In this document: piece by piece, positions 1 through 64,000 of the stretch | Numbering within the stretch: position 1 is the first letter of the stretch | Layout: every line of letters begins with the position of its first letter | Assembly: GCA_025174535.1 (NCBI GenBank) | Contig: JALBUN010000025.1 | Coordinates: 1 to 64,000, forward strand | Length of the DNA stretch: 64,000 nt | Source of the DNA: Cantharellus purpuraceus | Lineage: Eukaryota > Basidiomycota > Agaricomycetes > Cantharellales > Hydnaceae | Direction: 5' to 3' | Position numbers and translations under genes: made by a program | The notes under the pieces: model-generated | Told to the model about the DNA's origin: nothing | Seen by the model: the letters and a program-made list of their open reading frames with translations, nothing else | The model's database searches: none

Positions 1-2240
1 TCTCATCCAGATTCAGTCGCCAAATCAGAAATGGGACTTACTTTCCATTGACCCTCCACTTGGGATCCTCGACATCCAGGGCCTTCGCACGGTCCTCGCT
101 CAACCCAACGGCGACATCCGCCTTTAACGTACGAAGGGATAGTATGGGGAACAGCCCTGCCAGAGGCCCTACGGATGGTGAGAGCAAGATATTCAGATCA
201 CTGGACTCAAGATTCATGTGGGGTATTATTACAGACCCAAAGCTGTTGAAAATGGTGTTGAAGGCGGCCACTTGACGTCTGCCGTAAGCCTGGTGATCTA
301 TTAGATCATGAAGAAGGGCATCACCACTGGAGGACATACTTGCGATAGCTGATAGTGTAGGTTCAGCACGAAGTTCAAGCCAGAATGGCAATTGTGGAGT
401 ATGCACAACTCACTTAAGATCCCCCTGAATATGTAAGTCAGCTCAAAATTACCTTCGAATGTAAAGGAAATTCCACCTTAAAGATAACCAGTGCACTACC
501 CGCGTCAATTCCGGGGCTTCGGATGCCATGACTGCAAATGGAGATGGTGACGTCCAAAAATTGACCAAAGGGTTCGATGCACCGATCTCTGACTCGGGGT
601 AAACAGAGAGCGAGAAACGGCCAGAGGCTAGATGCTCTTGCTAACGATTTGCAAGGAGCTCTAATTCGGCACGTTGGATAGGAGAAGGCGAATAATCCTC
701 AAAGAAAGAGTCATCGAGTAGTTGGCTAAAGATGGCGCGAAAATCGGCAGGAATAACATCCGAGACGAACCACGGAATGGTCTTGGGACTAATGGCGTAT
801 CAGGAGAGAGAACACGTTTTTGAAAGAGGACATAACTGGAAAACCACTCGAGAAACATAAGGTGTACAAGTGATGAGGAAGTCAGCGAATGAAAGATCTG
901 TGAATAGCTAAATCGTGGCTTTGTAAAAATCTGGGACACGAGACAGGCAGAGAGAGATTCAGGCACCTCAAAACCCGCTTGGTGTCGGTAGCTGTCAACT
1001 AACATGATTCGTAACAAAGCGCACTCTCTCACCATTATCAAGCACGATGTTTACTTTTCCATCCTTGATACTACTCAACTGTTTCCAAGCTGCAGCTGAG
1101 TTGTCTAAAAGGATGGAATCTTGACGCTCTTGCTGTGCCGCTCTTCCGATGGATTGAAGCTTCTGAATATCTTCATGTGTCAAATTTGTCAATAACGAGA
1201 GATCCTGTGAATTCAGTGTCATTCGTTTTAAACGGAGTAGGAAGCTAAGCGAACGGTTGCATTTCCCCTTTAAAATATGATGAAAGAAATTAAAGCGTCA
1301 GGGGAGCCTACTATGTCCATTTAAGACGTACCATAGGCACATTTGCAACATCTCGTAGAACAGAACTTCCAACTTGGTTGTATCTGACACGAGTGTCTGC
1401 TTCTCACTATTGAGCTCCGCGAACGTGTGGGCTAACTCTGTGACCAGAAGTCAACACCAGTGCCAGATACTACTGCAGTACACGCGAAAGATGACGCTTA
1501 CGATAAACGGCGGATGCGCTCGATCTAAACGTTTGCTCTTTCTGGGTTCGAAAGGGATCGTAGCTTCGCCAACAGAAAGTCTGCGAGAAGTATGTGCGGA
1601 TAAGGCGATACCTGAGACAATGGGACTTTTATACGTATAACAAGGGTAAAGGTTCGCTCACAAATAGCACCTGTTGGCATTTTAGTTCCCTGGAAGCTTG
1701 CATATAGGATTGTACATACTCAGCGTATAACCAAGGAGCTCTGAACCACGAATCCTTATCTCCTAGGTGAATAAGGAGCGAGTTGAATATCCTTATGTTA
1801 GGACCACTGTCGTCTGGCAAAATTCTGCTCGACAAGTAGGACAGTTATTGAGTCTGGCGGAAAATCTCTCCTCGCTCACTCTAACTCTCGATCACGGCCC
1901 ATCTCGTATTTCAGTTTGCTCAGAGTTTGAATTATTATCTTTCCCTCCGCAACTTTCTCACGAATACGAGCTTCGTCCACAGCTCCGGAAGCAGGTGCCA
2001 TATTTTCTTGGTAGATGTTGTCAATAATGCTTGTTAGGATTATAGGCCATCTCCTGGTCACTGTCTCGTAACTGTATCACAGTGAAATAATCGTGCAGAA
2101 AACTTTGATATCCCTTCACCTGAAACTAAATTATGGTGTTGGGTTCATCACTAAGAATTAGACAGTGTCACTTTATGTATGACAGACCTGGTCTTGTCTG
2201 TAGGATCATAAGGTGGATACGGAGGCGTGTACTGTGGCAT
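1..2240 (-). CDS. ARMT1/DUF89 family protein (damage-control phosphatase / protein-glutamate methyltransferase family), 3' end outside window
   Basis: The DUF89/ARMT1 family comprises metal-dependent phosphatases that act on damaged or surplus phosphometabolites; the human member was also reported as a carboxyl methyltransferase. I start it at the ATG at 2240 (MPQYTPPYPPYDPTDKT). An intron of about 116 bp (2187 to 2072) joins in phase to SYETVTRRWPIILT and a helix ending in GKIIIQTLSKLKYEM. Further exons carry KDSWFRAPWLYAE (about 1.7 kb), LSLLTNLTHEDIQKLQ (about 1.2 kb) and a family DNAGFE metal motif split by an intron near 1040. Then come KTIPWFVSDVIPADF (about 0.75 kb), GPLAGLFPILSLRTLKADV and DPKWRVNGK near 50-160, which is almost the C-terminus. 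The stop codon lies beyond position 1. Exon order follows the family throughout. The segment after the DNAGFE motif is more diverged than expected. Confidence 0.82.
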
Positions 2241-3602
2241 TCTATACGTAGGAGGGATGATCTACAGCAACTGGTTTGTAACTGGTTCGAACCGGGCGCG
2301 TGTGCCTAAGTTCAGCCGCGCTTCCGGCAGACTGGCTAATCCCAGCGGAAGGGGAATTGACACTGTGACCTGTGACGCGACGTAACCATTACCTCCCTGT
2401 GAACGATATACCTCATAAAGAAATCAACAAATGCATACTTCACCCACCGTTACGAGTCGCGGCTTATGAAGGTGATACTGTCGACGGAGTGGGTGAAATG
2501 TGAGAGATCCAATCTCTTGGTTACTGTCATAGATTAGAGACCGGAGTCGTGACTGAGAATATTAACTTGCTGTCTCCTTGGGGTGTTCCTCTCTTACATG
2601 GTGGGATTGTACTATATCTAATTGGGCCTGCCTTGTTGTCTGTCTGATTTGAAGTGTTCTCGGCACTGGTTTTCAAAATGTATAAAACACTGATTCAGTG
2701 TCCGGTATTCCTGCAGTGCCTATTGACGGGCGCGTCTTCAAAGTTCAAGCACAGGCGTCAAGGCCTCATGGTGTGCACGGCCTCGTTATCTTAGGGTTCG
2801 GCGTCCATGTCTGAACAAGTGAAGGTATGTAGCATTTCAGTACACACCCTATGGCTGATATTCACTGGTGTTGGCTATTAGCACGCGTCTGACTTGCCAG
2901 AGGCCGAATCCCAGAAACACAATCCTGGCGGTCTACCATACCGATCCTGGTTGCATCCCCTGACATTAGGCATACACTTTTCTCCATGCACCTCTGAGCG
3001 AGAGAAGGTCTGTAGCCCTGCGGTACATATCCGATTGCCTATACTCAATCGTGTTGGTCGTTAGGCTGAGACCCAGAAGCATAACCCTGAAGGTTGGTGC
3101 TGATTGTGGCCTCATGACCTGACACTGTTGTTGAATATGTATAGGCACCCATAAACCTCCACCCAAGGATGTCATTACCACCGCCTCCGAGTCTGATCAG
3201 GCAGGAATCAGTAACAGTCCATATGCCTCATACTATCGTTCTGACGCACGCATCTGGTCACTCTATTTAAAAGAAACGGAGGCTGAAGACAAAGAATTGG
3301 TGTTACTATGGCAGAATGGCCTTGACTCTCTTTTGGTATTCGTGGGTGCAATTTTTCATCTGCACAAAGTCCAAGTCTGATGTGCCTTAGGCCGGTCTGT
3401 TGGCTGGAATTCTGGCTGCATTCCTTATCGAAAGCCGAAAGCAATTGTGGTGAAGAAGTTGATGGATGCGGCAACTTGCAGTATCGAAAGAGGAGGCTAT
3501 CGCTTACAAAGAACAGGCACGATTTTACTCTCTTTACTCGTGAAAATTGGGAACCCCTCACGGCAATTCGGATCATTGGTCACTAGCAACAACAGAGGTG
3601 TC
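2241..3602. other. Intergenic region between divergent ARMT1-like and HEAT-repeat genes
   Basis: No gene could be supported here. Short open frames on both strands (for example 2966-3181 and 3208-3576, minus) have no recognisable motif or splice logic. The region must hold the promoters of the two divergently transcribed neighbours. Confidence 0.5.
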
Positions 3603-6600
3603 ATGGCTTCGTCGACAAAGAATGAACAGGATACAATAGCAAAGCTTTGTGCGTTGTTCAGAGACAGGGATGCTGACATCCGTGACGCAGCTTCACTCGG
3701 ACTCACAAAACTGGGGAATTATGGTGTGCCATGGAAACCATGAGCTAAATAAGCAATGGAAACTGAAAGCAATGCCAGGTCAATTTCAAGACGTGATCAA
3801 AAGTGCTGTCCCTCAGATCGTTGAGTTGCTGAAGGACAGTGACTGGGATGTCCGATTGGCTGGTGCAAGTGCATTGGACAAACTAGCTGAGCAACGTATG
3901 TGATTGCGCCCATCATGCTCTTTGATGAAACTAATGTCTATGTCCAGCAATATTCCACGAGGCGATCAATGGTGCTATTCCTCAGATCATCGAGTCGCTC
4001 AAGGACCAGTATGGGCATGGCAGACTCGCTGGTGCAGATGTGATTAGGAAAATGGCTGAGCAACGTACGTGATGCTGTTTGCCATGCTCTTCGACGAGTT
4101 CAATATCCATATCTAGCCCCATTCTATGAAGCCATTAAGGGTGCCATTCCACAGATGATAGAATTGCTCAAGAACAGTAACGTGCATGTCAGTTTGGCCG
4201 CTAAAACAACAATTAATAAACTGGCTGAGCAACGTATGTGATGGTGCTCACCACACTCTTTGACAAGCTTATGTCTATGTCTAGCTGCATTCCACAGCAA
4301 GATCAAGGGTGTCATTCCTCAGATCATTGAGTGGCTCAAGGATAGTGACCCACATGTCCGATCGGCCGGTACAACTGCAATTGGGAAACTAGCTGAGCAA
4401 CGTATGTGACCGTTCTCACATGATCTTTGATGAGCTTAGTTCCGTATCTAGCCGCATTCTATGACACGATCAAGAGTGCCATTCCTCAGGTCATCGAGTT
4501 GCTCAAGGACGATGACGTGTATGTCCGATCAGCTAGCACACGTGCAGTGTGCACGCTAGCTGAGAAGTGTATGTGATGGCGCTCACCGCGCTCTTTGACG
4601 AGCTTATGTCCGTGTCTAGCCGCATTTCATGAGACGATCAAGAGTGCCGTTCCTCAGATCATCGAGTCGCTCGAGGATGAGGACTGGCAAGTCCAATCAG
4701 CTAGTGCAAGTGCACTGGGCAGTCTGGCTGAGAAGTGTATGTGAGGATGCTCACCATGGCTTTTACGAGCTTATGTCCATATCTAGCCGCATTCCACGAG
4801 ACGATCAAGGGTTCTGTTCCTCAGATCATCGAGTTGCTCAACCACAGAGGCTGGAATGTCCAACGAGCCGCTCAAACTGCAATTGGTAAACTGGCTGAGC
4901 AACGTATGTGGTAGTGCTCACCACACTCTTTGACAAGCTTATGTCTGTGTCTAGCCGTATTCCATGAGACGATCAAGGGTGCCTTTCTGCACATCGTCAA
5001 ATTGCTCAAGGACAGTGACTCGTATGTCCGATTGGCGGGTGCAACTGCAATTGGGAAACTAGCTGAGCAACGTATGTGATTGTACTCACCATGGTCTTTG
5101 CGAGCTTATGTCTGTATCTAGCTTTACCCCACGAGACGATCCAGAGTACCATCCCTCAGATCATCGAGTTGCTCAAGGACCAGGACTTGTCAGTCAGATT
5201 GGCTGGTGCACATGTAATTGGGACACTGGCTGAGCAACGTACGTGTTGCCGTTTGCCACGCTCTTCGACAAATCAATATCCATTTCTAGCCGCATTCTGT
5301 GGCAGCATAGAAGATGTCATTCCTCAGATCATTGAGTGGCTCAGGGACAGCAACATGCGTGTCCGATCGACCGGTGCAACTATATTTGGGAAACTAGCTA
5401 AGCAACGTATGTGATGGTGCTCACCATGGTCTTTGACAAGCTTATGTCCGTGTCTAGCCGCGTTCCATGAGACGGTCAAAGGTTCCATTCCTGAGATCAT
5501 TGAGTTGCTCAAGGACAATGACTGGTCTGTCCGATCGGCTAGTGCAAGTACAGTGTGCACACTGGCTGAGAAGTGTATGTGATGATGCTCACCACGCCCT
5601 CTGACGAACTTATGTCTGTGTTTAGCCGCATTCCATGAGGCAATTAAGAGTGCTATTCATCAGGTCATTGAATTATTCAAGGACAGTAACCAGGATGTCC
5701 GGTCCGCTGCTACAAAGGCACTCGGCATTTTCGCCGGCCAAAGTAAAAGATCCTTTTTGTTCCTGGGACTTTCACGTCACTAACAATAATTTTAGTGGAC
5801 ATTTACTCACAGCTCAAGACAGATATGGTCAATTTGCATGCCCAGATTGTCCATGAAAACACTGCTGTCGCGAATGCAGCTGTCATTGTATTAAGATCAA
5901 TTGCTCAACGAAGTGGGCTTTTCCTGTTCGTAAAATCATTGTTTTGTCCTTGCTCATGCACAATGTAGCCGATCCAGTAACTTGGCTGGGACATGGTCTA
6001 TCAGCATTTCTCGCCCAATCCTCCTCTTTATCGGTGGTTCCTAGAAGTTCATCACAATCACACATAGATGCTCGTGGTAAGTTCCCATTGTTAGTATATT
6101 GACCCTCTCACGGTGTTGTGTCGCAAGGGAGTTCATATAGTAATCCAATACTGGCCGCCTGCTTAAATGCCAATGGCAACAACTGCGAACTTCGTTACAA
6201 TGGGATCCAATGCCTCTCCTTATTGGTTTGCTACAGTATGTAATCCACAATTTGACCTCTCATACTGACACATCACATCTGCAGTCCGCAAAATCACAGA
6301 CCTTATTCCCCACTTCTCAACACAGATTATTGCACAGCTCCAATCTCAGCTGTCAGAACTGAGGTACAGTGCCACAGTGGCTATGGGTACATGCGCCAAA
6401 TACAGTTTAGTGACAGTGCTTTTTCTTGGTGACGAGACTGATATTCATATCTAGTCGTATTCTATGAGACGACTAAGGGTTCTGTTCCTCAGATCATCGA
6501 GTTGCTCAAGGACGGCGACCGGCAAGTCCAGCTAGCCGCTCAAACTGCAATTGGTAAACTGGCGGAGCAACGTATGTGATAATGGTCACCGCATTCTATG

Positions 6601-9041
6601 TCGAGCTTATGTCTGTGTCTAGCCGTATTCCGTGAGACTATCAAAGGTGCCTTTCTTCACATCGTCGAATTGCTCAAGGACAGCAACTCGCGTGACCAAT
6701 TGGCTGCAGTAATTGGTAAACTGGCTGAGCAACGTATGTGATGGTGCTCACCACGGTCTTTGACAAGCTTATGTCCGTGTCTAGCCGCGTTCCATGAGAC
6801 GGTCAAAGGTTCCATTCCTCAGATCATTGACTTGCTCAAGGACAATGACTGGTCTGTCCGATTGGCCAGTGCAACTGCAATTGGAAAACTAGCTGAGCAA
6901 CGTATGTCATGGTTCTCACCATGATCCTGATGAGCTTATGTTCGTGTCTAGCCGCATTCCATAAAATGATCAAGAGTGCCATTCCTCAGATCATTGAGTT
7001 GCTCAAGAATAAGTATTGGGACCCCGAATCAACTAATGCAACTACAATTGGAAAACTAGCTGAGCAACGTATGTGATGGCGCTCACCGCGCTCTTTGACG
7101 AGCTTATGTCCGTATCTAGCCGCATTTTACGAGACGATCAAGGGTTCCGTTCCTCAGATCATCGAGTTGCTCAAGGACAGTAGCTTGCATGTCCGATTGG
7201 CCGGTGCAACTACAATTGGAAAACTAGCTGAGCAATGTATGTGATGGTGCTTACCATGGTTTTTGACGAGCTTATGTCTGTTATAGCCTCATTCTATGAC
7301 ACGATCAAGGGCGCCGTTCCTCAGATCATTGACTTGCTCAAGGACCCTGCTGTGCATGTCCGATTGGCCAGTGCAACTGCAATTGGAAAACTAGCTGAGC
7401 AACGTATGTCATGGTTCTCACCATGATCCTGATGAGCTTATGTTCGCGTCTAGCCACATTCCATAAGATGATCAAGAATGCCATTCCTCAGATCATTGAG
7501 TTGCTCAAGGATGGGTATTGGGACACCCGATCAACTAGTGCAGCTACAATTGGAAAACTAGCTGAGCAACGTATGTGATGGTGCTTACCATGATCTTTGA
7601 CGAGCTTATGTCCGTATCTAGCTACATGCCATGAGGCGATCAAGAGTGCCATTCCTCAGATCATCGAGTTGCTCAACGATGAGGACCAGAGCGTCCGATC
7701 AACTAGTGCAAGTGCACTAGGCAGTCTGGTTGGGCAACGTATGTGATTTTTTCACCATAGTCTTTGACGAGCTAATGTCGTATCTAGCTGTATTCCACGA
7801 GACGATCAAGGGTGCCGTTCCTCAGATCATTGACTTGCTCAAGGACCGTGCTGTGCATGTCCGATTGGCCAGTGCAACTGCAATTGGAAAACTAGCTGAG
7901 CAACGTATGTCATGGTTCTCACCATGATCCTGATGAGCTTATGTTCGTGTCTAGCCGCATTCCATAAAATGATCAAGAGTGCCATTCCTCAGATCATTGA
8001 GTTGCCCAAGGATGAGTATTGGGACCCCCAATCAACTAGTGCAACTACAATTGGAAAACTAGCTGAGCAACGTATGTGATGGCGCTCACCGCGCTCTTTG
8101 ACGAGCTTATGTCCGTATCTAGCCGCATTTTCCGAGACGATCAAGGGTTCCGTTCCTCAGATCATCGAGTTGCTCAAGGTCAGTGGCGTGTCTGTCCCAT
8201 TGGCCGGTGCAACTACAATTGGAAAACTAGCTGAGCAATGTATGTGATGGTGCTTACCACGGCTCCTGACGAGCTTATGTCTGTATATAGCCTCATTCTA
8301 TGACACGATCAAGGGCGCCGTTCCTCATATTGTCGAATTGCTCAAGGACCGTGATTCAACTGTCCGGGCGGCTGCTACAAATGCAATTCTCAAACTGGCT
8401 GAACAAAGTCGATGTTTAGACTTGCCTGCAGACCAATTCCTGGATACTCTGCTTTCGTCCTTAACGTCGTTATTTAAGACCGATTCTCCATTCGCCCAGT
8501 CGAGTGCCATGGACTTGCTGGCCGAGCTGCCTGGTGACGGTCGGGTAATTCTCCTCAAATATAGTACCATTGCTGATGTTTTGCATTCAGCACTTGCAGG
8601 CCTTCCTGATAAACTTACCGCCTCAGATCTTCTGACTGTTCTGAAATGCAAAAATAGCACCGTCTCAGCCTCCGCCGCTCGCCTTTTTGGTGTACTTGCC
8701 ACCCAGTCCCACATCAATTCCTCTTTTTGCACGGATCAGTTTTCGGCGGCCATTCTGAACGTCGTTTTTTATGCTTTCGCCAGCCTTGATCATATAGACG
8801 TTGAATTTCAAGCATGTGGAACATCTATCCTCGGTGTTTTGATAGATCATCATAGTATGTTGGCATTTCTGCATCTACTGGTCTGATGAGTTACTTCTTC
8901 CTAGGTATTTTTAGGGATATAATTTCAGAGATTGGTGCTATTCGTGGATTTGTTCAGTCTTTTGCGAAAGATATTTCTCCTCGTCAGCAAGAACAGTTGC
9001 TATATTGCCTGCAGGAATTTGGTATTTTGACGACCTTGTAA
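3603..9041 (+). CDS. HEAT/ARM-repeat protein encoded by 30 exons, 24 of them (or parts) tandem copies of one repeat unit
   Basis: Reading from the ATG at 3603, I can chain 30 exons to the TAA at 9041 in one frame. The sum is 3,960 nt, exactly 1,319 codons plus stop. Exon 1 is 3603-3723. Exons 2-13 (3779 to 5742) are all 117 nt. Four central exons follow (5796-5912, 5969-6076, 6128-6235, 6285-6404). Eleven more repeat exons follow (6455 to 8239; one is 111 nt). A long exon 8291-8854 begins with one more repeat, and the last exon is 8905-9041. Every repeat exon is entered and left in phase 1 and encodes about 39 residues of the type PAFHETIKGAVPQIIELLKD, then VRLAGATAIGKLAEQ, a HEAT/ARM helix pair. 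Such solenoids are protein-interaction scaffolds; the partner is unknown. An in-frame upstream ATG at 3447 is possible. All repeat exons are open, so the gene looks functional. Confidence 0.85.
3779..5742 (+). repeat. Tandem exon-intron array, block 1 (12 copies, period about 168 bp)
   Basis: Twelve consecutive 117-bp exons end at 3895, 4064, 4233, 4401, 4568, 4736, 4903, 5071, 5238, 5406, 5574 and 5742. They are separated by introns of about 51 bp that are themselves alike, most beginning gtatgtgatggtgctcacc and ending near ctag. The duplicated unit is therefore exon plus intron, not just the coding repeat. Confidence 0.9.
6455..8407 (+). repeat. Tandem exon-intron array, block 2 (12 copies)
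   Basis: Eleven full exon-intron units end at 6571, 6733, 6901, 7068, 7236, 7403, 7570, 7738, 7904, 8071 and 8239. A twelfth repeat (8291-8407) is fused to the unique 3' exon. Within the block a super-unit recurs: the stretches around 6785-7240, 7287-7620 and 7788-8240 are closer to each other than to the rest, pointing to multi-unit duplications. The second copy (6623-6733) lacks two codons. Confidence 0.88.
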
Positions 9042-9329
9042 TGTTGCTTACAGCTCTGTATGTGATTATAAGGGTTTAGATGTGTATTTCCGATGGGATC
9101 CGAATAGATCAGATTTATGTTCTTCATATATGCTCATATGATATCAGACCTCGTCCTACTATGTGTCCGATTGATCATAGTGCATACGATACAGTCATTT
9201 ATTCAATATGAGATAGTCTCCTTTTCATTAGAGCCATCTGAGCTCATCAGATATCGACCAACTCAGACGTCGTCCGACCTCATCCCTGTCATTTCTCACT
9301 GGAGCTAAAGCTTTGGTAATAATTGGAAT

Positions 9330-9733
9330 CAAGCTGCGCCCTCAGCTAACACCAGATCCTGCCGCTTCCATAATCATCTTTCAATATAATGCTTCTGCTG
9401 ATATATCACAGAATTCAGAATGTCCCTATAAAGGCTGAATTTTCTCTGTGAACCCCGAAGATCGTTCCTAGGAGCCAGGGGATCGCATCTGAGTTCGGCG
9501 ACCCTCGCGCGTGCGCTCATACAGCCGCTGTTCTCTGTTGGTATAGCTTATGCTAGAGTCACAGTCATCACTGACTTTCTCTACAGTTTGCAATATCACA
9601 TTAGCCTCTTGTACCACGACACCTCACTTAGTGTGTTCCCCCATATCTGACGTGCCACGCATACTGAATCAGACTTCAATTCATAGATGCACATGCTATT
9701 GTCAACATAGTGGCAAAGAATTTAACTATAGAC
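9330..9733. repeat. Diverged direct repeat, copy 1
   Basis: This copy matches 10040-10492 in order and orientation with small indels. Shared landmarks are gccctcagctaacacc, gatcgcatctg, ctgttctctgttggtatagc, tttctctacagtttg and the stretch around gacgtgcc. It has no coding potential that I can support. It is probably a decayed non-autonomous mobile element or a local duplication. Confidence 0.7.
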
Positions 9734-10039
9734 AAACGCCATAGTAGATGCGGCTCAGGCCCGATAATGCAGTCTTTCGTTTCTCGTTCCAGCTATCCTG
9801 ACAGACATTCGAGCCGGGGAGTGGTTAGGGGGACAGAGTCAATCCCTCAATCCACTCACCGAACGAACTTTGGATTGTCGTGGCGTCACTCTTGTCACTC
9901 TTTACGGCTTTGTCTCATCTTGCCTCGCCTGTCGAGCAAGCACCGATAATTATGCTTGTCCGAATACAGCTGCTAGCTGTGCTTTCAAAGGGGAGGTGGA
10001 ATGCTGATGAGGAAGGTACGGAGGCAGAGTTGATCTGAA

Positions 10040-10492
10040 CCACGCTATGCCCTCAGCTAGCACCATTTCCTGCTCCTTCCATGAATCGTCTTTCAAATTT
10101 GCAATGCCATCCTGATATATCACGTGCTTCAGAATGCAATATAGCGGCTAAATTTGTCACAACACGAACAGGATCGCATCTGCGCTCGGCAACCCTCGCG
10201 CGGGCGCTCATACGGTCATTGTTCTCTGTTGGTATAGCTGATGCTAGACTCACAGACTCCACAGGCTTTCTCTACAGTTTGTCATATCACTTCGTCCTCT
10301 TGATTATTTACTCGAACGGAGGGGAATAGGTGTATTGTACTCTGTTTAGGGTACAAACGGATGAAAGATTAGGCGTTCTACATAGCTTCCACGACGCCTC
10401 ACTTGCTATGTTTCCCCATATATGACGTGCCCCGTATACTGAATGCGCATGCTGTTGGCAACATAGTCCCAAAGACCCTAGCTACAGACAAT
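10040..10492. repeat. Diverged direct repeat, copy 2
   Basis: This is the partner of 9330-9733. It carries an extra segment of about 60 bp near 10310-10380 (around gaggggaataggtgtattg) that is absent from copy 1. No terminal inverted repeats or target-site duplications were obvious. Confidence 0.7.
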
Positions 10493-10888
10493 GAAATAGC
10501 TCAATTTGGGCAACATCAGTCAATAAATTGTGCCCAAATCTGCTGATTTACCCTGCTACCAGTAAGAAGGTCTTGTTTTCAGGTCTTTGACCTAATAGCT
10601 GAGATGAGGTGGTGCAGACAATTCCAATGTGATGCTTCCATAGGATGAAGTTACTGTGCCACATGCGCCTGGCCTTCTAACGAAACATCACTGGCCATGA
10701 GGTCCAACTATTTTCAGCCTCATGGCTGTACCTCTAGCTATTTTATTTTGTTGATACCAAGATGTTACATACACAAATAGCACTCTTGGATTTCAGTATA
10801 TATATGAGCCCCTTGTAGTGTTCAACCCATCACATACTGGCATAGTCTAGTCCACTTGATATCTCCCTTTACATATCTTTCCATAGAC

Positions 10889-12596
10889 ATGGGATCTCAG
10901 ACAGAACAGGCGGCAATTCAAGCAGCGCCAGATACGTGCGTCACTGGTTACTATATGGGCAGTCATTTTTGAGTTCATTGGTATCAACAGTATGGCTGTC
11001 AATTACACCTTCATAGCTGCGCTCGGTAAGCCCAACACTTGTGCGCGCAACCTAGCTAACAGCTTTCCGCTTGAAACAGCTCTCCTTTCCTATGACACCT
11101 TTCTGACAATCTCATATGAGATTCAATATAATTGGAATAAAAATTTTAAATTGGGGACAGCCCTGTATTTTCTGGCGCGATACCCTATGCTACTCGCTAG
11201 AAATATTTGTGGCATTTTCCAATTTCACATCACAACAGGTCTGTTCCTGTTGACGACTTGCGTTCATGCACATAGATGACACCTGATGTAGTAAGTTCAA
11301 GGGCAATTATTGTAAAGCAGAAATTCATACAAATTAGAACATGTGATGGGTTTGTTCACTTTATGGATGTTATTTTCGTCCTCCCATTCGTCGGTATTCA
11401 AGGTGATATGAGTTTTCTTTGCAGCAATGGATCATTGATGACACTAATTATGCAGGGCTTCTGCTAGCGCGGGCACATGCAGTTAGCGATCGCAAGAGGG
11501 CGGTATTGGGAGTCCTCGGAGTTCTCGGAGGTTGCGCCATCACATCGGAGCTGGTATGTGTATGTAGATATCTGCACTGTGGACATGCGTGACGATACCC
11601 ATCATAGATAGGCGCAATCTTGGATGGATGTGACGTCAGCAGTGCACAAGTCCACACTATCATCATGTGAGTGTAGCATAGTCTGAAATGAACTGCGCTC
11701 AATAATTGACCAGACGTAAGACACGTGAAAGTGATATTTATTTAGTTGATTCCCTGCTTTTAGTCAATGATGTGAACTCGATCGCGGGCATATTGTTTGA
11801 CACAGTAGTGGTTGCTGTGACGCTCGCCGGCACACTTGGGACCTGGAAAGTCTACAAACGATCAGCATGGAACAAGCTATCTCTGACACATTTACTGGCC
11901 CGGCAAAGTAAGCCATGGTCCTCGTTACAGTAGAATTCTCACGGACAGACATGAATATCAGGTCTGATGAGATTCGGGTATTTCATCCCCTATCACTGTC
12001 AACAAATCCAGAATTGATTATTTTCAGATTTATGTTGACTCTCAGTCTTGCTAACACGATCTTGATCTTGGTATGTCAATATATTAATCTCTATGCCATC
12101 GTTAATCGGATGCACTAGACCTTGAGAGTAGGCACATATCCATATCTGCTGCTGTGCCACTCCAACTTTTGCTTTAGCCTATACTTTCATCTGTCCTTGC
12201 ACTTGTTCTGAACAGGTGAGTCGGAATACGGATTTTCAGACGTCTACTGCTAAAAATATACAGCTTATCGACAATTATCATCTGCCGGTTCCACCTCGAC
12301 CTCCAAAGGAGAAATGCGCACCCCAACAGCACCACCTCCCGGGGAATCCCTACCATCTCCCTTGGTAGTTTCCATGCAGCCACCCAAGCATTCCATGCAG
12401 CCACCCAAGCATTCACGATGCCGTGATGGTAGAGTTTGGTGATCCCCTCGTCGATGACGGTGTTGAGACAGAAGCCTCGCGGGACGCAGTCGCGTCCACA
12501 GACTCGGATACGCCGGCAGAGACAACAGAAAATGATATTGAGTTTGAAGAAACTCAGTTCCGGTCACAGGCAGCTGAAATTACTGTGGAGGTGTAG
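10889..12596 (+). CDS. DUF6533-type seven-helix membrane protein
   Basis: The start MGSQTEQAAIQAAPDT (10889-10935) splices in phase to 10991-11025 (MAVNYTFIAAL) and then 11080 onward (ALLSYDTFLTISYEIQYNW, then ALYFLARYPMLLARN). This is the N-terminal DUF6533 signature of basidiomycete membrane proteins. Further hydrophobic exons follow: IDDTNYAGLLLARAHAVSD to CAITSEL (about 11425-11551), NDVNSIAGILFDTVVVAVTL (about 11760-11905) and LTLSLANTILIL (about 12035-12070). A polar acidic tail ends at TAG 12594-12596. These proteins are expanded in Agaricomycetes and their function is unknown. The exon joins between 11280 and 11425 and after 12260 are uncertain. The tail also holds a 21-bp direct duplication at about 12370-12412, so the 3' model is approximate. 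Confidence 0.65.
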
Positions 12597-12933
12597 TGAC
12601 GGATTGTGAGTAAGTCTCCGTTATGTTCGGCTAGTTATGGACACGTTTACAGGAAACCATCATTTCCAGAACTCTCATACTACCATGTGACTAGGAGCAC
12701 CGAGCATGGGGGAATTTGAATATGTATTCACATTAAACACTGGGACTGCCTACGAAATAACTTGATTTTTGAATATGTATGCGATATAATTGTTTTTTTC
12801 ATTGGGCAGGCCCGATCAAATTTTATACAATTTGCAATACGTTTACAAAAGGTCCTCGATGAATGCTGCACTGTGTCACGGCGAACACATCACCGTCGTG
12901 CAAAAGCGCAGTTGTACATGACGCTGATACAGG

Positions 12934-13425
12934 TCACTGTGCGCGAGGCCAAGTTAGCGGGACGTATATATGTAGGGCACAGACATAGGGTGGACCTAGG
13001 GTGGAGACGACGGAAAGCGCGGGAAGTGCGACGGGCCATAGACGGTTCCAGACGACGTAACACCGGTAAGTCTGCAGGCGGATGAGCCGGGGGGAGGAAA
13101 GGCGAAGTGAAAAATGGGGACCACTCACGGCAAAGCTGTCGGCGAGGACGGTCTGGATGACGAATATGGCTGTTTTGAAGTCATGGACCAGATGACGAGC
13201 TTGTTAAAGGAGGCGACGGGGCCTCCTTTGGGATCGCACTGCGCGATGAAGCCCTCAAGGATGCGGGAAAAGTCGATGGTGAGTTGCTAGAGGGAAGGCG
13301 GGTGAGGGGAGTGGGATGGGTATATGTGTTCACTGACGATGGTGCCAATGGTGCCAAAGAGCATCATAAGAGAAGAGGTGACGACGAGACGCTTGTGAAG
13401 GTGCTTGGTTTTGCGGTGGTAGATG
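12934..13425 (-). pseudogene. Fragment of a basidiomycete seven-helix membrane protein
   Basis: Read in transcription order, three segments fit this family: YHRKTKHLHKRLVVTSSLMM then LFGTIGTIVSEHIY (about 13415-13325), an exon with FNKLVHDFKTAIFVIQTVLA then DSFA (about 13200-13135), and IYRCYVVWNRLWPVALPAL (about 13085-13030). They match helices 2 to 4, including the hallmark IYRxYVVW. The N-terminal helix and the C-terminal half are not found nearby. The upstream end overlaps a glycosidase-like fragment, so I treat it as a remnant. Confidence 0.5.
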
Positions 13426-13499
13426 CCTCTGCCTTGGCTGCGTTGTGCTCACATCACGATCGCTGGCACATTGAGGTTCACAACATTCTTTTCTGTCAA

Positions 13500-13770
13500 C
13501 AACGTTGGTGATTTCAATGACGTCAGATGTGAGCGCCGGGACGATATAGAGTATCCCATCATTAACGTAGGAGTTGTTGGGGGCGAGGGTTGCCATTTCG
13601 AATTCACCATTGCTGTTGTGCAGCGGGTTCCGTCAGTACGTGCTGGTTGAGGGGAACAAGAATGGGCATGGTAAGGTAGACATGGTCTATACACATCCAA
13701 ATCCGCTCATGTCAACTTCGAGATGCCATATCGACGTGTTGAACATGTCAAAATCTTTTATCTTCCGCGA
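13500..13770 (-). pseudogene. Fragment of a GH16-like (beta-glucan-active) glycosidase
   Basis: The minus strand encodes FDMFNTSIWHLEVDMSGFG. After a gap with a plausible acceptor at about 13635 it encodes NGEFEMATLAPNNSYVNDG and ILYIVPALTSDVI. These resemble the beginning of fungal GH16 domains (the N-G-E-F-E and NSYV-x-DG-x-LYIVP stretches). The catalytic ExDxxE motif, which lies further downstream in the family, is absent because the sequence passes into the seven-helix fragment. No good donor closes the first segment. Confidence 0.45.
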
Positions 13771-14661
13771 CGAGACACAAGGGACTCGTGATCATTGACA
13801 CGCTCGAATATCCAAACCAGCACACCTCAAAGGATGCGCCTATTCCAAGCAGCGCAGTGAGCTGTCGTATCAAATCAGTGTTAGAGTATCAGCTCTCACA
13901 AGATAAGACCAGGATGGCAGGCAAGGCAACAACTTACAACTGTCACCAATCTTCCTCTTCTAACCATGGCCTCTTCGATTCCTTTTGCAACAGCTCTGAT
14001 GGGCACAGCATCCCAGAATCACCATCTCCGCTCACTTTCCCAGGTCTTCCAGCAGCAGCGGCGCCATACCCAAATAGCATCAAGATGGAGCTAAACGACC
14101 CATTTGCAAAGCGGTCATCTCGTACGTATGCCCTCCAGAAATGTGCTGCATCGCCTCCAACGAATACGTGACGCCCATGAAACCTAGAGTCTGTTTTTCT
14201 CCCAACATTGCATCACCGACAACAGGTTGGATCGGATCTATAAAACCAGGACGATGTAAGGAATAGGAATCAAGTATAAATCCCGTACTTTGCAGCTGGA
14301 GACACGAATGGCGAACACGCGTAAGGAACCGTGACACCAGGTTGCCGTGCGTCAGTGTGGTCACGGCAATCACTGTGATCCTCACGCTCTGCTGCCGCTG
14401 TTCGTGGACCGAGTGGAAAAATTTCAGAGTATCGATAAGTCTTTGAATTATTGCAACCATCTCTCTCCAATATCATGGGGACGCCATCGATGAAGAGGAC
14501 CAGCACCTTGAGCAGCTTCATATTCCGATCACGGTGTGACCAAGTGTCTCAGATTCGCAAATTTTAAGGATGCCTAGTACATATACAATGATGATTTGTT
14601 TTCACACTCAAGTCCTTCTGTGACGTGTTTTTTCTTTATTACGTTTATGCGCTGAAGGTGA
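13771..14661. other. No assignable gene
   Basis: Several open frames exist: plus 13788-14171, and minus 14080-14460 and 14270-14521, the last starting MKLLKVLVLFIDGVPMILE. None could be assigned to a family or given convincing splice sites. It may contain the decayed 5' part of the glycosidase fragment. Confidence 0.4.
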
Positions 14662-15832
14662 CTAATCTTCGTCCTCCTTGTTCGGCGGTTCCACTGCATT
14701 GTCGTTCTTCCCACACTCATACAAACAATTCGAGACTAGTTGAGTTATTGCAACGGAAACCGCACAGGCAGCAGATAGCTGTATGAGCAGTGGTGAAGAT
14801 AGACGTGTGCCCTTTGTGTGCCAGTAAGTACAAACAGCTAGAAAAAGCAGAGAAATTACGGACCTATTGACCTGCACGACGGTTGGCTTTCTCCAAGGCA
14901 CGTTGTAGTCCTTCAATCTGTTTCTGATTCTCCTCTACCATCTCTTTCCACTTTGCCTCGATTTCTTTCACCTTCTGCTCTGCATTTGCCTCGATTTCTT
15001 TCACCTTCTGCTCCGCATTTGCCTTTGTCTCATTCAACTCCTGCTCCGCATTCGCCTTCGTCTCATTCAACTCCTGTCGCCACTGGGCTTCCCTGGGTCC
15101 AATAGGCTCTGGATCCAAAGCCCGCTCCTTGACGTATATCTCCTGTATCCCTTCTAACTCCTTTACGTCAACCTTGTACTTGAACGATTTCCAGCTTCCC
15201 GCCAGGAAGGGAGTTGTTGGATCAATAGTGTCGCCACCGAATTCTTTTCTCGCGATGCCTACAACGCTCGATGCAAACCAATAGCACATTGTCTTGTTGA
15301 TCACATAGTGAGGCTTTTGTTGTGAGATAACGGCCAAAAGCCGCGCAAATTCCAACAAGGGAAAGTTCTTGAAATTATATTGACCAACCTGTTCAGCGGG
15401 ACAAGAGGCGAGACGAGTTGCAAGCGTGGAAGAGGACTTTGACATGCAATAGATTGTATCGAGTGCGAAAATGGTGCTGTTTGACGGGGAGGGTAATGAG
15501 GTTGATATGATGAATTTGGGTTCAGCACCCCGGGAAGGCCTTCTCTCCACGAGTAGGGTAGAAGAATCAGAGAGTTCTGCGAGGATGAACTCGTGGTAGG
15601 AGCCAGAGGTTTCCTTGTACCATATCAGTTGTCTGACATGGTATTGAGTCCTAGAATCAGGATTGGCATCGCAAATTGTTTGGAAAAAGTGCTTCGGGGT
15701 GTAGTTCAAATCGTAATTGAGGATGGGGACGTATGAATGGTCTCTGCGTCCTTCATACATCCTTGGGTATAGTTTGAAGAAGTTGTAAATGTAGGTCTTG
15801 ATAAAGTCGAACATTTGAATGACTTGCAGCAA
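14662..15832 (-). CDS. Uncharacterised coiled-coil protein with C-terminal membrane segment
   Basis: A long exon starts at 15832 (MLQVIQMFDFIKTYIYNFF) and encodes about 320 residues. The first 230 form a globular region I do not recognise. About 75 Lys/Glu-rich residues follow, containing tandem 11-residue units (ELNETKANAEQ twice, then KVKEIEANAEQ and a variant). A short intron (about 14877-14844, gtcaat...ctag) restores frame to VCTYWHTKGTRL, a hydrophobic stretch SPLLIQLSAACAVSVAITQL, and an acidic end (PPNKEDED) with the stop at 14662. If unspliced the protein stops at NRRAGQ. The layout suggests a tail-anchored membrane protein with a cytosolic coiled coil. Function is unknown. Confidence 0.6.
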
Positions 15833-17322
15833 GATCGATGCCTCGTGGAAACTTGCAACCGACTAAGAAAACCCATTGCCCGAGAAGCTGAGAAGGCTTT
15901 GACCGAATGCCAGTGAATGGAATGGCCACGTGACCAGCAACTCTGGCAACGCACCACACGTCAAATGATGTAAGGGACAAGGCGGCAGGGTCCCCTGATC
16001 GAATACAGATGACGAGATGGCTTCAACTAACCATCAAATATCGCGCGCTCGCACCCGTTCGTGCATGTTCCCATTTCGCAGGTTGTGCTGCCCTCCACAG
16101 ACCATCTACACCCTCGCGTACTTCCTTCCACTGTACCCTCACCCTTCACACCAATATTTTCCATTGCAAGATCGAAACCGTTTGAACATATTTTTCTCAT
16201 TCTATTTATAACGTTCCTATATAATAAGGTGTCTTTTTGCTCACACCCGATTCTGGCACTCTCGGCCGCAATGCTTGGCTCCCTGAAACACAGCGTAGCG
16301 AAATAGACAAATTACAATCACTAGTGCAGGACCACACGTGGGATCCGCATTCAACTGGTTTGAGCGCAATGGTGACTAGGGTGCTGAAACAACACATTCC
16401 AGTCCGCCAAATGATGTAGGCACGTGCCATTGGTTCATGTGCTCTTTCAATACATACCACCACTGCCTTGTAGACCCTATCGCTCATATCTCTGGCAACA
16501 CGCCTTCAACGTTCATTGGTACAAGAATAACGAAAAGCACCTGACGCACAAGCGAGTGAAAGCACGACCCTTGCTACGTGATCATACTAGATGTTCACAG
16601 CCTGTGCATTGCATAGCAAACTTTGTTCGGAGCCATGGCACTGACTTCTGTGCTGACTGCCAATTGCGACCGCACAGATCAGGACCCTGCGACATCAACT
16701 ACTCCAAATGGCACTGTTAGCTGATCACCACGACGATTGACTCCAACATTTGATGGAAAACGTTCGTCGAGCTGGTGAGGCGGTTCTTTCTTGCGTTCGA
16801 TTCACCGAGATTGGGTCAATGTCTTCATGGGTGATGGAACTGTCACCTTGCGGTCGGTGGAATGACGATACAGTCGATTCAAGTTACGCAGCGCATGGAT
16901 TTCGATGTTCTAGATTATTAAGACACTCCCAAACGCGGGGAAAACAACATAGTTGTCCACCATGTGGAGCATCACCTGGCAGGGTGTAGAGGGAGGCGTC
17001 GACGATTGGCAAAGCAAACAGTAGTCCAGGATCAAGGTCTTCGTCGCCCCAAATGAAAGTGAGCCCTCTCTTCCCGTGAAGTAGACGATGATGTCCGAAA
17101 CCTATGCTCAATCCCCCCTACAGGCACAGGACTCCAACCAGACGGTGAAAAAGACTCGCGGTGGACTGTTTCACCGAAATTCCAAGTTTGCCTTAAGGGA
17201 AGAAGGGGGAGAGTCACACGTCTGCCTTGAGCAACCAATACCCATCCTGCATTCTACAGCTGTCCTCACCTCACCCTAACCAAAAAAAAAAAAAAAACAT
17301 CTCGCAGCACGTCTTCACAACG
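15833..17322. other. No assignable gene
   Basis: There are only short overlapping open frames and no motif I trust. A homopolymer A run of about 16 bases occurs at 17282-17297. Confidence 0.4.
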
Positions 17323-19432
17323 TCAAGCCGAGACCTTCCACGCCTGTGCCTGCCCCCTCCTTGTCTTGTCATAACACACGCTTGCCATCAAACCCGGTAT
17401 ACACATCCGCTGCTTCACCCAATAATCCACTGTCCTCGCCAAATCCGGCAAACTCGAGTCCCCCGCGCCCACAAGCTACATCCGTGTCCCCTCATCGTCA
17501 TCCTCTTTCTTCGAGGTCGGCTGGAACACAAAGGAAGTGTTGAGGTCGTACTGGAAAGTCACCTTGACTTGGCCGTTGGCGAAAAATTGGACTTTGAACC
17601 CGAGGATGGAGGACATTGTGCCTTTGAATTCTTGGGCTTTGCTGCTGAAAACCTGTACCCAGGAAGTAGGCGATGGGTAAACATTAGTGTAGAGCGACCG
17701 ATGTAAACCTTGATGCAAACATGCCTGTTGCAGTCTTAACAACCGCTTCTCCTTCCGCTTCACTTCCAAATCACACTTTTCCTTGTGCTTTTTCTCCCAG
17801 CTCTCGTGTGGCACAAGATGGCCCCCACCAGAAGCTGACTCCCCAACCATTTCTCCACCAGCCTGACCACCCCCTTCCGCCTCGAGCTCTTCCAGCCACC
17901 GCAATAGCGCCGCATCCTGATTCCTCAGACGATCCACCACCTCTTGCCGCAGATCCGTCCAATTTTGCGCAGGATTATCACGCAGGGATAACACACGCAC
18001 ATTGGGGGGTACATGGGCACCCGATGCAACGTCGCTGCGGAACTCGAAGAGCGTTAGTTCCAGCTCCTCAGCTATCTCCAGGCCTTTGGTGTTGACAGTC
18101 TGTGCTTCCATAACTTCTGGGAGATGACGGTGAGTGGATAGTGCGAGGCTGAACCAATGTAGTTTTGTAACATACCTTGCTCTAACGCCTTTCGTCGCGC
18201 CTGTTCCTCTTCAAATGACTGCATCAACTCGGTCCAGCTCAACCCGTGCCTCATCCCACCCCCGAGCGCAAGCACCTCTCGCTCCAACTGATCGTTGTCA
18301 CCCTTAAGCTTCTCAACCACCTCCAAATTCTGGATCCTTTTCAGTTTCGCCTCATCCTGCTCAGAAGCCGTAGCAGACTCCTCCGCATTGAAGCTTGCCA
18401 CAAGTGCCTTCAAAAACCCCACCTCCCTCTCTGCCAACTGTAGCCTCCCATCCCGTCTCAGGCTATGATGCCTCAACTCCTTCAAGTCACTCTCCAACAG
18501 CGCCATACGCTCCACAGCCTCCTCACCCCTTCTCGTCGTATCCTCCAGCTCCGCCTCCCGCCGCCGCAGAGCCGCTGCTACTGCACCATGCTCCTCCTGG
18601 AGCAACGCATTCCGCAACCTCGATTCTGCCAAATCTTGACCCACGCTCACACTCGGTGGCAGAGCCCCCGCACTCGCACCCGTACCCGCACCACCCACAT
18701 CCCCCCGCTGCTGCATCAGCGCCCACGGCTCCCACTGCTCCCTCTCCACCCTCCCCCCCTCTGCCTCAGCCTCCAGAACCGCTACGCGCTCCCTCAACTC
18801 CTCCGCCGCCCGGGTCTTGCGCTCCAAGTCCCGCTTCTCCTCGCGCAGCACCTCGATGCTGGTGTGTCGCTCTTTCAGGGAGACCAGCTCGCCCATGAGC
18901 TGTGTGTTCGTTGTCTCGAGGGCGCGCATGTGCGAGACCTGGCGATGCAGCTCATCCCGGACGACCCGCCAAACTTGCAGCGTTATCAGAACCTTCCTCC
19001 GCACCCGTCGCATCCTTCCCGACGGTCAGCGTCTCAAGCTGTGCGCGTAAAGCCTGTGCGTGGCGCTCGTGCTCGTCTGTGAGATGCCGCGCGGTGGTGA
19101 GTTCTTCCTCGACCACGGCCGCTTGTCGTGTGAGTTCGAGGACGTGATTTCTGGGAATTGATGGTGTGGTATGTGGTGCGTTTGAGGGTGGGGTGGGCCT
19201 CTTGGAGATCAGTGAGCTCGTCCCGCAGGGTGGAGAGCTCGATGCGGAGGTTGCGAATGGTTGCTGCGGTGGTTCGCTGTGAAGAAATATCATCATTAAT
19301 ATGAAATTGTCTGGAATATTCAGTATGAGAACGTGCCTTTTCCTCTTCCCGCTCCTTCCTCTCCTTCTCCTTCTCCTCCCTCTCCTCCTCCCTATCCACC
19401 AGCCACCTTCGATCACTCGGCAAGCTTCTCAT
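17323..19432 (-). pseudogene. MAD1-like spindle-checkpoint coiled-coil gene, damaged
   Basis: Mad1 is the coiled-coil kinetochore platform that recruits Mad2. Read from 19432 the minus strand follows fungal Mad1 order: DRRWLVDREEEREEKEKE, LRIELSTLRDELTDLQEAH, VLELTRQAAVVEEELTTA, VVRDELHRQVSHMRALETTN and SLKERHTSIEVLREEKRDLE. Then come VRVLSLRDNPAQNW and the C-terminal KAQEF...SSILGFKVQFFANGQVKV...FVFQP. The copy is broken by a frameshift near 19146, another at 18962-18998, and a stop (17476-17478) after EGTRM where the family continues QLVGAGEG. Matching sequence continues past that stop to CIPGLMASV and ends at 17323. A phase-1 intron (about 18175-18117) and a GC-AG intron (17653-17724) are visible. 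No N-terminal exons were found upstream. Sequencing error could explain single lesions, but three argue for a pseudogene. Confidence 0.75.
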
Positions 19433-20507
19433 TTATTCATTTACTCATGCATCTCGAGTACACGCCGAACATGTTATTTATATACTTCTAGTCAACGTTG
19501 GTTGGAAGTCCCCAAGTCCAAATCCTCGACTCAAGCTTATCCTTGGCGGCGATGCCCTTGCACCTGTACCACCCATGACCCCTACTACAATTCCCACCTC
19601 ACCCCCTCCTCCACCCCCACCTTTGACTCGGATTTCATAGCTCAAGTGCAGAGGCATACATTTGAAAGGTCTAAATGGCTAAGATAACAGAAAGCTTGAT
19701 AATCTGTGTTGCTCGGCGACATGTAAGGTCGAGGTCCCCACTTTAGGGACATCCACGTGCTAACATTGCCCCTGCGACCGAACTGAAAGATGTATCTACA
19801 GCGGAAAATCGAGACAACAATTGAGGTATCGTGTGTTATATTTATCAAACCCTAACTGTCCGGCCTGTGCTGGGGTTATTCAGGAGCTGGGTAGGATCGC
19901 GATCCCGGCTACCAATGACTCGCCATGTGACTATATCCAGTCATAAAAATTGTCATCGAGATAGGACATTGCAGCCTGCCTAGCTGTGCCGAGCACGGGT
20001 GTATCCTAATTCGACAAAGAAGCACGCTATTTCCACAAGGAAGCGGGACGCTGCATAGCCAAGGCAGCAAATGAAGTCTCGCATGACAGTGGAAGCCATC
20101 GACTCACTTCGAAGAAGTCTGGATGGCCGGATGCGAAAATAAAGGAAGATTGAGCACCTGATACATGCCTCTTGATACGTGTGCTCCGGTAAATGCGTTA
20201 GACCTAATTTGCCCTAGTGAATTCACAAACCAGCAAACAATCCAGAAGGATGGTTCAGACAAACACCATTACCGGGCAGGATCATGTCAGCAGTCCCTAA
20301 ATGAGGTCCAGTATCTCATGTCCTTACCAAATCGGTCCCTTAAGGTTGCCTCGAGGACCCCACCCCCTTTACACACACAATTGGCACACTCACATGATCC
20401 TGTAATCTAAGCTCTCAATAGCAGATATAAGGGCGAGACAATTCCTTGTCTCACGTCAACTCTTCGCTCCCCACAGCAACCTACTCTCACACCTACTGAT
20501 ACTACCT
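19433..20507. other. No assignable gene
   Basis: No supported gene. The expected 5' exons of the MAD1-like gene are not recognisable here. The 3' part presumably contains the promoter of the zinc-finger gene starting at 20508. Confidence 0.4.
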
Positions 20508-21868
20508 ATGTCATACAACATGAACCAGTATCCTTCAAAGTGAGTGTCATTGCCGGAACATTCACACCTCGCCCCTGCTCGTCCGTTTGGCGTACGACTT
20601 GTATTCATTTCACCTGCAGTCCTACATTTGAAAACGGTTACAACTATGCACCTTTCGAGGATGCACTCGAAGGCGTCACCGCAACCGATCCCTCGTATGT
20701 CTACTGACTGACATGTCCATGGAAAGCCACTTACCTTGCTCTCAACTTCAGGGTTGCATTCCCAAACGGCGGTGATGTCGGGGCCTTCCAAGAGGCGCCA
20801 ATTCGTCTAGTGTATGTCAACAACCAATTTCAATGTCCAAGGCACACCACTCACTTGTTCTCCCCTTCAGGACCCCATTACTGGACGACCCAGACAACAT
20901 GGCCTTCGGAGAGGCGTTGGTCGATGACCTCCCCGTGACGGGTGCGTCGGAAGTGGATGAGTAAGGCGATCTTCACTGTCACATGATACAGTGGACTGAC
21001 TCTACCATTCTCAGAGCGACATTGAGAGAGGTCCTTCAAGGCTGGGCAGGGTCAGGTCTCTCTGATGCATGGCTCGGGGACGGCTCCCAACCGCAGGATG
21101 GGTTGGGGTCAATGTCCCAAGAGCCAGTGCCCACTGCGCCCCACTCCCTAGCATACCCATGGGACCTGCAGAGGCTGGACTATCATCCAGCTCCAGATTG
21201 GCTGGGTATCAATCCCAGCAATAGGTGATTGGCATTATAATCATCCTGATATACTCTGATGGCAACTGGACAGCTCGTTTGGGTCACAACCCAACGAACT
21301 AAACAACAAATATCAGTATGGGCCCACTGCGTGGAACGCCACAGCAGTGCAGCCCCCAATGACAGTTGCCCAGACGCTGGGTGGAACAACCACAAGCGTT
21401 CCTCCAGCATCATCCGGGCACGCAACCACCACGCACACCACACCACAATATATGGATATTCCCCGCATCACCATCGCCAGCTTGTCTATCGTCGATGGAG
21501 GATTTCGATACTGCATGCTAAATCATGAGAATGGCATGCCATGCAAGTACCATTGTACAATGGGCAAGAATTCTCGCTTTGCGACCCATATCCTTAGCAC
21601 GCACATCGGGGTTGAGCTCAAGAGGATCCATCTCTGCCAGCTGAACCAGACAAATGCGCAATTGTTATTTACCGAGGAGAGGGTCAAGCGTGCGGAGGAA
21701 TACGCTTGGCGTTGCCCGGCTGCAGGATGCTTCATTAGGATGAGGGATGACACCGTGCGCCGGCACTCACTGAGCCGGCATCCTCATTCTCCCGTCCTCG
21801 CCTTCCAGTGGGGGAAAGGGCTCGAGACTGTCCCATGGCGCATTGTGGAGGATATCCTCAACAGTTGA
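20508..21868 (+). CDS. Small protein with two C2H2-like zinc fingers
   Basis: Six exons chain in frame, every intron in phase 2. The first exon starts at 20508 (MSYNMNQYPS). The second, near 20621-20694, encodes PTFENGYNYAPFEDALEG. The third is near 20753-20815, the fourth near 20871-20961, the fifth near 21015-21225 (REVLQGWAGSGLSDAWLG), and the last runs from about 21273 to TGA at 21868. The first 230 residues are acidic and low-complexity, rich in Pro, Ser and Asn. The C-terminal part holds two finger-like motifs: C-x3-C-x10-H-x4-H in CKYHCTMGKNSRFATHI..., and C-x4-C-x11-H-x4-H in CPAAGCFIRMRDDTVRRHS.... This suggests a nucleic-acid-binding or regulatory protein. I do not recognise a named family. 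Perfect phase agreement argues that it is intact, unlike its neighbours on both sides. Confidence 0.68.
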
Positions 21869-22537
21869 ATGCGACATCCGGCATCAATGGGATAGTCTCG
21901 AGTCTTGAGATGCGACCACGTATGGGCGTCCCCGTCCCTCTGAGACGCATCCAACGCTCCTCATCCTAGCGCGGTGATCTACGTTCCTCTTAAAAGCGCA
22001 TTTCAGCAAGCATAACCCCGGTGTCAAGACGTACGAAATGGGGCTCTGACCAGAATCGATGGGACGTGAGGAAGCGTCTTCTTGAGTCACGTGATGGCCA
22101 AGTATGTCGAATCTTACTCATCACTGATCCGAAAGACCTTTGGATGGTATGCAGGTGCGGGAAGGAACGGATGGAGATCGATGTAGTTCCGTTGGCGATT
22201 TGAATGTTTGTATCCGATTTCGTAGTGTGGTGAATTCTTTGGTCTTCTCCCCCGTGTATCACATACAGGATCACCTGCAATGCGGTCGCGTAGTCCATCA
22301 TCACGATGCTCGGACAATACGCCCCCTGTGCATTTGATTGTAGAGATTTATGTTTTTCATACTCGCCGCAAAGCCCTACCGTGAGGCTGTAACAAGACGT
22401 TCATCCATATCGGCATCGTAGACGCAAGCTGAGCAAAGGGCAACTGTTGGACCACTAGTGAGATTTGGCGCTGCTACGTGTGCAGTACAGGGTGTGTGAG
22501 GAGTGAATGGCAGAGTGGGGTTTGATGTGCTTCTTAC
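21869..22537. other. No assignable gene
   Basis: Only short overlapping frames on both strands. Nothing recognised. Confidence 0.4.
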
Positions 22538-22760
22538 CTCCAGCTCCTGCAGTCTTCTGAGAATTGCTGCATTCTCATTCCTGAGCCGATCCAACATCTT
22601 CTGCAGCAGATCCTTCCAATTATGCGCCCGACTATCACGTGGGACACGTTGGACGCCCGTGCCCTCAGGTGAAATCTCCTTGCGGGGTCAAAGAGTGTTT
22701 CTTCCAGTTCCTCGATTTACAAATTCTGGATTCATTTCAGCCTAGCTTCACAGAACCTAC
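22538..22760 (-). pseudogene. Second, shorter MAD1-like fragment
   Basis: The minus strand encodes EELEETLFD, then HNWKDLLQKMLDRLRNENAA and ILRRLQELE, followed by a donor-like gtaaga. This matches the same stretch of the MAD1-like copy at 17.3-19.4 kb (AEELELTLFEF..., NWTDLRQEVVDRLRNQDAAL). An in-frame stop lies upstream of EELEETL, and no further exons are present. It is a separate decayed duplicate of one exon region. Confidence 0.65.
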
Positions 22761-23142
22761 GCCAGACTCCCCATCAAGGCTCTCTATGGGCGCAGATGCA
22801 GCAGTGAGAGGATGTAAGTAGCTGGTATGCCGCCGCCGTGTGACCCTGTGTCAGAATTTGAAAATATTGACGTTTGCAAAATGCATTGTTCTAGGAAGAG
22901 CATGGCACACTGAAAGCGACTGGGGAGGGTAAAACAAGGTGGGATGATGAGGGCATGGAGCATGTGATGAGAATGGGAGGTAGTTGCGGCACCATGGACA
23001 TGTGGAAAATTGGGTATGCGCCCTCAACATGCTATCAGACGAATCAACTCATGTCGTCCCAACCAACGTATCAGTCATCACGGCATCCCCCCTGACACGC
23101 ACTTTTTGATAAGCAGATTCGCACACAAGCAGCCGTACTCAC

Positions 23143-23335
23143 CATTCCGGCAATCGCACGCGCCAAAATCAACATATCCTTTGAAGGCGCAAGGCCACAC
23201 AACAGTGTTCCACTGCATTCCCTGCACAGGCGTGAAGCACAGTAAAAACGAGTAAAACGACCATACTAAACAACGTGAGACCCAGCAGCATGGCACCTTT
23301 GCGTCCAAGAATAGCCATGGGTCTTCCTGAAATCA
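23143..23335 (-). pseudogene. MFS transporter fragment
   Basis: Two pieces separated by a GT-AG intron encode SGRPMAILGRKGAMLLGLTL and LLCGLAPSKDMLILARAIAG, followed by a donor (gtgagt at 23142). This is the loop 2-3 signature (GR-x-x-D-x-x-GRK-like) and start of helix 4 of drug-type MFS transporters. No remaining helices are found either side. Confidence 0.55.
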
Positions 23336-23959
23336 GTGTAAGTAATGGCGATCTTTATAGATCACCCATGGCCTGGATCATACCATATAACGTGAAACAG
23401 CAGATAAAAGGTAGGGTGCTAGGGATGACGACTCGTGGGTCTGCACGCAAGCATACATGTTGGGCATGTGACAATCGGCCATATAACAGACGCATTTACC
23501 TGCTGAAAGGAAGTCCAAATAGGCGAGATAAGGGCTTTGCGTGTGTTTACTAAGTTGCTGCTTTACTGGATTCACAACACGCTACACATACCTACAATCG
23601 TCCCTACCATCACCATCTCCCAAATCGGTACAATACGTCCCAATTGGCACAGATCCTCCAGGGCAACAAGAAACACCGCACTCCAAAGACCCGTCAATAC
23701 CCATATCAACATGATCCTAGATACCTTGTTCAGATAACTTTGAAACATTCGAAATCGTCTGGACATTTCCTGGGCGGAAAGACTGCCTAGTGAGATATGT
23801 AGGCGATAAACTGCACGAAATTGGCCTTGCCGCTCCTGTCGGTGCTTGCGGGGTTCTCTCGACGTCGCGGAGACTAAGGAACGGCGTGAATAACACAAAA
23901 ATTTCAGACACCATCGTTCACAAGCAGTGATTTCATGTAATCCATTAGCAGGCACCGGG

Positions 23960-24480
23960 CGAGCACGAAGATGCCTAGTGTGAAGCGATGGAAAGATCGT
24001 GTCAAACCGATCCACCACTTGATCCATTGTAGGCCGTTTCACTAAAATGAAAATATGCTGGTAATAGTCTATGAGCAAGATAGTGAAAGACGCCAGTCAC
24101 ACACACCTCCAAACAAACTGTGTTGATTCATTTCAAAGATAGTAGACATCCGTGGCGAAAGGTTGCTAGCTTGATCATATCTTGAATTTATATCCTTCAT
24201 CTTGACTTGTGCATTGATGGCGTAGAATATGGCAAGTTTGAGAATGGAATGTATTCGGGAACCGATCTATCCATGCCATGAATGGGTAATTCGAGCGGTG
24301 GACCTGCCTCGGGCTCATAATGATGAGATAATCCAAAATCCATGAGATAATATTTTGGTGGTCGCTCAGTGCACGTTTGATGGTTTGCATGTCCATCATT
24401 GTTCATAAGAGACCAGCTTTGTATGGGGTGAAATCCCTTAGAATATAATTTTGTGCCATCCTCATGATATTTGGTCCGGA
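23960..24480 (-). pseudogene. Protein-kinase-like fragment
   Basis: The minus strand carries HEDGTKLYSKGFHPIQ, then PPKYYLMDFGLSHHYEP and PPLELPIHGMDRSVPEYI (DFG loop region of a basidiomycete kinase-like family). A separate frame, about 24040-23960, carries KRPTMDQVVDRFDTIFPSL, typical of the C-lobe end. The N-lobe, the HRD loop and the segment joining these parts are missing or frame-shifted. Further downstream (23.57-23.75 kb) the same strand has a hydrophobic frame (IMLIWVLTGLWSAVFLVALE) that may be a piece of a seven-helix protein. Confidence 0.6.
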
Positions 24481-25392
24481 GCAGTCACTTGGGGGAAACT
24501 AATGAGTGACAAGCGGTGGATATGTAGTATTTGAATTTTGTACCAATGAGCAATATGATACTTGTGCATCAATTGAAGGCTCTGGGGCTCATATCATTGG
24601 TATCATATTGAAAGGCCTTGAATGCAACACACCTCAGAACTGCCTGTCAAACTCCATAGACTCACTAACTGTCTTGAATTGAGGCAATTTTTAATGCTGG
24701 AGAAGTGGGATAACAAATGATATCAAGATCCTTGTAGTCTGGAAGGAGAACATTGAGACTTGGTACACAATGGTTGCCAAGGCCTGACACCAGGTTTTCA
24801 CTTGAAAAATACTGCCCTAGCTCAATTTAGAATGGATGTTTCAAATGAAAAATCATCTTGAGCATCACAACTTTGCCATATGACACCCTTGTAGCATCAA
24901 GAACCCTCAGGTGTAAGTTGCACATCCCTATATTTGACAGTCCATGCACCCAAGAGCAGATACTATCATCACACTTCCTCTGGCTTATCAGTCCCAAGGC
25001 ACCCATCCCAGGTGGTGAAGCATGTACCAACAGGAGGCAAGCCATGGTTGATACAATGCCCAAAAGCTTTCAGATGTAAAAAGAGAAAGGTTCTTGTCCT
25101 CTGAATACAAACATTCCACCATAGTCTTTGAAAGTTTTTGCTGTGTTATGCTACAGTGTTTTCAAAACACCTTGATGTGTTTTTTTTTTTTTTCTTAGAG
25201 GTGCCAGCTGCAATTAGGCACCCAAACAACAATGACTTTTTGACATATAACTCAAGATATCAAGCAGCAAGCTCTATATCTATTGGATGAATAAATTCCA
25301 GAAGCAGTTTGTTCAATTCTCAGTGTATCTCAAAGAAGTTTGACTTGCTGGGCCCACAATCTCAATAAGTTGGGAGATGTAGTTCCACTTTG
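24481..25392. other. Likely transposon-derived, unassigned
   Basis: The minus strand has an open frame at 24827-25063 (GLISQRKCDDSICSWVHGLS). I cannot name it; base composition and neighbours suggest decayed mobile-element sequence. A T-run lies at 25179-25192. Confidence 0.3.
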
Positions 25393-25485
25393 TGTTATGC
25401 ACTAGATCCAATTGGGGATTGGAACCTGGATCAGAGTTTGGGGTTGGAGTCGGAGTAGAAATCAGGGTGCATTGTGGGGGGTGTT
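25393..25485 (+). mobile_element. 5' fragment of LTR family 1
   Basis: It begins TGTTATGCACTAG and matches the start of the LTR at 60856 (TGTTACGCACTAGG, then the GGGGTYGGAG-rich part). After about 90 bp it passes into the other element family. Confidence 0.55.
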
Positions 25486-25506
25486 TTGGAACCCACAAAA
25501 TTATGG

Positions 25507-26920
25507 TGTTAGGGCAAACCCTAAATCACCACAATTCCATGAATGAACAGCTGAGAAGAATATCAAACCCTGCTGCAGCACAACTCCAGAAACGATTTCA
25601 CATTTGTACTTTGGTTACAATCCTTTGTATTGGTCAATGCAGACTATATGCAGAAAAGTAATACGTTTCTTAGCAGCAAGAAATGAATAAGACTTCCAGA
25701 GTCTAGAGTTCACAGACACTTAGGGGTCCAGATATTCCAAAAAGAGGGGAATGCACTTAGAGGCTAAAGGAAGTAGGTGGATGAATCCAACCATCCAACC
25801 AGCAGCACTCTGAAGCAGGTAACAGCGATGTGTGAAGTAGTCTAGCAACTGCTTCACATGAGTTCAAGCTTCTAATGCTCTGCAAAGGCAGTACACACTA
25901 GTAACTTAAAAAAGAGCACTAATGGCAGGACTATCAACAGACAATCTCACCCTGTAGATTTGTAGTCACGTGAGGCAGATACTACACTCACGCCCAAAGC
26001 AGGAATATCACTACTTCAAGTGCAATCAAGTACAGTTACACAACTGTAAAAGATCCTTGAACTGGTAATCAACAGTTACTGAGATAGAGGATGACACTAT
26101 ATGTCACTCTAGTCACACTGATGTGCAGAAGATGGGTAGAATAGGTTGAATATGTTACTATTTCAGAGGCAGAATGACCTCCTTATATATTGTATTTACA
26201 GGAGCTGACTAATGCTTCTGGAATATTCTACCTATTAATAGATGGAAACTACTGGAAGGTAGTGGAAGGTGGAAGAAAGGGGTAGAATATTCCAAGCCAA
26301 TCACAGGTTCTGATCACTGTGCTAACACTGATCAGGAGCTGAATAATGGTTCTGGAAAGTTCTATCTAATAATAGAAGGAAACAGCTAGAATGTTATGGA
26401 AAGGGGTAGAATATTCCAAGGCAATCACCTGATCTGATCACCCATCAGCTGATCTGATCCCTGAACTAGGCACTGATCATAAAAAAAGAAGGGTGTCCAC
26501 CCTGTTTTCTGCACTGGTTTGGACAGCCATGGATAGCCACATCTCAGGTGATGATCTCCATGGAAAATAGTGCCCTGAGAGGCTGTGGTTGTCAAGTTAG
26601 AGAATATTTATTGATCAGAGACATCTGAGCTTGAATTCAGGCCAAATGCCTGGTCCAAAGGGGGAGAGCTGGCTGTGGGAAGGTTTGTGGGCACCTATGG
26701 GTCCACAACTGTAGCACAGCAGAAATAAATCATTCTGGGCCAAGTTCTGCATGGAATATTCCTGAAAAAATATGGAAAAATAGAGAATATTTGAATAAGT
26801 CCATTCCAGGTACAAGCATCAAATATATGCTGATATTTAGGAATGGAAAAGCAAAGTATAGCACATTGGTGCTGCATAAATAGGATTTGATAGGGAAAAG
26901 GTGGTTCTCATACAATTGTT
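25507..26920 (-). mobile_element. Retroelement family 2 remnant (non-coding), inverted relative to part of the 58.8-60.9 kb copy
   Basis: The start TGTTAGGG and the following 160 bp match 58803-58970 in the same orientation. In contrast 26050-26240 and 26740-26920 match 60700-60855 and 59920-60080 as reverse complements, so the copy is rearranged. It includes two similar blocks (about 26200-26300 and 26330-26440, with gaatattc and gatctgatcac motifs). No intact coding sequence. Confidence 0.55.
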
Positions 26921-27057
26921 GAGGATAAGACCTCAATCATGCCCCTCCTTTTATATGTCCCCAGACCCCCAGTATAACTCCGACTGCGCCCAACTGTCTC
27001 ACCTATTCAATTCACAGACATGAGGCCTCAGGGGCTCAGCCTTAAATGGAGAGATAC
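26921..27057 (-). mobile_element. Internal flank of LTR family 1 element
   Basis: This is the reverse complement of 61388-61528. It contains the counterpart of the TATAAAAGG box and of the purine-rich tract next to the LTR (aatggagaga). It is truncated at about 26921 where the other family resumes. Confidence 0.6.
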
Positions 27058-27584
27058 TGTTATGACTATATTCATTAATGCCCAGATCCCCATCCGATCC
27101 ACTCAGATCCCCACACATATGAAATCTATACTCCATTTGGGAACTGTCATGTCTCCATTATCTGTCCAATTGTCACCGCCAAATCTCACCCATCCATGTC
27201 TGGTTCCGATTGATGCATCAGCATCACCATAGGAACCCAGACATCTGTCCCCATCGGACTCGGACATACTCATGTAAGGCCGTCAGCCTTGGAGACCCAT
27301 CACCAGAGTAATTATTATTAGATTTCAAATATGTATTTAAGTTGCCTGACTGGGGACTTCATTCCCCAGTTTGAATATCAAATCACGCCTAGTTCCTAAG
27401 TCTGATCCTAACTCTCTAAGTCGTACTCCATCTCCGAAATCTCAGACACTGGTATTAGTGAGGGTGCAGCACATAAACTGAAGCCAAGTCCATTCTGACC
27501 CCCACAATGTACCCGACTCATTCTCCGACTCCGACCAAACCTCCAACCCAATCTCCAACCCCCAATCAGACCTAGTGCATAACA
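27058..27584 (-). mobile_element. LTR, family 1 (527 bp)
   Basis: It is bounded by TGTTATG at 27058 and CATAACA at 27584, perfect 7-bp terminal inverted repeats. It is the reverse complement of the LTR at 60856-61387 over its full length. The flanking 5-mers (gatac / cttaa) do not match. Confidence 0.75.
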
Positions 27585-27868
27585 CTTAATACATATTTGA
27601 AATCTAATAATAATTACTCTGGTGATGGGTCTCTGAGGCCAACGGCCTTACATGAGTATGTCTGAGTCTGATGGGGATGGATGTCCAGGTTCCTATGGGG
27701 ATGCTGATGCATCAATTGAAACCAGAGACGGATGAGGAAGATTCGGCAGTGACAATTGGACAGATAAATGGAGATGTGATGGTTTCCAAATGGAGTATAG
27801 ATTTCATATGCATGGGGATCTGAGTGGATCAGATGGGGATCTGGGCATTAATGAATATAGTCATAACA
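27585..27868 (+). mobile_element. Partial LTR, family 1, opposite orientation
   Basis: It matches about the last 285 bp of the 60856-61387 LTR in direct orientation and ends exactly at the terminal CATAACA (27862-27868). It abuts the full inverted LTR without spacer, making a large imperfect palindrome. Just beyond it, 27869-27905 is the reverse complement of the segment around 25478-25515. Confidence 0.72.
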
Positions 27869-29235
27869 TTTAGAGTTTGCCCTAACACCAGAATTTTGCA
27901 GGTTCCAAAACTCTGACCTAGAGTGACAACTATGAGAAATAGAGGTTAGACTATGGATATGTAAATAGAGCATGACAGTAGAGGCAAACCTCAGTCTTGT
28001 TAATACAAAGACTGAGGAAACTATAAAAGAAAAAATTTCCTTTTATACTGTATGGACTTGTATGCCGAAACGGCACTGTCGGCCAAGTTCGGTGTTGTAG
28101 CTATTCTGAAGGTTGTGGACCGTTGTGTATCCAGCAACGCGTCCACGCGTTCCTCCAACAGCTACACCAAGGTGAAACTATTTCATATTGGACATACGAG
28201 AACATTTATTTAACTAACGGAAGTGCGAGGCGATCCGACGTTGAGATCTAGCGAGGCGTAAACGTGCGAATCTGTCACACGCTCTATAACTGAGATGATG
28301 GTATGAAAGTGCTGGTGGTCCAGTTGACGGCCATCTGCTTCCATGGAATGAGGCAGCTTGGGTGCTGATTGCTTGCATAAGGAGGGTTGGTATATATGCA
28401 TCCAACCGCAGTTGATCAAGTCATCCATTGTTTCTGAAGCGCCAGAACGACATGCCCTCGCCACTGCGGCGGCAGTTTCAAATCGAATGGACAAACGTCC
28501 CACGTCAGTTTATAATACACTAAATTTTAAGAGATCTATAGAGCTCGCCAACGAATTGGGCTGTATCCGCTCGTAACGTGGGGCTAGGCGCGATACCCTT
28601 GTTCCGACTTGTAGGTTTTGGCAAATTACAGTATCGGGGCCATGAGCTCCGAATGAGGACTCGAAGGCGCTATGGGTCACGAGCGGGTAGTTGTGAAAAT
28701 TGAAATGACGTCGCCATTAAAGATATTAGGAGACTGGTGGTAGAGCCCCTGAGAACTGGGTTCTGGTACCGTGTATGATACAACATGACTAGGTTCTCTA
28801 TTCAAGATGACTGTTTTATGAAAGAGGGCGGCTTTCGAGTGATGTTTTTGAGCTGCCAAGACTACTTTGGTATGCCTCTTAGCCACGGAAGCTTAGCGAG
28901 CCGTTGATGCAATGTAGTAAATTTCTAGCCGCACATCACCCACCAATAGACTGAGTCACAATTGCGTCAGTGCTTTTATACAATCCCTAATAGACAGACA
29001 AAAAGGTCCGTTTGATCAGGTGTTGCGGGACATCTGCAACATGGGATGCATTTCTCGATACAGCGCAAGCCTCCATAATATATTACAAGATAGGACATTT
29101 TATAGGCGACAATGCTAGTTGGCATCATGAGGCAGTTTCCGGATCTCGATGAAAACGTCTCAAATACTATAGCATAGTGGAAATATCCACATACAGCTCA
29201 TAAGCACAATAACTCTCAACAGCCAGAATAATGCT
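27869..29235. other. No firmly assignable gene; possible decayed minus-strand gene
   Basis: The minus strand has open frames at 28210-28503 (TMDDLINCGWMHIYQPSL, then LPHSMEADGRQL, ending GSPRTSVS) and 28677-28886. The first reads like real protein, but I cannot place it in a family or link it by splicing to its neighbours. An imperfect hairpin with arms near 28092 and 28165 (tgtagct / agctaca) lies at its left. Confidence 0.3.
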
Positions 29236-30859
29236 CTACTGGACGCGGCGTATGACAGGGACATTGAGTCCCGTAGGATGCGGTGTAAGCCCCAGTTTGT
29301 ACACTTTGTTAGAGTTGTGGAAGAACGCCGCTTCGACGATGGTCACTGCCTGCGACTCTGTCATGTCTCCCTTGGTCACCAAGTCCGCAAAGACCTATTG
29401 ACGATGTTTTGAACTTCTAGGCTTGAAACACAAGACAATCTCACCTCATATAGTGCTTCTCGTACCTGCACAGCAGCTAGGTAATATGTTTCTGGCCACC
29501 AATGGCCATCCGCTACAATCAACCACATTCGATAAAAGGCCCTTTTGAAGGAACGTGAAACGTACTTGACCATAATATTTTACTTGTAGGTGTGAGCTCG
29601 AGTAACTGGCGAATGATGGATAGTTGGCCATGTCGACTAACCATCGGGAACACTTCTCCAAAATCAACTAGACATAATTAGATAAGAACGAGTCGGCATC
29701 AAAGAATGTAGCGATAATTGTGAACACACGATAAACGTTGGAGTATACAGTGGCCAAGTAGCCGGCTTCCCGTGAGAAGGGGTAGCTGGAGTGAAGGAGG
29801 ACGAACACCGTCTGAGGGAATTCTTTGATGACTGACTGCATCACGGCTGGATTCGAGGTCTCTAAGGACATGTCATTCTTTGCAAAAGTGCTCAGTATTA
29901 CGTAGAGTTGAGGAAATAAGTACACAATGACTCACATCTCCTAGTCCTGTGTGAAATTGAACTGATGTGAAGTCACGTCAGGCCATTGTATGTCCATCAA
30001 TAATATGAAGGAATACCGGGCTTCTTGAATCGCCCTGCTACCTCCAAGACGAGTCTAACAATAAAGTCGTTGAGTGGCTTATGAGCGAGCCGCAAATTAT
30101 TGTTAGCCTTATAGTTCGTATGCGCTGCGCTATACTGAGCTTCGACGTCCTTATACTGTGGTGTTGAAATATTGAGGCCAGTGCGGTAGCAAGCTACCGA
30201 CTGCATTTGGATAGTTAGCTAAACAAGATTATTTCTGACAGTGAAACCTCTCATGCCTTAAAACCTACGACTTCTTGATCGTTGCAACACGCCATCAAGA
30301 GCGCCTCGAACTCAGTTTTAAATGCCCCCAGTTCGTATTGTCCAAGTGAATGAAGTTGCTTCATAAGATTCTAGGTTGAACAAAGTGTCTGTCAGATGAC
30401 TGTATAGCCTTCACATCGCCACGACCATACCTGAGCAAGAACTTCCACGCGTACAATACGCTTGCTCGGTGTAGCAGCAAAACGATCGTGCCATTTGTAA
30501 TCATAACATAGTTCCTCCAGTCTGTCTATTCCATCATCCAGGAGCAATGATACAATACCGGTGGGTTTCATGCATAGATCACATAGTTCCTGATAGCTCA
30601 TGGCATCACGAGCTTTCTTGACTGCCTCGAATGTAGGGTCGCATCCATATAGCTGCGCGAGCTGAATAGTCGCTCTGTAATGAGCGATAGAAGTTGTAGT
30701 ATCTAATTGGGCGTCTCCAGTAGCCTCAGATGTAAGCCCCTCAAAAGCGAAGATGGAACGGTTCTCCTCCTTGAGTAGGTTGTGTGTGTGATTGTCGATG
30801 ATGGGATAACAGAATGCGGCCTTCTCAAGCAGCTCGAGTTTTGTGTGTGGTTCAGCCAT
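29236..30859 (-). CDS. Amidohydrolase-2 family protein, like the N-terminal half of FluG
   Basis: The start at 30859 gives MAEPHTKLELLEKAAFCYPI then IDNHTHNLL, the HxH metal motif of the TIM-barrel amidohydrolases. Later exons give YRATIQLAQLYGCDPTF, CDLCMKPTGIVSLLLDDGID, WHDRFAATPSKRIVRVEVLA, and LNDFIVRLVLEVAGRFKKP. They continue with VQFHTGLGD then NDMSLETSNPAVMQSVIKEF, FVLLHSSYPFSREAGYLATV, DFGEVFPMVSRHGQ, DGHWWPETYYLAAVQVREAL and VTIVEAAFFHNSNKVYKLGL. The protein ends VIRRVQ, TAG at 29236-29238. About seven short introns are implied, for example near 29575-29522. In FluG this domain precedes a glutamine-synthetase-like half; here the gene stops after the amidohydrolase. Metal-binding regions are present, so it is probably an active hydrolase of unknown substrate. 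It is divergent from the DUF5745 gene. Confidence 0.78.
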
Positions 30860-31043
30860 GGTGACCGTCGAAACAGAAACACTTTAGCGACTTGACTTGA
30901 GATTGCGATATTATTTACTGTGGGCAGCTGGCCACGTGCCGAGCTAGTGTCACATGTCACGTCTGCGTCACGCTGCGCTCCAGCTCCAGCCTTTTCGTGG
31001 TCAAGATTTTTACAGGAAATATAATTACAAAACGATATACATC

Positions 31044-32101
31044 CATGGAACCATCTGTTGAGGACACTGGGCTAACAGGTGACTCCATTCTGGTCCGTTG
31101 TTGTCCTACAGCACTAAAAGTTCATTTCTGGTAGACACTCTTGTTCACAACCTGAACGATCTGCTTGCCTCTTTAGAGTTACCTATCACAATCAACACGC
31201 CATATGATCTTACTCCTTCTCTCCTCTTGGCAATACTCGAATCCATTTTAAGAGACCGTCTCCCTCTCTCTAGCGTTACTCGCGATTCCCAGACTTTTAC
31301 TGCAAAGGTTGAAGTTATGAAGGTCTTCCTAGGTGTACTTGAGGACGACGTGCTGCAGACAGACATTGGTTTGTCAGACATTGATCCACGGCGACTTGCT
31401 AAAGGGGAGTGGGATGAAGTCGTTTTTGTGGGTGCAGTCTTGTGTTGGTTGGGCCGCCGCCGGGAACAAGTGGAGGATGTGTATACTTCTCACACTGACC
31501 ATCCAGAAGCGTCATCTTCTAAGAGCTCACGCACGAGCACCAGCGCCGACACGGGGCCTCCGCAGTATGATACATCAGACACGACCGTAGACCATGCAGA
31601 TTCAGTATCACCGTCTGTGGATACATCGGGCCAGGTTCCACGGTGTATTCACGAGTTCGACGTGTCATCGTTTTCCCTTGACACTCAGTTTTCGGGGACT
31701 GAGTTGTGCGACTGTTCTTTAAATCGTTCTGGTGCCCGCGAGATCAAGGACACCTCACATGGCTTCTCTTCCACCTACCGACACCCAACAGTGCGCTATC
31801 ATGGTCAAATTCGACCTGTCAAAGACGATATTAAAGAGTTTACGCTGTGTCATGAGCGTACGTCTCGTCCCTGTGGTGAAACGCCCATAAATGTGAGTGA
31901 CTATTCTCCATTCACCAGAATACAGGCGACTCACGGCCGCAGGTGACACCACGGCGCCCTAGGGCCTTACTTCACAATCCTACTAAGCACACTTCGCCTA
32001 TGCAGTACACACTCTCACTTCTTCATGAGCGTGCCCGGCTATTGGAGGAGCTTGCAACGCTCAAGATCTCCAGAATGCGGGATAGGCGAGATTTCCTCTG
32101 A
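31044..32101 (+). CDS. DUF5745-domain protein (start uncertain)
   Basis: The main exon (about 31112 to 31892) encodes LVDTLVHNLNDLLASLELPI, then NTPYDLTPSLLLAILESILR, the DUF5745 signature seen in fungal and centrosomal coiled-coil proteins. A Ser/Thr/Asp-rich linker follows. A phase-0 intron (gtgagt at about 31893 to 31942) leads to VTPRRPRALLHNPTKHTSPM and a helical end, LSLLHERARLLEELATLKIS, with stop TGA at 32101. The candidate first exon (ATG 31044, MEPSVEDTGLT) is followed by a GT-AG intron ending at 31110, but the phase is off by one. The true start may differ, or a small lesion may be present. The role is unknown; microtubule or centrosome association is only a family-level guess. Confidence 0.6.
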
Positions 32102-33121
32102 ATCTCGTATGAACCAATTTTGATCTCGCGATTTGTGGATTCCAGGGATTAATATTTATATGAACCTGTCAAGTTCCATGGTCGCGAACCTCTCGTGATC
32201 CTACCTGTACGTAAAACTGGACATTAACTCAGTAAGATGGTCTGATACTACCAAGTTCCTTATACTGACTAAATACCGAGGACATGCAGCTACCCTTGCT
32301 AGAGTTCTGCGATGATGGATGCCTTCCCTTGGTGTTGTCCCTTACCTAGGGTCAGCCGTTTGCAATGGCGCCTTCGCCACCCGTCGCCTTGGCGCGTATG
32401 TCCCCTACCTACCGTCAGCCGTTAAAATGCCGTCTTTGTCACCCGTCGCCCTGGCGTTTATGTGCCTTATCTACGATCAGCCGTTTACAAAGCCGTCTTT
32501 GTCACCCGTCGCCTTGGCTTTTATGTCTCTTACATGCTGTCAGCGGTTTACGCCACCCGTCGACTTTGAACGATGAAATCGGAAGATAGTAAAGACCTGT
32601 CGTGCAGGAACGGGAACACCATCTTGGACCACGCTGAGGACTTGGTACCCTGACATATCGGGACGGTGTCTTTAGGCTATCAAGTGAGCCTCTAGGCGGA
32701 GCTTGTGGTTGTTGCGATCTCACTAATGCATCCATGGAATGGATATTACGAGATTGTGCCAGACATATTGTCTGGGTTTGTTAGGACCATTTCAACCACT
32801 TACGGTTGCATTTTAGAGGAAAAGTCGTATGTGTTGCCGGCATATTGGATCGTTGAATCTTATATTAGTACAACCCAGTATAATCAAGTGCCATGCGCAG
32901 ACGTTTTTTATTTAAATTTTTGCCGGATATGTGGATATGTGGTATATGTTGTCGAGTTGCTGTAGAATTGTATGGTCTCAGTTTCCCACAAAATCGCAGG
33001 TTCTGTCCCAGGTGCATCAACGGCATCAGCAGGTGGCATTCTCGTTCAGTGAGCAGTAGCGACAGGTTACATTTGACAAGAAATCCAGTACTCGATCCTC
33101 CGAATATGTTACTCGGTATCA
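32102..33121. other. Intergenic region with minisatellite
   Basis: No gene supported. It contains the 63-bp tandem array annotated separately and otherwise short random frames. Confidence 0.4.
32345..32560. repeat. 63-bp tandem repeat, about 3.4 copies
   Basis: The units run from one cagccgtt to the next (starting near 32352, 32415 and 32478, with a partial copy near 32539). Each contains ccgtctttgtcacccgtcgc or a close variant followed by ggcgyttatg. The period is a multiple of three and one plus frame stays open across it, but no gene context supports translation. Confidence 0.75.
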
Positions 33122-33594
33122 CTAAGTCGCAGTGCCCCCCTCCTTCGCCAACTGTGCTGCGTACTGAGTCGGTGTCAATGTTTTCTGAGCGAGTCGGTCG
33201 CGTTTAACGGTCCATCTTTTCATTGCAAAGGCTGTGCGCTTACCTGGGAGAATGCATGCATCTGGGCGATCTGACCCTTCAGAAGTTCGTTGACTTTAAT
33301 GAGAGCCGTGTTTCAGAGCGTGTCCCGCAAGAAAATGTGCGTTGAATTAAGTGACATACTCATCCGGTGTCTTGCCAGAGTCATTTTACCCTGGAAAGCC
33401 TGCGAGGGTGTACACACAAATGATTCTTGCTCAGCTCGAATGCGTCTGTGTGACAGACTTGCCGTGCTCACCTCGCTGACAATAAGCACGGCGTAGCTCT
33501 CGCCACAACCGCTGGATTGGTCGATGATTTCCAGGTGGGAGATCGGGAGGGCACTTCGCAATGCCTCCTCGAGGTCTGACAGTGACACTGGCAT
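33122..33594 (-). CDS. BolA family protein (BolA2/Fra2-like)
   Basis: BolA proteins pair with monothiol glutaredoxins to handle [2Fe-2S] clusters and sense iron. Four exons join in phase. Exon 1 from 33594 encodes MPVSLSDLEEALRSALPISH then LEIIDQSSGCGESYAVLIVS. Exon 2 encodes AFQGKMTLARHRM, exon 3 INELLKGQIAQMHAFSQ, and exon 4 KTLTPTQYAAQLAKEGG, with the stop at 33122-33124. The SSGCGxxYxVxIVS motif, with the Cys expected for cluster binding, and the HRxxNE-like and HAFSQKT motifs are all present. The length of about 95 residues is normal. The absence of an obvious targeting peptide suggests the cytosolic type. It is divergently placed from the thioesterase gene. Confidence 0.88.
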
Positions 33595-34194
33595 GGTGGT
33601 AGATTATCTGATAAGAGCTTGATCAATCTTCAGTTAGCCGAAGTGCGATAAGCCAGTGATGTAATATAGTGCGGCGGAGATTGAAATTACGTGGGACCAC
33701 AAGCACCTATTGCTTGCGGAGTTGGCACGCTACATGTGCCACAGCTATTGCGCGGGGGACTGACGAGTACAGGATCTGCGCTCAGGGTTGCGATATGTCT
33801 CCAGTCGTGCTTGCAACGATACCTGGCACAATTCGGCGTATATTCTGCAAAGGACAGCCTGATTGTCTGTTGGCTAGGACGGCATGCTTGTCTGGCAACT
33901 ATTGCCCTTCTCGAGGAAGGGAATCATCCTCACGTGGATGCGAGAGTAGAATGATGCACCGCTATTATACCTCTTCCTCTCCGGTGCTAGATGATTCCGC
34001 TGTTTCACGACATGCCAAACCCTCGAAAGAAATGCAGGACGTCACCGCTATGGACGAGTTCATGAATGTTGTTCGTGCGTGACATGTATAGCTTTGGCAT
34101 GAGAGAGACGGTGTTGATGATGGAGCAGGAAGGGCGTGTGATCCACGTCAGCGCTCGTGAGTCTGCTGTTTCGTGTCTGTAATGGAGTCGGTAT
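33595..34194. other. Region between BolA and thioesterase; may contain 5' thioesterase coding sequence
   Basis: Plus-strand sequence at 33995-34077 reads HAKPSKEMQDVTAMDEFMNV (like a thioesterase N-terminus). After a tandem CGTGCGTG at about 34074-34081, another frame reads MRETVLMMEQEGRVIHVSA. I could not splice these to the main gene without breaking phase. Confidence 0.35.
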
Positions 34195-35939
34195 ATGCAA
34201 CTATTCAGAGTGATGCCGGTGCGAACGCCTCTTTTGTGGTCAGAAACCATGTCAGCTCTATCAACAACACCCATTCCCACTATCCCAACTGCTGAGGAGA
34301 CAACTACGTTGCCGTCAACACGCAGCATGCAAGACTCCTACTCGGAGCTCGTCCTCCCCTTTGGCTCTCAACCTGATCTCCTCGAGCAATACACCAACGC
34401 GTCGGGAGGGCTCCGCATCGGAAAGCTGATGGAGCATTTGGATTCGCTCGCGGGTTCGATTGCTTATAAGCACGTCTTGGGCCCCGGGATCAGCATGTTT
34501 GGAAATGTGCGGGACAGGGGGTTTTTCATTGTCACCGCGGCTGTTGATCGGTGTGCTCCTTCTCTTTGTTCACGGCGGCACGGTCGAGTTTTAACATTTA
34601 TTGGAGGATGGACATGCTCAGGCCGTTGACGGCCGGGAATATCAGGGATCTGCGTCTGTGTGGCCATGTTATATATACCGGCCAGTCATCGATGGAAGTT
34701 GTCGTGAAAATGGAGCTAATGGGGGATAAAGACGAGACGGCGATGCTAGGTATGGGTATAGGTGCGAGACTTTCGGGATTGACAATATTATTATCAGGTC
34801 GCTTTTCAATGGTCTGTCGAGATGCACACACCCAGACGGCTAAAGCTGTTCCGAGGCTAAACCCGTCCACTCGGGAAGAGCAAGCGTTGTTCGCCATGGG
34901 TGCTGGTGAGCAAATGAACGCTGAGCCGACATTCTCACATGTGTAGACACGCTTCATTGGGTTCGATGTTAGCTCACAAGGAACGCAAGAAAGCGCTTGC
35001 TCTGCGTTCGTTGGACAGGGTTCCTCCGACCACTGAAGAAGCCGCTGAACTCCATGCGCTGTTCCTGCGTCATGGCCAGAGCCAGACTCCGTCTCACACT
35101 GATGAGAGGACGTGGATGGAGGACACGGCGCTCGAAAACTGTTTCCTCATGTTCCCTCAAGAGAGAAACCGAGTTGACTGATTTAGATGTGCGTTGCGGA
35201 GGCTGACCTTTTCATGGTGGCAGTGTTCATTCGAAGATCTTTGGAGGTGCGGTTTGTCATCCCGGATGAATGACATGATTTCACACGTTTGTAGGGTACC
35301 TAATGCGCCTAGCGTACGAGGTACGGTTTTCATATATATCACAATCGCTCTAGCCACCTACCTTGTTTCTAGTTGAGCTTTACCACCACAGCCCTCTTCA
35401 GTCGACGCCCGCTACGCTTTCTCTCCCTCGACGGGCTGTCTTTCAGCCACCCCGTCCCGATCGGATCGATTCTGCGTCTTCGGTCGCAAATAGCATGTAC
35501 GGCGAGCAATGCTACATACCCAGCTATCGCTGTGCGTGGATAACATATTGGGCGTCGATCCTTTGGCCTAGGCTAGGGCGGCGCGTCTCTCCCCCTTGTC
35601 GACCTCGTACTGATGATATATTGTGTGTGTGTGTGTGCAGCACGCGACGGTGAAGGCGGATGTCGTCGACGTTGGGAGCGGGGAGGAGTTGACGACGAAT
35701 AAGTTTCGGTTTACGTGGTGTGATGAGCGTGGTCCTTTGCTGGGACGTAGGGTCGTGCCCAAGACGTACCAAGGTGTGCGTTATCTGTCTCTGTGTGGGC
35801 AGTATCTTATGGGCCGCGTGGCATTTCCGATTCTATCCCTGCGATTGCAGAGGCGATGGAATGGATAGAGGCGAAGAGGGCGTTGGGGACTGGGGATGAG
35901 ATTCGGAGGCTGAGGGATCAGAGGGCTGGATATGAATGA
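34195..35939 (+). CDS. Acyl-CoA thioesterase, double hotdog (ACOT9-like)
   Basis: These enzymes hydrolyse acyl-CoA to acid and CoA, usually in mitochondria. Domain 1: SYSELVLPFGSQPDLLEQYT then NASGGLRIGKLMEHLDSLAG. An intron (34551-34606) leads to MDMLRPLTAGNIRDLRLCGH, SSMEVVVKMEL and GRFSMVCRDA. Domain 2: RNARKKALALRS-type linker region, then FGGYLMRLAYEL, TTTALFSRRPLRFLSLDGLS, VKADVVDVGSGEELTTNKFR and FTWCDE, ending EAMEWIEAKRALGTGDEIRR...AGYE with TGA 35937-35939. The conserved Asn/His region (YTNASGG, KLMEHLDSLAG) is intact. Problem: at the junction following LMFPQERN (about 35170) no GT donor gives the phase needed for VHSKIFGG. The upstream targeting exon is also unresolved. The gene is either mis-modelled here or slightly damaged. 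Its position next to the PKS might be coincidental. Confidence 0.7.
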
Positions 35940-36078
35940 ATGTAGTGCTTCTTGGTATCTCCCCGAGGCTGAACCATCTCGCTGCGAGAAATTGGTAATG
36001 TATTCCAAGTGTTGTTTAAATACAAGATAATGATGCCGAGTGCATATTTACACAAAGTCAACGAGTCCCAGAGTCTTC

Positions 36079-39000
36079 TCACGCCTCCTCCATGGCACCA
36101 TCAATGATGCCCTTCAGAGGCGTATCAGACACAAATGCCGAAAGCGTGATATGGATCCCCGTCCGCTCGCCAAAGTGCTCTGCGAAGCGGATAAAGTCCA
36201 TCGACTGCAGGCCGACGGCGTGCAGGGACCGCGAGAGCAGGTCGGGCGAGGGCGCGTAGCCGAATAGCTCGCCCAGTAAGTCGAGCGCCGCCGTGGCGGG
36301 GTCATCCCGCGTGCCGGAGGGGCTGTCGGCGCCGTCGGCCCGCGGGGGGTCCGTTGCACCGGGGAGCGGCGGCCGGGGTGGGGAAGGGGGCTGCCGAGGC
36401 GGCTTGCGGAGCCCGGGATGGGCCGTGCTGAGGGCGATGAGGCCCTCCTGCGGCGTGACGGCGGCGACGTCCGCCCAGCCATACCGCGCCACCATCTTTG
36501 TGAGCGCCGTGCCAGGCCCCACGTCGATGATGGTCGCCCCCGCCCCTGCGAATGTGGTGCGGACGTGCTGCATGGCGCGGAAAAAGTCGAGCGGGTCGCG
36601 CATGTGCCGCAGCCAGTACTTGATGCCGAGGCGGGCGCCGCTGAGGGGGCCGCCGGTGACGCCGGAGATGAAGCGGACGGGGGTGTCGCGCGGGGTGTAG
36701 GTGAAGGGGGCGAGGGTGATGGCGGGGGCTTCCATGAGGGCGGAGTGGAAGGGGAGGCTGGTGGGCACGGGGAGGGTTTTGATGCGGCGGCGGGTGAATT
36801 CGGCGTCGGCGGATGCGATCTGGGCGGAGGTGCCGGAGAGGACGAGGTGGGTGGGGCCGATGAGGGTGGCGATGGTGGGCGGGGAAGGGAGGGAGGCCAG
36901 GGAGCGGCGCGCCAGGGGGTGGGTGCAGAATACGTTGAGCATGGCGCCTTTGACGGTGCGGAGGACGATGGCCCGTCGGACGAGGATGTTGACGGCGGTC
37001 TCTTCGGAGAGGATGCCGGCGGTGACGGCCGCGGCGTATTCGCCGAAGCAGTAGCCCAGAACGGCCCCGGGGACGATGCCCTGCTCCGAGAGTGTCTGGA
37101 CGAGGGTGAGCTGCAACGCCAGTGTCCTGAGCTGGCGCTCAAGATCCAGACTAGGGCGAAGCGGAAGGCGTCAACGGCAGGCGCCGGCAAGGCGGGGTGT
37201 GAGACTTACTCTGGGACATGCACGGCATCTGCGAGGCTAGATCGTATCTGCTGGGCTGCCGCCATCAGCCGCGTCTCAATGGCGTTCAGTTTTGCCGTGT
37301 CGGCGGCAGCACTGGGGAGGGAGGACCAAGGGCCGAACAGAAACACAGGCGAGGGGCCCGCCGCCGCCGCTGCCCGGTGATTGCGCTTCAACGCCTCGCG
37401 TACGATCCGAGCGAGGAGCTCGGACGCGATGGGAGGACACGCCGCCAACGACGGGCTGCACGCCAACGAGTGCGACACCTGCAGCGACGCATACCGCTCG
37501 GGCATGGTCCCCTCCTCGAGGGAGCTGACAAAGTAGGGGAGGAGCGGCGTGATGGGAAGCATGCCCTTGTGGCGCTTCACACGGTCGACGTACTCGCGGA
37601 ACGGGACGAGCGCCGGCACGCCGATGCCCGCCGTCTCGCCCATGCGCTGCGCCACCTCCGCCCACGCGCCCCGGTGCGGGTTCGCCAGGTGGATCACCCG
37701 TCTGCCCCCGCCGCTCATGCGCGGGGACACGACGACGTCGCGCAGCGCGTCGGCGCACACGTCGGACGGGATCCACGTCACGTGCGGCATGGAGCGCGGG
37801 AACGCGCGCAGCGCCGGGAGGGACGCGATCATCATGGGCATCATCTCCTTCTGCGACCACGCGCCCGTCACCGTGTCGCCGCATATCTGCCCCACGCGCA
37901 CAATGTTCAGGTGGAACGCGGCGGCGGCGGCGGCGGCGTGCATGCGCAGGAGACTGTGTTCGGCGACGAGCTTGGAGATGGCGTATCCCTGGCGTGGGGT
38001 GGTCAGTGGGCGACGACGCTGTGCAGACGGATGGGAATACGGCACCTGCACGAGCGAGTCCGACACGCGCGGCTCCAGCACGTCTTCAGGGACCAGCTCC
38101 CGCCCGTAATTGAACGTGCTGGCGTACGATCCGATGTAGTGGTACCTGACCTGCTTGTCCGCCTCGACGCACAGCTCGGCGAGGGTGCGCGTGCACCGCA
38201 GAAAAGGGTGGAACTTGACGAGGGGGAGGTTAAAGTCCACGATCCACGCGGCGTGTATGACCTCGTCCACCCTCTCCACCAGCGTCGCATAGTCCCCCTC
38301 CGCCAGCCCGAGCCTCGGCCCGCACAGGTCCGTCGTCCGCAGCCCCTGCAGCGCCCCCCGCGCCCGCGCGTCGTGCAGCACCTGCACATCCAGGCCGTGT
38401 TTCGCAAACGACGCGCAGAGCCGTGTCCACGGGTCCCCGCGCACGATGCAATACACCGTGTGCGACGCCGTGGCCAGCAGACGGCGCAGCAGCTGCACAC
38501 CCAGCATCCCGTTCCCGCCCGTGAGCAGAAAATGCGTGCCCCCCCCCGCCGACACGCGCTTCTCGGCCGGCGGCACACCCAGCGGTGCCCCAAACGTATT
38601 GATGAGCTCCTCAAAGTCCTCCTGACTCACGCACGACGACGGCGGTCTCTGCGACCCCATGGCCCCTTTGCCCAGCGACGGCACGCCGGCATCGGCACCG
38701 CCCGCTAGCGCACCCACGCTGGCGTCCATCGGCGGCGTGTGCGGCGGCGTATGCGGCGGCGTCAGCGGCGCGTCCTTCCAGCACCGCTTGCGGTCAAACG
38801 GGTAAAACGGCAACCCGCGCACCACGGCGGGGTCGACGGCGCGCTTGTCGTACACCGTGTCAAACGCCAGCGTGTGCCCGCGCTCGTACAGGAGACACGC
38901 CGCCTCGAGGATGCGGCGCTCCTCCAGGAGGCACGCCAGCGGCCCCGTGCGGAAGGCGTCGTCGAACGCGTGCGGGTCGAGCTGCTCGAGGTTGAGCAGC

Positions 39001-40840
39001 CCGAGGGGGACGTCGGCGGCGGCCGCGGGCGGGACGGCGGCGCGCGTCGTGTCGTCGCTGTGGAGGTCGACGAGGCCGTCGAGCGTGTTGGTGATGAGGG
39101 CGCGGCGGTGGTGCGTGTGGTGGTCGCGCGCCAGGGCGAGTGTCGCGGCGAGGTCGCGGAGGCTGCAGTGCGTGTCGCGGGCCCAGGCGCAGACGGTGCG
39201 GATCCGGGCGCAGAGCGCGGCGGGGGACTTGGCGGAGAAGGGTAGCAGGTAGTATGGCGGGGAGTGGGGCGAGGCGAGGGACGAGGGTGACGGGGGCGAC
39301 TGCTGGGAGGCGGAAGGCGGTGGTGGGGGCTTTTCGATGATGATGCTGGCGATGGAGCCTGTAAACCCAAACGCGTTGACCTGGGCTATCAGTCGGTCGC
39401 CCGTGAGCGGCATGGGTTCCACGGGGACAATAACGGAGCCCTTGAGAAACTCCTTGTGTGGCCTGGCATGGTGCGGCGGGACCGTGTCGTGTTCAAAGCA
39501 CGACAAGACCTTCAGGATGCCTGAATAATACACGGTGAGAGACGCGGGACTGGGGGAGACGACAGGGACGGGGACGAACCGACTTGTGCGGCGGCACCGT
39601 GACAGTGCCCGAGGATGGTCTTGGAGGAGGACAATATCAAAGGATCGTCGTCGCGCGTGCCGTAGGTCGCGCGAATGCCCTCTGCCTCCAATGCATCGCC
39701 CACCGGCGTCCCAGTACCATGCGCTACACGTTGAACCACGAATGAGCGATGCGAGCACTTTGGCCACAGCAGCGACGCACCTTCGACGAGCCGGACATCC
39801 GCCGGCGTGAGGCGGGCAGCTTTGAGCAACGAGCGAGCGAGTGCGGCCTGCGCGGGGCTATTCGGCGTGATGAGCGTGCGCGTGGCGCCATTGTGTCCGC
39901 TGGCGAGCGCACGTATGATGCCCTGCACTGGGTCGCCCGCCGCGCGCGCGGCGCTGTGTCTCTTGAGGACGAAAAAGACGGCGCCTTCCTATATATGGCT
40001 GCATGTTAATTATAACCGCGCGACAGGGGGTGGGAAGGGGCGGACAGAGGGTGAGTAGCCGTCTGCGTCCGGGGAGAAGGCTGAGGAGCGGCCGCTGCGG
40101 GACGCCACACCGGCCGAAACAGCCCACCCGAACGGCGCAGCGCTAAAGTGCGTGGCGAGAGAGCCGACGATAGCCACTTCTGCACCTTCATGAAGCAGCG
40201 AGTGGATTCCTGAAAAGAACCCAAATTCAGAGGGTGCTTCGCGCATATATAGAGTATGCCACTTGCCGTCACGCAGTGCAAAGGCGCCGCTGGCACACGC
40301 ATTCGACACGGTGTTGCAAGATCCGCGCAGGTTGAACGTGTGGGCAATGTATCCGGGGACGCCGCTGGGGTCGCTGTTGGGGGCCCAGTTGGCATCAAAG
40401 GCGCTGGGCCCGTCGTCGTGCCAGCGCTTCATGTCCCACCCGTCCTCCGTGCCCACGCCCACCGACACGGACACGTTCCGCCCGCGCAGCGAGCAGGGCG
40501 GGATGCCGGCATTCTCGAGGGCCTCGTATGTGAGCTCCAGCGCGAGGCGTGTGTTGGGGCGCAGCGTTGCCGCCTCGGTGTCTGCGATGCCGAAAAAGTG
40601 CGGGTCGAATCGCTCGATGCCTTCCTCGCCCAGCCACCCCCCGCGTCCGCTGACGCGCGGCGGCGGGTCTGCGGGGCCATCAGAGGAGAAGGAGAACCCG
40701 CGTGTGGGAGGCGGCGGTGTGCTGCACAGCTCCCAGTCGCCTCGATTGAAGACGGACCAAAGTTGGTCGCTTCGCAGAACTTTGCCAGGCAGTCGACAGG
40801 CTGTACCGATGATGCAAGGCGGGTCGTCAGTCAAATCCAT
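36079..40840 (-). CDS. Iterative-type polyketide synthase with order KS - thioester reductase - AT - ACP
   Basis: Seven exons (40840-40267, 40209-40046, 39988-39781, 39723-39580, 39520-38046, 37988-37210, 37150-36079) join in phase to exactly 4,416 nt, or 1,471 residues. KS, about 6-430: IIGTACRLPG, active Cys182 in SNACASGA, HGTGT at 317-321, and His355 in KTILGHCHGAAA. A KS-to-AT linker follows (FSAKSPAALCARIR, about 460), then without an AT the post-AT motif LPFYPFDRKRCW (about 600-611). The NAD(P)-binding thioester reductase, about 690-1050, has TGGNGMLG, IGSYAS and the GYAISK Tyr/Lys pair. AT, about 1067-1350: the nucleophile motif reads GYCFG (Cys1149) instead of GHSLG, and the catalytic His region is PFHSALM. 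ACP: Ser1431 in VGLQSMD. No SAT, PT, DH, KR or ER is seen. The first intron is GC-AG. The likely product is a polyketide released reductively; its structure is unknown. The gene is divergent from an MFS exporter. Confidence 0.85.
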
Positions 40841-41231
40841 GAATCAACTACAGAACATGGGTATACTTGCCAGAAACGCCCTACTTTACTTTCTTATGAG
40901 TATGCGGGTGCTGATGAAATTCCGTGCTCCCGCCACCTTTTCCCTAGAAACTATTAATGATTCTCCAGATTTGAATGCCGCGCTTAATATTCCAAAGTTG
41001 GCAAATCTGGATATTCTCGATTTACGCCTATATTAGATAATAAATGTGTTTCACAGGCCTAGTAGCCCGAATAGGGAATGGCTGACACACGGATACGGCG
41101 CGCATCAGTGCTGCTTCTATTGATGCGAAGTCTTCTTTGTACGACGCCACTCAGCTCACCTCAGCCGCCATGAAACATAATACATTTTTATTCCCACAAG
41201 TGAGTCTGTTGTTTCCTTCACGTCGTCCACC
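40841..41231. promoter_or_regulatory. Shared divergent promoter region of PKS and MFS genes
   Basis: These 391 bp separate the PKS start (minus, 40840) and the MFS start (plus, 41232), so both promoters must lie here. A divergent layout like this is common for co-regulated natural-product genes. No binding site can be named. A plus-strand open frame to 41036 is probably spurious. Confidence 0.5.
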
Positions 41232-43332
41232 ATGTCCACTGAGCACGTCAACGACAGTGCCAACGGCCTCACTCCCCCTCCCAAAACCGACGACAAGCCA
41301 CTAGACTCCCTCGCAACCCTTCCCACGTTCCTCAAGGGCACGCTTCTCGTCTCCTTTTGCTTTGCGCAGTTTCTCGATGCTTTCAACAATTCCTCCCTCT
41401 TTGCTGCCATTCCACCCATCTCGGTCGCGCTCCACATTGATAACAGCAGATCCGTATGGCTTATCAGTGCCTACCAGCTCACCTTTGCCGCCCTCCTTCT
41501 CAGCGTACGTCCGTCCACCCGTTCCCACGTCCAACACCTTTCTCATTCACGTTTTCTCTAGAGCGGCCGCTTCAGCGACCTGTACAGCCCAAGTACGTGT
41601 TTCTCGTACTAGCCCATGCCACAAACTCACAGTGTTTGCGTCAAAAAAAAACAGAGTACATTTTCGTCTTGGGCATGCTCCTCATGTCCTTCACCTCCCT
41701 CGGCGCCGGCTTTGTCCGCGCCGAAATCCCGCTCATCGTCCTCCGGGCCTTTATGGGTGTCGGTCAGTCTACTTTGGCTTCGGCGGCCCCGTCGTTTCTC
41801 CGAGGCTGAATGAGTTGAACGGCTATAGGTGCCGCGCTGAACATCCCGTCGGCCATGAGCTTGATCATCCGTCTCTTCCCCAATCCGGCTAGCCAGTCTA
41901 AGGCCCTAGCCGCTTTTGCCGGGGCGGCGGCGATCGGAAACGGTATGCGCGACAATTGTTTCATCGGCACAGTGCTGGTGCTGACGCGTCCTGCCTACTA
42001 GTGCTTGGTCTGATCATCGGCGCCTTGCTAGCGTCATTCGCATCCTGGCCCTGGATTTTTTACTTTATCGCCATCTTCAGTTTCATCCTCGCCGTATCCG
42101 TGCTGGTCCTCACCCCCTCCGTTACGATAGACCACTCTGGACAAAAGTACAATCGCTTCAAGCGTCTGGATCTTCTCGGCGTGTCGTTCCTTACAAGTAC
42201 GCGTTTTTCATCTCGGGTCATTTTTTTTTGCGATTGATGTAATGCACAGTCGCGCTCATTTTGTTCGTGTTTGCGGTTACATCGGGGTCTGTCGATGGAT
42301 GGGGCACTGCCACCGTCATTGCGCCACTCGTGCTCTCCGTCTTCCTCACCGTGATCTTCTTCATCTGGGAGGCGCGTCTCCCCGAGTCGCTCGCCGCAGT
42401 GTACGTCCAGCCACCCTCCCTTCTTTCCTCCCCATGACCACACCCTCACACACACCCGTGTTCTGCCCGATCCAGTCCGCCTTCCATGTGGAAGTATGAG
42501 AATTTCTCGATTCTCATCGTGGTGGGGTTGCAGCCCTTCATGTGGTGGGCTTCTGTGCAGCTCCTCTTCTCGTGGTACTATCAACTCGTGTTTGGCTGGT
42601 CGACGATCAAGACGGCCGTGCACTTGTACGTGTGTTCAACGTCTATTTCATCGATGTACAGTTTGCTCAATCACACGTGTTTACCCTTCCTGCCGTGGTG
42701 CAGCCTCCCACTGGGCCTGGCGTCCTTCCCCGTGATGGGCCTCGCCTCCGCCCTGCAGCAAAACCTCCCGCTCAAATGGGTCATCCTGTTCGGCGAGGTC
42801 CTCGTGCTCATCGGCACGATCTTGTTCCCCTTTGCCAGCTCCACGCTCGACTTTTGGAAGTTTGCGTTTCCGGGATTTTTCATCGGTACGGCGGGGATGA
42901 CGATTGTGTTTGCTACTACCAAGTGAGTGGCGCGGTGTTCTTGTTCTCATCGATGACGGTGGCGGCTGATGCGCCTTTTTTTGTGTGTGCAGTATCGCCC
43001 TGTTCGCCATCACGCCTCCCGAAGTCTCGGGCATCGTCGGCGCGATCTTCACCTGCGCGCTCCAGCTAGGCTCCGCCGCCGGCGCGGCCATCGTGACGTC
43101 CATCCAAACGAGCGTGCAGCAGTCGCACGGGGGGCCGAACGGGTTCCAGGGGCGCGCGGCGGGGTTCTGGTTCTTGTTTGCGTTTAATGCGGTGGTGGCG
43201 GTGGGGGTGGTGGTGTTTATGCGGAATACGGTGCCGCCGTTGAAGGCGCAGAAGGTGAAGGAGGAGGCGGAGAAGGTGAAGGAGAAGGAGAAGGGTGTGG
43301 AGGCGGAGGCGGTGGGGGTCGCGGAGGCGTGA
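41232..43332 (+). CDS. MFS drug/metabolite exporter (DHA2-like, 14-helix type)
   Basis: Exon 1 (41232-41504) carries FLKGTLLVSFCFAQFLDAFN and VWLISAYQLTFAALLL. Exon 2 (41562-41592) carries SGRFSDLYSP, the loop 2-3 motif. Later exons carry YIFVLGMLLMSFTSLGAGFV, IVLRAFMGVGAALNIPSAMS, LGLIIGALLASFASWPWIFY (the antiporter-type motif C region), LDLLGVSFLT, LILFVFAVTSGSVDGWGTAT and SILIVVGLQPFMWWASVQLL. They end with PPEVSGIVGAIFTCALQLGS and a Lys/Glu-rich tail, TGA at 43330-43332. About nine short introns join in phase, one with an A-run before its acceptor (about 41650). The protein is expected in the plasma membrane, exporting small molecules by proton antiport. Its position suggests export of, or self-protection against, the PKS product. 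No lesion seen. Confidence 0.83.
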
Positions 43333-46200
43333 GTGGAGGCGTTAGTGGAGGGCGGGCGGGCGTGCGGGCGTGCAGTGCGTGTGCGTGTGCGTGTGTGTGT
43401 GGGTGCGGTAGGTTGGTATGCCGGCGTTTGAGGATGGATGGGTGATGCCGAGTCGGTTGCATGTCATCATATGCGACTGGGTCAATTCTTGATGGCGGAC
43501 ACGATGGCTATGCGCATTTTTTTTTTTTACCCTTTTCAACGCTATTTCAACGCTTTTGTCAACGCTTTTGTGTTTCGTCCCCTCTCTCGTTCGCTGCTAT
43601 AAGTAGATAAAGTTCATTAAGATATGGGTGCCTATCCTGGTAGGCGCCGCACTTATTATCATAATGGTTTTTTTCTTCTTTTTGACCATGACCATAATGG
43701 GTGATAACCCTGGGAATGTCACAGGGTCCCAGTTATCTTTATAAGATATTGCCTCGCTAGGAGATGGGCACCCAGGGTTATCGTGGTGTCTTTGACCGAC
43801 CGGTTGGGCCTACGGCAAATTATTACTTGGGAAAGTTTCATGTATGGCGTTCAACGCCTGTCAGGTGACTTATTAAGTGAGAGTGTTCACAAGATATAAG
43901 TATCGATAACTGCCTGGTGGGTACCAAATTAGCATATGGTGGTGAATTTCCTGTCATAAATGCTCCGTGTGTCGGGTGTCACAGTATAAATTGGGAACTT
44001 GCGCGAACACGCTTCACCGGTGCCGTCCCTTTTTCTTTCACTGCCTCCTTCCCCTTCCCCCCTCTCTTCTCTCTCAGGTGATCAAATTGATTTCGGACTT
44101 GTCGGTTGGATAGGCACCAAAGTTGGATAAGTAGGAGGGCTGGTGCGATGCTAGATGCGTTCCACAGCGGGTTGTCCGGGCAGCCACACCTGTCTTCGAT
44201 CCCCCCTCTCCCGTCATAGTGACGCCTCACCGATGCATCGTGTCAGGGGCACGCCGCAGCTGCAGGTTCCAACTCATATTGACGTTTTGATTTATTTTTT
44301 TTCGTGTGTGCGCGTACTCTACCGCACGGCGTGGCGGTCCGGGTGATACCAAGCACACGATTGCAAGATCTCAAAGGGTGTTTCTCACCGGTAATATGAT
44401 GGAGCGCATCATCATCACACAATAAGTCGGCGTTTTCGAATATGCTGATCCTATGCTTGGGGACAGACCTGGCCCAATAGCCAGGACCCTCCCCAGGTAC
44501 CTTCCCAGGGAACGCTTTGTTACGCACGCATGATACGGTCGCCGGAAGCGAGTGAGCAGATGATTGTGGCGGCCATCAATCGGCTACTCTGATCAGCGAT
44601 TTATCATGGGGATCATATAAAGTAGCGTTGGTCAGATCAGCCAGGTGGTGAGTGTGGGTGTGAGCACCACCTGTGCACGGGCGTTGGTCCCATGCTTTTT
44701 TTAATCGTCCGACTGTCTCCGACGTCTGTGAAGCTTTCAAGCCAGGCATTCCATTTCCACCACGCCCATCGCCCATCGCCCATCGCCCATCGCCCCATCG
44801 CCCCATCGCCCATTCTCCTTTTGACTTGTACTTTACATCAATATGATTGAATAGCATCCGCATGGGTGGTCTTGAAAGATGGAATTACGTCTAAACGAGT
44901 GGGATAGAACAGGGGGTGGGGTAGGAGGTGCCGGCACCGGCCAAGCACACCAATTACTTCTTGTTGCAATGCAGGGTCATGGGAACTCGCCGACACATCA
45001 ACGGTACAGCCACACCATCCCATACATATACAGACAAAGGTCAAAATGCTTCTCATGGTCGCAGCTGTCCCCGCGATGGCCTGCTGTTCCATATAGTTAG
45101 AGTGTGTGTGTGCTGCAGAGACTGCTGCAAATGCATCCCATTTGGCTCTGGGGTTGATGCGTGAGAAACCATGGCGTTTGACAGACTTGCGGTTCAACGA
45201 TTGCACCAGACTGACTGACACACCACGCTCCGGCTTGCCGTAGTGGCTTATTGCTATGTACGTAATCTAGCACTCGCCCACTACCAGATGGCTACTTACT
45301 GTATTCACATGACCCTGGTTTCATCCACTAATTCGTTTCTGATCTGGGTCTATAACGACGCGACTGTCGGGCACATGTCTTTGCGCGTATTAACTTGCTT
45401 ATTTTTGCAAATAGTGATGATGCACCCGTCAGAGGCAGCGAACGTGAGACTCCGGATAGAATGGTGCGCGGTGGCCGTGGTGTGCAGATCAACTTTACAG
45501 GGTCGATCGTGGCAAATAATGACTAGGCGTGCAGAAGTAACGTCCAAGGTCAGAGACGGGAAAAGAGTCCCGGCGCTCCTGTTCCGTGAGTGGCTTCTGT
45601 GCCGCGATGGACGAGGTTACCCCAAGCTCTAGATCCCACTTATTGCAGTGCTGTATTGAAGACGGCCAATGGCACGCCACAGAGAGAGAGAGAGAGAGGG
45701 CCCTGGTGACGCAACACGGTGAACAGTATTACTGTTAATTAGTACAGTCCCAGTCCAGCTTCATCAACACTATCCGTTGCGAGGGAACACAGTATATTTC
45801 ATTTCCTACGCACGTGCACGCAAGTCATTCGTCGCCGAGATCTGTCTTATGGTTAGACGATTCATGCGCTTAATCTGGATTTGCTGCTGACGCTCGCCGG
45901 CTACTGTATACTTTAGTAGGAATTGGCCCTAGTTGACCCATGTCAAAACTTAAATGGTGCAGGATCTCGGAGGTTAATCGGCAGACTACTTTGTATGACA
46001 CTTATACAGACACAAGCGCAACCGGGCGATAACGTTAACCCAACCTCTTTGCGCACTGATCCGAGTTGCTGCCTTACATCAGTGCACTATACTGTCACGA
46101 TGCTACGATGGCCACGGACCACCTGTGGGCGAGTGGGTGCTGATATATAATGTCGCTGTCCCCGCGTATCGGGTTTTCCTCAGACTTGCACGAGTTCACC
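43333..46200. other. Long intergenic region without assignable gene
   Basis: Short frames such as 44838-45221 (minus) and 45243-45632 (plus) look like protein in places (SFLIWVYNDATVGHMS) but match nothing I can name. A heptamer microsatellite is annotated separately. A TATA-like gatatata near 46140 probably serves the gene at 46201. Confidence 0.4.
44765..44813. repeat. Microsatellite, catcgcc/catcgccc units
   Basis: Six to seven consecutive units of catcgcc or catcgccc. Low-complexity slippage tract. Confidence 0.85.
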
Positions 46201-47624
46201 ATGACAGATGGCAGCCCTCCCGCCGGTCCCCCACATTTACCCAACCCAGAAACACCTCTCGCATTCCTTCCTCCTACTCTTGCCGGTCAATTTGAAGTCT
46301 CTCGTTATCTTCTTGTAGCTACATGCGGGGTATAATGGCTTTCCTCGCTTTTGGTCGAGATAGTTGTACTGACGATGGGTATCAGATGTTCTCATGGGAT
46401 GTCTTGACAAACCTTCGAAATGATTACAGACTATTGACCAAGTATCGCTTGAGCTTGCCCACTGTAGCTTATTTCCTCTCGAGGTGAGTTGTATAATCAC
46501 TTTTCTCAAACGCGGCGTTTGATATAGACATACTGCCCTCTTTGAAGAATTGCCGCATTTGCATATATTGTCACTAGCACTGTCTTTACAAGTATGAGAT
46601 CCAGACAACCTCGTTCAAACAAACAAATGCCAACTCACATGTCTTCACTGAATCCGCAGTTGGAGCAGTCGGAAATTGCCAAACACTGCAAGTTGCCATT
46701 GGAATCTGCTTTGCAGTGGCCGCGCCAGCCACCTCCCTGCTCTTCTTTTTCCGCGTGCGGGCTGTCTTCAACAATGACAAGTACATCGTCGCTTTATTCA
46801 CTTTCCTCTGGCTAGCAACCCTGGCGGGGTCCATCACCGTCCCCTTTGCCATCAAAGGTGCCCACATTGGGCCTACGGATCACTGTATAAACACGGGTGT
46901 CAAGCCGTTTAGCTCCACAGGCATCATCGTGTCTACGGTGAACGACACACTAGTTTTTATCTTCATTTCCTGGCGACTGCTTCAAGGCTCGACACAAGAG
47001 GAAGCCTTCCCAAAACGTATGAAATCGTTCTTCATCGGGGATGGACTTCCAGCCTTCTCGAGGGCAATGTTTCAAAGTGGGCAGGAGTACTACTTGTGAG
47101 GTTTTTCCTGAATTTGCTGGACACCGTACCAGAAATTCAGCGTAGATTGTTTTCCTCATTTCAGGATTACCGTTGGGGGCAACATCTTGACTATGGGCAT
47201 GATTCTCGCCCCCGCTTCCCTCCCCGCCGTCTTTCATGCCATGTTCACCGTTCCCAATATTGCGATCGGTAACGCCATGGCCTGTCATGTCTACCGCGAC
47301 ATTAAATTCGGCCGCATCGACACGAACACTACGTTTCACACTACAGCAAGAAGCACCCTCCCCAGGTTTAACACTCCCAAGATCAGCCAAAACCGTGCAA
47401 ACACTTATGACATCACGTCGACGGGGTTTTCTGACACCATCACGCCTGAATACGGCATTCAGATCACAAAGACAGTACATAGATCTCCCGATATGCCAAT
47501 GGCGGTGAGACTACCACCAAACAGCCAATTCCAATCTGGATTCAGGGCTGGCTCTACCGGTATGGCCGCAGTTTTAGTTAGGAGGCTCTTGGGTTGTACT
47601 GATCATTCTTTGGTAGGCATATAA
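46201..47624 (+). CDS. Seven-helix membrane protein, paralogue 1
   Basis: Exon 1 (46201-46329) encodes MTDGSPPAGPPHLPNPETPL then AFLPPTLAGQFEVSRYLLVA. A phase-0 intron leads to MFSWDVLTNLRNDYRLLTKY (46386-46483), then RIAAFAYIVTSTVFT, GNCQTLQVAIGICFAVAAPA, SLLFFFRVRAVFNNDKYIVA, LFTFLWLATLAGSITVPFAI, STVNDTLVFIFISWRLLQ and TMGMILAPASLPAVFHAMFT. A polar tail follows, with the stop at 47622-47624. The family is widespread in Agaricomycetes and resembles a seven-helix receptor in topology; its function is unknown. It is clearly paralogous to the gene at 54051 over its whole length, but its C-terminal 30 residues (after SPDMPMA) are unrelated and may reflect an altered 3' end. Confidence 0.75.
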
Positions 47625-48424
47625 CCAAATGGTGCTTATTTGCACAAGTGGTATTCTTGTGTCACGCGCTATAACTTATTTGGCTATTGTCTTCGGACCG
47701 TGTTATTGTGATAGTGGGTCTATTACCTGCGATGGCAATCATGATGCTCTGTTAGTTATAAAGTACGAACGTCTTTACCGAAACTCAAAAGTGGTTCGTC
47801 CTCGGCATCAGTTTTAGTTCCACATGAAGCTGTACTTTCATAATGTACATCTGCGCATGACAGATTGGAGTAGTGAACGTAGTTGTGTAACGGCTATAGC
47901 ATGCCAATTAGGGACCGTGTTCTATGTAAAATAAACTTAAAATTAGCTAATAAAATAGTTAGATGTGTCATGCCTTCCCCATTCTTTCCTCATCCTGTAA
48001 ATCGCGTCCGAAACAGATCAACGATGGGTGGCAGCAGCGCAGCCTACAAAACAACCCAATCAATGCTAACCACTCGCTAGCTGCACTTCTAACAAGTTCC
48101 GTAGTGATATCTGTCATCGATGCGGTAATTCATGATAAATACCCGAAACAACAAGCCGAAACGGGTAGAAGCAAGTCGGGCCGTGAGAAATGGACATGGC
48201 GGATAGATGCAGTGTTTTAGGCGTCCATCAATAATTCTGGAATATTTTCACCCTGAATGGTCGGCGGGTGATTTCAATGTGGGTCTTCCATGTAGTAATA
48301 AAACATGACCCCCTGCCGAAATATCATAAAAGTAGCCGCCGGTGGGCCAGTTCTCTTAGTTACCAAAGGTCGCACCCCGTAGTGAATTACCCATCTTGAC
48401 GTTCAAACTACTCAGCAGCAAATT
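47625..48424. other. Intergenic region upstream of halogenase
   Basis: No gene supported. Presumably contains the halogenase promoter. Confidence 0.4.
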
Positions 48425-50545
<2,121 letters not shown>

Positions 50546-51820
50546 TGAAGTCGATGGCTGTCGGTGCTTTGGTGCCATATTGTATCACCCAGGCGGTGTG
50601 ATGTATATGTATAAAAGTCATCTCTAGAAGTGCAAAGCCCACTGCGTGAAGACTAGTAGTGTTTTTGGATCGTTGGTTTCACTTCAGTCTCATGTTTCAG
50701 GTGGAATTTTTGATGGCAACACCAAGCATTTTCGGATGTAGGCTGTTGTGCAAGTCCCTTATGTGATGTTATTCGCATGGAGCAGATAAGTACTTATACA
50801 GCATTTTTGGAGTCAGTGTACATTAGCAAAGCTGAATTCTGTGCCTAATGATTTCAATTCCAAATGCTTGTACGCATACATACACACCGTCGGAGGAGAG
50901 TTGCACATACTTACCCTGGATCGGTTGGTCAACTTCAAGACTTCACAGCAAGTTATCATTGTAAGCCCTTTCATGGATTATCTGCCAAAATAATTTGAAC
51001 ATGGAACGGCCCACCCTCAACGTGGACGCATAGATCCACAGCTCGGCAGGATATGAGTTTTTTTTTTTTTTTGGCGCTTCCTGGAGTCCACGCCCTTTCC
51101 GTTGAACCACAGTGCTAGCAACCTTCACCTGCCATAACTGTAAATTTCAATGACTTGTTTGCTGACGACCTGACTGTAAATCGAGCCACCTAATTTACGT
51201 TGCGCACACGTTAACTCTACCTTGGTATGTAGTCTGACAGTTTCCCCTACTGCTGGAGCCAAATCCGTCTCGGAATGACAGACTATAAGATTGGAAAATG
51301 GGAACTGATGAGGGAAGATATGTACACGACTAGACAGCTGAAGAAGGGTTGGAGCTGCATATATACAGAAGGTACGTAAAAGACAGCTGATGAATTAAGG
51401 AGATGGAATGGGCTGCGTTCACAAAACAGAAGTTATCTGTCAAGTCTTGAATTAAGGAGATGGAATGGGATGCGTACACAAAACAGAAGTTATCTGTCAA
51501 GTCTTGAATTAAGGAGATGGAATGGGCTGCGTACACAAAACAAAAGTTATCTGTCAAGTTTATAAAATGATGCTGATTATAGGTGCTTTTGTTCACTATA
51601 GAAACTCAGTAGGTATGATAAGATAGAAATTCCGGGAGACGTGGAACAGGATCTGTTCATTCCAATCATAACCATGTTCGCCTACATGTACATTAATAGG
51701 TGAAAGCCTTTTAGTAAACGTCAAGAAATGCTCTGAACTCCGGTTTCGTGGCAGAAAGAACCCGAATCACCGTTAGGATATATTTAAATTGGACGTGATG
51801 ATTTGCTCCTAACTTCGCTC
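50546..51820. other. Intergenic region with 57-bp tandem repeat
   Basis: No gene supported. It contains the triplicated 57-bp unit described separately and a T-run at 51059-51072. Confidence 0.4.
51391..51561. repeat. 57-bp tandem repeat, three copies
   Basis: Each unit reads gaattaaggagatggaatgg, then gctgcgt or a close variant, acaaaacagaagttatctg and tcaagt. Copies differ at only a few bases, so the array is recent. On the minus strand one frame stays open and repeats TDNFCFVYAAHSISLIQDL three times, but without gene context. Confidence 0.85.
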
Positions 51821-53490
51821 CTAGCTTCGCGACGCTGATCAGCCAAGAGCATGAACACACAAGAGCGTGACACAGCCAACGACAACTTACAATCATCTTC
51901 GTCTATTTGTACTATCTGAATTGACAAGCCGTGTGTCTTGACAAGACGTGCGCGGAGTTCTTCGTCAACGCCCTTAATATAAGACAATTTCAGGCATGTC
52001 ACCGAGCTTGGTGCCGGATCCTCCAAATCCGACTGCACTCGTCGCTGCACAAATTCTATAAATCGAATCGTGCTGATGTACACGGATGAGATCTCAACCG
52101 TTTTGAGCTGAGGACATGCGAAGACAAAGTCTTGATTGGGATGGGATAAGGCAAGGAGCATATCATTGGGAGATCGTACTTGGTCGGCGATAATGAGGGA
52201 TTCCAGATGTTTCAAATGGTGCAACATGGGATGGACTTTCGGCCCTCTCAGAGCTGTACGGCGTAGGGCCAAATGGCGCAACCGAACGGTCCCATCCCTG
52301 CAGATAGCATCCAAGGCCCCGTTCAATATTCTCTCAGGAACCAGGGGTACATCAGTATCATGCTCAAAATCAAGATACTCGAGTGAGGGAACATAGAGGC
52401 ATGCGAGGAAACGTGTGGTCGAGGAATGCCGAAACGATTTGAGGCTGAGAGACTTGAGGCGTTCTAAAACCACTTTCGGAAGCTCCGCATGAATTGGCCC
52501 TCCAAAATCGTCCCATGATAAAGAGACCAGATTGGGAAGAGCATCAAGAAGCTTGAGGTACAACGTAATCGGACCATCTAGGATAGTGACATTGAGGTGA
52601 TGTACGCTCTGCATTGGTTTGACAATCAGGGACTTGACCGCGTCGCCAAAATAGCTGATAGTGAGTGTGCGCAGAGCAGGACAGTGAATACCACCAAATT
52701 CGCCGTCGATGCCATCCACAGTGCGGTGGAGAGCGAGGGTCTGCATCATAGGGGCATCTGTTGAAACCCCTGGAGGAAATAGAGCCGACATCTCCACGGG
52801 GGCGAAAATCTCTGCAATGAAGCAGCGGATCCGCCATAGCTCTCTATGAAGTATTGTGAGGATAGAGTATGATTCCTGCTGCTTCTGGTGGGGATACCAA
52901 AAACGGGGTCGTATAAATACGTCCAATAGGCGCGACTTTGATTTCTTGATCCATGAAGAAACAATTTCTGGAGCCGGGAGCGGGTCGTTAAGAACGAGGG
53001 TTGCCCAAACACGGGATTCATCGTCTAAAACAGCGCTCCACGTTCGGCAAACTTGTGCAAGCCGTGCACGAACCTGCTGCGGGTGCATCCCATTTTTGGA
53101 CGATATACAGGGTTGTCCTGGGCCTCCGGGTATTAATGGTGGAACGCTTTGGACGAATATTTCAGCTAGGATTTCGACAGGGAGTTTTAGAACCGGTGGG
53201 GTGACAAAGTCACCAATAACGCAGTCCTTGATAAGAGCAGCAATGTCGTCGTCTCTCAGACTAATCTCCTCCGAATGCTGCTCGATGTTGCACTCTCTGA
53301 CTGCGTTGACCTCCACGTCATCGCTTGAGATGTCCTCTTCAGTTGCCCTTTCTGACATTCCTACTGGTTGCTTTGCGGTTGCTGAACAATGCCAAGAAGG
53401 CGGGTTGCCGGCGTCTGCAGCTTGAACATAGGCGCTCCGGGATAGGCGGCGCAGCGTTGCGCGTCGAGGTAACTGATAAGTGCTACACAC
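51821..53490 (-). CDS. F-box protein with leucine-rich region
   Basis: One long exon from 53490 (an alternative start at about 53361, MSERATEEDISSDD, fits the family better) encodes an acidic N-terminus and an F-box-like motif, VLKLPVEILAEIFVQSVPPL, then RARLAQVCRTWSAVLDDES and VWATLVLND. About 350 residues of degenerate leucine-rich segments follow (PALRTLTISYFGD, LLDALPNLVSLSWDD, LERLKSLSLKSF, VPSLEYLDFEH). An intron with gtaagt at about 51893 to 51828 gives a short end (IDEDDSRS, stop 51821-51823). F-box proteins link substrates to the SCF ubiquitin ligase through Skp1, and the repeats would bind the substrate. A decayed copy lies at 56.3-57.4 kb on the other strand. Confidence 0.8.
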
Positions 53491-53782
53491 ACTCTCGCTG
53501 TAGAAATCTCTGCCAAGAAAAATTGACAGTTCTGGGTTGTCAGCCCGGCTCGCACATTGAAAACGTTACTCGCTAAGGCGGCATGTACGACTTCTCAGCT
53601 AGTAACTAATGAGCAGCGACGTCAATGTATGTCAAAGCAAGGCGACTGTTATGATACGAACACCAGACGAATCAGATCTATAAGCGAGTTGATCGTGGCG
53701 CAAAAGCGTAGAGACCGATGCTCTTTTGATGTGCCATGGGAAAGTCCGAAATCAGGCCTCCACGGCTGATGTACACCTGTAC

Positions 53783-53898
53783 GTCCAATGATGGTATAGT
53801 ACTTTACCGTAACTTATTTCAGGGCCCGGTTGATGGGACCGTCCAATGATGGTATAGTACTTTACCGTAACTTATCTCAGGGCCCGGCTGATGGGACA
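53783..53898. repeat. 58-bp direct tandem duplication (2 copies)
   Basis: Unit cgtccaatgatggtatagta, then ctttaccgtaactt...gatgggac, repeated at 53783 and 53841 with two differences. It lies in the region between the F-box and membrane-protein genes, about 150-270 bp upstream of the latter's start, so it may duplicate a promoter element. Confidence 0.85.
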
Positions 53899-54050
53899 AA
53901 ACCGGCCTTTCAACTATCGCGTTGATCCACGATCTCATATCTCATAGGGCGTATGGCCAGGCCCCATGGATGTATGCGTGCGAGCGCACACGTCAGGGGG
54001 GATTATATATAACATGCTTCTGTGGTGTGAGTTTACAGCAATCCGCCATT

Positions 54051-55377
54051 ATGTCTGCAGGCCCTCCCCACGCCTTACCTAACCCGCAGACACCTCTGGC
54101 ATTTCTTCCCCCTACACTTGCTGGTCAATTTGAGGTTTCTATGTATCTTCATGTGGCCACTTGTGGGGTATACATTTCCTCGCTTTACGATTTATATGTC
54201 ACTGATAATTGCTGTCTCCAGATGTTCGCATGGGATCTCTTGACAAGCCTACGAGACGATTATGCTTTGTTGACCAAGTATCGTATGAGCTTGCCCACCG
54301 TTGTTTATTTCTTCTCAAGGTCTGTTATGGAATTACAGTCATAGTTTCAGACAATCTGACAGTGCCACTTTTGAAGAGCGGCCACTGCTGCTTACATTAT
54401 TACCGGCACTATCTTTACAAGTAAGAAACCTTCGCAGCTTCTTGATATCAAGCTAATGTGTTCCTTGTGTTTTTTCGAAGTTGGAGCGGTCGACAATTGC
54501 CAAGCACTGCAAGTTGCCATAGGATCCTGCTTTGCAGCGGCTGTACCGTTGACCTCGCTTCTCTTCTTCTTCCGCGTCAAGGCTGTCTTTAACAATGACA
54601 AGTACATTGTGGCTTTCTTTAGTTTCTTGTGGTTAGCGACATTGGCGGGCTCGCTCACAGTTCCCTTCGCCATCTCGGGGACTCACATTGGGCCGACTCG
54701 ACATTGTATAAATACTGGTGTCAAGCCATTCAGCTCCACGGGCGTCATCGTGGCTACGGTCAATGACACGCTGATATTCATATTCATCTCCTTCCGACTG
54801 CTTCAATCCTCGTACCAGGACTCCTTCCAGAAACGTGCCAAATCCTTCTTCCTGGGGGACGGACTTCCGGCGATCTCGAGGTCACTTATTCAAAGCGGTC
54901 AGGAGTATTATCTGTGAGGGTTCTGAGTTGTCAGTCACTAGATTGTCAGCTGATCCCTTCTTCCATCATAGGATCACTGCCGCGGGCAACATTGTAACTA
55001 TGGGTATGATTTTGTCTCCGCCATCCGTCCCCGCCGTCTTCCATGCCATGTTTACTGTTCCCAATATCGCCATCGGTAACGCCATGGCTTGTCGTGTTTA
55101 TCGTGACACCAAATTCGGGCGTATCAACTCGACCTCAACTCGTACGAGTCAGAGAAGCATACTACCTAAGGTTGCTCCACCACAGTTCAGTAACCCCGGA
55201 AGCCGCGTTCCATATAGCATGACGAGTAAAACGGACTATGCAGGGGAAAGTACCGTGACACCTGAATTTGGTGTTCACATCTCGACGAAGATTGAAAGAA
55301 CACAGGATGTTCCAATGGCAATTATGTCTGGGGTCAAGGGAGATTCCATGGACAAGGATTTCTCACCAATAGCATGA
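54051..55377 (+). CDS. Seven-helix membrane protein, paralogue 2
   Basis: Start 54051 (MSAGPPHALPNPQTPLAFLP), 45 bp after a TATA-like tatatataac (54004-54013). Exons mirror the gene at 46201 with the same intron positions: MFAWDLLTSLRDDYALLTKY, TGTIFT, GAVDNCQALQVAIGSCFAAA, LFFFRVKAVFNNDKYIVAFF, FLWLATLAGSLTVPFAISGT, STGVIVATVNDTLIFIFISF and NIVTMGMILSPPSVPAVFHA. A Ser/Thr-rich tail ends KDFSPIA, stop 55375-55377. The copies agree at well over half of residues by eye, highest in the membrane segments, so both appear under constraint. Function unknown. Confidence 0.8.
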
Positions 55378-56329
55378 CCCCTTCTTTCACTTTTGGGTAA
55401 TTAGTAATTCTTACTGCGCCGAGGAACACTCAGATAGGATAATGGATGTATTCGCCGATACCATTGTAAGCATTGGAGATGTCTTTGACTCAAAATAGCC
55501 CCAATTGTTGTATAAGTCTAGAGACTATGAGGAATAGATAGTATACTAGTGAAAATTGTCTCTGCGAGTACATACTGCAAGAATTCACTCCACAGGTGGC
55601 GACATGGAGATATCAAGTAACCTCAAACTGACATTTGGTGTGTGTGTGGGGGGGGAGAGGCAGAAATGTCGCATGTGAGAGGTGTCGCTGTGTTAGGCAA
55701 GGCGTGGGGTCGGCCAGGAGCAGCCATAACGGATTTCCCGACAGGCCCACAAATGACGTATGTTACATCACAACCCTAGGCTAGCTACGATCATGATGGC
55801 CGCCCCTATGCTCGACAAAAGTGTGGATCAAACAGAGCCGAGACATAGAACTTGGTCGCTTATATATGATCCCCTTATCATTCCCTCACATGCAGCTGAT
55901 GAGTTTTGATAAGATACGGTAGCAGATGCACAGGTGTACGGTAGGCGTGTGACTTCCTCTCGCCACTGAAAGGTTTCTGTGGTGCATGCACCACGATCGA
56001 TCGATCGGGCTTTCGCCTAGTGTCCGCATCAACATAGAAGTCGCTTGTTTATACCCTATCGTTGCTTGAGAGACTAGTACGGGTGGTGCACATGCACTGG
56101 CACATGCAGCATGGAGTACAACCGTACGGCTCGGAGCCGTCTTGATTTCAGCATGTGGGGGGAGACCGACATGCCCCTCGGTTGCGGCGATATAACTATA
56201 GTAACGAGATAAGATTAGCAATTACAGTGATCAAAGCCAGCCCGCCACCGTATGAATATCAATGGACGCCGGCAACCTTATGTAACACGTAATTATTCAG
56301 CGCAGCAACCTTGTCTGAAAAAGCACTTA
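55378..56329. other. Intergenic region
   Basis: No supported gene. A (gt)n-g run occurs at about 55640-55658. Confidence 0.4.
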
Positions 56330-57449
56330 AACATGGTAGCTCAGTTCTTGCAATTATACAAAAATATGACGATGTTGCATGCTGCTGCAACGGTCTTCAA
56401 AGCCCATGCTATTGAGAACTCGGTTGAACGCTTAGCGGTGATCTTTGTTCAGTGCATTCCGGTATTGATACCGGAGACCGAGGACAAGTATGTACTGTTC
56501 AAACATGGGTTTCACCCGCAACAAGCTCGTGCTCGTCTTGTACAAGCTTTCCGAACGTGGAGCACTATTTTAAATGATGAGTCCGTACTTGGGTGACGCT
56601 GGTTCTTGAAGAACCGCTCCCGGCTCCAGGCATTTTTTTTATGGATTAACAGATCAAAGTTACGCCCATTGGACGTATATATTGAACCCCATGGTTGGTA
56701 CCCCACCAGAAGCGGCTAGTTGGTCTAATATACGATGCCCTCATGATGCAGACCCTCAGTTTCCTCAACGAGCGCGGTGACGACAATTTCTTGGCTGGAT
56801 ATTTATGTATCGACGTCGAACTGCTTGATGCTCTTCCCAATCCGGTCTCTTTGTCATTGATTCACTTCAGATGCATCAAATCTTCTTTACATCCATCAAG
56901 TAGCTCCCTATAATTGGGGGCAGTGGCACCGCTTTTCTTGCATACCGCTATATTTCCTCGCTCAAATACTTTGATCTGGATTACAGCTACTCTCAATTAA
57001 ACGACAAACTGACAATTTTTTTGGGATAGTCCAGGTACGCTGTTTGACTCTACGTCGCAGAGCACTGAGGGGGGCACAGATCTATCCTATCTTTCAAGCA
57101 TCTTGAAACTCTAATTCGAGTAAATCAAACCGGCTACTCGTTGCTCTATCGCCTCAGAATGAGGACTTCAGCCCTGTATGTCCCCGGCTGGAAACGGTGA
57201 AGCTCTCAGAGGTGTAGATCTCGCTTATTGCAGCGGCGAGTGCAGTCAGGTTTGGATGATCTGACACCAGGCTTGGCGACTTGTCTGAAACTGTCAAATA
57301 TCTCTGGTATTGAGGAGGAACTGTGCGCACACATTTCTAAAATGTACCGGTCATCAATTCAAGTAGTGAAAATAATTGTAAGTCGGTTTGTGTCTATGCT
57401 CTTGGCTGACCAGTGTTGTGAAGCTGGAAATGAGTCGCCTAGCTTGTAA
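56330..57449 (+). pseudogene. Decayed copy of the neighbouring F-box gene
   Basis: On the plus strand, pieces align with the gene at 51.8-53.5 kb in the same order. They include LAVIFVQCIPVLIPE-like sequence, then HGFHPQQARARLVQAFRTWS and TILNDES followed by a stop where the intact gene has VWATL. ALMMQTLSFLNE, LLDALPNPVSLSL, and VQRRVQSGLDDLTPGLATCL then KLSNISGIEEELCAHISK also match, as does the 3' intron start gtaagt. Multiple stops, frameshifts and missing segments show that it is dead. Confidence 0.75.
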
Positions 57450-58802
57450 TGAGTCGTCTAGCCCGATTTTGCAAGCTGTGAATTGAGCTTGTTTCGGAAA
57501 ATATGATTGGGTCAAGCCAACCTAGTTGACCGTCTCATGAACACTTTGTGACGGCCCAATAGATAGTTATGAAAGAAATTTCAACCTCAGCTGTAATACC
57601 CACTACTCCCTTCCCCTCCTTCCCCATAGGCATTGAAACTGTTATCTATTAGGTTATCAAGTCTTTCATCATACCATCTGTTCCTATTTGATAACAACTT
57701 AGGCAGGCGGAGGCTGGAGTTCAGCAGAAAGAGCGTATATTAAATACTAATGTGTTGGCAGAATACTACGGATTGCTTACCTGGAGTTCAGCAGAAAGAG
57801 CGTGAACTCCAGTAAGCGCTAGAAAATTGTTTATGGCCTGCCGAGTCGTGGACCCATAGGAGTCCACGTTGAGGGCGAGTCGTATGATCTTCGTCATTTG
57901 ATCAAAGTAGTCTGTCATCCCAAGGTGTAAGATTCATCAGAAGGACTTTTGTACTCAACATAGACATGGCTAGTCATGGGGTTACCAGACGCAACGTTAG
58001 GAATAACTTTGAATATAGCGTATGGAAACACGAAGGAGCCCGAATCATCCTACTAAGATGCAGAAACCCTACAATGGGGGAGTGTTTGGCTCAGATCTGA
58101 GTCAGTTCTGATATAATGTCTAAAAGTCTTATATATACTACTATCAGGGAAAAAGGAGATATGTATATAACCATATAGAGTCTATATATCTGTCATAGCT
58201 GCATAGACAACCCTGCTTAAATATAGTACATTATACATTCAGGCATAGTAAATATACTGCCCTATAACTTGCTCAATCACCCTGTAGTGTTGTATAGCCC
58301 CCATAGTTGTGCAGGGGTACTGCATAGTGCCTCATAGTCATCAGCTTCATAGCATACCATAGCACTATGTGCACTATAGTCACACCAAGGTGGGGGGAGG
58401 AGGGGGTGGCTAGGTGCTGGACCACAGCACTAAAAGTACCCCAATCACTGTTTCTTTCACAAACTGGGCAGCAACACATAGTCATATTGTAGTTGGTTCC
58501 TCATACTTAGATACATTGCATAATTAGATGGGGTTATAGCCCGCATCCACCTCCAACCTCATCTGGAATCCAAGCTTGGACAAGGGCTTCATCATAGTCA
58601 TTCAGAGTAATATGTTGCTTGTGTGTGGTTTGAAGGGCACCTACTTTGGAATTGATTCTATTTAATTGAATCAGTATGTGCAGCATTCCACCACCAGTAG
58701 TGAGGAAAAGATAATGACTTGGCATATACATTCATTACTCCTGAATGTATATGGTGATTGATTATATGGATAGATGTTGGTTTGGGACCTGCAAAATTAT
58801 GG
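57450..58802. other. No assignable gene; flank of retroelement region
   Basis: No gene supported. A short direct repeat (ctggagttcagcagaaagag) occurs at about 57713 and 57782. The sequence becomes AT-rich and TE-like to the right. Confidence 0.4.
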
Positions 58803-60855
58803 TGTTAGGGAAAACTCTAAATCACCACAATCCCATGAAATGAACAGCTGAGAAGAATATCAAATCCTACTGCAGCACAACTCCAGAAACAATTTAATGT
58901 TTGTACTTTGGTCACAATCCTTTGTTATGGTCAATGCAGATGATATGCAGGAAGGTAATACATTTCTTAGCAGCAGGGAATGAATATGACTTCCAGAGTC
59001 TAGAGTTCACAGACCTGACCATCCAACCAGTGACATTGAAGTGGTGTTACAACCATATTCATTTAATGCCCAGATCCCCATGTAAATGAAATCTATACTC
59101 CATATGGAAACTGTCACATTCCACCTGTCTATCTGATCATCATTGCTGTTCCCACCATCTGTCTCTGGTTCCAATTGATGCATCAGCACCACCCTAGGAA
59201 CCTGGACATCCATCCCTATCAGACTTGGACATAGTCATGTAAGGCTGTAGGTCACTGGAGTAATTATTATTAGATTTCAAATATGTATTTAAGTCATATA
59301 ACTGGGGACTTCATTCCCCAGTTTGAATCACACCTAGGTCCTAAGTCCATTCCAACTATCAAGTTGTACTCCATCTATGAAATCTCAGACACCAGTATTA
59401 GTGAAGGTGCAGCGCATAAGCTGAAGCCAAGTCTGTTCTGATGACCACAGCTCCAATTCCAACCCTGACTCAGAATACTTGACCCCCCAATGGACCAGAG
59501 TGTAACAGTATATTTGAACTGCACATTCACTTTTACTGCCATGCCCCCACAACCCACTGCCAACTCTGAACACACACAAATGGTTGAAGTGCCTGCTCCC
59601 AGCATTGAGACCATCCCCAAAGTCATCAATGAGCTGATGGACTACATAGAGGCTGTTGAGGAAGAGGATGATGTCCAACCTCCTCCAAACCTTGCAGAGG
59701 CCATCTCCCTACTCACCAACAGCTGTTCCCTGCCAGCTCCTAAGTCTCAGACCTTGGTCTGAGAACCCAACCATTTCAACAGCTCTGACCCACACAGCAC
59801 TCCAACCTTTTCTGGTGCAATGCCAGTTGAACTTCTGTGACCACTGTATGGGAACTGGTTTTCCCTGAAAAGATCTTGTTTATGGTCCCAAAATTGTATA
59901 TTTTCACTTTATCGCCTTAAAATATCAGCATATACATGCTGCTTTCTCTTGATTTAGGGTCATTCAAATATTCTCTATTTTTTCATATTTTTTTTGGGAA
60001 TTTTCCATGCAGAAATGGGTTCACAAATTTATTGTCCTACTGGGCAAAGTTTTGGACCCACATGGGCCCACAAAACTTTGCAGATGTCAGCAGCTTCAAA
60101 GTCAGCAGAGTCACCTGATCTATTGACTCAATCTCCAACCCAATCTGGTCATGTCAGGGTTCAAATAAGTCATATTCTATTTTTAGTATTTTCTCTTGAC
60201 ACCCCTATCAGCGCAGCCTGTCAGGGTGCGTCTCCCCTATTTCATTCCCCCTATCACTTCCCCTATCTTTCCTCCCCTATCTTGGTTCTCCTATCCGTCT
60301 CCATCATTTAGTATAAAGACTCGCCTTGGTGCAGTGTGATCCCCTCAGCTTGATCTCTGAGGATATCCGCCGTACCAGGTAAGTCCCATGTATTTATCAG
60401 AAACAGCTGTATAGACTGAGGATATCCGCTGTACCAGCTGGCATTATTTCTTATCGGCTCTCACTTATTGAGTATCTTGTTGTTGTGGCCTCATCATCAG
60501 CGTCGCCCTCAGAGGTCACCACTGCCAGTAAATGCTCAATATCTTGGCAACCACAGCTCCTCCTGACTCCATTTTTTGTGGAGAGTTCAATAGAAGCTGT
60601 GCCTACTCATATCTGTGCTGATCAGCCCAGGAAATGGAGTATTACCCAAGTTATTTGAGTAATGGTGACTTGCTATGACTCCTGCCATGACTCATAACTA
60701 CTAATAGGTAGAAGGATTAGTCAGCTCCTGTAGATACAGTATATAAGGAGGCCATTTTGCCTCTGAATAAATAACCGTTTCTATCCCATCATTTGCACAT
60801 CAGTGTGACTAGAGTGACATACAGTGTCATCCTCTATATCTCAGTAACTGTTGAT
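58803..60855 (+). mobile_element. Retroelement family 2 copy, interrupted
   Basis: It starts TGTTAGGG and matches 25507 onward for about 200 bp. A solo family-1 LTR (59045-59507) is inserted. A short open frame at 59538-59762 (IPKVINELMDYIEAVEEEDD) may be a gag remnant. A pyrimidine-rich tract with repeated cccctat units (60235-60300) precedes a TATA-like tataaag at about 60311. A 20-bp motif tgaggatatccgcygtacca then occurs twice (60358 and 60417). The copy ends at 60855 where a family-1 LTR begins inside the sequence ctgttgatt that is uninterrupted at 26.06 kb (as reverse complement). Confidence 0.55.
59045..59507 (-). mobile_element. Solo LTR, family 1, diverged
   Basis: It begins TGTTAC, ends GTAACA, and follows the inverted LTR at 27058-27584 with substitutions and about 60 bp of deletions. 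No internal element sequence is adjacent, and flanking 5-mers do not match. Confidence 0.6.
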
Positions 60856-61387
60856 TGTTACGCACTAGGTCTGATTGGGGGTCGGAGATTGGATCGGAGT
60901 TTGGGTCAGAGGTTGGGTTGGAGGTTGGGTCAGTGTCAGAGCATGTCGTGGGGGTCAGGACAGACTTGGCTTCAGCTTATGTGCTGCGCCCTCACTAATA
61001 CTGGTGTCTGAGATTTCAGAGATGGAGTATGACTTAGAGAGTTAGGATCAGACTTAGGAACTAGGCATGATTCAATATTCGAACTGAAGTCCCCAGTTGG
61101 GCAACTTAAATACATATTTTGAAATCTAATAATAATTACTCTGGTGATGGGTCTCTGAGGCCAACAGCCTTACATGAGTATGTCCGAGTCTGATGGGGAC
61201 AGGTGTCCAGGTTCCTATGGTGATGCTGATGCATCAATTGGAGCCAGAGACGGATGGGTGGAATCAGCGGTGGCAATTGGACAGGTAGATGGAGACGGTG
61301 GTTTCCAAATGGAGTATAGATTTCATATGCATGAGGATCTGAGTGGATCGGACAGGGATCTGGATGTTAATGAATATAGTCATAACA
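60856..61387 (-). mobile_element. LTR, family 1 (532 bp), probable 3' LTR of a minus-strand Ty3/Gypsy chromodomain element
   Basis: It runs from TGTTACG to CATAACA, near-perfect terminal inverted repeats. On the minus strand the sequence just upstream is aaatggggagatac, a plausible polypurine tract. Together with the minus-strand chromodomain at 62953-63108 this orients the element leftward, with this as its 3' LTR. Confidence 0.68.
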
Positions 61388-61489
61388 GTATCTCCCCATT
61401 TAAGGCCGAGCCCCTGAGGCCTCATGTCCGTGGATTGAATAGGTGAGACGGTTGGGTGCAGTCAGAGTTATACTGGGGGTCTGGAGACA

Positions 61490-61498
61490 TATAAAAGG
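61490..61498 (+). promoter_or_regulatory. TATA box of the antisense element gene
   Basis: TATAAAAGG lies about 31-39 bp before the ATG at 61529. It is conserved in the other copy (reverse complement cctttta at about 26950). Confidence 0.55.
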
Positions 61499-61528
61499 AG
61501 GGGCATGATTGAGGTCTTATCCTCAACG

Positions 61529-62847
61529 ATGTCAAACCCTTTGGCAAGCATGAGCGTGGCCGAGCTTGAGCAGTTGCTCTTGGCCTGATGGAAGGAAGAG
61601 GAGGAGGAGCGGAAATGGAAAGAGGAGGAGGAAGTGGAACGGAGACAGAAGGAGGAGGAGGAGGCGGAACGGAGACAGAAGGAGGAGGAGGAGGTGGAAT
61701 GGAGACGCAAGGAGGAAGAGGAGGCGGAACGGAGGTGGAGAGAGCGGAGGTGGAGGTGGATCTGGATGCCAATATGGAGCTTGACGCAAATGTGGAGCCC
61801 GAGGTGGGTATGGACGTCAGGATGGATGTGGAGCTGGATCCAACTTCAAATCGTTACGAGGAGATGGCTTGGGTAGCCGCGGTTGAGGCTCGCAAAAGAG
61901 CGGAGCTCTATGCCGCTACCACCAAGAAGAACCTCGACATTGCAGTCTTTTCATTGAAGGCGTACCCGAGTGCTGATACAGATAAGTGGGAGGCGGATTG
62001 GAGGGTCATATGATGTAAGGTGGAGAGTTGCATTTTGGTGACTCATAAGAAGGAGCTGCGTGTTGCTAGGTCAGCGATCCAGCTTTGCAAGCGCAAGATG
62101 GAGAAGGCAGCAGCAGAACAGCAGGACAAGGAGGAGGAGAGGGAACATTTGGAGGCCACAGTGAGAAGGGGCGGACCACCCAAGGTTCTGGCTCCAACGG
62201 AGCCATTCAGTGGGCCCGGTGTAACATGCGATTTGTGTCATGATGTGGGCGTGGAGTGCATGTGGCCTACTGGCCCAACTCGTCGCCTTTGGTCCTGCGA
62301 CTGTTGTTGGGGTTGGAAAGGAGGGTGTAGGATCAATGGAAAGTTCAATCCCCGGAGTTGGAGCATCAAGCCCTGACTAGTGGTACAAGGAGGGGCTGAG
62401 AAAGAGTTGGAAGGTTGTCCGACCAAAAAGCGGCGGATGGAGATGGGTGCTGTGGCAGCCAGGGGTAGTGGTGTCGGATCGGAAGGGGCAACGACTGGTG
62501 CAGGTACGGGGTGCGTCTCTGTGCCCAATAGTACCGTGGGCCAGCTTATTCGGCTGGTTAACCTGCAGTCGGAGCACTTCCAGCGGACGGAGGGGTTGCT
62601 AGTGGACTTGATGAAGATGATGAAATGGAAGGAGGTTCTGGAGGGTTGGCGGACAGCCGAGTTACATCGGTTGCAGAAGTTCATGGCCCCTTTGGATGAG
62701 GATTCGGACATGGGGGATGAGAAAGATTGGGTGTCAGATGTAGAGAGTGATGATGAGTCAGAGACGGAGCCTGAGGTAGATAAGGGGAAGGGAAAATATA
62801 AAATAAAAATAAAAATGATTATAAATTTCAGAGTGGAAAAGAAATGA
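61529..62847 (+). pseudogene. Element-encoded antisense gene with Cys-rich zinc-finger-like motif, decayed
   Basis: It starts MSNPLASMSVAELEQLLLA, then an in-frame TGA (61586-61588), then a Lys/Glu-rich coiled coil (WKEEEEERKWKEEEE repeats). After a frame change at about 61745 comes NRYEEMAWVAAVEARKRAEL...; TGA at 62011. In the same frame follow QLCKRKMEKAAAEQQDKEEE and the Cys-rich stretch CDLCHDVGVECMW...RLWSCDCC...GGC; TGA at 62374. Still in frame are VGQLIRLVNLQSEHFQRTEG and an acidic end at 62847. This coiled coil plus C-x2-C-x6-C...C-x2-C module is familiar from basidiomycete LTR elements, where it lies antisense between pol and the 3' LTR. Three stops and a frameshift make it non-functional unless recoded. 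Confidence 0.6.
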
Positions 62848-62952
62848 GTTGGAGTGATTCCTTTGGAGCTTTTTGGGCAGGCTTGTAATTTCCCTTGTGA
62901 CTTGTAATAAAATGATGATGCGAAATAATAGAATTAGCATTAGCAATCGAAC

Positions 62953-63108
62953 TTAAAGATTCATAAGGGGTCCAGGTTTGTCTGGATAAGCGGAGTGAAA
63001 GCCAGAGACGGATTCAGATGCATGATCGAGTTCAGATGCAGAGATCCATGAGGACTCTTTGTCAGTGCCTTCGTATCCAGTCCATTTGACTAAGTACTGG
63101 AGCTTGCA
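62953..63108 (-). pseudogene. C-terminal chromodomain of Ty3/Gypsy integrase, truncated
   Basis: The minus strand reads KLQYLVKWTGYEGTDKESSW then ISASELDHASESVSGF, then HSAYPDKPGPLMNL and a stop at 62953-62955. YLVKWxGY and the W-x8-9-L pattern are the chromodomain of chromovirus-type elements, which targets integration to modified histones. Everything upstream in the polyprotein is cut off at 63108/63109 by another sequence. Confidence 0.78.
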
Positions 63109-64000
63109 TGTTGGGGTATATGCAGTTCTAAACTACTTCAAATAAGGACTATCATTTAGTAGTTTAAAAGTATTTCAAATGTTCTATTGAATGTACTTAT
63201 ATTTCGCTTTTTTGTGTATTTGAGCCCACAAGTGTACACAAGGGGTCGGTTGCTGATATAATCTGTCATTCAACTCCAACGAGCACTCGCGCGCGAGCGA
63301 ACGACGCGCGCATTACATAATCATCGACGCTTGTTCAGAAATACAACAAATACGTATATACAACCTATTTTCCTCAAATTTTATACAATACACTTCAATT
63401 CAAACTTATTTTCATATTTCAACATGATTCTCAAATTTTACACAATATACTAGATTAAAACATATTGTGATATTTTGGCATAATTCTCAAAAATAATTGT
63501 TTTTTCCCCATTTAGTGGTGGCAACTCTCTTGAAGGAACATCCAAATATCATTGATTCTTTCTTATACAATACTTGTAACATAATTTGAACTATCTTTAA
63601 TCCCCACCTGGTATTTGTATATCTAAATACCCTATATAATACCAATTATATTAATACAGACATTCCTATTATATCCATGTAAATGATTATGTTCATCTCA
63701 ACCAAATATCTCATCTTTTAAAGTTTATTAAAATATAGAATATATGTTTATATTTATGAAAATTTCACACATCCGAAATCTTTTAAGATATCCAAATTGT
63801 AACTCCCTGGCTTTATGTATCATTGAAATCCTGATGTATATCTCCTATACATCAGAATATTGTATACTGACATGATTCCGAACAAGCGTCATCGGAGTTC
63901 GCGCACTTCAGCCAAAAGTGGCCACAGAAGGTTCTGACACCTTCCTGGACCTTCCACAAGGTTCCCCAGCCATCTCTTTCCTTCCAGGGGCTTCCCTAAG
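63109..64000. mobile_element. Probable LTR-like sequence of a third element, runs off the window
   Basis: It begins TGTTGGGGTATATGC exactly where the chromodomain sequence is broken. It has an alternating CG-rich patch (cgcgcgcgagcg, about 63288) followed by very AT-rich sequence without coding potential. No second end is visible. Confidence 0.4.

What the first reader, a model, noticed from the sequence alone, without database searches (positions are those of the whole stretch)
36079..40840. Polyketide synthase with a reductase domain placed between KS and AT
The seven-exon model is frame-perfect (4,416 nt) and gives KS - thioester reductase - AT - ACP. In usual fungal PKSs the AT directly follows the KS, and a thioester reductase, if present, is C-terminal after the ACP. 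Here the reductase would have to receive the acyl chain from an ACP about 380 residues downstream. There is no PT, DH, KR or ER, so the enzyme would make a short unreduced chain or load-and-reduce a preformed acyl group. I do not recall this order as a described class.
Basis: partly seen in the sequence, partly recalled or inferred. Interest (0 to 1): 0.9.

Follow-up and report, generated by a model that had tools for sequence, protein, structure and literature searches.

The report
Mushroom polyketide synthase with shuffled domains
This mushroom gene encodes a small-molecule-building enzyme whose loading part (AT) has left its usual place and sits near the end, behind a reductase; relatives in four orders of mushroom-forming fungi share the layout, so it is a real and little-studied enzyme family rather than a prediction error.

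Summary
It is not a lone oddity: 16 database proteins from four Agaricomycete orders form a family with it. A post-AT linker follows the KS linker domain with no AT before it (98.3%, E 1.6e-14, controls below 1%): the scar of a lost AT. Eight of 17 members keep an ACP before the TR; the nine without it, the window included, lie on one side of a branch, so the odd reductase placement most likely arose by losing that ACP. The TR is closest to fungal carboxylate-reductase R domains. The AT nucleophile is Cys in 15 of 17, with the malonyl-type Arg kept. In two lineages the KS decayed while TR and AT did not speed up. Most likely: an iterative PKS releasing a short unreduced chain as aldehyde. One 2025 genome paper lists KS-ACP-TE-AT in passing; my searches found no functional study. 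New variant of a known kind.

The parts
36079..40840 (-). Whole PKS gene, seven exons 40840-40267, 40209-40046, 39988-39781, 39723-39580, 39520-38046, 37988-37210, 37150-36079 (1,471 aa)
   Evidence: intron 1 is GC-AG, the other five GT-AG
39471..40816 (-). Ketosynthase (aa 9-380), Cys182, His317, His355; four introns lie inside
   Evidence: Pfam; catalytic residues
39060..39449 (-). KS-associated linker domain (aa 388-517) that normally leads into the AT
   Evidence: PF16197 just above its cut-off, CurL-like_PKS_C just below its own
38775..38912 (-). Post-AT linker (aa 567-612, LPFYPFDRKRCW) with no AT before it: scar of the lost canonical AT
   Evidence: hhalign 98.3%, E 1.6e-14; next family region, region after the AT and five column shuffles all below 1%
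37398..38549 (-). Thioester reductase (aa 688-1052), TGGNGMLG, Ser828, Tyr857, Lys861; contains intron 38045-37989
   Evidence: one search prints residue 829; Ser828 is the one before it
36454..37358 (-). Displaced acyltransferase (aa 1066-1347), nucleophile Cys1149 (GYCFGE), Arg1174, His1250; contains intron 37209-37151
36109..36303 (-). Acyl carrier protein (aa 1398-1462), Ser1431
   Evidence: (weak); fold in homolog P0004
41232..43332 (+). MFS transporter, divergent neighbour (possible cluster member; ends taken by eye)
   Evidence: MFS_1 3.8e-20 on joined exon pieces
48425..50545 (+). Flavin-dependent halogenase-like gene (WSWLIP motif), possible cluster member; ends by eye
   Evidence: Trp_halogenase 4e-6; sequence; motif

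Best explanation
The gene is a real member of an Agaricomycete family of iterative type I PKSs in which the AT was lost from between the KS linker domain and the post-AT linker, and an AT-ACP pair lies at the C-terminus behind a carboxylic-acid-reductase-like TR. It is the only copy seen among the own-genome KS, TR and AT matches. Likely working: AT (Cys1149) takes malonyl from CoA and loads ACP Ser1431; KS (Cys182) condenses one or a few units; the ACP, on a Pro-rich tether, swings back to the TR, which uses NAD(P)H to release an unreduced short chain as aldehyde (or alcohol). Shown: order, catalytic residues, family, linker scar, single origin of the ACP1 difference. Inferred: every catalytic step, malonyl as extender, ACP-to-TR transfer in cis, and the product.
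For: Frame-perfect model; domains; 16 homologs, order mapped per protein; post-AT linker scar with controls; family KS, TR and AT each one clade in quick trees; ACP1 presence needs one change on both family trees. KS Cys/His/His intact in the window and in 12 of 14 members with a KS; AT Arg in 17 of 17, AT His in 16 of 16 with the column; TR Tyr and Lys in 17 of 17; ACP Ser in 16 of 16 with the column. AlphaFold of homolog P0004: confident TR, AT and ACP with disordered linkers; Foldseek best hit 8aep, the R domain of Neurospora carboxylate reductase, then PKS R domains and PKS ATs. No other own-genome locus among those fetched by then matched the window's KS, TR or AT above 40%.
Against: No transcript, enzyme or product data. 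Two members have lost KS catalytic residues and three annotated members lack a KS, so condensation may not be the core function. The AT nucleophile is Cys, not Ser, and the usual GQGSQ motif is replaced by FGPW or close to it, so malonyl loading is not assured. The ACP match is below Pfam's cut-off, and the NCBIfam matches shown are below their cut-offs.
Confidence: 0.6

Rival explanations
1. TR-AT-ACP is a self-contained acyl-CoA-fed reductase: the AT loads an acyl group from CoA onto the ACP and the TR reduces it, so that the enzyme works like a carboxylic acid reductase without ATP; the KS is optional or vestigial.
For: KS catalytic residues lost and KS evolution accelerated in two lineages (P0003: 94 vs 15 changes, p 4e-14; P0127: 83 vs 21, p 1e-9, window as outgroup; six of six KS tests p < 1e-7) while TR and AT are not accelerated (11 of 12 tests p > 0.4, one p 0.025 in the opposite direction). 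P0004, P0010 and P0011 are annotated without a KS.
Against: The KS is intact in 12 of 14 members that have one and is the domain most identical to the window in 11 of 13. The malonyl-type Arg is kept in 17 of 17, which suits a PKS extender AT better than a general acyl loader. The three KS-less entries may be truncated gene models.
Confidence: 0.22
2. The megasynthase works in trans: its TR or KS serves an ACP of another enzyme, or its AT-ACP loads a partner (for example the own-genome C7 PKS).
For: The C7 PKS KS is the nearest outgroup to the family KS; by my reading its AT lacks the nucleophile and the His, and its frame stops after the post-AT linker.
Against: The window protein has its own AT and ACP; C7 and C25 are separate contigs; no docking evidence; an ACP in a further C7 exon was not excluded.
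Confidence: 0.08
3. Gene-model artefact: two adjacent genes (KS-TR and AT-ACP) or an assembly joint.
For: No RNA evidence; gene GC 68% against about 50% in the flanks.
Against: Same order in single annotated proteins of other species; an intron lies inside the AT as bounded by homologs; GC is high throughout the gene (57.5-77.5% in the 200-base bins wholly inside it).
Confidence: 0.03

Closest known systems
IgPKS3 of Inonotus glomeratus (PMC12634532, passages read) and the Hymenochaetales relatives found here (P0008 Fomitiporia, P0009 Sanghuangporus)
   Same: KS-ACP-X-AT order; the paper reports transcript levels in different media
   Different: Keeps ACP1; the paper labels the third domain TE and the passages do not remark on the order. 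That IgPKS3 belongs to this family is inferred from order and taxon; its sequence was not seen
Fungal PKSs with C-terminal thioester reductase (contig C5 of the same genome: four KS and AT loci, NAD_binding_4 matches beside three of them; one copy, L024, examined)
   Same: KS, AT and a TR in one locus
   Different: L024 order is KS-AT...-TR with the TR last and a KR-like GGLGGLG motif before it by my reading
Fungal A-T-R carboxylic/aryl acid reductases (8aep R domain; P0196, P0205 and others)
   Same: The family TR falls with 11 of the 14 named fungal reductases in one half of the TR tree and 8aep is closest in sequence and, for homolog P0004, in fold
   Different: They activate with an adenylation domain and have no KS or AT; the family ACP1 profile's 14 best outside hits include none of them
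Bacterial KS-AT-ACP-TR synthases (P0013, P0017, P0199)
   Same: Same domain set (P0013 and P0017 mapped; P0199 from its Pfam list)
   Different: Order KS-AT-TR in the two mapped; their KS, and for P0013 and P0199 the TR, fall outside the family clades
AT-less (trans-AT) bacterial PKS modules, e.g. 7zma as best solved match of the KS region (its trans-AT nature is recalled)
   Same: KS followed by linker and post-AT-linker remnant without an AT between (recalled for trans-AT modules)
   Different: Here an AT is present in cis, downstream of the TR

Membership tests
Iterative type I fungal PKS | KS with Cys-His-His | tested here: met
Iterative type I fungal PKS | AT directly after the KS linker domain | tested here: not met
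   AT is at aa 1066-1347, KS-to-post-AT-linker spacing 245 aa against a median of 521 in 78 AT-bearing PKSs (range 187-579)
Iterative type I fungal PKS | carrier protein with attachment Ser | tested here: met
   Pfam score below cut-off
Non-reducing PKS | PT domain (and usually SAT) | tested here: not met
   no such match
Highly reducing PKS | DH, KR, ER | tested here: not met
   no such match
Thioester reductase (R) domain | Rossmann GxxGxxG and Ser/Thr-Tyr-Lys, R-domain fold | tested here: met
   homolog fold. Ser/Thr column first chosen holds Ser/Thr in 13 of 17; the column that the alignment to 4u7w points to holds it in 17 of 17 by my reading
Carboxylic acid reductase (A-T-R) | adenylation domain | tested here: not met
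   no such match
Malonyl-type AT | Ser nucleophile GHSxG | tested here: not met
   Cys in GYCFGE; Cys in 15 of 17 members
Malonyl-type AT | Arg for the malonyl carboxylate and His in an FH motif | tested here: met
   Arg 17 of 17, His 16 of 16 with the column; meaning recalled from FabD/MAT work
SAT domain | Cys nucleophile, N-terminal position | tested here: inconclusive
   Cys present, but position and Arg differ; sequence matches malonyl-type and PKS ATs
KS-TR-AT-ACP family described here | post-AT linker before the TR, AT after the TR | tested here: met

The most novel reading that the evidence does not exclude
The family is a distinct enzyme class built around a TR-AT-ACP core: a CoA-fed, self-loading thioester reductase with a Cys-nucleophile AT, onto which a KS with an excised AT was fused and from which KS activity has been lost again at least twice. 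The displaced AT would then load the reductase's ACP rather than serve as an ordinary extender AT.
Probability: 0.2. Interest if true: 0.8.

Novelty: new variant of a known kind. Interest (0 to 1): 0.62.

Why it matters
Fungal type I PKSs are usually taken to have a fixed KS-AT core. A family spread over four Agaricomycete orders in which the AT was cut out, leaving its post-AT linker, and sits behind a reductase shows that this core can be rearranged within one chain. It offers a natural test of whether AT position matters, of a Cys-nucleophile extender AT, and of whether a reductase-AT-ACP unit can work without condensation. The likely aldehyde product is unknown.

Tried and rejected
Intron 1 as GT-AG: rejected for the GC-AG donor because homologs fill the two-residue gap. 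Origin of ACP1 from the T domain of A-T-R enzymes: not supported, the ACP1 profile's 14 best non-family hits include none of the A-T-R proteins I had marked. Bacterial origin of the KS: not supported, the nearest outgroup is the own-genome C7 fungal PKS (quick tree, few fungal references). Origin of the AT: unresolved; it sits on a long branch among bacterial ATs, apart from the other fungal ATs included. Codon-bias gene finding in the flanks gave little, because the PKS used to train it is far more GC-rich than its surroundings. The first post-AT-linker script found no references because my distance limits were wrong, and hhalign then failed; rerun. Searching an alignment of three partial members gave no new fungal-named protein with both TR and AT among 120 listed of 205. 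Literature: (43 and 44 returned no paper); only PMC12634532 (passages) held a matching order string. PMC8582187 and PMC10608310 were seen in passages, which had nothing on it; the remaining papers were seen in listings only. The library is open-access PMC, so subscription papers on basidiomycete PKSs were not checked. P0013 and P0017 are bacterial comparison rows, not counted in the family. Rows dropped: P0127 was left out of the KS tree; P0004, P0010 and P0011 have no KS and are not in the KS trees; non-family rows with alignments of 330 columns or fewer were left out.
Full report
What was checked. My first attempt with a GT donor in intron 1 lost six bases; all 13 homologs with a KS carry the two missing residues, so intron 1 is GC-AG. 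Pfam gives KS, KS-associated linker, NAD_binding_4 reductase, acyltransferase and, below its cut-off (E 0.01), an ACP, in that order, and no PT, DH, KR or ER. NCBIfam points the same way for KS, thioester reductase and AT, with the listed scores below the curated cut-offs.

A family, not a singleton. Protein searches gave 16 database proteins that share the TR-AT order: 11 of the 81 hits and five more among the 120 listed of 1,079 (P0083, P0084, P0085, P0086, P0127); one search added no fungal-named protein with both domains among 120 listed of 205. They come from Collybia, Amanita (two), Pleurotus (three entries), Cyclocybe, Lentinula, Mycena, Peniophora, Dentipellis, Fomitiporia, Sanghuangporus, Heliocybe and Gloeophyllum (two) by the names given; one genus or species from each of four Agaricomycete orders was looked up (Gloeophyllales, Russulales, Hymenochaetales, Agaricales), the rest are recalled. 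Domain mapping shows KS - linker - (ACP1) - TR - AT - ACP2 in those that are complete. P0004, P0010 and P0011 lack a KS as annotated, P0011 also lacks ACP2, P0005 lacks the KS-associated linker, and no ACP2 alignment was found for P0010, although a Ser aligns.

The scar of the lost AT. After the KS linker domain, residues 567-612 match the post-AT linker that in ordinary PKSs follows the AT (LPFYPFDRKRCW against the LPTYPFQRxRYW consensus). Profile comparison of the family region with this region from AT-bearing PKSs (first 80 of the 134 found) gives 98.3% probability, E 1.6e-14; the next family region, the region after the family AT and five column shuffles all stay below 1%. The distance from the second KS His motif to this linker is 209-245 residues in 10 of 11 family rows measured (P0005 81, a short model; 11 of the 14 members with a KS matched the pattern) against a median of 521 in 78 AT-bearing PKSs (range 187-579). 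So the AT was lost from its normal place and an AT is present instead behind the TR.

Why a reductase has no ACP in front of it. Eight of 17 members have an ACP between the post-AT linker and the TR, the standard ACP-TR order; nine, including the window, do not. On careful trees of TR+AT (17 rows) and of the KS (14 rows), ACP1 presence needs a single change (support 100/98 and 99/99). In the wider KS tree (quick method), where the own-genome C7 PKS is the nearest outgroup, the seven ACP1-less rows included form a clade (99) inside the ACP1-bearing ones (nesting support 91), so one loss of ACP1 is the simplest history. The window form therefore has only the C-terminal ACP to feed the TR in cis. 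AlphaFold of the homolog P0004 (mean pLDDT 79, pTM 0.51) gives confident TR (about 139-531), AT (548-825) and ACP (864-940) with a low-confidence AT-ACP tether, which permits but does not show such a visit. A second model, of P0010 (mean pLDDT 77, pTM 0.46), covers the KS linker domain, ACP1, TR and AT.

Parts and their kin. In a quick tree the family TR lies in one half (support 100) with 11 of the 14 named fungal adenylation-reductase or aminoadipate-reductase proteins and six unnamed rows; the other three named fungal rows, two aminoadipate reductases among them, lie in the other half with the bacterial rows. 8aep, the R domain of the Neurospora carboxylate reductase, is the best match by sequence and, for P0004, by fold. 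The KS clade is sister to an own-genome PKS that I read as AMP-ACP-KS-AT (no family scan was run on it). The AT falls apart from the other fungal ATs included, on a long branch, origin open. The ACP1 profile finds PKS-type ACPs first.

Catalytic state. KS Cys/His/His are intact in 12 of 14 members with a KS, the window included. TR Tyr and Lys are in 17 of 17. The Ser/Thr column I first chose (830 in the 1,469-aa numbering) holds Ser/Thr in only 13 of 17; the alignment to 4u7w points four residues earlier, to a column with Ser/Thr in 17 of 17 by my reading. The AT nucleophile is Cys in 15 of 17 (Ser in P0011 and P0084); Arg is in 17 of 17, His in 16 of 16 with the column; the usual N-terminal GQGSQ is replaced by a family motif FGPW or close to it. 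That Arg and FH mark malonyl-type ATs, and Cys marks SAT domains, is recalled knowledge.

Results against a plain PKS reading. P0003 and P0127 lost KS catalytic residues. Relative-rate tests show their KS changing much faster than in sister species (94 vs 15 and 83 vs 21 with the window as outgroup; six of six tests p < 1e-7), while TR and AT do not (11 of 12 tests p > 0.4, one p 0.025 with the sister faster). The two species were picked because they had lost residues, so the KS result is not an independent test; the contrast with TR and AT is the informative part. It suggests that the TR-AT part is kept without condensation in those lineages.

Mechanism. Best supported: AT loads malonyl on the ACP, the KS condenses, the TR releases an unreduced short chain as aldehyde. 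All catalytic steps are inferred. An MFS transporter (41232-43332) and a flavin-dependent halogenase-like gene (48425-50545) lie on one side; whether they act with the PKS is not known.

Known or new. Order strings were searched in open-access papers, locus tags of relatives and wider terms. One paper, PMC12634532 (passages read), lists IgPKS3 of Inonotus glomeratus as KS-ACP-TE-AT, similar to genes of I. hispidus and I. obliquus, with expression data and, in the passages seen, no comment on the order. The ACP1-less form was not found in print in these searches. Verdict: a real, conserved rearrangement of a known enzyme kind.

Noticed in passing
window 36079-40840: The PKS gene is 68% GC (CDS GC3 85%) with sharp edges, in a window of 49.5% GC; the other own-genome PKS loci fetched are 49-57%. 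Unexplained.
   Followed up: partly
G000:C5, L019-L022: Four nearly identical PKS loci on contig C5 (AT branch lengths 0.0025-0.013), suggesting recent amplification; the one examined further (L024) reads KS-AT...-TR.
   Followed up: partly
L026 (G000:C7:1-8000), 6467-1345 minus strand: By my reading an AMP-ACP-KS-AT PKS whose AT motif is GGEGMTEY with no Ser nucleophile, and whose frame stops after the post-AT linker; a further exon was not excluded. Its KS is nearest to the family.
   Followed up: partly
window 48425-50545 (+): Flavin-dependent halogenase-like gene with WSWLIP about 7.6 kb from the PKS start.
   Followed up: partly
window 46578-47624 and 54375-55377 (+); 51784-53565 (-) and 56231-56596 (+): By eye, two copies of similar membrane-protein reading frames, and an F-box-like frame with a similar fragment nearby: probably a local duplication.
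   Followed up: no
P0003 (Pleurotus pulmonarius), P0127 (Amanita inopinata): KS decayed and fast-evolving in family members whose TR Tyr/Lys and AT residues are intact.
   Followed up: yes
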